Shown here: positions 1 to 44,990 of the stretch, piece after piece
Layout: each line of letters starts with the position of its first letter
Position numbering within the stretch: the first letter of the stretch is position 1
NCBI GenBank assembly: GCA_018668695.1
Contig: JABJBS010000319.1
Location: 1-44,990, forward strand
DNA length: 44,990 nucleotides
DNA from: Deltaproteobacteria bacterium
GTDB lineage: Bacteria; Myxococcota; XYA12-FULL-58-9; JABJBS01
Reading direction: 5' to 3'
Program-made: the position numbers and the translations under genes
The notes under the pieces: model-generated
Told to the model about the DNA's origin: nothing
The model's input: the letters and a program-made list of their open reading frames with translations, nothing else
Databases searched by the model: none

Positions 1-205
1 TCATCGCTTCTTTGTTGGGAAAGTACTGATAAAGCGAGCCGATGCTCACCCCTGCCACTTCGGCAACCCGGTTTGTATTGACCCGGTCTACACCTTCAGC
101 CGCCAAAACCTGAGCAGTTGCCTTTAAAATCGCGTCATAAGTAACCTTCGACCGCTCTTGAGCCGGTAACTTCCTTGGTTTTATTGGTTTTTTTGAACGA
201 GCCAC
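1..205 (-). CDS. TetR-family transcriptional regulator, N-terminal part (runs off the window)
   Basis: Only the first 68 or so residues are inside the window. They hold a short basic leader followed by the helix-turn-helix typical of TetR repressors: a first helix with YDAILKATAQVLAAEG, then VNTNRVAEVAGVSIGSLYQYF and a PNKEAM end, which is the family's recognition-helix signature. The start used is GTG at 205; no ATG fits. The gene diverges from the membrane hydroxylase at 232 with only 26 bases between them, so the regulator probably controls itself and that neighbour. The ligand-binding domain is not visible, so the inducer cannot be guessed. Confidence 0.85.
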   Translation of the reverse strand, partial: MARSKKPIKPRKLPAQERSKVTYDAILKATAQVLAAEGVDRVNTNRVAEVAGVSIGSLYQYFPNKEAM

Positions 206-231
206 ACTGTACCTCAAATGCGAGTTGAAAC

Positions 232-1233
232 ATGAGTAAAAGCTCACATATTTTACGATTCATTGCTCACCTTTTACAAGAAGTTTCACCGAGCAGCCCA
301 AAGGGGGAAATGATGCGTAATCAATTTAAATATGTGCCACCGGCACTCATCAACAATGTCACCTACGCCATCGCCATGTTGGCCATCTTCATTGTCCTGG
401 AGATCTATGGCGCGGAAGTCTGGGCATCACTGCCTGGCACCGTCAGCCTCGAGCTCCTCTTTATTGGAGGCGGATTCACGTTTTACATGGCCTGGTTTTG
501 GCTTTGTGCGGCGCCCTACCTTTTGTTGGACCATTACAAAAAGCCCGCCTTTTTATTTAAGTATAAAATTCAGACTGGCAAAGACGGCAGCACCAGTACC
601 CTTGCTCCAGGACGGCTCAAGCACACGGTGTGGGTTGTGCTTAAGAATCAATTCCTTGGCACCCTTCCGGTAATTGTTGGCGTCTATTACCTCATGGTCT
701 GGAGAGGTATGAGCTATGACCAAGCCTTCCCAAGCTGGACTGAAATCGTGTGGCATTTGGCGGTCATCTTACTTGTGGAAGAAATCCTCTTCTACACCGT
801 TCACCGTACGCTCCATCAAAAACGCTGGTATGGATCCATCCACAGAATCCATCATGAATACAAAGAGTCTATTTGTATCGCCACCCACTATGTTCATTTC
901 GCGGAACATATGCTGGGCAACCTATTCCCAATATTCGCAGGTACACTCTTACTGGGCGCACATCCCATCACTCTGATTCTATGGATTGGAATGGCAGTGA
1001 CCAACGCACTCCACACCCACTCAGGGTATCACTTCCCCTGGATGGCCTACTCACTGCACCACGACTACCATCATTACCGCATCCGCGGGAACTATGGTGT
1101 TTTAGGGCTCTTGGATTGGATTTTTAAAACAGATGGTCCCTTCGCAATGCTACACAAAGCGCATAAGGCCGAAGGGAAAAAACTGCCAGCAGAGCAAACC
1201 AGTGCTTCCGGAGCATTTAGTCTCGAAGGTTAG
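232..1233 (+). CDS. sterol desaturase / fatty acid hydroxylase family membrane protein
   Basis: This is an integral membrane di-iron oxygenase of the fatty acid hydroxylase superfamily (PF04116), which hydroxylates or desaturates lipids. The His clusters that bind the two irons are all present: HRTLH (about residue 190), HRIHH (about 203), a later HTHSGYH and HDYHH (about 278). Several hydrophobic segments lie before and between them. Total length is 333 residues from the ATG at 232. A second start at 310 or 313, just after an AGGGGG, would remove 26-27 residues and has the better ribosome site, so the true start is uncertain. It diverges from the TetR gene, its likely regulator, and its stop overlaps the end of the convergent galM by 4 bases. 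The substrate (sterol, fatty acid or carotenoid) cannot be told. Confidence 0.85.
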   Translation: MSKSSHILRFIAHLLQEVSPSSPKGEMMRNQFKYVPPALINNVTYAIAMLAIFIVLEIYGAEVWASLPGTVSLELLFIGGGFTFYMAWFWLCAAPYLLLDHYKKPAFLFKYKIQTGKDGSTSTLAPGRLKHTVWVVLKNQFLGTLPVIVGVYYLMVWRGMSYDQAFPSWTEIVWHLAVILLVEEILFYTVHRTLHQKRWYGSIHRIHHEYKESICIATHYVHFAEHMLGNLFPIFAGTLLLGAHPITLILWIGMAVTNALHTHSGYHFPWMAYSLHHDYHHYRIRGNYGVLGLLDWIFKTDGPFAMLHKAHKAEGKKLPAEQTSASGAFSLEG

Positions 1234-2366
1234 GATACGGAGTGGTCTTGGTCTTGGAGCGAGAATCTCCAAACGGTCCGCTGAATCCGCGGAATGTCTG
1301 CCTCTACCTCAATCGATGGAAAGTTTGGCTTATTAACGGCATCTGGATAACCCTGGGCTTCCAAGCACAGTGCACCATAATCACGCCATCGTCCCTGAGA
1401 GATCCGAGACAACCGGTTTGCCGAGTATACCTGTAAACCTGGCTGGTCGGTGAAGACTTCAAGTTCGCGGCCAGTACCTGGATGCTCCAAGGTCGCCGCA
1501 TGCCGAAGCTTAACGCTCTCTTCACCAACCCAGGTGTTGAGAACAGGCGCATCGTCATCGATTACAAAATAGTGGTCGAGCTCCGCCTCACCCAATTCAT
1601 CTAAGTGCTGCTCGATGGACGATACCGTCCGGAAGTCGAGCGATGTACCATCGACCTGAACCTTTTCACCGGTTGGAATCATTTTAGCATCCGTCTCAAG
1701 ATACGCACTTGCATTCATTTTCAGCAAATGCCCCTTCACCGTCGCTCCTTCTGGAGCGTGACTTGAAAGGTTCCAATAAGCGTGGTTCGTGAGATCTGAG
1801 ACGCTTTTTCTTTCGCATAGCGTCACATACTCAGTGGCCAATTCACCATCGACACTCAAAGTATACCGTGCCTTAAAGACAGCGCGGCCTGGATAGCCCT
1901 GGGCACCATCTGCGTCTTCGGTTGAAAATTCGACCCCGATACGCCCTGGACCTTCGGTAAACCGCAAGACCCTCATCTGCCACAGCCTTGTGTGCAGACC
2001 GCCCGGGCCACCATGTAAATGGTTCCCACGGCGTTCATTGGCCGGTAACTCGTAAACTTCACCATCGAGTTCAAATTGAGCGTTGGATACCCGATTGGCG
2101 ATTCGACCAATCGTCGCTCCCAGATAAGCGTTGTCTTTCTCGTAGCCATAGACTCCGTCGTAACGTAGGGAGATATTACCTTCCACGCCTCGCCGGTCAT
2201 CCATGTTCAAGTAGAGCAACCGAGCTCCAAAGTTGATGAACGCAGCCTTAAACTTTCCAGCCGTAAGCTCAACAGCCGAGACACATTCGCCGCTCTTGAG
2301 TCTACCCAATTCAAATATTCGAAACCCCGGGACACTTGGTCCTCTTTCGTCTTTGGTGGAATGCAT
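1230..2366 (-). CDS. galM: aldose 1-epimerase (mutarotase)
   Basis: Galactose mutarotase interconverts the alpha and beta anomers of hexoses and usually serves the Leloir pathway. Family signatures are in order: NRVSNAQFELDGEVYEL followed by NHLHGG, LTNHAYWNLS with the conserved His, DQPGLQVYSAN, and the C-terminal LCLEAQGYPDAVNKPNFPS, whose Glu corresponds to the catalytic base. With the ATG at 2366 (GAGGG just upstream) the protein is 378 residues, a little longer than the usual 340-350. A GTG at 2444 would add 26 residues of doubtful value and has no ribosome site. No other galactose genes are nearby. There is no signal peptide, so it is cytoplasmic. Confidence 0.92.
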   Translation of the reverse strand: MHSTKDERGPSVPGFRIFELGRLKSGECVSAVELTAGKFKAAFINFGARLLYLNMDDRRGVEGNISLRYDGVYGYEKDNAYLGATIGRIANRVSNAQFELDGEVYELPANERRGNHLHGGPGGLHTRLWQMRVLRFTEGPGRIGVEFSTEDADGAQGYPGRAVFKARYTLSVDGELATEYVTLCERKSVSDLTNHAYWNLSSHAPEGATVKGHLLKMNASAYLETDAKMIPTGEKVQVDGTSLDFRTVSSIEQHLDELGEAELDHYFVIDDDAPVLNTWVGEESVKLRHAATLEHPGTGRELEVFTDQPGLQVYSANRLSRISQGRWRDYGALCLEAQGYPDAVNKPNFPSIEVEADIPRIQRTVWRFSLQDQDHSVS

Positions 2367-2465
2367 TGAGCCCTCGCTTCTTCGAACAAACAAACACTGA
2401 AAAGATAGACTAGACACATAGTCGCCAATCGAAGGCTTGTCCACGCCAAGGCGTTAATCTTAGTG

Positions 2466-2615
2466 ATGAAATTCTATAACCGGGACAGAATGTCCGAGAA
2501 TTTGGGCAATAAATGGCTGGAAGCCTTAGATGGTGCGCGCAAACTGTACAAAGACTGGAGAACAAACAAACATCATAAAAAATACTGTTCTTACCTTAAT
2601 TCTCATAACGTCTGA
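2466..2615 (+). CDS. possible 49-residue small protein in the galM upstream gap
   Basis: The 375-base stretch between galM and the next gene (2367-2741) has no recognisable gene. On the plus strand it does contain a short open frame from the ATG at 2466 to a TGA at 2613. It encodes a basic peptide with a plausible amphipathic helix (WLEALDGARKLYKDW). There is no clear ribosome site. A second in-frame ATG lies at 2490. It may be chance; no homology is recognised. Confidence 0.2.
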   Translation: MKFYNRDRMSENLGNKWLEALDGARKLYKDWRTNKHHKKYCSYLNSHNV

Positions 2616-2741
2616 CCTTTCTCCCGCTTCAAGTTCGCCGGATGCATGAAATACGGCCTCTTTGCCGCACATGAGAGGTATCGGCCAAAACGAGACAAGG
2701 TTGCTTAAAAACATCTAACCCAACCCATTCACCCTAAAAAA

Positions 2742-3206
2742 CTAAGTAATTACATGGGATTGCAGAAAACAAAGATGGTCTTTAACCTCTGGTAAGTCGG
2801 CATCAGGGTGCTGATTGCAAAAGTTCATCGCACGCTCCAAACCACCCAATGACCGCTCCAATTCGGCTTTACAAACCAAACTTTGGGGGTAAACCGAGTG
2901 ACCTTTCCTTATTGGCTCAAGGTTCTGCGCCGCTTTCGTAATCAGCCCCTCTCTGATCTGAAGCGAAGCCAGAGTCACAAGCACTGCTTCGTCCGCCTCC
3001 CCAAGCTCCTGCACGAGTTCCAACATCAGCCGGGCCCTCACAAAACAACCTGCCTGAATGAAAAAATGAGCCTTCAAGATAAACCCGTTTGGTTCGCCGG
3101 CTAACCCCTCAAACACTCTCGTTCCTGACGGACCAAGGCTTAAGGGAATCACGACTGGGCTTGGGCTATACTCACGAGCCAACGGAACCGATTCGCTTTT
3201 CTTCAA
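2742..3206 (-). CDS. small helical-repeat (TPR-like) protein, possible secretion chaperone
   Basis: This is a 154-residue cytoplasmic protein of unknown function. The start is TTG at 3206, set by a perfect AGGAGG six bases upstream, a strong sign the gene is real. After a 40-residue leader, the rest is made of helix pairs with TPR-like spacing (FFIQAGCFVRARLMLELVQ, then LVTLASLQIREG, then LVCKAELERSLGG). The overall shape resembles the small TPR proteins of type III secretion (HrpB1/YscG-like), but no diagnostic residue proves it. It is the last gene of the minus-strand run that starts at 7434, 178 bases after its neighbour, and may have its own promoter. Confidence 0.6.
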   Translation of the reverse strand: MKKSESVPLAREYSPSPVVIPLSLGPSGTRVFEGLAGEPNGFILKAHFFIQAGCFVRARLMLELVQELGEADEAVLVTLASLQIREGLITKAAQNLEPIRKGHSVYPQSLVCKAELERSLGGLERAMNFCNQHPDADLPEVKDHLCFLQSHVIT

Positions 3207-3384
3207 AAATTACCTCCTGTGCACAACACTAGAGGTAGAACATGCGGCTTTCATGCCATGTGGGCCGTGATCTAATTAGGCCAATGTTTTCAAATTAGTT
3301 CGAAGGATAACCAGAAATTAAGACAACCAAGAAATCGGCGGTGTTGCAAATTGAACAAACACCTTATTCATACTGAAACACGCC

Positions 3385-4047
3385 CTAGGGTCGGTTGGCC
3401 ATGTGGTCCAGTAGGGAAACATCTCCAGCTTTCGCCTGTGATTGAAGACTTTTCTGAAGCACATCAAAACAAGTTACCAACTGCTCGATGGCACCATCCG
3501 GCACGGTCGAGTCTTTACCCTGAAGCTCTTTCTTCAGTGCCTTAAGCTGGTCACGCACACCTGCTGGAGCAACTCCCAGCGCTTGAGCGAGTGAACAACG
3601 CTCTCGCAAGAATGTCACCATCCGCAGTGCCCAAGACCACTCACCGCTTTGAAGCTCGGTAAGACTCTCTTCAGCATGCTGAACTGCTTCGTTCAAAGTT
3701 TCGCAAATAGAAACATCAGGGGGTACTTCGCCGATGTGCCGAACCAATCCAGCACGCAGGTGAACCAAAAGCGCCAGTTCAATACGGATATCACCTTCTG
3801 CTCCCGAGACCGGCATTGAAGCCAACAATCCCACAATGCGTGAATCAACCTTACCTATTAACCGGCTCAACACCGCCTCTACCCGAATCGATGAAATGCC
3901 ACGCATACCCCGGTTTTCCGGCGGCTTCTTGCCAGGCCCTTTGAGGCCCTTACTCGCAGAACGAGAGATCCCGGCGCTACCTGGCGCCAAAGGCGTCTTT
4001 GGATTTAAGTTTTCCAGTTGTTTGGCCACACTTAGTAGGTCGTCCAT
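3385..4047 (-). CDS. hypothetical helical protein of the 2742-7434 cluster
   Basis: I do not recognise this 220-residue protein. It has no signal peptide or membrane segment. Residues 1-55 are low in complexity and rich in Pro, Gly, Lys and Ser. The remainder reads as a helical bundle, including an acidic helix AVQHAEESLTELQSGEW and a Lys-rich LKALKKELQGK. It lies 144 bases downstream of the gene ending at 4192, on the same strand, and shares with the 349- and 231-residue neighbours a disordered Gly/Pro/Lys-rich N-terminus followed by a helical region. That common plan suggests parts of one complex, but the function is unknown. Confidence 0.6.
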   Translation of the reverse strand: MDDLLSVAKQLENLNPKTPLAPGSAGISRSASKGLKGPGKKPPENRGMRGISSIRVEAVLSRLIGKVDSRIVGLLASMPVSGAEGDIRIELALLVHLRAGLVRHIGEVPPDVSICETLNEAVQHAEESLTELQSGEWSWALRMVTFLRERCSLAQALGVAPAGVRDQLKALKKELQGKDSTVPDGAIEQLVTCFDVLQKSLQSQAKAGDVSLLDHMANRP

Positions 4048-4191
4048 ATTACCCGGATCCCAATTGATTCAGTCAGATTGCGTTAACAGGTCTCAAAATG
4101 ATGCCAGCGTCCTCTTCGGAGCACAAGCACCAGTTGTGAATGCTGACTCCATGATAACTCAGGTAGTTGCCTGGAGAAAGCAGGTGCGCAA

Positions 4192-5241
4192 CTAGCCTAC
4201 CTCTTCAAGATCTTCTGGAAGGTCTGGTGCAACGAAAAACCAAGCCAGAAAAAGGTCCCATTCTTGGTCAGACCAATCGTCTGGTCTAGAGCAACTACGT
4301 CCTGGCGGAATCGTGGGTGGCCAATCCTCACTCGCGTCGAAGAGCCTCTTAAACTGTAAATACCTATTTTTACGGAGTTCTCCGAACTCACCGAGCAATA
4401 GAGGCAGTAAAAGCTCTTTAAACTTTTGGTGCGCGGCAGCAATCATGGCCGCCATCTCTCGCAGCTGGGATGCTTTACCTTCCATCTCAGCCTGCTTACC
4501 CAAAAGATTCCCAAGTTTTAATAGCTTGGCTGCCTGGTCCTCAATCGTTCGCACTGTCTCAGCCAGAGTTTTACGGCCTGCTTTCTCGCCTTTGGTGCCC
4601 TCTTTGGAAAGGTCCAATTGCGAATCATGGCCCAGCTCAGTCTCCTTCAAAGACTTAAGCTTCTGCTTATTCTCCGCGTCTTTGCCTGCTTGAGCCGATT
4701 CACCAACCTTGGAAAACTGCTTGTTCAGCTTGTCTTGCTTGCTCTTTTTGTCGGCTTCTTGCTTGGCGCGTTCTTTATTTTGTTTCCGGCTAGCCTGTTC
4801 TGCACCCAGTTTGTCGTCAGCAAAACTCGACCCAATAATCTCAGTGGCATCAACCAAGGCTGCATCCATTTGCTGTAAGAGTGACTGCAGGTTCGAGAGC
4901 TGACTCCCTGCTTGCCGCAATTGACCATCCATCGTGGGCCGCTCTTGTTGACCTTGGGAGCCGGGTTTAAGGCTTATTTGGGGAGATTTCGATTCTTTCT
5001 GCAGACCCTTGGATACTTGAGTATCCTTCCCGTCTTGCATCATCGCTTTTTGAGCCTGTTGAACTTTCTTGGCCAACTCAGCGGCACGGCCTTTGTTTCC
5101 GGCCTCTTTCGCGGAGCGCTTCGACTGTTCTTTCTTCGCCTTTTCAGCACCTAGCTTGTCGTCGGCAAAGCTGTCCGAATCCTTAAATCGTTTGGCCCCT
5201 GGCGCAACGCCGCCACCACCGATTTTGCCACCACCCGCCAT
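4192..5241 (-). CDS. hypothetical Lys/Gln-rich coiled-coil protein with duplicated SFADDKLGAE motif
   Basis: The protein has 349 residues from the ATG at 5241, which lies four bases after the stop of the previous gene. An AGGAG in that gene's last codons can act as its ribosome site. The first 270 residues are highly charged and probably disordered or coiled coil. They carry an exact ten-residue duplication, SFADDKLGAE, at about 24-33 and 139-148, each followed by a Lys/Arg/Gln-rich stretch. The C-terminal 80 residues look folded, with a hydrophobic helix (FKELLLPLLLGEFGEL), a proline-rich loop and a Trp-rich acidic end (DDWSDQEWDLFLAWFFV). There is no signal peptide. Function unknown. The layout, a disordered repeat arm on a small folded domain, suggests a scaffold or secreted substrate, which is inference only. 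Confidence 0.65.
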   Translation of the reverse strand: MAGGGKIGGGGVAPGAKRFKDSDSFADDKLGAEKAKKEQSKRSAKEAGNKGRAAELAKKVQQAQKAMMQDGKDTQVSKGLQKESKSPQISLKPGSQGQQERPTMDGQLRQAGSQLSNLQSLLQQMDAALVDATEIIGSSFADDKLGAEQASRKQNKERAKQEADKKSKQDKLNKQFSKVGESAQAGKDAENKQKLKSLKETELGHDSQLDLSKEGTKGEKAGRKTLAETVRTIEDQAAKLLKLGNLLGKQAEMEGKASQLREMAAMIAAAHQKFKELLLPLLLGEFGELRKNRYLQFKRLFDASEDWPPTIPPGRSCSRPDDWSDQEWDLFLAWFFVAPDLPEDLEEVG

Positions 5242-5245
5242 ACTT

Positions 5246-5941
5246 TTAACTCTCCTGCCCGCGTAGCTGCTCAAGTCGCAGACGAATATCTTGGGGTGAT
5301 AAAACCTTATGCCGCCCTTGTGCCCCCTGCGTTATCAAAAGCTTTTCCATGACAGCAGACGCCACGTCGACTCCGTGCTCCTCAACCAGCTGCGCTTCCA
5401 AAACCGGTCCCGAGGTTTCAACTACGGCGATAATCCCTGCAACCAATTGGGACCTAGCGTCATCATCCAAGAACGAAGCCATTACCCCTAAGAGCTCTTT
5501 TAATAAATCGCCTTTCAAGCGTTCAAAGAAATTCTTAGGAGCCACATTTTTAGCCGGGTCAAATCGAGCAAACATGTGCAGCGCGGCCAAGTCTTTACCA
5601 AAGTCGGAAACAATGCCTTCCTTGCCTTCGTCTAGACGTGCAAGGCGGGCCAGAATAGGACACAAAACCCAAAGCCTCTGCCACCGCTTTTGAACATCGT
5701 CGCTGCGCGAAGCTTCAAAGATGGCCGCCACATCCGATGCCTTGGCTCGGCTAAGATACAAAAGGCTTTTGTATGAATCGGTAGCGTTAATCAGATTGTC
5801 GCAAGCCTGCGAGATCCGGTGGGCCTCAAGGCCCGGCATATCGTCTTTATGAACAAACTTAAAAGACTGGCCTATTTTCATTCCCGATTGCCCAGGAGCT
5901 AACCCCTCGGAACCAGGACCACCCTTTTTGCCAATCACCAT
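5246..5941 (-). CDS. hypothetical helical protein, third unknown of the cluster
   Basis: A 231-residue protein that I do not recognise. A Gly/Lys-rich leader (about 25 residues) precedes an all-helical body with conserved-looking hydrophobic segments (RLWVLCPILARLARL, LLKELLGVMASFLDDDARSQL, GIIAVVETSGPVLEAQLVEEHGVDVASA). It has no membrane segment. The ATG lies three bases after the matrixin stop, and the end of the matrixin gene supplies a GGAGAAG ribosome site, so translation of the two is probably coupled. It is followed within five bases by the 349-residue gene. The tight packing ties a cytoplasmic unknown to a secreted protease. Confidence 0.7.
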   Translation of the reverse strand: MVIGKKGGPGSEGLAPGQSGMKIGQSFKFVHKDDMPGLEAHRISQACDNLINATDSYKSLLYLSRAKASDVAAIFEASRSDDVQKRWQRLWVLCPILARLARLDEGKEGIVSDFGKDLAALHMFARFDPAKNVAPKNFFERLKGDLLKELLGVMASFLDDDARSQLVAGIIAVVETSGPVLEAQLVEEHGVDVASAVMEKLLITQGAQGRHKVLSPQDIRLRLEQLRGQES

Positions 5942-5944
5942 ATC

Positions 5945-6919
5945 TTAAAGCACTCTTCTCCGAGTTAGGCTTAGTAAACCTGTAACCATGAGCAGCAACC
6001 ACAAGGGAGCTACGGGTGAAGACTGGCAGCCTCCTCCGCCTTCAAGGCTTCCATTGTTTCTACTGACCACTTCTACTGCCGGCACGCGGTTGAGTTCTTG
6101 CGGCGGCGCACAGTAACCACAATCAGCGCTTGGAGGATTGCAATAGCCGTTACGCTCAGCTCCCGGTGGTAAATCAGCATTGACCGTGGCGTCGGCCGGA
6201 TATTTGAACACGATTCCTTTAGCGTCGCTGCAGGTCAAATTACGTTTTTTGATTTCACCCGTATCGGCCCTTGGGAACATCGTATCATCTGCATCAGCCG
6301 TATGGCCCAGGCCGAGAAAGTGGCCGAGCTCATGAACAGTCGTATTCATGAGGTCGGTATTCTTGTTTGCATTGCCTCTATCCGTAAATGAGAATTTTTC
6401 AGAATTATACTCGATGTCGGAATCAAGAATCTCGCCCGTGAGTGAATTGTAAGTCAGTGTGGTGAGGGCAATAATCAAAGCACCTTGCCCAGCATGCGGC
6501 CAACCTTCATCACGAAAAACCAAAAGGTTCTCATTCATAGATGGTTCAAGGTAGTCGTAACCTGCTCTATCGCTGCTCGTTAACACGTCGCCTGGAAGAG
6601 TGGTTGCAGAGTCGAGACCATAAAATTCAAGGTCTGTTCCCATCCCTAAATCACAGCCCGCCGAATCTTCCATCTCAAGGTTTTGCCAAACCAGAAAAGA
6701 GTCCTTGAGGTCGTTAAACTCTGCACTGCCTTCAATATCTGTGGTGCCATCTTGCTGAACACCAAAGCTGAGCATTCGGCCACCATCTCGCCAAAACCAT
6801 GACAAAGATGGCCCCGTTTCATTGCCTTCACCGTCGGAAACGCGTGTACACACATAGGCAGATGCTGTGGACGGAACTGCTAAAATCATGGCCATGGCTA
6901 TCCAGAGGACTCGCATCAT
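5945..6919 (-). CDS. secreted matrixin-type zinc metalloprotease with MYXO-CTERM-like anchor
   Basis: An exported protease of the M10 (matrixin) clan, 324 residues. A signal peptide ends near ASAYVC (residues 1-21). The metal site is complete: HELGHFLGLGH at about 196-206 gives the three zinc His and the catalytic Glu, followed by the Met-turn DDTMFP near 211-216. The C-terminus (about 294-324) has a Gly run, a single Cys, a hydrophobic helix WLLLMVTGLLSL and an Arg cluster. This is the plan of MYXO-CTERM sorting signals, which are processed by myxosortase-type membrane proteases and anchor proteins at the cell surface. The ATG overlaps the stop of the upstream gene (ATGA). No propeptide cysteine switch is apparent. 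Confidence 0.88.
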   Translation of the reverse strand: MMRVLWIAMAMILAVPSTASAYVCTRVSDGEGNETGPSLSWFWRDGGRMLSFGVQQDGTTDIEGSAEFNDLKDSFLVWQNLEMEDSAGCDLGMGTDLEFYGLDSATTLPGDVLTSSDRAGYDYLEPSMNENLLVFRDEGWPHAGQGALIIALTTLTYNSLTGEILDSDIEYNSEKFSFTDRGNANKNTDLMNTTVHELGHFLGLGHTADADDTMFPRADTGEIKKRNLTCSDAKGIVFKYPADATVNADLPPGAERNGYCNPPSADCGYCAPPQELNRVPAVEVVSRNNGSLEGGGGCQSSPVAPLWLLLMVTGLLSLTRRRVL

Positions 6920-7434
6920 TGCACTACCTCCAAAACAGCTGCTTTGAGCGCCTTGAGCCGAGTTGGGAATGGGGCCACTGCCGGATTAATAAACTCAAAT
7001 GCCTTTAACTCTCGTCGAATGGATTTCATTGAAACCTGTGCTGCATTCTCTACTCGGAAAACACCTTGAGAAAGCCCCACTGGATGCAACTCATCTTGAT
7101 GGCTACGGGCCAAAAAAAGCACGACTTCTTCGCCGCGGCGAAATACAGGTGCGCCTGAAACCCTTTGAGCAATTTCACCCACCCGGCCGCCGAGCGTTAC
7201 AAAGTAGATAGGACCACTCGAACGCTCTGAGCCTCGCCATACATCCGTAGTTTCCAAAACATGGCGGGTCATAATACGACGTCCATCCCAATAGCTTTCA
7301 CTCTGCGACACGACGCCTACAAGAATATCTGAAGAAAGCTCCACCAGCTCTGGTAAATCTGCCTGTCGAGCCGGACTGCCCATGACCCAAGAAGGCATGG
7401 AAACCATCATTAGAATTAGTATCAATCGTCGCAT
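6916..7434 (-). CDS. secreted hypothetical protein encoded just before the matrixin
   Basis: A 172-residue protein with an N-terminal signal peptide (RRLILILMMVSMPSWVMGSPA). The mature part is mainly beta strand by appearance: SSDILVGVVSQSESYWDGRRIMTRHVLE, then PIYFVTLGGRVG and EEVVLFLARS. A helix follows at the end. I know of similar small secreted proteins encoded beside matrixins in Myxococcota, but no function is established. It overlaps the protease gene by four bases, so the two are almost certainly made together. A role as inhibitor, chaperone or partner of the protease is a reasonable guess, not shown by the sequence. It appears to be the first gene of the minus-strand run. Confidence 0.75.
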   Translation of the reverse strand: MRRLILILMMVSMPSWVMGSPARQADLPELVELSSDILVGVVSQSESYWDGRRIMTRHVLETTDVWRGSERSSGPIYFVTLGGRVGEIAQRVSGAPVFRRGEEVVLFLARSHQDELHPVGLSQGVFRVENAAQVSMKSIRRELKAFEFINPAVAPFPTRLKALKAAVLEVVQ

Positions 7435-7533
7435 TTACACTCGCTCCATATTTCAGCACACAGAGAGACCCTACCAAGGGCTGCTCTAAAAAGCGAAGGA
7501 TATAGGCAAGAGATCCCCTGCATTTTCACCCTC

Positions 7534-9705
7534 TTAAGCCGGTGAAACCGCCACTGTAGCAGGCCCCTGACCCGACAAAGGCAGCTCTATCTCGAAAATT
7601 ACGCGCCCAGTGATATGCCCCGCATCAGCCAAACGAAGGCTCGCACCTTGTTCTCGTAGCAGCTCTCGCGCGACAGGAAGATTTCGCCCAACCTCAGCAA
7701 GCGCCCCGGGCTCTAACAATGATTCTATCGCGCTAGCCGAAATGGGCGGGCCATTATTTTGTATGGATAAAATCCATGATGAAGCCGAAGACTTGCCGCT
7801 TAGCCAAACCGTGGGTGATTCGGTAGCCAACGTGCAGAAGCGCACGGCATTGATCAACACATGACTCATGGCATGAATGAGCATGTAGGGATTTCCTTCG
7901 ACGACTGTCGTCAAGTCACCCAAGGATTCCTCAAAATGCATCTTTTCCAAAATCTCAGGCTGCTGGTCCGCACGAACACGCCTCATGGCACCATCAATAA
8001 GGTCTCCAACCGCCAATGCCTCACGAATGGCACCATCAATTTCAGCCAAGCCCCTCATTTCAGTGACCACGTTGGCGGCAACTTGAGAACCAGAAGAAAT
8101 GATATCGAGATTTTTCCCGATGCTGTCGAAGTGGTCCTCAATTTGGTCAACCACCTGCTTGGCCTCGGGGGAGTTCTTCGCATCACCCAAGAGATTATCC
8201 AAAATACTCTTCACGTCTCTCACACTTTGCTGCGTACCATCAGCTCCCAAACTCACATAGTTCAACGGGTTATTCAGTTCATGTGCGACATTTGAGAATA
8301 TGTGAATTTTCGTTTTCAGAGCGCCATTCAACTGCTTTTCAAGCCGCGCCGACTCAAATTGAGCTTTGATTTTCTCGAGGTTGTCTTTACGGGACTTATC
8401 TACCTGCTGAAAGGACCAAGTTGACTGAGCTGCCAAGAGGTAGCTTTCCACCAATACAAAAACAGCAAACGAGTATGTCGACCAAAATTCACTGCTGCTG
8501 TAACTCTGGGTAAACAACATGTCGTTAACTGCGCCCACACCCATCGCGGCGCACCCAAACAAAGCTACCCAGGCAAAGCTGCGCCCCTTCGCCACGCAAT
8601 AACTTAGATAGATGCAGATAGTGAGGACCTGTAGACCAATGATGGGGTAATAACTTCTCAAAACGACCGACATAGCCTCAGTGGTGCCGAAAATCGAAAT
8701 GATAAAATAAGGAGTACTTACGAGCCAAGCCAGTCTCGTTAAGCGTCGATAAACTACCCCCGGAAAGACTGTGCCCACGAAACTCATAACGGCAGGCCCT
8801 GCCATCTGGAAGCTCAAAAATTCAAAGCGTATGAGTATGCTAAACATTTCATCGGTTGGGACATAACTGTAGAAGTCAATCATTCGGGAAACACTGAATT
8901 CTCGAATAAAAACCAGAACACACAAAAGAGTAAACCAAGCACTGCCTAAATCTGACGAACGCATCAAAAATCTCGCCAGATGATAAAGCGCCATCACCAG
9001 AAGAAGCCCAAGCAGACCCGCGCTGACCAGGCGGCGCACCATTAAATCACGGGTAAGCCCATCGTAGGTGCCAATGTAGAGAGGTTTCCAAACTCCTCCC
9101 CGAGCGTAGGAGAAATTAGAGACGTGAAGAACCAACCACACTTTTTCGCCAGCAAGAGTGGGCAGTTCTGAGATGCGAGGTGCCCACTGTGGAATATGTT
9201 CTGAAGGTGTCTTGCCAAGGCGCCCATTGCTCGACAGCGGGTAAACGTTATCTTTAGTCACCGCGTAGAGGGAGTATGCTGAAGAAACCTCTTCAATCAA
9301 AACACCCCATGAAGCGCCCGGCGGTTCATCCGGCAAATAGAGTTCAAGTGCGTAGGTCGCAAAACCTTCACCCGACAAACCTGTCTCGTCACCATCTGAA
9401 AATTGCCCATTCCAGATTGATGGAACTTCAATCTCAAACATCGGTGCGATTGGAGTATTTTGAAAGCTCGCCGGCTCCAGTAGTTCTTGCCAGCGGAATA
9501 ACCATTTCCCGTCGAGCCTTAAAACCTTAGCGCTACGTAAATCATCGTTGGCGCGTAAGTCGAGCTTCCCGTCACGTGAATTCTCACCTTGAATCACTGG
9601 CTGACAACCCGCGAGTACAAACAACACGAATATCACCGCTAAGATATGCAAAGGTGTGGACCACTTTCCACGGAGCTGACGGTGCTGCAAGCGTGAGACA
9701 AACAT
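7534..9705 (-). CDS. 7TM-DISM-type sensor histidine kinase with degenerate ATPase lid
   Basis: A 723-residue membrane sensor. The N-terminus has a hydrophobic helix ending in FVLAGCQ, so it could be a lipoprotein or a signal anchor. Then comes a periplasmic sugar-binding-like domain (LDGKWLFRWQELL to about 215) as in 7TMR-DISM extracellular regions, seven hydrophobic segments (about 225-425), a coiled-coil linker, and a HisKA H-box NVAHELNNPLNYV with the phosphorylated His at about 475. The ATPase domain keeps an N-box (HVLINAVRF). The G1 box reads NNGPPIS instead of DxGxG, and the G2 box is replaced by VGRNLPVAREL. It may bind ATP poorly or use another mode. No response regulator gene is adjacent. 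It diverges from the LemA operon with a 126-base gap. Confidence 0.85.
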   Translation of the reverse strand: MFVSRLQHRQLRGKWSTPLHILAVIFVLFVLAGCQPVIQGENSRDGKLDLRANDDLRSAKVLRLDGKWLFRWQELLEPASFQNTPIAPMFEIEVPSIWNGQFSDGDETGLSGEGFATYALELYLPDEPPGASWGVLIEEVSSAYSLYAVTKDNVYPLSSNGRLGKTPSEHIPQWAPRISELPTLAGEKVWLVLHVSNFSYARGGVWKPLYIGTYDGLTRDLMVRRLVSAGLLGLLLVMALYHLARFLMRSSDLGSAWFTLLCVLVFIREFSVSRMIDFYSYVPTDEMFSILIRFEFLSFQMAGPAVMSFVGTVFPGVVYRRLTRLAWLVSTPYFIISIFGTTEAMSVVLRSYYPIIGLQVLTICIYLSYCVAKGRSFAWVALFGCAAMGVGAVNDMLFTQSYSSSEFWSTYSFAVFVLVESYLLAAQSTWSFQQVDKSRKDNLEKIKAQFESARLEKQLNGALKTKIHIFSNVAHELNNPLNYVSLGADGTQQSVRDVKSILDNLLGDAKNSPEAKQVVDQIEDHFDSIGKNLDIISSGSQVAANVVTEMRGLAEIDGAIREALAVGDLIDGAMRRVRADQQPEILEKMHFEESLGDLTTVVEGNPYMLIHAMSHVLINAVRFCTLATESPTVWLSGKSSASSWILSIQNNGPPISASAIESLLEPGALAEVGRNLPVARELLREQGASLRLADAGHITGRVIFEIELPLSGQGPATVAVSPA

Positions 9706-9774
9706 TTACCTAATAAAATCAGGATGTTGCACCCAGGTCCAGTCCGAAAACACAGAATAAAGAAGAACTTGAGT

Positions 9775-9802
9775 TTGACGTCCGACAATTTTTCCCTATC
9801 TT
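9775..9802 (+). promoter_or_regulatory. candidate sigma-70-type promoter of the LemA-TPM operon
   Basis: TTGACG at 9775-9780 and TATCTT at 9797-9802 are separated by 16 bases. They point toward the LemA start at 9832, about 30 bases further on, and a good AAGGAG ribosome site lies between. Prediction from consensus only. Confidence 0.35.
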
Positions 9803-9831
9803 GTGAACCCACTGCGACTTCCAAGGAGAAT

Positions 9832-10407
9832 ATGACGATGAAATGGTTAGCCTTTACCCTGATTGCATGCACACTTCCCGCTTGCGGCTACAACGAAGTC
9901 ATTGAACGAGACGAGGATGTCAAAGCAGCTTGGTCTGAAGTAGAGAACCAATACAAACGAAGAGCCGACCTGATTCCCAACGTGGTTAAAACCGTGAAAG
10001 GCGCGGCAGACTTTGAAAAAGAAACGCTCCAAGGTGTCGTCGAAGCACGTTCCAAAGTGTCGCAGATCAACGTCGACTCTTCCATCATCGATGACCCGGC
10101 TAAAATGCAAGCATTCGAAAAAGCGCAAACCGGACTAAGCGGTGCACTCTCGAAGCTCATGATGGTGGTTGAACGCTATCCTGAACTCAAGGCCACGCAG
10201 TCTTTTCGAGACCTCCAAGTTCAACTCGAAGGAACAGAAAATAGAATTGCCGTAGCACGCAAACGCTATATTGAATCTGTTGCTGCCTACAACAAAGTCG
10301 TCCTGCTTTTCCCTTCTAGTATCGGCGCAAGCATGCGCGGCAAAGAGACTCGCGAAAACCTAAAAGGTAAAGCTGAGGATGCTGAAGCTCCAAAGGTAGA
10401 GTTCTAA
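9832..10407 (+). CDS. LemA family lipoprotein
   Basis: A 191-residue LemA-type protein. LemA proteins are inner-membrane or envelope helical proteins often linked to envelope stress and protease control. The ATG at 9832 has an AAGGAG upstream. A short signal ends in the lipobox LPAC, so this version is probably a lipoprotein. The family core is clear: DVKAAWSEVENQYKRRADLIPN, VVKTVKG, then EARSKV, and later YPELKATQSF and ENRIAVARKRYIESVAAYN. It is the first gene of a three-gene operon with two TPM-domain proteins, the arrangement commonly seen for LemA/YgcG. The next gene begins three bases after the stop. Confidence 0.92.
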   Translation: MTMKWLAFTLIACTLPACGYNEVIERDEDVKAAWSEVENQYKRRADLIPNVVKTVKGAADFEKETLQGVVEARSKVSQINVDSSIIDDPAKMQAFEKAQTGLSGALSKLMMVVERYPELKATQSFRDLQVQLEGTENRIAVARKRYIESVAAYNKVVLLFPSSIGASMRGKETRENLKGKAEDAEAPKVEF

Positions 10408-10410
10408 TCT

Positions 10411-11028
10411 ATGACCGTTCTCACTCAAAAAGACCAAGAGGCCATCAGCGCAACCATTGCCGACGTAGAATCCAAAACTGCGGGTGAAGTGGTGGTTGCG
10501 GTTGTTGGCCAAAGCGATGATTACGCCGCTATCCGTTACACCACAGCAGCCCTTCTCACGGTGGCATCCGCTTTATTCCTTCGGCATGCTCCCATCGCTT
10601 GGGTGAGCGAATTACTGATCCCTCTCCAGATACCGATTTTCTTTCTTTGGCTGCAAGTCACCAAGGTCCCCGCTCTCACCCGGTTCCTTGCAAAAAATGC
10701 CAGCCCAGAGCGGGTTCGTGAGCGTGCCATGCGCATGTTCATCGAACGCAGTATTCACAATACCCGTGACCAATGCGGCCTCTTGCTCATGCTTTCCGAA
10801 GTTGAACAACAAGTGGTGATTCTTGGAGACGCTGGTATTCATGAAAAGATTGGTGACCCCGGATGGGAAGCTTATGTGGACCGCATCGTCAAAGGTTTCA
10901 AAAGCGGTCAAGCCGCTTCTGCGATTGTGGAAATCCTTCAAGAGCTCGGCGACACACTGGCAACCCATTTTCCTCCCCGCGACGACGACACCAATGAACT
11001 CTCCAACGAGGTGGTGGTGCAACCATGA
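10411..11028 (+). CDS. TPM-domain membrane protein (first of two)
   Basis: A 205-residue protein with a TPM (TLP18.3/Psb32/MOLO-1) domain, PF04536. The domain is split by an inserted hydrophobic hairpin: the N-terminal strand-helix part (AISATIADVESKTAGEVVVAVVG), two membrane segments at about 42-60 and 65-88, then the rest (NTRDQCGLLLMLSEVEQQVVILGDAGI ... WEAYVDRIVKGFKSGQAASAI). TPM domains act in photosystem repair and envelope maintenance elsewhere; the biochemical role here is unknown. It starts three bases after LemA and its stop overlaps the next ATG by four bases, so the three genes are surely co-translated. Confidence 0.85.
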   Translation: MTVLTQKDQEAISATIADVESKTAGEVVVAVVGQSDDYAAIRYTTAALLTVASALFLRHAPIAWVSELLIPLQIPIFFLWLQVTKVPALTRFLAKNASPERVRERAMRMFIERSIHNTRDQCGLLLMLSEVEQQVVILGDAGIHEKIGDPGWEAYVDRIVKGFKSGQAASAIVEILQELGDTLATHFPPRDDDTNELSNEVVVQP

Positions 11029-11756
11029 AAGCACTGAGTTCATTTATTCTAGTATTCGCGCTAACCTTTCCTGCTCTGGCCTTAGAGGTGCCTCCACTTA
11101 CCTCACGGGTTACAGACCAAGTGGGTATTCTCGGCAACTCCAAGGCTCAGCTGGAGCAAATGCTCAAGGCGCACGAGACTTCTACCGGGCAGCAGTTTGC
11201 CCTCTTGGTGATCCCAACACTTGCTGGGGATTCGCTGGAGGATTTCTCCATCCGTGTGGTGGACAAGTGGAAACTCGGTCAAAAAGATAAAGACAACGGA
11301 CTGCTCTTGCTTGTCGTACACCAAGACCGAAAAATTCGTTTCGAAGTGGGTTATGGCCTTGAAGGAGATATTCCTGATGCCCTCGCCGGCCGCATTATCT
11401 CAACCGTCATGGGCCCGTCATTTCGGGCAGGGAAATTCGGTGAAGGAATCTTAGAAGCCTTCAAACTTGTGATTCAAGCCGGAGCTGGTGAAAAAGTCGA
11501 ATTCGCAGCTCCCCCACCCGCAGGGAAAACAAACCCAAACACGCATTCAACTTCGAAAGACATCGAAGAGATGACCTGGGTCGATTGGGTTATCGTCTTG
11601 TTCATGATCTTCCTCTTCATCGCCGGCCGAGGGCGAGGCGGCTATTCAACGCGTGGGGGCTTCTCCAGTGGAGGCTTCTCCAGCGGAGGTGGAGGTGGAG
11701 GTTTCTCCGGTGGTGGCGGTAGCTTTGGCGGCGGAGGTGCCTCCGGGGGCTGGTGA
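11025..11756 (+). CDS. YgcG-like TPM-domain protein with Gly-rich tail (second of two)
   Basis: A 243-residue exported protein. A signal peptide ends near ALALEVP. The TPM domain spans about 22-145, with the typical DQVGILGNSKAQLEQML beginning and the DNGLLLLVVHQDRKIRFEVGYGLEG core followed by AGRIISTVM. A single membrane helix (WVIVLFMIFLFIAG, about 186-202) precedes a tail of more than 30 residues made of Gly, Ser and Phe, as in YgcG proteins. It is the last gene of the LemA operon. It faces the convergent endolysin-like gene with only 11 bases between the stops and no obvious terminator. Confidence 0.9.
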   Translation: MKALSSFILVFALTFPALALEVPPLTSRVTDQVGILGNSKAQLEQMLKAHETSTGQQFALLVIPTLAGDSLEDFSIRVVDKWKLGQKDKDNGLLLLVVHQDRKIRFEVGYGLEGDIPDALAGRIISTVMGPSFRAGKFGEGILEAFKLVIQAGAGEKVEFAAPPPAGKTNPNTHSTSKDIEEMTWVDWVIVLFMIFLFIAGRGRGGYSTRGGFSSGGFSSGGGGGGFSGGGGSFGGGGASGGW

Positions 11757-11767
11757 CCGCGCTTAGC

Positions 11768-13144
11768 TTAGCTGGCCCAAGCACTCAAAGAAGTCTGACG
11801 GCTTCGCGCCAAATCATTTAGATTCAACCCATACTGCTCGGCCATTTCTTTGGCTGCGACCCAAGTGCCGCCGCCCCGGCGGTAACAAAAATTAATGAAG
11901 TCTTGAGCAGTTTCAACTTCAGGGTGATTCTCCATAAACACCGCTACTGGATGTTCTGGCTCGGGTTCAGGAGTTGGTTGCGTCAATCCATCAAGAGCTC
12001 CGGCAGTCTGCGGCCCAACCCGGCCATCTACGCTCAACTGCTGGTGAGTTTGGAATGCCATGACCGCCAACTGAGTCTGACGGCCAAAAACACCATCGAC
12101 CGCAACTCGGTAACCCATGCTCTGCAACTTCTCCTGCACCAGCCGCACCGCTGGACCTCGAACTCCATCACGCAGGGTGTTATTTCCGGTCAGGACTTGG
12201 TTCCACGATTCGGAGTCACCTTGAGAAGGCGTCCACTGAACTTCTTCGGTTGAGCCTTCAGTGCTTACCAATAACGCCATAACCCCTGGGCGCTGGTCCC
12301 ATGAGCTTGAATCAAAAACACCATCCGCCACGTAGCGCCCGCCCTTGTAAACATCGGTACCGGCATAAACATAGGGGCTTGTTAACCCACGGTAGTGATA
12401 ACCCAGGCCATTGTACGCTTCTGCGAAAGTCGCCAGAGACGCTTTATCGGTGGTTCCTGCATGCATACCCAGCTCGTCCCGCAACCACGATTTCGAATTT
12501 AAGGCATGAACGGCAGCGTCCTCCCACTGATAAAAAACGGGGATATCACTGGGGTGATGAATCGCTGGCTGCCCCAGCGGATCACCTTGATGTAAATAGG
12601 TATCAAATCGGCTGGAACTCTCTCGATAATGAAGCGCTGCGATTAGAGCGGCCGGCACGCCCGTTTGCTCTGCAACGGCTTGATAACGGTGCTGATGGTT
12701 GGCCCAGGTGTCTTGAAAAGAGCGTACTCCAACATCATAGGATCCCCCAGTAGAGAGCCTAATGTTGGCCGCATCGGTTTGGTGATTTCGATACACCGAG
12801 CCATAAGGTTCCTGAGGGACTCCTACGGATGCTGCTCGCTCGGCCGGCGTCGCGTCCCGAACTGCAGCATCAAGTGACTCAACAATTCGGCCCAAGGCAG
12901 TGGCCTCTCCTCCCTGTGAAACCCGAATCGACTGTGAGGAACCATTGTTGTCGTATTGATCTAAGTTTTTAAAAAACCCGGCCCATTCAGCGGCTCCAGA
13001 AACACTGCCATCTTTATTTAAATCAGCAGAGCTTATCTTCTCCCGCACATGACTCGGGAAATTGGGATGGTCCGCTAAGGGCTCCAAATCCAAACTCTTA
13101 TTCTTAAACCGTTCGATGAACCCAATTTTTGATAAATTCGACAT
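11768..13144 (-). CDS. endolysin-like lysozyme-fold protein with EF-hand and PG_binding_1 domain
   Basis: A 458-residue protein with no obvious signal peptide. The ATG at 13144 has AGGGG seven bases upstream, which favours it over an ATG at 13171. Near residue 40 there is an EF-hand-like loop, DLNKDGSVSGAAEW. The middle (about 160-285) resembles phage and secreted lysozyme-like hydrolases: VPAALIAALHYRESSSRFDTYL, with the likely catalytic Glu in YRES, then HQGDPLG. A peptidoglycan-binding repeat follows (VRLVQEKLQSMGYRVAVDGVFGRQTQ, about 335-390). A short C-terminal helical region ends it. It probably cleaves or binds cell wall. There are no other phage genes nearby, so it is a chromosomal copy; how it leaves the cell is unknown. 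Confidence 0.8.
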   Translation of the reverse strand: MSNLSKIGFIERFKNKSLDLEPLADHPNFPSHVREKISSADLNKDGSVSGAAEWAGFFKNLDQYDNNGSSQSIRVSQGGEATALGRIVESLDAAVRDATPAERAASVGVPQEPYGSVYRNHQTDAANIRLSTGGSYDVGVRSFQDTWANHQHRYQAVAEQTGVPAALIAALHYRESSSRFDTYLHQGDPLGQPAIHHPSDIPVFYQWEDAAVHALNSKSWLRDELGMHAGTTDKASLATFAEAYNGLGYHYRGLTSPYVYAGTDVYKGGRYVADGVFDSSSWDQRPGVMALLVSTEGSTEEVQWTPSQGDSESWNQVLTGNNTLRDGVRGPAVRLVQEKLQSMGYRVAVDGVFGRQTQLAVMAFQTHQQLSVDGRVGPQTAGALDGLTQPTPEPEPEHPVAVFMENHPEVETAQDFINFCYRRGGGTWVAAKEMAEQYGLNLNDLARSRQTSLSAWAS

Positions 13145-13244
13145 TCGTTTCCCCTGTGCATCTCGCCCCATTAGGACCTATACAGAAGGAAGTAGCCTCG
13201 GTTATTTTAGGTGAAACCTTAGAACCCAATGTCGGAAAAAGAAG

Positions 13245-13778
13245 ATGCACTCGATACTCAGAAAACCCATCTATATAACTTTACTGGGAATTCTCCTCTA
13301 TTGCCCGCCCTCGCTGGCACAGGGATCTCTTCAGGCTGAACGGGCAGGCTTTCATTTCCAGATTGCTTTAGGCTGGGGAGTCGGTCCCGATAGCAATGGG
13401 CTATTTCAAAACATGGAGATTGGTGGAACTTTTGAGAACGGCTGGACCCTCGCCTACAACCACGTCTTCATTCAGAATAAAGGGTTTGCTCAACCCGAAG
13501 GCGGTCCCGACTTGGTCGGTGGACATCTGCTCTTACTTAAGATTCCCGCAACCGACCACTGGGTGCTGAAGATTGGTGCCGGTCCTGGCGGTATTCATAT
13601 TCAGGATGACGGAATCGAAGCAGAGATAGGGCTCGGTGTAACCTACGGGGTAGATTATCATATTCTTATCACGCCCTCTTCCGGGATCACATTTGGCTTA
13701 ACAGGCTTGCATGCCCTGATCAGCCGACGAAGGCATTTTTTCGGAGCTGCTTTATCGCTGGGCTACACTTGGTTCTAA
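13245..13778 (+). CDS. hypothetical secreted, probably outer-membrane beta-barrel protein
   Basis: A 177-residue protein with a signal peptide (IYITLLGILLYCPPSLAQG). The mature part alternates polar and aromatic residues in strand-like stretches with Gly turns (FHFQIALGWGVGP, GWTLAYNHVFI, HWVLKIGAGPGGIH) and ends in a terminal aromatic, LSLGYTWF, as outer-membrane barrels often do. About eight strands would fit. No close family is recognised. It diverges from the endolysin-like gene and converges on the next gene, overlapping it by four bases at the stops. Confidence 0.65.
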   Translation: MHSILRKPIYITLLGILLYCPPSLAQGSLQAERAGFHFQIALGWGVGPDSNGLFQNMEIGGTFENGWTLAYNHVFIQNKGFAQPEGGPDLVGGHLLLLKIPATDHWVLKIGAGPGGIHIQDDGIEAEIGLGVTYGVDYHILITPSSGITFGLTGLHALISRRRHFFGAALSLGYTWF

Positions 13779-14527
13779 GCGTTTTGAACAACTCGAGAAG
13801 GAATGTTCAAAGACTGCGCAGCAGCCACCCTCGCCTCGCCATAACGTTTCTCAAATTGACACAAGCCATCTACTTCCCACGACACGACAGGGATATCGCC
13901 TGCTTGTGACAAGGCCTCATGGAGTAAACGTTCCTCATCCGGCTCCCGTGAAAAGACAAAAGGGTTGCGGATTTCACCAGGTTTGAGCTGCCTATATTTT
14001 TCGTCGTTCTCTGCAATCAAGGCTTCGAGTTCACGGCGCCTCTTTTGGAGATAAAGCAAGAAGACCCAATCAAATGGGCCGGTCTCTTGCCGCACCTGAA
14101 CATCTTCTTTCACCCAACGGCACCAGTCGAAGCCAAGGGTAAAGTCATGCACGTAACGAAATGCCAGAATCGAATGGCGACCAAATCCGCGCTGTAAGTC
14201 AACGACCATGGCCGTCATCAAACGAATTTGCCGGGGAGAACCCGCTCGGGTAAGTGCTCCCGCCAGATAATCTAAGTCCCAAAAAATATTATCTGGGAAA
14301 TTGGCCAGAATAGACTCCGCAATTTCATCAAGGCCATCGACAAAGGCTTCAAGTGCGTCGGGATCAGGCAACCGGGGTGCCAAAAGGTCTAGAAGAGCTG
14401 GCAATGTGGTTGGTGTTTCGCGTGTTGGGCTCAAGCTTAAATAGGTCTGAGCCTTATCCTCAACCCGCAGCTGAACGTAGCTCAGGCGGTCACGGTGCTT
14501 CTGGATGGCTGCAGTTGGGGAGATCAT
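13775..14527 (-). CDS. hypothetical protein downstream of the first UbiA gene
   Basis: A 250-residue soluble protein I do not recognise. It is mostly helical, with conserved-looking aromatic and acidic stretches (NFPDNIFWDLDYLAGALTRAG, RHSILAFRYVHDFTLGFDWC) and a charged helix LQKRRRELEALIAENDEKYR. There is no signal peptide or membrane segment. The ATG at 14527 lies ten bases after the UbiA stop; a start further upstream would overlap UbiA. The close spacing suggests co-expression with the prenyltransferase, perhaps as an accessory protein, but the sequence gives no direct hint. Confidence 0.65.
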   Translation of the reverse strand: MISPTAAIQKHRDRLSYVQLRVEDKAQTYLSLSPTRETPTTLPALLDLLAPRLPDPDALEAFVDGLDEIAESILANFPDNIFWDLDYLAGALTRAGSPRQIRLMTAMVVDLQRGFGRHSILAFRYVHDFTLGFDWCRWVKEDVQVRQETGPFDWVFLLYLQKRRRELEALIAENDEKYRQLKPGEIRNPFVFSREPDEERLLHEALSQAGDIPVVSWEVDGLCQFEKRYGEARVAAAQSLNIPSRVVQNA

Positions 14528-14537
14528 AATCAGCTCT

Positions 14538-15476
14538 CTAACCCAGGTAAGCAAGAACCCCAAGGGTCAGCCCAAAGATAGTTCCGCCCCACCATATCGC
14601 GCGATGCAACATCAACTTGAAAATCTTCTGAGCCCCAAAAGCATTGGTCAGAGCTTCACCGCTTGCCTGACTCATCCGTCGATGGAAATAGAACGCAACC
14701 AAGCCGGCCAAGAGTGCAGGCACCCGTAATTCCGGATATCCCACTGCCATTGCCAGCCAAACCGTGGTTCCAAGAACCAATGTTCGACCTACCCAGCGCC
14801 TAATCGGAGAATTACCGAACATGGTTGTAAATGTTCGCTTTCCACCTGCTCGGTCACTTTCTTCGTCGGCAAGCCCACTTGCCAAAGCGCTCGAGAGCGC
14901 CATCAATGTAAATCCGCCCAAAATCCAAGTGTAGCTTGGCGCCCAAAAGACGCCGCCAACAGCATATGCGTTGAGCCAAGGCAGCACCACGCCCACACCC
15001 AACATTTCGATGAACTCGCCGCCTCCGCGATAATTGAACTTAAACGGGCCGAAAGTGTAGGCGCCAAACATCACGAGACCACCCAATCCAACCACCGCGA
15101 TCCCGGGACGGCTTACCCATGCCTCAAAGATAAAACCGCTCACTCCCGCCAAAAGACCTGCGGCCAGACCGACACGTAAAAGAGCCGCGGCTGGTAAAAT
15201 TCCATCTGGAATCGTTTTTGGAGAGCAGCCATTAGGGAACATTTGGCGCTTGATGGCGTCAACTTTGCGATCGCCCCAGTCATTGAGCAAAACGATGAAA
15301 ACGAGGTCTAGAACAGTGTAAAAAGCCCCGAAAGCCATGCCTGCCAGCGAAATATCGGTGCCCACCCAGAGGCCCAGACCCTGACCCAGAATCATCGGGA
15401 CCAAAAGCTTTGCCCAACTCATCGGTTTCAGGGCATAAATCCATCGGTCAAAGGTTGATTGCACTGTTAAATCCAT
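14538..15476 (-). CDS. UbiA-superfamily prenyltransferase (copy 1)
   Basis: A 312-residue polytopic membrane enzyme that transfers a prenyl chain from a diphosphate donor to a lipid or aromatic acceptor. The first Asp-rich motif NDWGDRKVD is at about 65-73. The second, DEESDRAGGKRT, starts at about 204 and keeps both Asp residues, so magnesium-diphosphate binding is intact. About eight hydrophobic segments are seen. It diverges from the ABC transporter operon with 65 bases between the starts. A second, clearly different UbiA lies on the other side of that transporter. The acceptor cannot be told: quinone, haem-type, carotenoid or other isoprenoid are all possible. Confidence 0.88.
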   Translation of the reverse strand: MDLTVQSTFDRWIYALKPMSWAKLLVPMILGQGLGLWVGTDISLAGMAFGAFYTVLDLVFIVLLNDWGDRKVDAIKRQMFPNGCSPKTIPDGILPAAALLRVGLAAGLLAGVSGFIFEAWVSRPGIAVVGLGGLVMFGAYTFGPFKFNYRGGGEFIEMLGVGVVLPWLNAYAVGGVFWAPSYTWILGGFTLMALSSALASGLADEESDRAGGKRTFTTMFGNSPIRRWVGRTLVLGTTVWLAMAVGYPELRVPALLAGLVAFYFHRRMSQASGEALTNAFGAQKIFKLMLHRAIWWGGTIFGLTLGVLAYLG

Positions 15477-15541
15477 GGCACCTGATGCCTGTAGGGAAAC
15501 ATTTCAAGAGCACCCACTTCTGTAATATATATGAGGTACTC

Positions 15542-16492
15542 ATGGGTAACTTATCGAGGGAATACAACGGGAGCCATCTAGCAGGCAACGACCTAAGTAA
15601 GGCGTTCGGTAAAATTCGAGCGGTTCAGGGTGTTAGCCTTCAATTGCCCCCCGGCGAAGTGACCGTTCTCTTAGGGCTCAACGGAGCGGGCAAATCCACT
15701 CTGCTGAACATGCTCTCGGGTTCCATCAAACCTGACGCAGGTCAGGTGTGCATCGGTGAAGCACCGCTCAAACCAACCATGGTTGGTCTGTGCCCGCAAG
15801 GCGTCACGCTCTGGCCAGATCTAACTCCTCGAGAACAACTCGAAATGATGGGCGAATGTTACAACCTTAAACCCGATGTTCTTCAAAAGCGTATCAACCA
15901 CCTTCTGGAACGCTTAAAAATTAAGAGCCTACAAAATCGCCAAGCAGGAACACTTTCGGGCGGTATGCAGCAGCGAGTAAACGTTGCCCTGGCCCTTATC
16001 CACGACCCATCCGTGGTGATTCTCGATGAACCGATGCAGGGCTTGGATCCAGAGAGTCGACGGCTACTTCGCGAGCTGATTCATGACATTGCGCAGACCC
16101 GGCAGGCGGTCGTCGTGGTTTCTACCCATGACATTGATGAAGCTGAGCAAATGGCCGACAGAGTTGCCATCATGCACGAAGGAAGACTCCTCGTTCTTGA
16201 AACAAAGGATGAGTTAAAACAGCAACGAGAGGCTGCTGGCGTTATCCGTATACGAATCCCATTGGAAGAGCAGCACGCAGCTCTCCAGGATGCATGCCAA
16301 GCCCACAAACTCGCCTATGAAATGGATAAGACCACGTTTATCATTCGTAGCTCACAAACAGATGCAACAACTCGTTGGCTGCTGGATACGACCAAAGAAC
16401 TAAAGATTAAGACCTCCGGACTAAGTGTTTCCGAATCATCTCTCGAAGATATTCTCTTCGAATGGGCCCAAAGCTCGGAGGCTCAACCATGA
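15542..16492 (+). CDS. ABC transporter ATP-binding protein (ABC-2 type)
   Basis: A 316-residue cytoplasmic ATPase. The ATG at 15542 has GAGG five bases upstream; an earlier frame extension lacks support. All motifs are intact: Walker A GLNGAGKST (about 45-53), the signature LSGGMQQRV, Walker B VVILDEPMQGLDP and the His switch in VVSTHD. The C-terminal 90 residues form the small extension domain seen in drug and sodium exporters of the CcmA/NatA type. The next gene, its permease, starts within the stop codon (ATGA). It likely exports a lipid-like or isoprenoid compound, given the neighbouring prenyltransferases; that substrate is inference. Confidence 0.93.
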   Translation: MGNLSREYNGSHLAGNDLSKAFGKIRAVQGVSLQLPPGEVTVLLGLNGAGKSTLLNMLSGSIKPDAGQVCIGEAPLKPTMVGLCPQGVTLWPDLTPREQLEMMGECYNLKPDVLQKRINHLLERLKIKSLQNRQAGTLSGGMQQRVNVALALIHDPSVVILDEPMQGLDPESRRLLRELIHDIAQTRQAVVVVSTHDIDEAEQMADRVAIMHEGRLLVLETKDELKQQREAAGVIRIRIPLEEQHAALQDACQAHKLAYEMDKTTFIIRSSQTDATTRWLLDTTKELKIKTSGLSVSESSLEDILFEWAQSSEAQP

Positions 16493-17601
16493 GTCTCAAA
16501 GCAGTCGTCGTCAAAGAAGTTCGTCAACGGATGCGAGATAGGCTAACGCTCATTCTCACCATCTTCACAGTGCCCTTTTTCACCATGGCCTATGGGTTGG
16601 TCTTTTCACAAGAAACTGTTCATGTAGCGGTGGCAAAGCCAACAACCCACGTAGGGCACCTACTCCTAAAAAGTGTTTTCGAGGCACGCTCCCCCGATGG
16701 GCAAAACCTCTTCAACCTTCATTTGGTTGCGGATGCCTCGGTTCTTAGAGAACAGGTCGAAGCTGGTATTTGGAATGCAGGGGTCATTCTTCCAACCGCA
16801 GTGATTACCGGAAGCCAATCGCCACCACGCATTATTATGCTCGGTCCAGTTCAGCGACCTCAAACGATGCTCACCTTCGCACAGCTTGAGAGAATCCTGC
16901 GGGGAGCATTGGCTCAAATCGATCCAAGCCAACCGAAGACTCCCGTTTTCGCATGGGAGGAAGCTGGGCCACCCGGGCCACAAACCACCTTTGACCAATT
17001 TGTGCCGGGGCTTCTTGCTTTCGCAATCATTATGCTCATCTTCTCTTCAGCTCTCGCGCTGAGTCGAGAGATTGAACGAGGCACCCTGCTCAGGCTTCAG
17101 CTTACGGCGGTCAAACCCTGGCATCTCGTCACGGGGATGGGCTTGGTTCAAACAAGCCTAGGAATCCTCTGCGTCGCAATCACTTTACTCACGGCAGTCG
17201 TGCTCGGGTTTAAGGCTCAAGGCTCGCTTTTGGCAGCCCTGCTCTTTGTTTCATTAGGCTGCTTAAGCTCCATTGGCATTGGCCTCATCATCGCATGCCT
17301 GATGAAGACAACGCCTCGAAGCTTTCTCGTCTCAAGCTTTGTGATGTTTCTGCTACTTGTTTTCTCGGGTATCGTTTTTCCCAAACCAGATGGAAACATC
17401 GGCATGCTTATGGGCTACCAGGTTGCCTGGACAGATATCCTCCCCACAACACACCTACGGGTTGCCTTAGACCGAATCTTGGCCAGCGGTTGGCCCAGCA
17501 GCCGTCTCGGGTACCCACTCACGTGGATGACCCTTCAAGCCACCATTATTCTCGGCACCGGTATTTTTCTATTTGGTAAACAGGGGCCAAGCGGGAAATG
17601 A
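16489..17601 (+). CDS. ABC-2 family transporter permease
   Basis: A 370-residue membrane protein. The ATG at 16489 follows GGAGG and overlaps the ATPase stop. The layout is typical of NatB-like ABC-2 permeases: an N-terminal conserved VVVKEVRQRMRDRLTLILTIFTVPFF segment with a membrane helix, a periplasmic domain of about 150 residues, and five or so helices from about residue 185, including SREIERGTLLRLQLTAV, the coupling-helix region. It pairs with the ATPase at 15542. The UbiA gene that follows overlaps its stop by four bases, so transport and prenyl transfer are encoded as one unit. Confidence 0.9.
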   Translation: MSLKAVVVKEVRQRMRDRLTLILTIFTVPFFTMAYGLVFSQETVHVAVAKPTTHVGHLLLKSVFEARSPDGQNLFNLHLVADASVLREQVEAGIWNAGVILPTAVITGSQSPPRIIMLGPVQRPQTMLTFAQLERILRGALAQIDPSQPKTPVFAWEEAGPPGPQTTFDQFVPGLLAFAIIMLIFSSALALSREIERGTLLRLQLTAVKPWHLVTGMGLVQTSLGILCVAITLLTAVVLGFKAQGSLLAALLFVSLGCLSSIGIGLIIACLMKTTPRSFLVSSFVMFLLLVFSGIVFPKPDGNIGMLMGYQVAWTDILPTTHLRVALDRILASGWPSSRLGYPLTWMTLQATIILGTGIFLFGKQGPSGK

Positions 17602-18491
17602 AACAGCTTATAGCCTGGATCCAGGCTGCGCGCTTTCCGTCTCAGCTCTACTTGCTCCTTCCAGTTTATCTTGGGCAGCTCTGGGCAGAAAATGCCGGGC
17701 ATCCAAGAAACCAAGCCATCTTTTTCCTCGCATTGCTATTCGCTCTCCTCGACCAACTCTACATCGTATTCGCAAACGATTACGCTGACCAAGAAGCCGA
17801 CGCTCTCAACCAATCTCCGACACTTTTTTCCGGAGGCTCACGCGTCCTCGTCGACGGAAAGCTGACCCCGAATTCACTCATGCGGGGCGCACAAGTGGCG
17901 GCCATGGGGTGCCTTGGGACCGCCTCTGTTCTTGCCACGGCTTACGACCGCCCCGGTGCTATCGTCCTGGCCGTCATCGCCCTTCTTTTGCTTTGGGCCT
18001 ACAGTTTTAAGCCGGTTCAGGCCTCTTACCGTGGCTTCGGTGCTTTTCTGCAAACACTGGGGATAGCCGTTGTTTTACCGGTTTTTGGATTCTACGTGCA
18101 GGCCGGAACGGTTCGCGGATTCCCATGGATTCCCTTGCTCGTCTTGGCTGTGTCGCAGCTCAGCTGTGCCATGGCCACCGCCTTACCCGATATAGATGGT
18201 GACAAGAAAGCTGGAAAAAATACGCTCGCCGTTAAACTCGGACATCGCGGAAGCCAAGTATTCATGGCGGTGCTCTTGCTTAGCGCCAGCTTACTCCTGT
18301 GGCTTTCCCTGGATCTAACCCCTGGTCAAATTCAGCCATCCTGGCTAGGGGTACCCGTAGTAGCCGCTGTGTTTGCTGGTACAATACCAAAGGTTCACAT
18401 CGGGCTACATCGTATGACAGCCGTGGCCATCACGACCATCGCGGGCGCGCTCGCAATCGAAGTGATGTACATTTTTGCACTTTTTCGGTGA
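17598..18491 (+). CDS. UbiA-superfamily prenyltransferase (copy 2, MenA-like)
   Basis: A 297-residue polytopic membrane enzyme. The first motif NDYADQEAD is at about 60-68, followed by FSGGSRVLVDGKL (about 77-89), a feature of MenA-type dihydroxynaphthoate prenyltransferases. The second motif DIDGDKKAGKNTLAVKLG is intact. It differs from the copy at 14538 throughout, so it is not a recent duplicate. Being in an operon with an ABC transporter and a lycopene-cyclase-domain protein makes a specialised isoprenoid product, such as an elongated carotenoid, as likely as menaquinone. No other men genes are in the window. Confidence 0.88.
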   Translation: MKQLIAWIQAARFPSQLYLLLPVYLGQLWAENAGHPRNQAIFFLALLFALLDQLYIVFANDYADQEADALNQSPTLFSGGSRVLVDGKLTPNSLMRGAQVAAMGCLGTASVLATAYDRPGAIVLAVIALLLLWAYSFKPVQASYRGFGAFLQTLGIAVVLPVFGFYVQAGTVRGFPWIPLLVLAVSQLSCAMATALPDIDGDKKAGKNTLAVKLGHRGSQVFMAVLLLSASLLLWLSLDLTPGQIQPSWLGVPVVAAVFAGTIPKVHIGLHRMTAVAITTIAGALAIEVMYIFALFR

Positions 18492-18496
18492 TTTGC

Positions 18497-19186
18497 ATGA
18501 AGTATGAGTTTCTCATTCTAACCCTGATTTTCTGGATACCGGGGCTACTCATTTATGCTTTGCGTTTCGATCTGCGCCGCGTCATTCACCTGATGGCTGC
18601 ATTCTCGCTCCCCTTTGCAGCGACTGAATGGCTCTTTTATCCCGAGTATTGGGAGCCCACATTTCTCTTCAACCTGATCGACTACGTTGGATTCGGGATT
18701 GAAGACATCCTTTTTGTAACCGGGTTGGCGGCATTTACATCCACGGTCTATGCGTTCTTCTCTGGTAAAACATTGGAAATTAAAACCGTCCGCTGGGACC
18801 GAGTTGCGCTGATATTCGCGGTAACGGGCTCGCTCGTAACCTTCCTAACTTTGGGTGGCATGGCGACCATCTATGCCTCTGTACTCATCACTGGTGGCAT
18901 TTCCTGTTGGATTCTTTGGCTGCGCCGAGATCTCATTCAAGCTGGTCTGATTGGGAGCCTGCTCACCACTCTCATCTACTTTAGCTTGTGCATGATATTT
19001 GGCATGACCTTTCCGCAAGTATTCGAAATCACGTGGCATACAACCGATTTCCTCAACCTATTCATCATGGGTGTGCCCGTTGAGGAGCTGCTCTACGGGG
19101 CCGCGTGCGGGCTCGCAGCAACGGTTTTTTTACCGTACATCACCGAAGCACGTTTCATCCCACGGGACACGGCCCTCGCCATGTGA
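18497..19186 (+). CDS. lycopene cyclase domain membrane protein (fused CrtYc/CrtYd-like)
   Basis: A 229-residue membrane protein with about six or seven helices. It reads as two repeats of the small lycopene cyclase domain: the first with DYVGFGIEDILF (about 62-73), the second with the clear PVEELLYGA (about 194-202) that carries the conserved acid pair. Bacterial actinomycete enzymes split these into two genes, whereas a fused form of about 230 residues occurs in haloarchaea. In the first repeat the usual Pro-x-Glu-Glu is Gly-Ile-Glu-Asp, so activity may differ. The ATG at 18497 is five bases after the UbiA stop. No phytoene synthase or desaturase is in the window. Confidence 0.8.
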   Translation: MKYEFLILTLIFWIPGLLIYALRFDLRRVIHLMAAFSLPFAATEWLFYPEYWEPTFLFNLIDYVGFGIEDILFVTGLAAFTSTVYAFFSGKTLEIKTVRWDRVALIFAVTGSLVTFLTLGGMATIYASVLITGGISCWILWLRRDLIQAGLIGSLLTTLIYFSLCMIFGMTFPQVFEITWHTTDFLNLFIMGVPVEELLYGAACGLAATVFLPYITEARFIPRDTALAM

Positions 19187-19223
19187 TTCAATCTCAAAGT
19201 AGGGGTTGAAACACAGGATAGCG

Positions 19224-21200
19224 ATGAGCACTGAAGATAAATTCATCGATTGGGTAAGAGAGCGCAGCGGGCAGCGAGCAGTCCCATCTTTTTACCGTGT
19301 TGCCGAAGCTAAAATAGAAAAGCTAGTGGAAGACCTGGCTCAAAATGACATCCTCTCAATCTACGAAGAACTCCAAGAAGAAGGCAAAAGCAGTGAGCTC
19401 TGGTTGCCGGTTCTGGCCTATTTTCAAGACCGCACATCAACACTGAAGCTTAGCGATGAGCAATACACCCTCCTGGGCGAGCGTCCGCTGGCAAGGCTTC
19501 TAAAACGAAACGAAGTTTCAAAAACACTGACCATCTGGTGTGCCGGCTCAGGAACAGGAGCCGAAGCTTACGGCATTGCAATGTACCTCAAGAGCAATAT
19601 TGACCACCCAGAGAGGTGGACTCTCAAAATTCTGGGAACCGATATCTGTCCAGACAACATTCAACGTGCAAGAGAAGGCGAAATTTCTGAAGAGCAGATG
19701 ACCGAAGAGTTTCCTGAACCTTGGAAAGAGCAGTTTATCGAAAATCAGGACGAGACCATTCGCTTCAGTGATGAAATTCGAGAATGCATTGAGTTCAATA
19801 CCCTCAACCTTTGTGACAGCCTCTCATCTATACCGATCTGTGATATCGTCTTGATGCGCCATGTGGTGCCGGAATTATCTGATGATGTTCAGCTTCACCT
19901 CGGCGCCCAGCTCTTAAACCATCTCCACCCTGATTCTATCTTAATTGTAGAACCCGAGGGTAACTCTCCGGGCGAGCCCGGTCTTCTCAAAGCAGTAAAA
20001 GACAAGAGCGGCCTTTTTCAGCTCAATCGCCAAATTCTTCCGCCTGAACTTTTTAAAAGATACGAACTCGGCGATGAGCGAGAAAACGATGATGAACGAG
20101 AAGAACTACTCGACCTGGACCCCCTGGAGGCGCGTGAGCGTGGGTACCGCAAGCTGGCGATGACCCCCGAGGATTACGCGTGGCTTATTCGATATGTGCG
20201 CGGCCTCCACCTCTTCCAAAACATCCCAGACACGGTCATTGGTGAAATATGCAAACGCATTGAACTTTTCGAATTCGATGCCGGTGTTGCCATGGTTCAG
20301 TCGGGGCAGCATGGTGAAGCTTTCTTTATTATTTATGACGGGCAAGTCGACGTATGGGGCCATTCCAACCTACTTCGAAAACCAACTCATTCTGCGACCC
20401 TCATTCCTGGTAATGTTTTTGGGGAGATGTCTATCATTCTCGATGAACCCGCCAACGCCACGGTAAAAGGTGTGGGTCTCACAAAAGTATTCGCACTAAG
20501 CCGCGCACTCTTTGAATACCTCTTAGATAAAAACAATCGCTTCAAAGACCACCTCGGCTCCATGGTTGCCGAACGTGCCCTAGATGGCGGCGTCAAGCGC
20601 TCATTGAAATTGTCAGGAATCAGTCTCCCGGAACTGGATGTCGACTTCTCTGTATTACGTAATCTCTTTGGTAAGAAGCGAGACAAGTCAGAGAGCGAAC
20701 CGAGCAAAATAGAACTCCCCGAGAGCCTGCCCAACGACTTGGCAGACCCAGCAGTAGCGGAAGCCACACAACGTGACTATCTAGAGCTCCTGAAACTTTC
20801 GAAAGAACTGCCACTCTTCCAAGATGCTCCACTCCAGGCCCTTCCTCCTGATCCAGGACAGGTCCTGCTTTATGAGTTCCCAACCAATTATAAACTCATT
20901 AAAGAAAACAATGCCCCCGACGCGGTCTATCTCATTGACGAAGGGCGTGTCTTGGTCTCAACCGGTGGTCGATTCTTTAAAAAGGAAATCGACTTAGCAC
21001 TTCTCGGTCGTGGCCAATTGGTAGGTGAAATGTCGCTGCTTACGGATGCACCATCGATTGCTCATGTCACCACGCAAGGCGAAGTAAGAGCCTTTCGAAT
21101 CGACCGCGAGCTTTTTAAAAGTTGGTGTTTAGAAAGCGACGCTTTTAGAGAAAGCGTCGAAGATGTGATGTTTGAAAGGGAGCCCCCCGGCACCGAATAA
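19224..21200 (+). CDS. CheR-like methyltransferase fused to two cyclic-nucleotide-binding domains
   Basis: A 659-residue soluble protein. The ATG at 19224 has AGGA upstream; a TTG at 19206 is less likely. Residues about 60-280 follow the CheR plan: YFQDRTS in place of the FFRD segment, SAM motif I in TIWCAGSGTGAEAYGIAMYL (about 102-121), ILGTDICPDNIQRAREGE and CDIVLMRHVVPEL, where CheR has CRNVLIYF. Then come two cNMP-binding folds: LFQNIPDTVIGEICKRI to FGEMSIILDEPANATVKG (about 330-440), and a second from LPLFQDAP to GEMSLLTDAPSIAHVTT (about 530-650). The usual Arg of the cyclic-nucleotide pocket is not evident after the GEM motif in either. The substrate and ligand are unknown. Confidence 0.85.
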   Translation: MSTEDKFIDWVRERSGQRAVPSFYRVAEAKIEKLVEDLAQNDILSIYEELQEEGKSSELWLPVLAYFQDRTSTLKLSDEQYTLLGERPLARLLKRNEVSKTLTIWCAGSGTGAEAYGIAMYLKSNIDHPERWTLKILGTDICPDNIQRAREGEISEEQMTEEFPEPWKEQFIENQDETIRFSDEIRECIEFNTLNLCDSLSSIPICDIVLMRHVVPELSDDVQLHLGAQLLNHLHPDSILIVEPEGNSPGEPGLLKAVKDKSGLFQLNRQILPPELFKRYELGDERENDDEREELLDLDPLEARERGYRKLAMTPEDYAWLIRYVRGLHLFQNIPDTVIGEICKRIELFEFDAGVAMVQSGQHGEAFFIIYDGQVDVWGHSNLLRKPTHSATLIPGNVFGEMSIILDEPANATVKGVGLTKVFALSRALFEYLLDKNNRFKDHLGSMVAERALDGGVKRSLKLSGISLPELDVDFSVLRNLFGKKRDKSESEPSKIELPESLPNDLADPAVAEATQRDYLELLKLSKELPLFQDAPLQALPPDPGQVLLYEFPTNYKLIKENNAPDAVYLIDEGRVLVSTGGRFFKKEIDLALLGRGQLVGEMSLLTDAPSIAHVTTQGEVRAFRIDRELFKSWCLESDAFRESVEDVMFEREPPGTE

Positions 21201-21205
21201 ACAAT

Positions 21206-21649
21206 TTAACCAATGGAACGGTAAAGACCATCTTCTCCAGATAAATGGTCTTGATGACGTAAAAAGAACACGGGGACTTCCACCCGAGCCTCAGTTCCAT
21301 CAGAAAACTCTACCCATAAAAAGCCACGCATGCTTCCACAGGCTGTTGGTAACGGACAATAACTTGAAAAGGTTTCGCTTTCGCCGGCCTGGATCCATAC
21401 AGGCTTGCCACGCATTCCGGCATCCTCAAGCGACCTTTCTACGCCATTTCCATCTCGAATTGTAAAGTGTCGGGTTTGAACCGCTACCGCCATCTCACCG
21501 CGGTTAATAAGCCGCATTGCATAGAAAAACACATGCAATCCTGATTCAGGCGCTGAGTCGTCGGGCAAGTACATCGGTGCCACCTGAACCTCAACATCAA
21601 ATGTAACGGCGCAATATGGCGCTTCTGACACAGCCACACTATTCTCCAT
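21206..21649 (-). CDS. apaG: ApaG family protein
   Basis: A small immunoglobulin-like beta-sandwich protein of about 147 residues from the ATG at 21649; a GTG at 21688 would add 13. ApaG has been linked to cobalt and magnesium resistance, and similar domains occur in F-box proteins. The family pattern is clear: VEVQVAPMYLPDDSAPESG, then VFFYAMRLINRGEMAVAVQTRHFTI, DGNGVE, GKPVWIQAGESETFSSYCPL and GSMRGFLWVEFSDG. The GxGxxG-like loop of typical ApaG reads GMRGKP here. It is convergent with the CheR-like/cNMP gene, with five bases between the stops. Confidence 0.9.
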   Translation of the reverse strand: MENSVAVSEAPYCAVTFDVEVQVAPMYLPDDSAPESGLHVFFYAMRLINRGEMAVAVQTRHFTIRDGNGVERSLEDAGMRGKPVWIQAGESETFSSYCPLPTACGSMRGFLWVEFSDGTEARVEVPVFFLRHQDHLSGEDGLYRSIG

Positions 21650-21894
21650 TCGTTCACAGCAAACAGCCCCGTGAAGCGCGTCGATCACTAGATAAGAACA
21701 TCATAACCTATATCGGCCACAATTTCCCGAAATATGTCAATTTTGTCCGAAAATGAGTACTCAATTAATTTAAAATAATACTTCACAAATCGAATGATTT
21801 CTGTTTGGCAATCATTGTCCCCAGGCTAAGCTGAGTCTAAATTCTCTTTTTGAGACACCACCACAAGAGCAGCAGCGAAGGAAATCTCAAGAAA

Positions 21895-22293
21895 CTATCC
21901 ACCCAATAAGCAGGCGTTCCATTCTCCGCTTTGCAGGGAACAATCGGAAAGATTCGCTGGAGTTGGGTCTGTTCGGCCTTCTGTACAAATAAAAGACAGC
22001 GTCTGTGTACACGTATAAAAAGCAACTCCGGTGGACTCGCATGATTCGCTTAAGTCCATGTCATCCTCAGCAGCGCATTTTAGAAAACAGCTATTCAGGC
22101 TCTCCGTTAAGTCTGCGGGACAGTCCTCTGGGTCGTCATGGGAAAAGTCACAATGTTGATGACAAGCCTCAATGAAGGAGATGGATTCGTCGACAGGAGC
22201 CGGTTCAGATATCCCGTTATCGGATTCGCCTCCGCAGGCAGCCAGAAATAATAATGTGAAGGAGAAGAGAATCAAGGAAGGTAAGTGGGTCAT
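21895..22293 (-). CDS. small Cys-rich lipoprotein
   Basis: A 132-residue predicted lipoprotein: signal LILFSFTLLFLAACGG with lipobox LAAC. The mature part is acidic and holds ten or so Cys residues in paired spacing (ACHQHC, DCPADL, NSCFLKC, ESCES, YTCTQTLSFIC, DCSLQS), which suggests several disulfides and an envelope location. No family recognised. The ATG shares one base with the stop of the gene before it (TAATG), so translation is probably coupled. Confidence 0.7.
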   Translation of the reverse strand: MTHLPSLILFSFTLLFLAACGGESDNGISEPAPVDESISFIEACHQHCDFSHDDPEDCPADLTESLNSCFLKCAAEDDMDLSESCESTGVAFYTCTQTLSFICTEGRTDPTPANLSDCSLQSGEWNACLLGG

Positions 22294-22646
22294 TAATGGA
22301 CGATTTCAGGCTGAATCAGCTCTCGTTTGCCCGCCCCCTTCTCGGGATCGTCATTACGACAATATTCGAGAGTAGGTTCAGGATATTTCCAGGAGTAGTA
22401 GCCATCGCCCTTATCAAAATCCACGGCCCAAAGGCCACAAGGTTTAGCGCCCGCCTGATCAACTTGGTCAACCCAGATGTCGATAACGCCCTGAATTTTT
22501 TCAACACAGTCATCATAACCCGGTTCATCAACTTCAAATAGGTCTCGCTCTTGCGCAAGCACAAGGACTTCGCTTGCTGCCTTTTGAGTGATCCCTTGAA
22601 GATACGGCATCAGTTGATTTGCTTGTTCTAAAGAATGTACGTTCAT
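22293..22646 (-). CDS. DUF2203-like protein
   Basis: A 117-residue cytoplasmic protein that fits the DUF2203 family. The N-terminus MNVHSLEQANQLMPYLQGI matches the family's start, then a helix, and the C-terminal half GLWAVDFDKGDGYYSWKYPEPTLEY corresponds to the family's GLVDFP...WKLGE segment. No function is established for this family. The ATG at 22646 has an AGGA just upstream. It is encoded directly before the small Cys-rich lipoprotein with a one-base overlap; the pairing is not explained. Confidence 0.7.
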   Translation of the reverse strand: MNVHSLEQANQLMPYLQGITQKAASEVLVLAQERDLFEVDEPGYDDCVEKIQGVIDIWVDQVDQAGAKPCGLWAVDFDKGDGYYSWKYPEPTLEYCRNDDPEKGAGKRELIQPEIVH

Positions 22647-22838
22647 GGTCCTGCCCCCAGCCCATTTGAATGCATTAATAGTGTTAGGCCTGAGCTCGAT
22701 GGTTTCAAGTATTTAAGATCAGTAAATAATTATGTTTAACCCGAAAAACGGGAATACCTGCAAGTAATTTTTAACTTAAAACGTTTTCTAGGGAATTGTC
22801 AGGTCCTCTTGATCGTTTAATTCATGAGATACCCCCTA

Positions 22839-22891
22839 GCTGGCGGCTCATGAGTACGCTTATTCCCCCAAGCCATCCCATGGCCGCCAGC
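22839..22891. repeat. 9-base inverted repeat upstream of the zinc-ribbon gene
   Basis: GCTGGCGGC at 22839-22847 pairs exactly with GCCGCCAGC at 22883-22891. The spacer between the arms contains a copy of TCATGAG, which also occurs just before the left arm. It lies in the 313-base gap 22647-22959, whose left part (22670-22800) is AT-rich and otherwise empty. It could be an operator or a structured element above the promoter at 22923. Confidence 0.35.
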
Positions 22892-22922
22892 GCTTTCTCC
22901 ACTCAAACTCCACTCCAGCGTC

Positions 22923-22952
22923 TTGCACGCACCTCGCCCCTTACCGTATCCT
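22923..22952 (+). promoter_or_regulatory. candidate promoter giving a leaderless mRNA for the zinc-ribbon gene
   Basis: TTGCAC at 22923-22928 and TATCCT at 22947-22952 are separated by 18 bases. The ATG at 22960 follows the -10 box by seven bases, the distance at which transcription normally starts. No Shine-Dalgarno sequence precedes that ATG. Confidence 0.35.
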
Positions 22953-22959
22953 CGTGCAC

Positions 22960-23604
22960 ATGTCGGACCTGCTCAGCCCCACCTGTGGCTCATGTTTGCG
23001 TTTCCTCAAACACAACAAAGAGCCCGATGGCCTCTATACCGGACAATGTCGGGTTCGCCCCGAACTGAAACTCATTTCGGAAACACTCAGTATTTGCAGT
23101 AAGTTTCACCTCAAGCCCGCGCTTGAAGGCAAAGTTAAGGTACCGAAGCCGACCAAGGCGAAGCGGTCCCGGTCAAGAAGCAGTCAAGATGACGATACCC
23201 CACGACCACAGCGTCCCACCCTTTCAAAACCCACCATGGGTAATACTGATGGAGAAATCGACATGGATCGAAATGGCCTCAAACAAGTATTGCGCGAGCT
23301 CCTCGAAGAGGAATCACTTTATGGATACGTGGAGCTGGGGCGTAAATGGGAAGGCGGAACCATCATACTCAAGCCTGCCGACGACAGCCTCCAACCGAAA
23401 GAGGTCCCGATTGAAACATTCTTTCATAAGATAATTATGGTCCGAGACAGATTGCGAGTCCTAGAAGCCAAACTCAATGGCCATGACGACCTCAGCAAAA
23501 CCGACAAATTGGAGATGCAACAATACATCTCAAAGGCCTACGGCACCCTAACCACATTCAATATCCTGTTTCAGAACAAAGAAGATCAATTTAGCTCCAA
23601 ATAA
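22960..23604 (+). CDS. hypothetical protein with N-terminal Cys4 zinc ribbon
   Basis: A protein of 214 residues of unknown function. The N-terminus holds CGSC (about 9-12), a Cys in GQCRVRPEL (about 30) and one in SICSKFH (about 46), consistent with a four-Cys zinc site. A basic Lys/Pro/Ser-rich linker (about 58-90) follows. The C-terminal 115 residues are helical with one beta part (GYVELGRKWEGGTIILKP, then VPIETFFHKIIMVRDRLRVLEAKLNG). The start is ATG at 22960 rather than GTG at 22954 because it fits a leaderless transcript from the -10 box at 22947. The ribbon plus basic linker suggests nucleic-acid binding, by inference. Confidence 0.7.
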   Translation: MSDLLSPTCGSCLRFLKHNKEPDGLYTGQCRVRPELKLISETLSICSKFHLKPALEGKVKVPKPTKAKRSRSRSSQDDDTPRPQRPTLSKPTMGNTDGEIDMDRNGLKQVLRELLEEESLYGYVELGRKWEGGTIILKPADDSLQPKEVPIETFFHKIIMVRDRLRVLEAKLNGHDDLSKTDKLEMQQYISKAYGTLTTFNILFQNKEDQFSSK

Positions 23605-23849
23605 GAACTTTATACAGATACGGCAAAAGTGGCCCGAACAAAGTATACCAATATGAGCCATCATCCGAAAAACGTACAAATCACAGGTGTCTCCCTTACC
23701 ATTTTGAATAATTAGACGATTTTAGACGTTGTTCAACGGGTGAATACTGCTTAGGGACATCGAAACTTCAGAGTTAGAAAGTCGTTTTCTGAAGTCATCC
23801 AGAACCCGGTGTTCGCCCGAAACACTCACAGCCCAACTAGGGGGAAACG

Positions 23850-25643
23850 ATGGCAATTCGTATTTCTTTAATCCTTCCGATTGCTTTTTTGAGCCTAACA
23901 CTCGCAGCATGCAGCGTTGACAATCCACTCTCAGCAATTCCTGATTGTGCTGGCGTTTCAGGCGGCGACGCAGTCGTTGATGAATGCGGTGTGTGCAACG
24001 GCGACAATACGCAATGCGCCGACTGCGCGGGTGTCCCATACGGAGATGCTCTCGCGGACGAATGCGGGATTTGTGATAACGACGCTACCAATGATTGCAT
24101 TCAAGACTGCTCAGAAACATGGGGCGGCGATGCTGTGATCGATGATTGCGGCGTGTGTGACGGTGACAATACCACCTGCGCCGACTGCGCAGGCGTCCCA
24201 AATGGCGATTCTATGCTGGACGAATGTGGCGTATGCGACAACGACTCTACGAACGATTGCACTGAAGACTGCACCGGAACATGGGGCGGAGATGCTATCC
24301 TCGATGAATGCGACGTGTGCGAAGGCGACAGCTCAACCTGTGCCGACTGTGCTGGCGTTGCGAATGGTGACTCCGTCATCGATGAATGTGGCGTCTGCGA
24401 TAACGACGCTACGAACGATTGCACTGAAGACTGCACCGGAACATGGGGCGGAGATGCCATCCTCGACGAATGCGGCGTGTGTGAAGGAGACGGCTCAACC
24501 TGTGGCAATGTGTCATTTGGACCTGTTGCCGATGCACACGTAACCAGTGGTAGCGCCAACAGCAACTACGGACTACTTGATGAACTCATTGTGGACCGCG
24601 GCGCCAACGAAACCTATTTACGGTTCGACCTAGGAGCCAATATTCCAGCCGGTGCTTATATAGAGAGTGTTAACTTCAAAACCACCGCACACACAGGATT
24701 TGCCTGGGGCGGCGACGGCAACGTTTATACTTACCTCGTAGACGATGACACCTGGGCAGAAGAAGGCATCACCTGGAACAACCGCCCGGCGGTATCGGGC
24801 ACAAGCCTGGGCAGCTGGTGGCTCTGGTATGATTACAGCGACAACACGATTCGAACAGGTGAGCACTCCACCGAAGAAATGGCCACAACTGTTCAAGCAG
24901 AACTGGATAACGACGGCCTTATCAGTGTCCGTCTTCACTCCCCTGGCTATCGTACCAATTACCACTCGCGTGAGTTTGCGGATGCAAGCATGCGCCCTCG
25001 GCTTGAAGTTGCATATCTTGACTGCGCCGGTATTCCCAACGGCGATGCATTTGTTGATACCTGCGACGACTGTGTTGGCGGTACCACAGGCCTTGAGGCG
25101 GGCGACTGCTCCGAGCCGGAAGAGACGGGAATTGTAGTCGGCGGTGGCACAACCACACTGGCGCAACAAGGCAGCTGCGGATATTCCAGCAGCACTATCA
25201 GTTGCCCTGCGGGTTTTGTGGCCGTTGGTTACCAAGGCCAAACCGGCGATTGGTTTGACCACGTAAAACTGATCTGCCAAGAGCTGCTCGCCGATGGTTC
25301 TTTGGGTGGCATCACAACCACTTCTGCTAACGGTTACAGCAGCGGCGGCAGCAATGTTGGTCCTTACTACTGCTCTGCAGGCCACGTTATGGTCGGCGGT
25401 CAGGTCCGTGCTGGTGACCACTTAGATTATGTGCGTGGACGCTGCATGAGTATTGCAGACGTCGCAGCAGGAAGTACCGTTGGGTACACCTCCTCCGCTG
25501 ATGGAATGGGTAACGCAAGCGGCGGCGGCGATTACGGTGATCAGCTCTGCCCTGCCGGTCAAGCCATCACGGGTATGATTGGCGGCAATGCGCAGTATGC
25601 GTGTCGAATCAGCTGGATTTGCAGCGATATTGCCAACAACTAG
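23850..25643 (+). CDS. large Cys-repeat lipoprotein with DNRLRE (CBM96-like) domain
   Basis: A 597-residue surface lipoprotein: signal ILPIAFLSLTLAACS with lipobox LAAC, and a GGGG ribosome site. Residues about 30-220 are tandem Cys/Asp repeats of the type DCAGVPNGD...DECGVCDND, likely calcium-binding and disulfide-bonded like thrombospondin type-3 repeats. About 222-390 is a DNRLRE/CBM96-like beta-sandwich (ADAHVTSG, TYLRFDLGANIPAGAYIESV, DTWAEEGITWNNRP). One more Cys repeat follows (DCAGIPNGDAFVDTCDDC). The end (about 435-597) has three related units with CPAGF, CSAGH and CPAGQ, which look like sugar- or ligand-binding modules. It stands alone, with a terminator after it. A role in adhesion or polysaccharide binding is inferred. 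Confidence 0.85.
   Translation: MAIRISLILPIAFLSLTLAACSVDNPLSAIPDCAGVSGGDAVVDECGVCNGDNTQCADCAGVPYGDALADECGICDNDATNDCIQDCSETWGGDAVIDDCGVCDGDNTTCADCAGVPNGDSMLDECGVCDNDSTNDCTEDCTGTWGGDAILDECDVCEGDSSTCADCAGVANGDSVIDECGVCDNDATNDCTEDCTGTWGGDAILDECGVCEGDGSTCGNVSFGPVADAHVTSGSANSNYGLLDELIVDRGANETYLRFDLGANIPAGAYIESVNFKTTAHTGFAWGGDGNVYTYLVDDDTWAEEGITWNNRPAVSGTSLGSWWLWYDYSDNTIRTGEHSTEEMATTVQAELDNDGLISVRLHSPGYRTNYHSREFADASMRPRLEVAYLDCAGIPNGDAFVDTCDDCVGGTTGLEAGDCSEPEETGIVVGGGTTTLAQQGSCGYSSSTISCPAGFVAVGYQGQTGDWFDHVKLICQELLADGSLGGITTTSANGYSSGGSNVGPYYCSAGHVMVGGQVRAGDHLDYVRGRCMSIADVAAGSTVGYTSSADGMGNASGGGDYGDQLCPAGQAITGMIGGNAQYACRISWICSDIANN
24021..24506 (+). repeat. three tandem 162-base repeats inside the Cys-repeat lipoprotein gene
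   Basis: Units begin with GACTGC/GACTGT at 24021, 24183 and 24345, an exact period of 162 bases (54 codons). Units two and three are nearly identical over long runs (for example the ACGAACGATTGC block at 24249 and 24411), while unit one has drifted. This points to recent duplication or gene conversion, so copy number may vary between strains. Confidence 0.85.
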
Positions 25644-25652
25644 ATTCCCAAA

Positions 25653-25680
25653 AAATCCCCTCGTTTAATCGGGGGGATTT
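25653..25680 (+). terminator. terminator after the Cys-repeat lipoprotein gene
   Basis: AAATCCCC (25653-25660) pairs with GGGGATTT (25673-25680) around a 12-base loop, ten bases after the stop codon. The T run is short, but the A/T arms extend the stem like a bidirectional intrinsic terminator. Confidence 0.6.
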
Positions 25681-25792
25681 ATGGAGTGTCGGTATTTTCT
25701 CCGCGCCAGTTTAATAGCAGCATTCTGTAGCTTTGTTTCTGAAAGCTATCGATACCGGTAAAGCTAAATCCAAAAAGCAGTAGGCACCGACC

Positions 25793-25821
25793 TTGTTCCA
25801 AGCCCTCGCTCTCAATACACT
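25793..25821 (+). promoter_or_regulatory. candidate promoter giving a leaderless mRNA for the aminopeptidase gene
   Basis: TTGTTC at 25793-25798, 17 bases, then TACACT at 25816-25821. The ATG at 25828 follows after exactly six bases and has no Shine-Dalgarno sequence. The same TACACT-N6-ATG arrangement occurs at 34363-34375. Confidence 0.4.
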
Positions 25822-25827
25822 TCTTAA

Positions 25828-26865
25828 ATGTTTCGCCTCTTAGCCATTCTTATTGCTCTATCCAGCCTCCCTGGCTGTGGCGTGGCCTATATTGCGAAGT
25901 CGGCAACCTATCAGTTTAGTATGCTTAACAGCCGCGTACCCAATCTCGAAGCAAGAGCCAGTGGCGAACTCAGCCTTGAAGAGCGCCGCACTTTAGATGT
26001 GATTGAAGAAGTGCGCGGATTCGGCTCTCACCTTGGGCTTCATGTGGGCGAACTCTACGGCACCATTGCGATGGGCTGGGACCATACCATTTGGAACGTA
26101 TCAGCCTCACAGCCCCTGGCTTTTGAATCGGCAACATGGTGGTTTCCCATTGTTGGTACCGTTCCTTACCTGGGCTTCTTTGAAAAAGATGAAGCACTTG
26201 AGCAAGTCGAACAATTACAAGACGCCGGCTTGGAAACTTACCTTAGAACCGCAGGTGCCTACTCTACCCTTGGCTACTTTGAAGATCCTGTCTTGCCATC
26301 CATGTTGCAGTGGAGCGAATGGACAGTTGCCCGAGTGATTCTCCATGAACTCACCCACGTCACCATCTGGCTACCGGGAAGTGTGAACTTCAACGAGAGT
26401 GTAGCAAACTTTGTGGGCAATGCGGCAGCACTGCAATTTCTTGAGGCGAAATATGGTGTCCAAAGCCGGACTCTCCAACGAGCAAAACGTTCCTTAGAGG
26501 ACCAGAGTACTTGGCGTGTCTTGCTTAAAAACCTCTATGCAGATCTTGATAAACTATACCGCGACCCTTCTGTTCCCGACGCTACCAAACGTGAGCGTAA
26601 AGCGCAGATCTACGAATCCCTCGTCACCCGTGTCCAAGATGCACCATTTCATCATCCACGACATTATCTTCATCTAGCCAAGCAGAAGTGGAACAATCCG
26701 AGACTGATGCAGTTTCGAACGTACAACAACAACCAGCATTATTTCCAGGCGTTGCTCGATGAGAATCAAGGTGATGTATTGGAGTTTATGAAAGCAATGA
26801 ATCGAATTGCTCGTAACCATAGCTCACCCATGGATTACCTAAAGAACAATTATTCAAAGAGATAA
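25828..26865 (+). CDS. putative zinc aminopeptidase of the PF10023 family, lipoprotein
   Basis: A 345-residue envelope protein. The short signal FRLLAILIALSSLPGC has a lipobox ending at Cys 17. It matches the predicted aminopeptidase family PF10023: an early YQFSMLNSRVPNLEA segment, WWFPIVGTVPYLGFF (about 104-118), the zinc site HELTH at about 173-177 and the downstream Glu in FNESVANFVG (about 188-196). Peptidase activity is predicted for the family, and I know of little direct proof. The start appears leaderless. The gene is convergent with the GT25 gene, with one base between the stops. Confidence 0.85.
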   Translation: MFRLLAILIALSSLPGCGVAYIAKSATYQFSMLNSRVPNLEARASGELSLEERRTLDVIEEVRGFGSHLGLHVGELYGTIAMGWDHTIWNVSASQPLAFESATWWFPIVGTVPYLGFFEKDEALEQVEQLQDAGLETYLRTAGAYSTLGYFEDPVLPSMLQWSEWTVARVILHELTHVTIWLPGSVNFNESVANFVGNAAALQFLEAKYGVQSRTLQRAKRSLEDQSTWRVLLKNLYADLDKLYRDPSVPDATKRERKAQIYESLVTRVQDAPFHHPRHYLHLAKQKWNNPRLMQFRTYNNNQHYFQALLDENQGDVLEFMKAMNRIARNHSSPMDYLKNNYSKR

Positions 26866-26866
26866 A

Positions 26867-27646
26867 TTAGGATGCAGCTTTGGCTGCCGGTGGCATTCCG
26901 CCCTTGATAGTGTCAGAAGAGCACTCCGTATCACTGTCGGAATAATCGACCTGATGCACAACATTTGGTGTAACCGCATAAGCCCAAAGCGGATCTGCAA
27001 GCGCAAAACGCTCGAGAATGTCAGCTCGGATATGCTGATGAAACATCGCAGGCAAAAACTCATCCACAGGAATCAAATCTTGCTCATAACCAACGCTTAA
27101 AAGCTTTTCTGCACCACTTCGAGTGACCATGTAGCCATGGGTACAATAACTAAAGCCCGGCACACTTATGAAGTTTCGAATCTGAAACGGATCGGGCGTC
27201 ATAGCATTACGTCCCAGATAAAGAAGGTCCCACTTGCCTTCCTCGCGAGCATGCCGACAAAAGGTCAGTGCACGTTCAAACAAATATTTAAAATGTCTAT
27301 CGAAACCCGCGTCATCTTCCAGGATTAAGACTTCGTCGAGTTCTTCCTCAACAACCTTCTTCCAGATATTCACATGACTCAGCGCACAGCCTATTTCACC
27401 CTGACGAATTTCACGCTGGTAAAAATGCACTGGTAAATCCGAGTTCTTCCAAGCATCCCAGACACCGTAGTTACCCTGTTCCATGAATTTATCATCGATT
27501 TGGCTGCCATCTACCGCTGGAAAAAACTCAAATTTCTCCCGTACCTCAGGTGGAAGGTCCAATGCTTCAAGGCGGTTTTCCATCTCAGCACGTCGGTCGC
27601 TTCGACGAGGTAGATTAACAATAAATACTTTATCCAATTGCTTCAC
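26867..27646 (-). CDS. GT25 glycosyltransferase resembling collagen galactosyltransferase
   Basis: A 259-residue cytoplasmic glycosyltransferase of family GT25. FIVNLPRRSDRRAEM (about 8-22), AVDG (about 44-47), GEIGCALSHVNIWKKVV (about 83-99), the metal-binding LEDD (about 109-112), WDLLYLGRN (about 139-147) and PVDEFLPAMF (about 193-202) are all present. The last two blocks and an acidic SDSDTE near the end (about 236-241) look more like the animal procollagen galactosyltransferases than the LPS-type bacterial GT25 enzymes, judging from memory of those sequences. The start is GTG at 27646; its first base falls in the preceding TAG stop, so it is coupled to the oxygenase gene. Donor and acceptor are unknown. 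Confidence 0.88.
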   Translation of the reverse strand: MKQLDKVFIVNLPRRSDRRAEMENRLEALDLPPEVREKFEFFPAVDGSQIDDKFMEQGNYGVWDAWKNSDLPVHFYQREIRQGEIGCALSHVNIWKKVVEEELDEVLILEDDAGFDRHFKYLFERALTFCRHAREEGKWDLLYLGRNAMTPDPFQIRNFISVPGFSYCTHGYMVTRSGAEKLLSVGYEQDLIPVDEFLPAMFHQHIRADILERFALADPLWAYAVTPNVVHQVDYSDSDTECSSDTIKGGMPPAAKAAS

Positions 27647-28443
27647 TATGAGTCGCTTCCTGTATGGCCCATAGCATCGAGGCCAAATAAATCGCTTAAA
27701 TGCATACCTTTAAACTCAGGTAAAATACTGAGGGTCGAACCGATTGGGTCTGCGCCTTCACCCTTAAGCGTGAAGTAAAATACGGGGCGCGCTACTTGAG
27801 AAGCATTTTGACCACCGCAGTGAAATAGACGCGAATTCATAATGACCAGAGACCCACACTCGCCGTGCAGAGGAACAGCCTCACTGATTTGTATGGTTTC
27901 AGGGAATTCTAGATGTGTCTGAGGCCAAGCCAGAAGTGGTCCCATCGTTAAATCTTGATCTCGAAGTGGGATAAAAACAGAATACATCTCAGCCACATCC
28001 CCGGTGTGACGAACATCAGGATGCGGAGGTTGTCGTTTGGCTCCGGGATAACTGACCATGCAAGAAAACTCGACGACCTCGGGATTATCCGTCAAACGGT
28101 CTCCAAGGATTTCACCAACAAGCGGTACCGCCTGCGCGAAAACCTGTTCCGCAAAGCCTGCATACAATAGTGGCACATCACTGCGATGTTCCGGCTCAGC
28201 TATTTTGACAGGAACAGTTTCACGTAGTCGGCTGATGGATAGAAGCAGGCGCTCGCATGTGTTGCGGTCACAAAAACCAGGAATCAAAACCACGCCTTGC
28301 TCTTCAAGCATCCGGGACGCTGCTCCGCTTTCGACATCAGCTTCGCTCGCAACGTAATGCTTACGCCGCTCAAGCATCCTCACGAGAACTGGGTCTATGT
28401 CAGATGACTCTCGTTTCAAAATCGCGCTCTTTCCTCGGACCAC
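27646..28443 (-). CDS. phytanoyl-CoA-hydroxylase-like 2-oxoglutarate/Fe(II) oxygenase
   Basis: A 265-residue soluble dioxygenase. The iron ligands appear as HPD (His 141, Asp 143) and His 208 in FHCGGQN, with Arg 219 (ARPVFYF) placed to bind 2-oxoglutarate. The layout matches the PhyH family: an N-terminal GVVLIPGFCDRNTCERLL, then the double-stranded helix core with EMYSVFIPLRDQDLTMGPLLAWPQTH. The start is GTG at 28443 with GAGG upstream. It overlaps the GT25 start by one base. Substrate unknown; the pairing with a collagen-type GT25 suggests hydroxylation of a protein or glycan that is then glycosylated. Confidence 0.85.
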   Translation of the reverse strand: MVRGKSAILKRESSDIDPVLVRMLERRKHYVASEADVESGAASRMLEEQGVVLIPGFCDRNTCERLLLSISRLRETVPVKIAEPEHRSDVPLLYAGFAEQVFAQAVPLVGEILGDRLTDNPEVVEFSCMVSYPGAKRQPPHPDVRHTGDVAEMYSVFIPLRDQDLTMGPLLAWPQTHLEFPETIQISEAVPLHGECGSLVIMNSRLFHCGGQNASQVARPVFYFTLKGEGADPIGSTLSILPEFKGMHLSDLFGLDAMGHTGSDS

Positions 28444-28472
28444 AGGCCCTCAGAAAGAGTTTCGACGGATTT

Positions 28473-29756
28473 CTATAGAACTTTAGTAGACTTTACCGGA
28501 TTTGGAGGGAACGAGCGCCACTCTTTATCGACAATCAAGCGCGCTGATCGGCGAAATGTCATGTAAGACCAAGCCCATTGCATGACCACGAATACCCGGT
28601 TTCGAAAACCGGCTAGGTAATAAATGTGTACTAAGAGCCAGCTGAGCCATGCGAAAAACCCTCTGAATTCCATACCGGCAAAGCTCATAATAGCCCTGCT
28701 CCTGCCTATGGTGGCCATCTGGCCCTTGTCTGTATAGACAAACGGCAGCCGGACCTGCTCTTTGAGGTCTCGTAGAATGTTCTTGGCTGCCCATTTACCC
28801 TGCTGCAAAGCTACCGGCGCCACACCAGGTAACGGTGCCTCACGGTTATGAGCGAAATGTGCCTGGTCCCCCACCACAAAAATATTCGGTGAGGATTCGA
28901 GGCTTAAATCTTCCTGAACAACAACCCGGCCCTGGCGGTCTTTCTCACCCTCCAAAGCTTTATTCAGCTCAGGCGCCTTCACCCCTGCTGCCCAAACCAC
29001 GGTGGCTGCCTCGACTCGTTCACTGCCTATCTCAACACCTTCCTCGTCGATGCTCGTCACCATGCTCGAAGTCCATACCTGGACCCCGATTTTCTCCAAA
29101 TCACGCATCGCAATGGCAGACTGAGCGTCCGAGAACATGGGTAAAATACGTGGTCCTGCCTCAATGAGAATCACTCGGGTCAATCCTGGATCGATGGAGC
29201 GAAATTCCTGAGAGAGCGTAAATCGGCTCATTTCAGCGATTGCGCCCGCCAGCTCCACCCCAGTGGGACCGGCACCAACAATCACAAATGTGAGATTTCT
29301 TTTAAGTTCAGCTCTGTCTCGAGCTCGTTCTGCTCGCTCAAACGCTGTGAGTACCCTACGCCGTATCTCGGTTGCCTGTTCGATGGTTTTAAGGCCTGGA
29401 GCATGCGCTTCCCAATGTTCATTCCCGAAATACGAGTGGCTCGCGCCACAAGCCAGAAGAAGATAATCATAAGATATTTCCTCGTGATCGGTGTGAACCG
29501 TGTTCGCACGCGAATCAACATTGCGAACCTCCGCTTGCAAAACCGAGATATTTGAGAAGCGCGACAAAAGCGTCCGGATTGGAGCCGCAATCTCTGCGGG
29601 GCTCAAACCGGCTGTCGCCACTTGATACAATAAAGGTTGAAAAAGGTGATGGTTACGTCTGTCAATCAGCGTCACTGAGACGCCTTTTTGACCACCTAAA
29701 ATTCGAGCTGCATTTAAACCCGCAAAACCCCCGCCGACGATAACCACGTGCTTCAT
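28473..29756 (-). CDS. ndh: type II NADH dehydrogenase (NDH-2)
   Basis: A 427-residue peripheral membrane flavoprotein that passes electrons from NADH to quinone without pumping protons. The ATG at 29756 has GGAGAA upstream; an earlier in-frame start would add 29 unlikely residues. FAD-binding VVIVGGGFAGLNAARIL is at the N-terminus, with FQPLLYQVATAGLSP, a diagnostic NDH-2 block, after it. The NADH-binding VIVGAGPTGVELAGAIAE is in the middle, then VWAAGVKAP, FVVGDQAHF and the quinone-site region PPVALQQG-like VAPVALQQGKWAA. The C-terminal amphipathic helices (GFFAWLSWLLVHIYYLAGF) fix it to the membrane. It diverges from the msrP-like gene with 186 bases between the starts. Confidence 0.93.
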   Translation of the reverse strand: MKHVVIVGGGFAGLNAARILGGQKGVSVTLIDRRNHHLFQPLLYQVATAGLSPAEIAAPIRTLLSRFSNISVLQAEVRNVDSRANTVHTDHEEISYDYLLLACGASHSYFGNEHWEAHAPGLKTIEQATEIRRRVLTAFERAERARDRAELKRNLTFVIVGAGPTGVELAGAIAEMSRFTLSQEFRSIDPGLTRVILIEAGPRILPMFSDAQSAIAMRDLEKIGVQVWTSSMVTSIDEEGVEIGSERVEAATVVWAAGVKAPELNKALEGEKDRQGRVVVQEDLSLESSPNIFVVGDQAHFAHNREAPLPGVAPVALQQGKWAAKNILRDLKEQVRLPFVYTDKGQMATIGRSRAIMSFAGMEFRGFFAWLSWLLVHIYYLAGFRNRVFVVMQWAWSYMTFRRSARLIVDKEWRSFPPNPVKSTKVL

Positions 29757-29942
29757 TCTTTCTCCAATCCATGACGCATTGCGCAAAACCGAAGAAAGCA
29801 CGGCATGACGCAATACGTCAAGGGCGGGCCGAAGTTTTTTCACAGATATCGCTCCCAGCCGAAGCCGATACCATCTCTAAAATTCTTCTTTCACAATCAC
29901 ATCGGGTCCACTAGAGTCGTGATTCTTGTCAGGAGTAATTAC

Positions 29943-30986
29943 GTGAATGATTTCAACAACCGTTTGCTGGACGCCATCCTCAAAGCTCCAAAATGGGCAG
30001 GTCCTGACACACGAAGTACCCCGGAAGCGCTCTACCTGAGTCGACGGCAATGGCTCCAAAAAGCTGGCTTTTCCGGCGCGGCACTGACTTTGGCTGGCTG
30101 CGGTTTATCCATTGATGGCAACCCGCTTGGCACCACGGGAACAGATACCGGAACCTCAGATCCGATTTACGGAGACTGCCAAACCAACGCATTTCCTCCA
30201 CCCCACGACGCCTACTACCCCGCCTCCGTCAACACTGGCTTTGAAGTCACCGACCGTGACCACACGCCGGCAGAGCTCGCTACGCAGTACAACAATTACT
30301 ACGAATTCACAGTCTTCAAAGACAAGGTTTGTACCCTCACATCCGAGTTTCCGACCTACCCTTGGAACTTGGAAGTCGGCGGCCTCGTGGAAAACCCACA
30401 GACCTTCTCGTTGGATGACCTGGTTGAGAATTTCACCCTCGAAGAACGCCTCTACCGGTTTCGCTGCGTTGAGGCTTGGTCCATGGTCGTTCCGTGGACA
30501 GGCTTTCAATTGAGCAAGTTGCTCGAGGCGGTGCGGCCCACCCCTGAAGCCAAATTTGTTCGCTTCATATCGGCCAATGACCCTGCAACGATGCCTGGGG
30601 TAAACCTCATTCCGCAATACCCTTGGCCCTACACCGAGGGACTGCGTTTAGACGAAGCCCAAAATGAGCTTACGTTGCTCGCCATGGGGCTCTACCAGAA
30701 GCCATTGCTTACTCAAAATGGTGCACCCATTCGGCTCGTGGTGCCTTGGAAGTACGGGTATAAAAATCCAAAATCGCTCGTAAAAATTGAACTCACCGCG
30801 GAGCAACCAGCAACCTTCTGGAACAGTATTGGGCCCACTGAATACAGCTTCGAATCCAATGTTGATCCCGACGAACCCCATCCGAGATGGTCACAAGCTG
30901 AAGAACGCCCGCTCGGTGGAACCGGAACGATTCCAACACTTAGATACAACGGTTATGAAGATTACGTAGGTTCACTCTATGCGTAA
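29943..30986 (+). CDS. msrP: MsrP-like molybdopterin oxidoreductase, Tat-exported lipoprotein
   Basis: A 347-residue protein of the sulfite oxidase fold, like the periplasmic methionine sulfoxide reductase subunit MsrP (YedY). The start is GTG at 29943 with AGGAG seven bases before it. A twin-arginine signal, SRRQWLQKAGF (Arg 34-35), ends in LTLAGC, so the mature protein may be lipidated at Cys 53. The molybdenum ligand is Cys 175 in RFRCVEAWSMVVPW, and KYGYKNPKSLVKI near the end is a family hallmark. In most genomes the haem membrane subunit MsrQ follows, but here an outer-membrane-type protein overlaps the stop by eight bases, so the electron donor is unclear. Confidence 0.88.
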   Translation: MNDFNNRLLDAILKAPKWAGPDTRSTPEALYLSRRQWLQKAGFSGAALTLAGCGLSIDGNPLGTTGTDTGTSDPIYGDCQTNAFPPPHDAYYPASVNTGFEVTDRDHTPAELATQYNNYYEFTVFKDKVCTLTSEFPTYPWNLEVGGLVENPQTFSLDDLVENFTLEERLYRFRCVEAWSMVVPWTGFQLSKLLEAVRPTPEAKFVRFISANDPATMPGVNLIPQYPWPYTEGLRLDEAQNELTLLAMGLYQKPLLTQNGAPIRLVVPWKYGYKNPKSLVKIELTAEQPATFWNSIGPTEYSFESNVDPDEPHPRWSQAEERPLGGTGTIPTLRYNGYEDYVGSLYA

Positions 30987-31821
30987 GTTATGCACGGCCC
31001 TCTTATTGCTCCTCGTTCCAACAATCGCTCAGGCGGGACCTTGGCTTAAAGACACCGGAGCCGGCTACGCGAAGTTCTCAACCACTTACTTTCAATCAGA
31101 TGGCTACTATCGCGCTTCAGAAGAAACTGACCTTTCCTTTTCATCTTATAGCCTGAGCCTATACAGCGAAGTGGGCCTTCCGGGCCCCTTTCAGGTAATA
31201 GTTCAACTTCCATTCATATTCGCAGCCAACTCAGCCGCATCGGATGCGGCTTTTCGCAATGCAGACTTCGGTGATGGCCGATTCTCCGTAGAATGGGCGC
31301 CGTGGAGTAGCCTGAATCTCGTTGTAGGCATGGACTTGGTGGTGCCGCTTTATACTCCCGTAACCAGCCAGCAACTGCCCGGAGAGCTTAGTGCGTGGCA
31401 AACCAGCTTTCCTGATCTGGGAGATGGCAATTACGACCTCACAACACGCATCGATTACGGGCTATCTCTCTCAGTGATACCGGGTTGGCTCACCGGCTCT
31501 GCTGGTTATCGCAAAAGATTTGGCTACTACGTGGACGGCGTCGATCTCAAAATGCAACTCGGGGTCTGGCTATTTCCAGACAAAGCTTACGTGAGCGTCT
31601 ACAGCCAAGCACTGCTCAATGTGGCAAAAGATCCAGAGCCCACGCTCTTAACCAGCCGTGAAACCGTATCGATGGAAGTGAGCTTAGGTGTAACCGCTGA
31701 TCCACTTGAAAAGAATCTACACTTGGTTTTTTCTTACGGAACCCTGCTTTACACTCGATTCGCATCACCCGGCTACAGCTTAACCCTGGGTGTCGCCTAT
31801 AGCTGGGATGGCATCTCTTAA
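30979..31821 (+). CDS. predicted outer-membrane beta-barrel protein after msrP
   Basis: A 280-residue exported protein with signal peptide RKLCTALLLLLVPTIAQAG. The mature part is rich in alternating amphipathic strands (FSSYSLSLYSEVGLPGPFQVIVQLPFIFA; RFSVEWAPWSSLNLVVGMDLVVPLY; LTLGVAYSW) with aromatic girdle residues, typical of a barrel of ten or more strands. It overlaps the msrP-like gene by eight bases, so both are made together. Whether it helps a secreted or surface methionine repair system, or is only a co-transcribed porin, cannot be said. Its stop is four bases from that of the convergent lipoprotein gene. Confidence 0.75.
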   Translation: MRKLCTALLLLLVPTIAQAGPWLKDTGAGYAKFSTTYFQSDGYYRASEETDLSFSSYSLSLYSEVGLPGPFQVIVQLPFIFAANSAASDAAFRNADFGDGRFSVEWAPWSSLNLVVGMDLVVPLYTPVTSQQLPGELSAWQTSFPDLGDGNYDLTTRIDYGLSLSVIPGWLTGSAGYRKRFGYYVDGVDLKMQLGVWLFPDKAYVSVYSQALLNVAKDPEPTLLTSRETVSMEVSLGVTADPLEKNLHLVFSYGTLLYTRFASPGYSLTLGVAYSWDGIS

Positions 31822-31825
31822 AGCG

Positions 31826-32617
31826 CTATATCGCATCCTTAAAACAGCGAACCACGATGGTTTGCGTATTCCAAATACTCGCCTCATCATCGTCCTCAAA
31901 CGGCATTTCAATATGGACGGACCGGTCGAGCCGTTCAGGCAGTGCGCGTACACGAGATGGTTGCGGATCGCCGGGTTCCAGTGTGGCTACTTTGAGCTGG
32001 CCATCACTGCCAGTTACGAAGAGTGAAAGCGAGAAATACATCGACGCTGTATTTTCGGTATTGGCTGTTGCGCTATTTTGAGCTGCATACTCTTCAAAAA
32101 AAGTTGAATCCTGAGCCATCACAAACTCTTCGGTAGGCATTGCCCAACCTTCGCCCAGCTCGTGTGCACAAGCATCTACTTCTTCGAGAAACTGGGGAAT
32201 CCAATACGGCTTACTTCTAAATCCAAGATCTACGTCATAAGCACACGACGAGATTGCAATATAGTTGGCGTCAAGCTGCTCGCGAGTCAGTACAGTTTCT
32301 CCCGTGGCTACTGTAATCTGAGACGCATACGGTTCGTGGTCTAAACAAAAGTCCATCATCTCTGGAAACGTCATCATGGGTTCCTCAGCTTGAACCCAAT
32401 CCCACGTTGCGCCTGGGCTCGCCGGATAATCCTCGCCCTCAATTTCATAAAAGAGGATGTAACGTGGAAAAAGCGGCGCGGAAATCGCTGTCAACCCAAC
32501 CAATATTTCTCCATCGGCCTCATTCACTGTGGGCATCAGGCTGTCTGGTGAACTGCAGGCACTCAAGCCGCCAAGCACAAGAAAGAGAACTGCAAAAGCT
32601 AATGAAATAATTCGCAA
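31826..32617 (-). CDS. hypothetical lipoprotein
   Basis: A 263-residue lipoprotein of unknown function. The start is TTG at 32617: an AGGAG lies seven bases upstream, and it gives a compact signal ISLAFAVLFLVLGGLSACSS with lipobox LSAC. A longer start at 32680 would put 21 charged residues before the signal and is unlikely. The mature protein is acidic and holds four or so Cys (FCLDHEP, SSCAYDVD, DACAHELG, VRCFKD) that could form two disulfides. No family is recognised. It stands apart from a 282-base gap (32618-32899) in which I see no gene or clear structure. Confidence 0.7.
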   Translation of the reverse strand: MRIISLAFAVLFLVLGGLSACSSPDSLMPTVNEADGEILVGLTAISAPLFPRYILFYEIEGEDYPASPGATWDWVQAEEPMMTFPEMMDFCLDHEPYASQITVATGETVLTREQLDANYIAISSCAYDVDLGFRSKPYWIPQFLEEVDACAHELGEGWAMPTEEFVMAQDSTFFEEYAAQNSATANTENTASMYFSLSLFVTGSDGQLKVATLEPGDPQPSRVRALPERLDRSVHIEMPFEDDDEASIWNTQTIVVRCFKDAI

Positions 32618-32899
32618 CGGGGGTCTCCTGGGTCGAGTAAAAAAGGGGAAGTCCTCCAGGAGGAGCAGATGTTGTGCCAAAACTTAAATCTATATAAAAC
32701 AGCGACTTACAATAGAACCGGCGCCACTTTACGCGCGTTGAACAACATTTCTTGCGCAGTAGTATGCAATCTTTGTTCGCACGGTCTTTGGTACACAAGT
32801 TTTAAAACCCTGAGTAATCAATTACAAACCCCACTTGTCATTGGCATTCAGATGCCTAAAGTACTAGAGATGGCTCCATAAACGCCTCAAGGAGTAAGC

Positions 32900-33670
32900 A
32901 TGTTTCGCACGACAAACCCTGCCATGGGTGAGCAAATCTTTCATAAAGCCAGACAAAACGCCGCATCGAGTACTGAGCGGATGACTCTCGACGGAACCGT
33001 TAACAAGACAGCTATCTTACTGGGCCTAGCCCTCATCACGGCAATGTGGTCGTGGAATGTTGTGTTTCCGGGCTCAGCCAATGTAGCGGTTGGGGCATTG
33101 CCCTCACCACCCGCGTGGCTCCTCATGGGCGCCCCTATTCTGGCCATCATTGCTGCCTTGGTAACCATATTCAAACCCACCGTGGCCCATATATCTGCTC
33201 CCGTTTATGCCTTGCTGGAAGGCCTTGTTCTCGGAACCATCTCAGCGATGTTTGAAGTGAGCTATCCTGGTATTGCTATGCAAGCCGCCTTCGGCACACT
33301 CGCAACCTTGGGAGGGCTATTGCTGGCCTACCGATCTGGTTTTATCCAAGTCACTGACAAATTCCGACTCGGCGTAGTAGCGGCAACCTCAGGCATCTTC
33401 ATGCTTTATTTTGTAAGCATGATTATGAGTTTCTTCGGAGCGGAAATACCGTTTATCCGGGGCGGCGGCATCATGGGAATTGGCTTCAGCCTTATCGTGG
33501 TTGCAATCGCAGCCATGAACCTCGTGCTCAATTTTGATTCAGTTGAAGGTGGTGTAGAGGCTGGTGCCCCTAAACACATGGAATGGTACGGCGCATTCGG
33601 AGTTATGGTTACTCTCGTATGGCTCTATATTGAGATGTTGGTACTCCTTAGCAAATTACGAGACCGCTAG
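32900..33670 (+). CDS. Bax inhibitor-1/YccA family membrane protein
   Basis: A 256-residue inner-membrane protein with seven hydrophobic segments and a polar N-terminus (MFRTTNPAMGEQIFHKARQ), as in the bacterial BaxI_1 subfamily (PF12811). The family's small loop GGVEAGAPKHMEWYGAFGVMVTLVWLYIEMLVLLSKL at the end, with its acid and Trp, is clear, and the NFDSVEGGVE segment before it is diagnostic. Relatives act as calcium leak channels or modulate membrane proteolysis; the role in this bacterium is unknown. AGGAG lies just before the ATG. It is monocistronic by appearance and converges on a small lipoprotein gene. Confidence 0.9.
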   Translation: MFRTTNPAMGEQIFHKARQNAASSTERMTLDGTVNKTAILLGLALITAMWSWNVVFPGSANVAVGALPSPPAWLLMGAPILAIIAALVTIFKPTVAHISAPVYALLEGLVLGTISAMFEVSYPGIAMQAAFGTLATLGGLLLAYRSGFIQVTDKFRLGVVAATSGIFMLYFVSMIMSFFGAEIPFIRGGGIMGIGFSLIVVAIAAMNLVLNFDSVEGGVEAGAPKHMEWYGAFGVMVTLVWLYIEMLVLLSKLRDR

Positions 33671-33710
33671 GTATCAACGGAATTCCCGTTCTACTGCAAG
33701 TTAATCCGCT

Positions 33711-34088
33711 CTATTCATTCTGATAAGCAGCGAAAAATTCATCAATCATACCTTGTCCGCCATGGCCTTGCTGCCACGCGTCACCGGTACCCGGATCGTC
33801 GCTGCACGCGTATTGTTTGCAGGTATCTTTAGTGCGATTGCCGAGAAAATCTTCGTTGTAAACATAGTAACAACGGTCATTAGGGTCAGTACCGTCTAAG
33901 TAACACAGAATACATTTGCGGTTCGCGGCAATACCCATGTTCTCATATATCCAGACCCACTCTCTTGCTTCGTCCGAGTCGCTCTCATCAACGCAGCGAC
34001 CATGATTTTGCGAAAAACATCCTGAGAGCACCAAAGCCAATCCCAATGTGCACACGGCACTCAACACACGCCTTAATTTTGTTTTCAT
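33711..34088 (-). CDS. small Cys-rich lipoprotein
   Basis: A 125-residue lipoprotein with signal RRVLSAVCTLGLALVLSGCFS and lipobox LSGC. The mature part is short and acidic, with about seven Cys (GRCVDE, RKCILCYLDG, DRCYYVY, DTCKQYACSDD) in a pattern suggesting disulfides or metal binding. A Gly/Gln-rich stretch (WQQGHGGQGM) is near the end. It is the same general type as the lipoprotein at 21895 but not an obvious homologue. No function can be assigned. Confidence 0.7.
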   Translation of the reverse strand: MKTKLRRVLSAVCTLGLALVLSGCFSQNHGRCVDESDSDEAREWVWIYENMGIAANRKCILCYLDGTDPNDRCYYVYNEDFLGNRTKDTCKQYACSDDPGTGDAWQQGHGGQGMIDEFFAAYQNE

Positions 34089-34281
34089 GAATCTCCCCCG
34101 AGGATTTTATCTTAACTGCTTCTTTACGGATGAACCAGCCTATTAAAAGCCCACCAAGCCATTCATGAATGCCACCGAACTTCGTTTTCGCTCCTCTCAA
34201 GAGTCCAATCACTCGTATCAACCAACCTTCACTTAGGGGCTAAACAGGACCAAAGCTTCCAGAATGCATCTTAAATAACTT

Positions 34282-34309
34282 AACAGGCCGCTCTAAGCGG
34301 CTGTTTTCA
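34282..34309 (+). terminator. terminator-like hairpin in a divergent intergenic region
   Basis: AACAGGCCGCT (34282-34292) pairs with AGCGGCTGTT (34296-34305) with one bulged G and a three-base loop, followed by TTTC. It looks like an intrinsic terminator on the plus strand, yet no plus-strand gene ends before it: the flanking genes at 33711-34088 and 34375 diverge. It may end a short unannotated transcript or serve as a regulatory stem. Confidence 0.4.
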
Positions 34310-34338
34310 ATCGTTCTTAATATAAAACAGGTCTTTCA

Positions 34339-34368
34339 TTGCGCTGGTGATCCGGGCAGCGCTACACT
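34339..34368 (+). promoter_or_regulatory. candidate promoter giving a leaderless mRNA for the 34375 gene
   Basis: TTGCGC at 34339-34344, 18 bases, then TACACT at 34363-34368, and the ATG at 34375 after six bases, with no Shine-Dalgarno sequence. Identical -10 box and spacing to the aminopeptidase gene at 25828. Confidence 0.4.
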
Positions 34369-34374
34369 TTATCT

Positions 34375-35205
34375 ATGAGCCATGATGAAGACCCTCGTTT
34401 GAAGCGCTTTGCGAAAAGCCAAGCGCCGAGACTCGCCTCCATTATCCGAGAGCTTGAAAAACGTCTTCTCGACGAGCTCATTCTTCGAAATGGGCCGATT
34501 GGTGAAAAGGAAATAAAGTTTCTTTGCCAGGAATCGGCTCGTGATTATGACCGTCTTTCAAGTGTTCTTTATAAAACATTGAAGCGACTCAACTCCTGGG
34601 ACGATGACAACGATTTCAGCCACCGGCGCCAGAATATTCTAGGGCGCTTACTGGTAAGTCGGTTTGAAAATCAGATTGAAGGGCGAAGCGAGATGGGCAT
34701 CTATGGCGGTGCACTTCCCCGCTTTGCCGTCACTGGGATTCTTGATGCCTTCAAGGGTCTCATTGGAAGTGAAATATTCGATGAGCTCCGACATGAAGTC
34801 ACCCATATCCATGCGGCGATTCTTGAAAATAACGAAGACAGTGAGGCTGGTGCAGTTTGGGAAGAATTTTATAACAATCAGCAGTCTATTATTTGCGTGC
34901 TCAGAATGGTTTCTCGACTGGCTCAAAGGTTTCAAAAATACGACAAACGCAAAAAGTGGATGATAGATTATATCAACGTCAATGTATCCCCGAGCGAAGA
35001 TGACACCGACCCGTCCCATACCAATTGGAAATTTAGCAATATGCACTTTACCAGTGTCATGAACGCATTTGTTCAAGATGCGAGAAATATGATGGGTAAC
35101 ACCAAGAGCTATGCAAAACTCCAGAACCACTTCTCTGAAGAAGAAATCACCGGCATTGGATCATTCATTGATAAACTGTCTGCGGAAGTGACGGCGAAAC
35201 ACTAA
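34375..35205 (+). CDS. hypothetical helical protein before the metallopeptidase/ATP-grasp pair
   Basis: A 276-residue soluble protein that I do not recognise. It is mainly helical, rich in charged residues, and has no signal peptide. Notable segments are SIIRELEKRLLDELILRNGPIGEKEIKFLCQESARDYDRL at the N-terminus, a Gly/aromatic stretch MGIYGGALPRFAVTGILDAFKGLIG (about 102-127), and RHEVTHIHAAILENNED (about 139), whose HEVTH looks like a zinc-peptidase HExxH but lacks an obvious third ligand nearby. The start appears leaderless. It precedes the metallopeptidase by 82 bases on the same strand and may belong to that set. Confidence 0.65.
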   Translation: MSHDEDPRLKRFAKSQAPRLASIIRELEKRLLDELILRNGPIGEKEIKFLCQESARDYDRLSSVLYKTLKRLNSWDDDNDFSHRRQNILGRLLVSRFENQIEGRSEMGIYGGALPRFAVTGILDAFKGLIGSEIFDELRHEVTHIHAAILENNEDSEAGAVWEEFYNNQQSIICVLRMVSRLAQRFQKYDKRKKWMIDYINVNVSPSEDDTDPSHTNWKFSNMHFTSVMNAFVQDARNMMGNTKSYAKLQNHFSEEEITGIGSFIDKLSAEVTAKH

Positions 35206-35287
35206 GGCCCGTGCTCCCAAGCCTATGCTCAGTCGATCTCTCGGATTTGCCCGTCAGCTCCGTCTGTGCGTAAATTGTATTGAAATC

Positions 35288-36334
35288 ATGAGCACTCGAA
35301 AACGAAAATCCACCCGCACAACCAAGCGCTTCTGGGAAAGCTACTCCAATGAAGACCTGATGGAAGTTCCAATCAGTGAGCTGGGCCTCACCATCAAAGA
35401 CTCGTGGCTGGAGCGACCGGTAGAACAACTCTACGATGAGCTGAAAAAAAGAAAACTTAAACTTCGGCCCCATGTTTGGCTCAGTGAAGAATGGTTTTGT
35501 CCTGACGGTATTTCAGGCTTTGCGATTCCTTTTTACTTAGCGCATCCCCGCCTGGCCAAACTTGAACGACAACAAATGCTTGAAGTGGAAGGTGGTAACC
35601 TGCCCTGGTGTATGAAACTTATGCGGCACGAAACCGGACACGCCATCCAAAACGCTTTTCGATTGCATCGAAAGAGAAATTGGCAAAAAACATTTGGAAG
35701 GGCCACGGTTCACTATCCCGAAACATACACGCCCAAACCGGGTAGCAAACGCTTCGTCCTCAATCTCTATTACTGGTACGCTCAAAGCCACCCTGTAGAA
35801 GACTTCGCAGAGACCTTTGCCGTTTGGCTCAAACCCGGGACTAAATGGAAAAACCGATACAAAGGCTGGCCAGCTCTTCAAAAACTAAATTACGTCAATG
35901 AGCTAATGGAAGAACTAGAAGGCACTTCGCCTCCTGTCAAAAGCCGTAAGCAAATCGATAACCTTCGTAGTTTGAAATATACCCTCAGAGAATACTACGA
36001 GCAGAAACAAGCAAGATATGGCAAAGGGTTTCCCGATATCTACGACCGAGACTTAAAACGCCTGTTTTCCGACAGTCCTGACCACAAATCCAAGCAAGCT
36101 GCCTCGGCATTTTTACGCCGCAATCGCCGCAAGCTTCGTAAGCAAGTGGCGCGCTGGACCGGCGAATACGAATTCACATTGGATCAGGTTTTTACACATA
36201 TGCATGGCAGATGCCGTGAACTCGGTTTGAGGGTCCATGAGGACGAAGATAAAATACTCGTAGACTTTGCCATCCTTCTTACCATGCGGACCACTCAAAG
36301 CCTTCACGCTCACCGAGAACGGGTTGTGCTATGA
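35288..36334 (+). CDS. putative zinc-binding metallopeptidase
   Basis: A 348-residue cytoplasmic protein of the putative zinc-binding metallopeptidase type (PF15887-like). A basic N-terminus leads to a domain with a complete gluzincin-type site: HETGH at about 114-118 in MRHETGHAIQNAF, and PVEDFAETFAVWL at about 169-181, supplying the third ligand Glu. The C-terminal part is basic and helical. The ATG at 35288 lacks a ribosome site and lies six bases after a TGTATT box, so this start may be leaderless as well. Its stop overlaps the ATP-grasp start (ATGA), so the peptidase and the ligase are made together. Confidence 0.78.
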   Translation: MSTRKRKSTRTTKRFWESYSNEDLMEVPISELGLTIKDSWLERPVEQLYDELKKRKLKLRPHVWLSEEWFCPDGISGFAIPFYLAHPRLAKLERQQMLEVEGGNLPWCMKLMRHETGHAIQNAFRLHRKRNWQKTFGRATVHYPETYTPKPGSKRFVLNLYYWYAQSHPVEDFAETFAVWLKPGTKWKNRYKGWPALQKLNYVNELMEELEGTSPPVKSRKQIDNLRSLKYTLREYYEQKQARYGKGFPDIYDRDLKRLFSDSPDHKSKQAASAFLRRNRRKLRKQVARWTGEYEFTLDQVFTHMHGRCRELGLRVHEDEDKILVDFAILLTMRTTQSLHAHRERVVL

Positions 36335-37350
36335 AGAAACAACGCGTGGTCGTATTGATGCATAAAGAGCTCATGCCGCCCGATAGCCTCGAAGGTGTCA
36401 GTCCGAAAGAGCACGAAAAATGGCGAACTGAGTTTGATGTGGTTCAAGCGCTTCGTAGCCAAGGTCATGAGGTGATTCCGGTTGGCCTTGGGGAAGAAAT
36501 CCTTCCAATCCGCGTTGCCCTAGAACAAAGCAAGCCCGACATTGTTTTTAATCTCATTGAAGCCTTTCACGGTGAATGCATGTACGACCAATTGGTCGTC
36601 AATTATCTTGAATTGATGGGTCAGCCCTATACTGGCTGCCGCGCTCGCGGTCTGATGCTTGCTAGAGACAAAGCGCTATCCAAGAAGGTACTAAGCTACC
36701 ACCGTGTTCCGGTACCTAAATTCGCCGTCTTCCCGGTTGGTAAAAAAATGCGGAGACCACGTCACTTAGAATTCCCTCTCATCGTTAAGTCATTGGTTGA
36801 AGAGGCATCCTACGGCATCTCTCAAGCATCCGTTGTGGATACAGATGAAAAGCTGCAAGAGCGAATCGCTTTCATCCACAACCACATTCAAACCGACGCT
36901 ATTGTGGAAGAGTATATCGACGGCCGTGAAGTCTACGTAGGCATTATGGGAACGGAGCGGCTCAAAGTTCTGCCAACCTGGGAAATTGACTTCAACAACA
37001 TGCTCGAAGGGTCGAACAAAATCGCCACCGAGAAAGTAAAATGGGACAAGAAATATCAAGAGCGCCATGGCATAAAGTGGAAACGTGCAGATGTTGATGA
37101 AGCATTTGAAAACAAGCTTGCGAAGCTTTCAAAGAGAATTTACCGGCGACTTCACTTAAGCGGCTACGCTCGGCTTGATTACCGGGTTAGCGCCGAAGGG
37201 CAGTTCTACCTGCTTGAAGCAAACCCCAATCCAAACATTGCGAAAAATGATGAATTTGCCACCAGCGCGAAAGCGCTTGGAATTGAATACGGCCCTCTCA
37301 TTGATAAAATTCTACAAGTGGGTTTAAGGCTTAAGCGAAGAATGGGATAA
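36331..37350 (+). CDS. ATP-grasp ligase related to D-alanine-D-alanine ligase
   Basis: A 339-residue ATP-grasp enzyme. The N-terminal domain follows the Ddl plan (VFNLIEAFHGECMYDQLVV, GQPYTGCRARG). The ATP-binding region has PLIVKSLVEEASYGIS, where Ddl has the EGSSxGV loop, VEEYIDGREVYVGIMG, and the metal-binding end YARLDYRVS ... YLLEANPNPNIA with the Asp, Glu and Asn ligands kept. Unlike true Ddl it has an insert rich in Lys (KVKWDKKYQERHGIKWKRAD), and no cell-wall genes are nearby. It joins two substrates, probably an amino acid or peptide, at the cost of ATP. Overlap with the metallopeptidase gene suggests a ligase/peptidase pair acting on the same peptide. Confidence 0.85.
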   Translation: MKKQRVVVLMHKELMPPDSLEGVSPKEHEKWRTEFDVVQALRSQGHEVIPVGLGEEILPIRVALEQSKPDIVFNLIEAFHGECMYDQLVVNYLELMGQPYTGCRARGLMLARDKALSKKVLSYHRVPVPKFAVFPVGKKMRRPRHLEFPLIVKSLVEEASYGISQASVVDTDEKLQERIAFIHNHIQTDAIVEEYIDGREVYVGIMGTERLKVLPTWEIDFNNMLEGSNKIATEKVKWDKKYQERHGIKWKRADVDEAFENKLAKLSKRIYRRLHLSGYARLDYRVSAEGQFYLLEANPNPNIAKNDEFATSAKALGIEYGPLIDKILQVGLRLKRRMG

Positions 37351-37390
37351 GCACTCGGACCCTCCTTCAACCTGAGAGCATTTCGAAAGC

Positions 37391-38056
37391 ATGTTTCACC
37401 CACCCTTTGATGCAACGTTTATACTCGCTCAGACGCACGTGGTCTGTGCCAGCTTGATTCCCGAAATCCCTTTGCATTTACTCGATCCCAAAAGCACCCT
37501 CGGGAAAATGACTGAGGAAGACTTAGAGAGTTCTCCTTTCGGCAACCCCTACTGGGCGATTGCATGGTCGGGCAGTCAGGCCATCGCACGCTACATTCTA
37601 GACAACCCTGACCAAATCGTAGAGCGAAGTGTGCTGGATTTCGCATCTGGCTGTGCGCTCTCCGCTATTGCCGCGGCTCAGTGCGGCGCCGCCCATGTGA
37701 TGGCCAACGACATCGACCCCATCTGCCAATATGCCACGCAACTCAATGCAGGCCTCAACAAAGTCACCGTTGGCTTCTCTGCCTCGAATCTACTCGAATC
37801 ACCTCCACCCAAAGTCGACATCATTCTGGCGGGCGACGTCTGCTACGAAGAACCACTGGCCACCGTGGTCATCGACTGGCTCGAAAGCGCTGTGGAGAAC
37901 GGCACTCGGGTTTTCCTCGGAGATCCGGGGCGCACCTTTTTACCCCGCTCACGGCAACGGGTACTGCAACGCTATCAGTGCGAAACCATTGAACCCTGGG
38001 AAGATACCGATGTCACTCGGGCGTGCGTTCGAGAAGTAACCTCCTCCAAAAAATGA
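37391..38056 (+). CDS. class I SAM-dependent methyltransferase, ETFB-lysine methyltransferase-like
   Basis: A 221-residue methyltransferase of the METTL20/Nnt1-like group, which methylates Lys side chains of proteins such as ETF-beta in eukaryotes and alphaproteobacteria. The typical segments are GNPYWAIAWSGSQAIARYIL (about 50-69), SAM motif I VLDFASGCALSAIAAAQCGA, the acidic NDIDP that holds the ribose, and GDVCYEEPLA, which replaces the usual DxFY catalytic loop. The later FLGDPGRTFLPR is also characteristic. In this window there is no ETF gene, so the target is unknown. It follows the ATP-grasp gene by 40 bases on the same strand. Confidence 0.8.
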   Translation: MFHPPFDATFILAQTHVVCASLIPEIPLHLLDPKSTLGKMTEEDLESSPFGNPYWAIAWSGSQAIARYILDNPDQIVERSVLDFASGCALSAIAAAQCGAAHVMANDIDPICQYATQLNAGLNKVTVGFSASNLLESPPPKVDIILAGDVCYEEPLATVVIDWLESAVENGTRVFLGDPGRTFLPRSRQRVLQRYQCETIEPWEDTDVTRACVREVTSSKK

Positions 38057-38121
38057 ACTGAATTTGCGCAAAAACTCAAAATTCTGCATAGTCTCCAACA
38101 AATCACTCAGGAGAAATCACG

Positions 38122-38829
38122 ATGCGTCTTTTCGCTATACTTCTACTTTTGGTGGGCCTTACTTCAGGATGTAATTCCAAGAGCCCAGAAATCCAGGCCA
38201 AAGAGGCTGCCAATAAAGAAGCACTTGCGAAGCAAGCGGCTGAAAAGGCGGCGCCGGAAGCTCAAGCAGTGGTTGATAAAGCAGCACCCGCAGATTGCAC
38301 CTACACTATTACCAAACTGACCCCTGGATGGACTGCTTACAAGACCACCAAAAAGGTGGCCGTCGGTGGTACCTTCAACAGTGTAAAAATAAGCGGAATA
38401 AAGCCAGGTGATACACTCACCGCAGCTTTTACTGGCCTCTCTGCCGAAATCGAAGGCGCGTCAATCGAAAGTGGTAACCCCGCCCGAAATGCCACCGTTG
38501 CTTCTGCGTTCTTCGGAAAGTTTGCCGAGCAGGCAAAAATCTCAGCAAAAATTACTGGCGCAACCAGCGGAAAAGATACGGGCATCTTCATAACCAACGT
38601 CACCATGAACGGCGTAACAAAGTCGGCTCAGCTTAAGCACGGAGGTGTCAAAGAAGGCACTCTTGTGGCGAAAGCAGTTATCGACATGCTTGATTTCAGT
38701 CTTCAGGGTGCTTTCGATTCCATCCACAAAACATGTGAAGCACTGCATACCGGTGACGACGGTGTATCCAAAACTTGGACCGAAGTTGAAATCACCATCA
38801 CTGCGGATGTTACTGAGCAGTGCTCTTAA
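38122..38829 (+). CDS. YceI-like lipoprotein
   Basis: A 235-residue lipoprotein with signal RLFAILLLLVGLTSGC (lipobox TSGC) and GGAG upstream of the ATG. An Ala/Lys/Glu-rich helical linker (about 20-55) precedes a beta-rich domain that resembles YceI: WTAYKTTKKVAVGGTFNSVKISGI at the start and SIESGNPARNATVASAFFGKFA, which corresponds to the family's RDxHL..xxFF motif. YceI lipocalin-like folds bind isoprenoid lipids in the periplasm. The match is by pattern only, so it is a suggestion. Isoprenoid-handling genes elsewhere in the window make it worth noting. Confidence 0.65.
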   Translation: MRLFAILLLLVGLTSGCNSKSPEIQAKEAANKEALAKQAAEKAAPEAQAVVDKAAPADCTYTITKLTPGWTAYKTTKKVAVGGTFNSVKISGIKPGDTLTAAFTGLSAEIEGASIESGNPARNATVASAFFGKFAEQAKISAKITGATSGKDTGIFITNVTMNGVTKSAQLKHGGVKEGTLVAKAVIDMLDFSLQGAFDSIHKTCEALHTGDDGVSKTWTEVEITITADVTEQCS

Positions 38830-38859
38830 GAGCCTCTTGACGTCCTTCTCTGCTTCCAA

Positions 38860-39114
38860 ATGACCAGCCATCGCCAGAAGAAAAAAGCGGCCTCGGAAGG
38901 GGCTGCCAAGCTTCGTAACAAGCCTGGCTGGGATCCCCACGCCCTGAAGCGCTCAAGCGTTGAAGAGCAATTACAGAACCTTGGTCAAGAAGAACGTACC
39001 CAAAAGACCTACACCGAAGGCGAGATTTGCTCCGATTGCTTGGCAGCACGCGCCAAATCGTCTGACGACACCACGTTTTGCCCGGCTCACTTCTCAGAAT
39101 TAATGGGGTTCTAA
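38860..39114 (+). CDS. small basic protein with a CxxC...C...H motif
   Basis: An 84-residue soluble protein of unknown function. The first half is basic and probably disordered (SHRQKKKAASEGAAKLRNKPGW). The end has ICSDCLAARAK followed by TFCPAHFSEL, a C-x2-C...C-x2-H pattern that could bind one zinc ion. The size and layout recall small zinc-binding regulatory proteins, but no family is recognised. It lies between the YceI-like lipoprotein and the response regulator, all on the plus strand. Confidence 0.55.
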   Translation: MTSHRQKKKAASEGAAKLRNKPGWDPHALKRSSVEEQLQNLGQEERTQKTYTEGEICSDCLAARAKSSDDTTFCPAHFSELMGF

Positions 39115-39219
39115 GCCCTTACATCCTCACAGACTGGCCCGTACCCAAAATAATCGTTATTATCAGGGAACCAAAGCTCGGCATCGTTTTTGTCCGCTCT
39201 CAACCTGGAAGTCCATTGG

Positions 39220-40125
39220 ATGACATCGCAACTCACTTCACAAAAAGTTGAAAATCCGCGCATTCTAATCATCGACGATACGCCGACGAGCGCTGCTATG
39301 CTCTTAGGGCTATTAGAAGATACCGGCCTAACCAATGTTCAAGCTATCTCCTCTGGGCTTGAAGCCATTGGTGAAGTGGCGCGCAACAAACCCGACCTCA
39401 TATTCTTAGACATTAAGATGCCAGAAATCGATGGTTGGCTGCTATGTGAAATGTTTAGCAGCATCAAACGTTGGAAAGATGTTCCGGTTATTTTACAAAG
39501 CGGCTTGGTGGGCCGAGAAAATATCAAAAAGGGTTTAGCTCTCGGCGCTCACTCCTACATCGAAAAGCCTGTGACTCAAGAGAAAGTCGCCACAGTCTTA
39601 GCCGCTATATTCAAGACGCCCATTGTGTACCCTGAGAATATTTCCAACCGAATGCGTTTTGCGGTTCGGACCATTGCTGAAATGACCAAGCAAACTTTCA
39701 ACCTGGTCCTCGGCAGCCAAACCCAAATTGACAGCGTAGTCTATGTTGTAGGCGATAGTCCTGCCGCTACTTATGATTTCCAAGGCACACTTCGCGCGGA
39801 AGGCGCAGCGGAAATTGAAGTGAGCGTTGGATGGCAGCGCGCACTCACCATCAATGTTTGCTCAGCATTCCTCGGTATTCCAAAAGATGAACTCGATGAT
39901 GAGTTCCTAATCGATGGGCTCAGTGAACTTCTAAATGTGATGTTTGGAACAACGTTCAAAGATCTCGCATCGGTTTACCCGGTGCGCTTGGGCCTTCCCC
40001 AGAGTCATCAAAATAGGCCGCTGACTTTTGCAGAAAATGCCGAGCATCAATTTTTGATAGAATTAACCACACGCGACGGTAGCTTTCCGCTTAAAGTATC
40101 AATCAACGAGACTACTTCTACTTAG
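39220..40125 (+). CDS. response regulator with CheX-like domain
   Basis: A 301-residue cytoplasmic signalling protein. The receiver domain (about 13-125) is intact: acidic pair DD at 19-20, phosphorylated Asp 64 in IFLDIKMPE, the Ser of ILQSG, and Lys 116 in IEKPVT. The C-terminal domain (about 140-300) resembles CheX/CheC-type phosphatase folds, with SVGWQRALTINVCSAFLGIP and DEFLIDGLSELLNVMFGTTF, the latter corresponding to the EIxN...G helix, where the Glu and Asn are kept as ELLN. It would dephosphorylate a receiver or act as a regulated adaptor. No cognate kinase or other chemotaxis gene is adjacent. The ATG at 39220 has GGAAG upstream. Confidence 0.8.
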   Translation: MTSQLTSQKVENPRILIIDDTPTSAAMLLGLLEDTGLTNVQAISSGLEAIGEVARNKPDLIFLDIKMPEIDGWLLCEMFSSIKRWKDVPVILQSGLVGRENIKKGLALGAHSYIEKPVTQEKVATVLAAIFKTPIVYPENISNRMRFAVRTIAEMTKQTFNLVLGSQTQIDSVVYVVGDSPAATYDFQGTLRAEGAAEIEVSVGWQRALTINVCSAFLGIPKDELDDEFLIDGLSELLNVMFGTTFKDLASVYPVRLGLPQSHQNRPLTFAENAEHQFLIELTTRDGSFPLKVSINETTST

Positions 40126-40168
40126 GCTTCACCACTGCGTTCCAATCAGAAATCTTCTTACCCAGTCT

Positions 40169-40225
40169 AGAGCCACGCGTTCGACTCCCACCATTTATAC
40201 CCATTTTCTAATGAGGCGTGGCTCT
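40169..40225. repeat. 10-base inverted repeat after the response regulator gene
   Basis: AGAGCCACGC at 40169-40178 pairs exactly with GCGTGGCTCT at 40216-40225 across a 37-base loop. No T run follows, so it is not a plain intrinsic terminator. It lies in the 328-base gap 40126-40453, whose right half is AT-rich and otherwise empty; I see no gene there. Confidence 0.4.
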
Positions 40226-40453
40226 CTAAGCCGGTACCTCAGGGGCTGATGACACCATAAGAGTCCTTCTATCTTGGCCTCGAGCTATGAATTTAAAGAT
40301 TACCTCCAAAAAAACGGTTGATATAAGCCACTAAAATCTTTGGGCTTTATTCATTATAAACGACTTTTTATAAACCAAGCATAAACTTTTAAGCAACTTC
40401 GTAAAGCTGACGCCGATAATGAATGCACAACACCCAAGCCCCAGGAGAGCCAC

Positions 40454-40786
40454 ATGTCTGCAGCTATCGCCATTCGAACCAGCCCAACATTCGACGGAAC
40501 CTTCAGCACAACCAGCACTGAAGCCAACCCTGAGCTCGGACAGTTTATCAAAGCCACGGCAGCCAAAGCGCTTCAAAAAGCAGCTCCCTCGGCTTCAAAC
40601 TTCAAAGTCACTCTCAGTAACGACCTCGATGGCGTCGCTCCTACAAGCGAACGCTCAATCTACAACCATTATGGTTTCGTATCCGTAACGGCTACCGCAA
40701 CAACATGTGCCGGTAAGAGCATCACACTCACGGGTGAATTCAATACACACGGCAACGAATTACAGATGGTAGATATTCAGCGCTAA
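40454..40786 (+). CDS. hypothetical small protein
   Basis: A 110-residue protein with no signal peptide or membrane segment. AGGAG lies just before the ATG, so it is probably real. It is rich in Thr, Ser and Ala: a leader IAIRTSPTFDGTFSTTSTEA, one helix ELGQFIKATAAKALQKAAP, and then strand-like stretches (NFKVTLSND, YGFVSVTATATTC, KSITLTGEFNTHG). It may be a small alpha/beta fold. No family recognised. A terminator follows about 90 bases downstream. Confidence 0.55.
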   Translation: MSAAIAIRTSPTFDGTFSTTSTEANPELGQFIKATAAKALQKAAPSASNFKVTLSNDLDGVAPTSERSIYNHYGFVSVTATATTCAGKSITLTGEFNTHGNELQMVDIQR

Positions 40787-40812
40787 GCTAAGCCAGGCCA
40801 GACCGCATCAAA

Positions 40813-40869
40813 ATAGAATAACGATAAAGTCGTATAGAATAAGAATACAACTATAAATGCGATAGAATA
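40813..40869. repeat. three copies of ATAGAATA in the 40786-40874 gap
   Basis: The octamer ATAGAATA occurs at 40813-40820, 40834-40841 and 40862-40869, all in the same orientation, 21 and 28 bases apart, just ahead of the terminator hairpin. In an AT-rich stretch chance is possible; a binding site array or a small-RNA feature is an alternative. Confidence 0.35.
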
Positions 40870-40873
40870 TAGA

Positions 40874-40920
40874 CCCTCTTTGCTGTCCGCTAGCCCCGGT
40901 ATAGCAAAGGGGGTTTCTTC
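40874..40920 (+). terminator. intrinsic terminator after the 40454 gene
   Basis: CCCTCTTTGCT (40874-40884) pairs with AGCAAAGGGGG (40903-40913), an 11-pair stem with one G-T wobble, followed by TTTCTTC. It would end the transcript of the small gene at 40454; the large convergent gene begins its stop region at 40934. Confidence 0.75.
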
Positions 40921-40933
40921 ATTTGGGACGCTC

Positions 40934-43492
40934 TTAACGGAGGCCCTCAGGTGGCAAAATCGGCTCCACAGGCGGCGCTACAAAGCACTCAGCCAAGCTG
41001 CCTACGCCAGGCACATCGTCTAATACCCAGTTGGCAAGTTCACCAAGCTGAACATAGATGCCTTCACCAAAAGCAACCTCAAAGGGATTGATGTGGTTCA
41101 TGTAGCAAGGTGAGACTGGCGCCTCAAAAGCCTTGCCTTCATCTCGCCACCAGTAAAAGAGCGTTCGCGTTGTCCACATAAACCGGTAATCATAAGCTGT
41201 AGGATTTGGCGTCCAGCTGGCCACGCGCTCTGGATCTAGCCGGTAGTGGTTCTCACGCTCCGCCACCAATACCAGTCCATCATCAAGCGCAGTCCTCGCA
41301 GTGTTCATTCTCTCCATCCGCTCATCTTGCGGAGTATCCCAATAGCCATCGACATAGTCATAAAGTCCATGAATTTGAGTTGCACGAAGGGCATTGATTT
41401 CCAGGCTGTCCATCAATTCATCATAATACGGTAACACGTGCGTGGGTATTTGGCTCTCTAAAGCGCGCATCACTTCAAGGTCTTCGCCAAACTGGTTCTC
41501 CATGGCTGTCAACAATGGGTCAATTTCTGAGCTGTATCCTGGAGGGTCATGCAAAGGGCTGCGCATCTCAACCAACCCGAGCTTATCCGGCTGGTGAGCA
41601 AATGCTGGCACACCTGGAATTGATCCAGCCACATCCGCTACGTCGTCCCAAGCATCAGCACCAGACATATAAGCCTGACCGTTGCGCCGATTCACCTCAG
41701 AGGGTAGCTGTCCGTTCACGCGACCCTCAATCAATAGTTCCATCTGATTTTGCATCACGGTTTGCAAATGCGTGGTTACCGCGGATGTTGCGCCGCCAAA
41801 TGGCTTTAACATACGCTGAAGAATATCGGCCATGGCATCTTCATCCGTCGCCATTTCAAGGCGAGGGTTCCAAACAGCGCGAGCACTGACGGCATCGTTG
41901 AGCCAATAGCCCCATTCCCAGCCACTTGAGAAAACCATCTGTCCGTCCATCCGTGCACCGTCAACTGCCATATTTCCGGAGATTTCATCCTGACCGAGTA
42001 AACGTAAATCGTGTAGTCGGCGATGAGCATAAATCGGGAGAAACAAAGGCACATCAATATCGAAGCTTACCCAATAAGCTGTCTCGGGATGCCAGACAGT
42101 CGGTCGGCGCCCTGCTTCTTGCTGTAGATATTCACGCATATGAGCAAAGCCATTGTTACCGTAGGTCGGCGCTGGGTCATCCAAGGCGTAGTGCTGCACG
42201 GTGTGGGGTAAAATGCCCAAACGCTGATCCGCATGATACGTTAGAAAGTTAAAGTTGATGTCTTCCCCAGTAACTGGATCTGCATAACCTTCTGCAACCT
42301 GCCCTGACGAAATATGAATCTTCATATAGGCAACTGAATTATAGGCTTCATCAAGATAGCTGGCCATCTCGTCCATCCAGCTGAGCATACGAGACGGCTC
42401 AGGATGGGTGAACTCACTGGTTCCACTCTCACTGGCTAGGTAATCAAAACCCGCACGCATCAAGTAATCGATACGACCGCGCATATCTGCAAGTTCATCC
42501 GCAAGCTCACCTTGGTTAGGAATCAAACGGAACGCATGCTGTTGTTCAAGAGCAATCGGTACATCAACGCCTACGCGAAGCCCATAGCTATGAGCCTGCT
42601 CAACAAGCTTGGTTAAACGGCCGAGACGCTCTTCACTGTAGGCCCACTCTTCCCATGCTTGCGCCGAGAGCAACACCCAGTGAACATGATTCTGACGGTT
42701 TGCAACCATCCAGAGTAGAACCTTGTCCCAGTCAGACCGCATGGCTTCGAAGCCCTCTTCATCATCCTTGGACGTATAGCCCCAACCATTGAGAACGTTG
42801 GCCATATCGGTTGGGTGCATCGTGTGAATTTGAAAACCACGAATCGGCCAATAAGGCTCCTCACGTAAACTCAACTCAGCAAAAGTCGTAGGCAACTCTG
42901 GCGGGATAAGCTGATCCAAGGGATGCCAAAACGCAAAGCCCATTTCCTCAAGCAATGCGAAGGAACCATAGAGAGCACCGATATTGAAAGCGACCTCATC
43001 GTTGAGAGCCTTACCATCTGCTGCCAACGCTGGTACGCCACACGCCTCACCACTCTTCACAATGAAGCCTTCTACGGCCAGATCGACCAACTCTGATTCA
43101 TCAATGACGCCCGCTTCCGTCGCCCCAAAGCTCAGAACCCGTGAGTCCGGATGCATGGCTGCTGGGCAAGTCGCTTCCGCCTGAACAATCGGCCACTGCG
43201 AGGCCTCTGTTAGCATGGAAGTGATACGTTCCCGTACTACCGGTGGAAAACCAGGGTCAAAAAGAACGACCAATTCAGCCTCTTCTGGCAACTCGATCTG
43301 AGATGGGTCAGCAGCATCGGCACTATTCGCTGGGTCACTGGATGCTTCACTTGGTTCAGAGGCATCAGAGGCATCGGCTGGCTCACTTACATCGCTGCCC
43401 CCATTGGGAGCGAGGGTTTCTTTCTCACTGCATGCTGCAGAAAAGAGAACGAAGAACGAAAGGCTTAATAGAGTCAAAAATCGAGATTTCAT
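40934..43492 (-). CDS. large lipoprotein with glycoside-hydrolase-like (beta/alpha) barrel look
   Basis: An 852-residue lipoprotein. The ATG at 43492 gives signal SRFLTLLSLSFFVLFSAACS with lipobox SAAC; an upstream start would bury the signal. A Ser/Ala/Asp/Glu linker (about 28-60) precedes a domain with LREEPYWPIRGFQIHTMHPTDM and KVLLWMVANRQNHVHWVLLSAQAWEEW, the order seen where the small N-terminal domain joins the barrel of GH20 and GH67-type enzymes. Barrel-like segments follow (AHSYGLRVGVDVPI, GFDYLASESGTSEF, MKIHISSGQ, VQHYALDDPAPTYG, GYWLNDAVSARAVW). The Glu in SESGTSEF is one possible catalytic acid. The C-terminal third is helical. A surface enzyme acting on a polysaccharide is inferred; the family is not certain. 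Confidence 0.75.
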   Translation of the reverse strand: MKSRFLTLLSLSFFVLFSAACSEKETLAPNGGSDVSEPADASDASEPSEASSDPANSADAADPSQIELPEEAELVVLFDPGFPPVVRERITSMLTEASQWPIVQAEATCPAAMHPDSRVLSFGATEAGVIDESELVDLAVEGFIVKSGEACGVPALAADGKALNDEVAFNIGALYGSFALLEEMGFAFWHPLDQLIPPELPTTFAELSLREEPYWPIRGFQIHTMHPTDMANVLNGWGYTSKDDEEGFEAMRSDWDKVLLWMVANRQNHVHWVLLSAQAWEEWAYSEERLGRLTKLVEQAHSYGLRVGVDVPIALEQQHAFRLIPNQGELADELADMRGRIDYLMRAGFDYLASESGTSEFTHPEPSRMLSWMDEMASYLDEAYNSVAYMKIHISSGQVAEGYADPVTGEDINFNFLTYHADQRLGILPHTVQHYALDDPAPTYGNNGFAHMREYLQQEAGRRPTVWHPETAYWVSFDIDVPLFLPIYAHRRLHDLRLLGQDEISGNMAVDGARMDGQMVFSSGWEWGYWLNDAVSARAVWNPRLEMATDEDAMADILQRMLKPFGGATSAVTTHLQTVMQNQMELLIEGRVNGQLPSEVNRRNGQAYMSGADAWDDVADVAGSIPGVPAFAHQPDKLGLVEMRSPLHDPPGYSSEIDPLLTAMENQFGEDLEVMRALESQIPTHVLPYYDELMDSLEINALRATQIHGLYDYVDGYWDTPQDERMERMNTARTALDDGLVLVAERENHYRLDPERVASWTPNPTAYDYRFMWTTRTLFYWWRDEGKAFEAPVSPCYMNHINPFEVAFGEGIYVQLGELANWVLDDVPGVGSLAECFVAPPVEPILPPEGLR

Positions 43493-43656
43493 GACCGGGC
43501 TTGTAGCAAATGAACCCGAAAGGTAAACCCGCAGTAAGCGTATCAAAGGCTTACGTTACAATTTATCGACAATTGGCACCAAGAAGTCATACCAGAATCT
43601 CTTTCAACTCGGTTCTGGGAGCTGTCAGCCATCTAGGCTAAGATATCAGGGAGTTT

Positions 43657-44990
43657 ATGATTGAGTTGTTGCTACATAAAATCGATGCAAACAGAGGTGG
43701 CATCCTTGTACTTTTTGCAGTGCTTACCGTGGCGTCGCTCGCACTGAGCACCAAGCTCCCCATAGATTTCAGCCCAGAAACGATTTTTCACGGCAACGAC
43801 GACCTCGTAGAACCCCAGGAAGCTTTCGTGAAAACCTTTGGGGTCCATCGGCACGTCGTGCTGGTGGTCTTAGAATCTCTAGACGAAACCACTCTACTCG
43901 AACCCGCACACCTCACTTGGATGTACGACAGCAGTGCTGCTCTCATCGCCCACCCAGAGATAGACGACACTTTTTCACTGGCCAATATCAAAGTACCTAA
44001 GGCGGGCATCATGCCCTTTATGCCCATGCTTCCCATGCCTGTCGTTACTGAGTCTCCCGTTACCCAAGCCGAAGCTGAAGCCTTAAGAGATGCTATGGCG
44101 CGCTCCGGTAAGCTCGGTGAACAGTGGGTCAGCCAAGATAAGAAACTCGGTCTGATGGTTCTTAATCTGAATCAGAACATTCAAAAGATTGAGGACCTCT
44201 CCAAGCTCGTTCATGACATCAAGCTTACCCTAGCCCAGTATAAAATCCCCGCTACTCTGCGCTTCTCTCTCGCTGGACTCCCGGCCATCCGCAGCGATGT
44301 GGTGGAAAGTCTCAAAACCGACCAGACAACCATCATCCCTCTCGCCGGACTCCTCTTTCTTACGTTACTCACTTTGATTTTCAGAAAGCCGGTAGGCATC
44401 GCCTTGCCGCTTGCATCCGTCGGCATCGGTATTGTGTGGAGCATGGCTGTTTACGTGCTCATGGACCAAGCCATTACGGTCGTGAGCAACGCACTGCCGA
44501 TTCTCTTGATGATTATCGGTATTTCCAACGGCGTTCATATCGTTGGCCGATACACCGAGGAGTCTCGCCTCGACCCCACCCATAAAGCCGCCGCCGCGCA
44601 TCGCACAATGAGTCACATGATTCTTGCCTGTGGGTTAACCATTCTCACGACCGCTATTGGCTTTGCGTCTCTTCTCGCAGCACGCTCTGAGCTGCTTACC
44701 TCGATGGGCTGGCAATCGGTATCGGGGCTAGCACTGCTCTATCTTTCAATGGTCTTGCTTTTCTCCCTTTTCCTCGGGAAATTTGAAGCACCGAACCAAC
44801 CCAATTCAAAAACGCCTGTTGCTGCATTTGTTCGATTCATCAGCCGGCGTGTGGTTCAATATCGGTTTGCTTGGTTTGCAATTGCTCTCAGCTGCATCGC
44901 GGCCGGTCTATGGAGTGCGTCTTCTGTAAAAATCAATTCAGAGTTCATGGAAACGTACACAGAAGAGCACCCGATGATGCAAACCCTGGA
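43657..44990 (+). CDS. RND/MMPL family exporter, N-terminal part (runs off the window)
   Basis: The first 444 residues of a large membrane exporter. The ATG at 43657 has AGGGAG upstream. An N-terminal membrane helix (GGILVLFAVLTVASLALS) is followed by a periplasmic domain up to about residue 205, then a cluster of helices from about 225 to 375: TTIIPLAGLLFLTLLTLIF, VGIALPLASVGIGIVWSMAVYVLM, ALPILLMIIGISNGVHIVGRY. The last is the TM4-like segment of the MMPL/HAE3 group. This subfamily moves hydrophobic compounds such as hopanoids, sterols or polyketide lipids. The second half, needed for a full pump, is outside the window. The gene diverges from the large lipoprotein with 164 bases between them. 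Confidence 0.85.
   Translation, partial: MIELLLHKIDANRGGILVLFAVLTVASLALSTKLPIDFSPETIFHGNDDLVEPQEAFVKTFGVHRHVVLVVLESLDETTLLEPAHLTWMYDSSAALIAHPEIDDTFSLANIKVPKAGIMPFMPMLPMPVVTESPVTQAEAEALRDAMARSGKLGEQWVSQDKKLGLMVLNLNQNIQKIEDLSKLVHDIKLTLAQYKIPATLRFSLAGLPAIRSDVVESLKTDQTTIIPLAGLLFLTLLTLIFRKPVGIALPLASVGIGIVWSMAVYVLMDQAITVVSNALPILLMIIGISNGVHIVGRYTEESRLDPTHKAAAAHRTMSHMILACGLTILTTAIGFASLLAARSELLTSMGWQSVSGLALLYLSMVLLFSLFLGKFEAPNQPNSKTPVAAFVRFISRRVVQYRFAWFAIALSCIAAGLWSASSVKINSEFMETYTEEHPMMQTL

What the first reader, a model, noticed from the sequence alone, without database searches (positions are those of the whole stretch)
26867..28443. A coupled 2-oxoglutarate oxygenase and collagen-type GT25 glycosyltransferase
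The two genes overlap by one base and are therefore made together. The GT25 protein carries WDLLYLGRN, PVDEFLPAMF and an acidic SDSDTE block that I associate with animal procollagen galactosyltransferases more than with bacterial LPS enzymes. The partner is an intact PhyH-like dioxygenase (His 141, Asp 143, His 208, Arg 219). Hydroxylation followed by sugar transfer is the logic of collagen modification, where the two activities sit in separate or fused enzymes. A bacterial two-gene version, perhaps acting on a surface protein, would be new.
Basis: partly seen in the sequence, partly recalled or inferred. Interest (0 to 1): 0.62.

Follow-up and report, generated by a model that had tools for sequence, protein, structure and literature searches.

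The report
Collagen-type sugar transferase with hydroxylase partner
A bacterium carries, in two overlapping genes, a sugar-transferring enzyme whose nearest solved relative is the human enzyme that puts galactose on collagen and an oxygenase that could first add the hydroxyl group; relatives in phages and bacteria show the same pairing next to collagen-like proteins, but in this genome the oxygenase is of another family and no collagen-like target with lysines was found.

Summary
Window 27646-28443(-) is an intact PhyH-family 2-oxoglutarate oxygenase. Window 26867-27646(-) is a GT25 glycosyltransferase whose start shares one base with the oxygenase stop. The GT25 belongs with human collagen galactosyltransferase COLGALT1, not with LPS GT25 enzymes: PDB match 7.8e-33 versus 3.6e-9 for bacterial GT25; predicted fold on the COLGALT1 catalytic domain at Z 30, rmsd 1.9; tree split 100/99. 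Placing it inside the LPS group is rejected; a basal position between the groups is not.

Sampled COLGALT-type GT25s (mostly phage, some bacterial) are fused to, or within 3 kb of, a 2OG oxygenase in 40 of 51 loci, against 0 of 62 for the LPS type. Twenty of the 51 carry collagen-like Gly-X-Y proteins, with lysine at Y and almost never at X.

The window's pair differs: its oxygenase is PhyH-type, not lysyl-hydroxylase-type; two COLGALT activity motifs are changed; no PLOD glycosyltransferase was found; and the genome's Gly-X-Y repeats have no lysine. The pair was not found in 57 relatives. Best reading: hydroxylate-then-glycosylate, acceptor probably not collagen. Verdict: new variant of a known kind.

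The parts
26867..27646 (-). COLGALT-type GT25 glycosyltransferase, 259 aa, single GT-A domain
   Evidence: Pfam PF01755 6.3e-29; COLGALT1 7.8e-33; AF2 pLDDT 93.5, Z 30.0 and rmsd 1.9 over 233 residues to the COLGALT1 catalytic domain
27646..28443 (-). PhyH-family Fe(II)/2OG oxygenase, 265 aa (possible TTG start at 28419)
   Evidence: PF05721 5.9e-11; H141, D143, H208 invariant, R219 shared; best PDB match kanamycin B dioxygenase 0.0012
27646..27648 (-). TAG stop of PhyH, whose G is the first base of the GTG start of GT25
   Evidence: sequence
27656..27661 (-). Shine-Dalgarno-like AGGAAG, 9 nt before the GT25 GTG
   Evidence: sequence, (inferred role)
27311..27319 (-). Glu110-Asp111-Asp112, aligned with the EDD metal site of COLGALT1
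   Evidence: alignment; EDD role from PMC13382579
27206..27232 (-). WDLLYLGRN; D140 aligns with COLGALT1 D463, D461 is replaced by Lys138
   Evidence: alignment; mutant data PMC3244457
27056..27070 (-). PVDEF motif of the COLGALT-type clade
   Evidence: 45 of 51 clade A against 3 of 62 clade B
26924..26941 (-). SDSDTE, counterpart of SDTE in the COLGALT1 C-terminal loop
   Evidence: the loop 562-580 binds UDP according to PMC13382579
28473..29843 (-). NDH-2-like NADH dehydrogenase, 29 bp upstream on the same strand; possible first gene of the transcript, link to function unknown
   Evidence: Pfam Pyr_redox_2 1e-46, NDH2_C; no promoter- or terminator-like excess nearby

Best explanation
A two-gene hydroxylate-then-glycosylate unit. 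The PhyH-type oxygenase (Fe(II), 2-oxoglutarate, O2) would put a hydroxyl on an acceptor, and the translationally coupled, single-domain COLGALT-type GT25 would transfer a hexose from a UDP-sugar to that hydroxyl, using Mn2+ held by E110-D111-D112. Neither protein has an obvious signal peptide, so the reaction would be cytoplasmic, before any export. Shown: gene anatomy, intact active-site residues, family of the GT25, and the clade-wide link of such GT25s with 2OG oxygenases. Inferred: the order of the two steps, the sugar (Gal or Glc), and that both act on one acceptor. The acceptor is unknown, and collagen-like lysine is unlikely in this genome; a non-collagen protein or peptide side chain is my first guess, a small molecule the second.
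For: GT25 matches COLGALT1 (7.8e-33) far better than bacterial GT25 structures (3.6e-9); model on the COLGALT1 catalytic domain 337-578, Z 30.0, rmsd 1.9, against Z 21 for mimivirus R655 and 17 for a bacterial beta-1,4-GalT. Tree: COLGALT1, window and phage/bacterial relatives against LPS-type GT25s, 100/99 support; window inside the Pasteurellaceae/Aeromonas LPS group rejected, p-AU 6e-6, and inside the 27-row LPS-type core, p 0.013. 2OG oxygenase fused or within 3 kb: 40 of 51 COLGALT-type loci against 0 of 62 LPS-type (Fisher 8e-21, relatedness not corrected); among loci from plasmid or genome collections alone 8 of 8. LPS-type neighbours are GT2, GT9 and O-antigen ligase genes. One-base overlap with a good Shine-Dalgarno.
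Against: The partner is PhyH, whose characterised members (own knowledge) mostly act on small molecules; none of the other COLGALT-type loci held has a PhyH. The pair was not found in 57 relatives. The acceptor is not identified. Iterative oxygenase profiles were seeded from COLGALT-type loci, which could favour that side; the Pfam check of 85 LPS-type neighbours showed no 2OG family in two or more members, but single-member families beyond the first 25 were not printed. The association sample was found with a profile that contained two fused cyanophage proteins (A1), so counts are not a random sample. PhyH structure could not be modelled (pLDDT 33). The base of clade A is unresolved: window as a deep branch between the two clades is not rejected (p-AU 0.28).
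Confidence: 0.5

Rival explanations
1. Two independent enzymes that happen to share a transcript: PhyH hydroxylates a small molecule or lipid, and the GT25 glycosylates a surface glycan or an unmodified protein.
For: PhyH closest solved relative is kanamycin B dioxygenase, weakly (0.0012); NDH-2 29 bp upstream suggests mixed operon content; no PhyH next to other COLGALT-type GT25s in the loci held; 11 of 51 COLGALT-type loci show no oxygenase within 3 kb.
Against: One-base overlap of the two genes; the strong oxygenase association of this GT25 clade.
Confidence: 0.3
2. A true collagen-type system: hydroxylation of lysine in a collagen-like protein followed by O-galactosylation or O-glucosylation, as in animals and mimivirus.
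For: COLGALT-type GT25; collagen-like proteins near such GT25s in 20 of 51 loci, lysine at Y and almost never at X; the genome has Gly-X-Y proteins.
Against: No lysine in the Gly-X-Y repeats of the genome; oxygenase has no match to lysyl hydroxylases at E up to 1, whereas the Aquimarina oxygenase domain matches LH3 at 6e-13; D461 and RMQV of COLGALT1 not kept; no GT_PLOD match in the genome (which had no positive control).
Confidence: 0.07
3. An LPS or capsule GT25 with an unrelated oxygenase.
For: Pfam names the family LPS biosynthesis; the enzymes share a fold (Z 17).
Against: Tree and AU tests, motifs, no LPS or capsule genes in the window among the ORFs annotated.
Confidence: 0.05

Closest known systems
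COLGALT1/GLT25D1 (human procollagen galactosyltransferase)
   Same: GT25 catalytic (GalT-C) domain: 34% identity over 233 residues in the structural alignment, Z 30; EDD metal site, W-D-L-x-Y-x-G-R, PVDEF, SDTE
   Different: Window protein has only the catalytic domain, no GalT-N; D461 is Lys and RMQV is not kept; partner is PhyH, not LH3
Mimivirus L230 (fused GT25-like glucosyltransferase and lysyl hydroxylase; PMC9614988)
   Same: A COLGALT-related transferase working with a 2OG hydroxylase, outside animals
   Different: L230 is one fused protein with a PLOD-type hydroxylase and acts on viral collagen; here two genes and a PhyH
Phage and bacterial COLGALT-type GT25 with PLOD-type oxygenase (cyanophages S-8S55 and S-PRM1, Aquimarina sp. 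RZ0, Aureibacter plasmid pAT5, Streptomyces kronopolitis), seen here
   Same: Same GT25 clade, same pairing with a 2OG oxygenase
   Different: Their oxygenases are of the OGFOD2/LH type and often sit beside Gly-X-Y proteins; the window's is PhyH with none nearby
Kanamycin B dioxygenase KanJ (PhyH family)
   Same: H-x-D...H motif and PhyH fold family, weak sequence match (0.0012)
   Different: KanJ acts on an aminoglycoside; about 20% identity level only; no evidence of the same substrate

Membership tests
COLGALT (collagen hydroxylysine galactosyltransferase) | GalT-C catalytic domain of the COLGALT type | tested here: met
COLGALT (collagen hydroxylysine galactosyltransferase) | EDD metal site in the catalytic domain | tested here: met
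   E110-D111-D112 aligned; role from PMC13382579
COLGALT (collagen hydroxylysine galactosyltransferase) | Two-domain architecture with GalT-N | tested here: not met
   259 aa, only the C-terminal domain is covered
COLGALT (collagen hydroxylysine galactosyltransferase) | D461-x-D463 and the RMQV stretch needed for activity (PMC3244457) | tested here: not met
   K138-W-D140 and A148-M-T-P in the alignment; D463 kept, D461 and RMQV not
COLGALT (collagen hydroxylysine galactosyltransferase) | Transfer of galactose to hydroxylysine | not testable with these tools
   needs an enzyme assay
LPS/capsule GT25 | Position inside the LPS-type clade of the tree | tested here: not met
   100/99 split; p-AU 6e-6 and 0.013 for two placements inside; basal position not rejected
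PhyH oxygenases | PF05721 match over the curated cut-off and H-x-D...H iron site | tested here: met
   43.5 bits against 22; H141, D143, H208 invariant
PLOD/lysyl hydroxylase | Sequence match to the LH catalytic domain | tested here: not met
   no LH chain at E up to 1
Collagen-type hydroxylysine glycosylation system | Collagen-like substrate with Lys at Y in the same genome | tested here: not met
   nine PF01391 matches in the genome; no Lys in the repeats of eight or more triplets examined. One hit, L022, was not resolved to an ORF
Collagen-type hydroxylysine glycosylation system | GT_PLOD glucosyltransferase domain in the genome | tested here: inconclusive
   no match, but no control genome rang

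The most novel reading that the evidence does not exclude
COLGALT-type GT25s with 2OG oxygenases are a widespread prokaryotic and phage hydroxylate-then-glycosylate protein modification, ancestral to or exchanged with the animal collagen pathway, and this genome carries a version in which a PhyH protein has taken over the hydroxylase role on a non-collagen protein.
Probability: 0.25. Interest if true: 0.75.

Novelty: new variant of a known kind. Interest (0 to 1): 0.5.

Why it matters
If the two enzymes act in sequence, a bacterium uses the chemical logic of collagen modification on another target, which would give a small, soluble, cytoplasmic model of it. The comparative result is of wider use: COLGALT-type GT25s in phages and bacteria can be told from LPS GT25s by motif and by their oxygenase neighbours, so annotation as LPS biosynthesis protein is misleading for them, and the origin of animal collagen glycosylation becomes testable with prokaryotic and phage sequences.

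Tried and rejected
GT25 as LPS enzyme: rejected by tree, AU tests and motifs. Window basal between the clades: not rejected. Single-protein scans of genome contigs and viral contigs found no close relative of the GT25, nor of PhyH in viral contigs; the two-sequence PhyH profile gave none and a nine-sequence PhyH profile had no stretch conserved enough to search with. PhyH in plasmids and phages: no match. PhyH in eight genomes with COLGALT-type loci: no match, without a positive control. AlphaFold of PhyH without an alignment failed (pLDDT 33), so no fold search was made with it. Downstream of NDH-2 orthologues in two order-mates there is no PhyH-GT25. The nearest PhyH homologue found (L006) lies in a locus without a GT25. 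G+C of the GT25 gene is 0.465 against 0.502 for the window, among the lowest of the 26 genes measured but not decisive for transfer. Literature searches in the held library found collagen glycosylation outside animals for mimivirus L230 but no paper on bacterial or phage COLGALT/PLOD cassettes; most subscription papers are not held.

Full report
Anatomy. Two minus-strand genes lie at 27646-28443 (PhyH, 265 aa) and 26867-27646 (GT25, 259 aa). The TAG of the first and the GTG of the second share base 27646; AGGAAG precedes the GTG by 9 nt. An NDH-2-like gene ends 29 bp upstream on the same strand, and a PF10023 aminopeptidase converges on the GT25 with one base between the stop codons. PhyH has an alternative TTG start at 28419 preceded by GAGGAAAG. 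The iron-site residues H141, D143 and H208 are invariant among nine PhyH proteins, and R219 is shared with the nearest homologue found.

What the GT25 is. By sequence its best solved relatives are COLGALT1 chains at 7.8e-33, then mimivirus R655 at 2e-9 and bacterial GT25 at 3.6e-9. The AlphaFold model (27 sequences, pLDDT 93.5) lies on COLGALT1 residues 337-578, the GalT-C domain, at Z 30.0, rmsd 1.9 over 233 residues and 34% identity; R655 gives Z 21 and a bacterial beta-1,4-galactosyltransferase Z 17. GalT-C is the catalytic domain, with an EDD metal site and a loop at 562-580 that holds UDP (PMC13382579). The window protein keeps EDD (110-112), PVDEF and an SDTE block; the Aquimarina homologue aligns its SDTE with that of COLGALT1.

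Tree. In a 115-row tree the COLGALT-type group (53 rows, with COLGALT1 and the window) separates from LPS-type GT25s at SH-aLRT 99; in a careful 68-row tree the split has 100/99 and is in all 200 bootstrap trees counted. Forcing the window into the Pasteurellaceae/Aeromonas LPS group costs 74 log units (p-AU 6e-6), and into the 27-row LPS-type core 26 units (p 0.013). Forcing it onto the branch between the groups costs 3.6 units and is not rejected (p 0.28), so it may be a deep branch.

Neighbourhood survey. I took the loci found with the GT25 profile A1 and a few plasmid and phage records, thinned at 75% identity, and asked for 2OG oxygenases in the same ORF or within 3 kb and for Gly-X-Y runs of eight or more triplets in the stretch held. 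COLGALT-type: oxygenase in 40 of 51, Gly-X-Y in 20 of 51. LPS-type: 0 of 62 and 0 of 62 (Fisher 8e-21 and 1e-8, not corrected for relatedness). All 8 COLGALT-type loci from the plasmid and genome collections have an oxygenase; some of these are MAG contigs and the Aureibacter plasmid looks phage-like, so phage origin is possible. LPS-type neighbours are glycosyltransferases and O-antigen ligase; no 2OG family matched two or more of 85. Limits: the oxygenase profiles were seeded from the COLGALT-type side, two of four A1 members were fused phage proteins, and loci differ in length.

What the relatives look like. Cyanophage S-8S55 has a tail-fibre gene with G-x-K repeats, then two oxygenases, then one protein with a GT25, a PLOD glycosyltransferase domain (4.5e-48) and a C-terminal oxygenase region. 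Aquimarina fuses a COLGALT1-like GT25 (2.4e-28) to an LH3-like domain (6e-13). Streptomyces kronopolitis has a Gly-X-Y protein, a GT_PLOD-oxygenase protein and a GT25. In the 20 loci with Gly-X-Y proteins, lysine is at Y in up to 62% of triplets and at X in 0 to 1%, the rule of animal collagen.

What is different in the window. The oxygenase is PhyH, whose nearest solved relative is kanamycin B dioxygenase at 0.0012, with no lysyl hydroxylase at E up to 1; none of the other COLGALT-type loci held has a PhyH. D461 of COLGALT1 is Lys138 and RMQV is AMTP; in GLT25D1 the double mutant D461A-D463A is inactive, and both features are absent from the inactive paralogue CEECAM1 (PMC3244457). The genome gives nine collagen-profile matches, and the six proteins examined with eight or more Gly-X-Y triplets have no lysine in them. 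No GT_PLOD match was found, without a positive control. The genome has one GT25 and two further PhyH proteins, on other contigs.

Distribution. Of 57 relatives the GT25 search rang only weakly in two and the PhyH search only weakly in one, never as a pair; in the phylum search of the GT25 alone, ten other genomes rang, best 1.2e-10. No genome of the same family or genus was held. NDH-2 orthologues in two order-mates are not followed by the pair. The pair is therefore sporadic, by transfer or by loss.

Conclusion. The GT25 is a single-domain COLGALT-type enzyme, and a hydroxylate-then-glycosylate unit is the best reading (0.5). That PhyH and GT25 share an acceptor is inferred, from overlap and from the habit of the clade. 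The collagen-specific version is unlikely in this genome (0.07).

Noticed in passing
L018 (Synechococcus phage S-8S55), L019 (S-PRM1): Collagen-like tail-fibre gene followed by two 2OG oxygenases and one protein with COLGALT-type GT25, PLOD glycosyltransferase domain and an oxygenase region: a possible phage collagen-modification cassette. No paper on it found in the library held.
   Followed up: partly
L031:2987-6603 (Streptomyces kronopolitis): Gly-X-Y protein, GT_PLOD plus 2OG oxygenase protein, and COLGALT-type GT25 in one stretch; resembles LH3 plus COLGALT1 in a bacterium.
   Followed up: partly
20 COLGALT-type loci with Gly-X-Y proteins: Lysine at Y in 0 to 62% of triplets and at X in 0 to 1%, as at collagen hydroxylation sites; bacterial collagens in general were not compared.
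   Followed up: partly
L030:5306-8150 (Labilithrix sp. MAG): Divergent P4H-like oxygenase, COLGALT-type GT25 with an extra C-terminal stretch, and a JmjC-like protein side by side; perhaps a peptide-modifying cluster.
   Followed up: no
L016 (Aureibacter tunicatorum plasmid pAT5): Oxygenase ORF and GT25 after a long tail-fibre-like protein with a short Gly-X-Y run; the plasmid may be a phage-plasmid.
   Followed up: no
L110, L114 (viral contigs): GT4-GT25-oxygenase and GT4-GT25-GT9 fusion proteins beside proteins with long GSSGTSG-type repeats, suggesting Ser/Thr acceptors for some members.
   Followed up: no
window 23850-25643: Putative lipoprotein with repeated DECGVCxGD cysteine motifs and a CBM96/DNRLRE domain; possible surface protein near the pair.
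   Followed up: no
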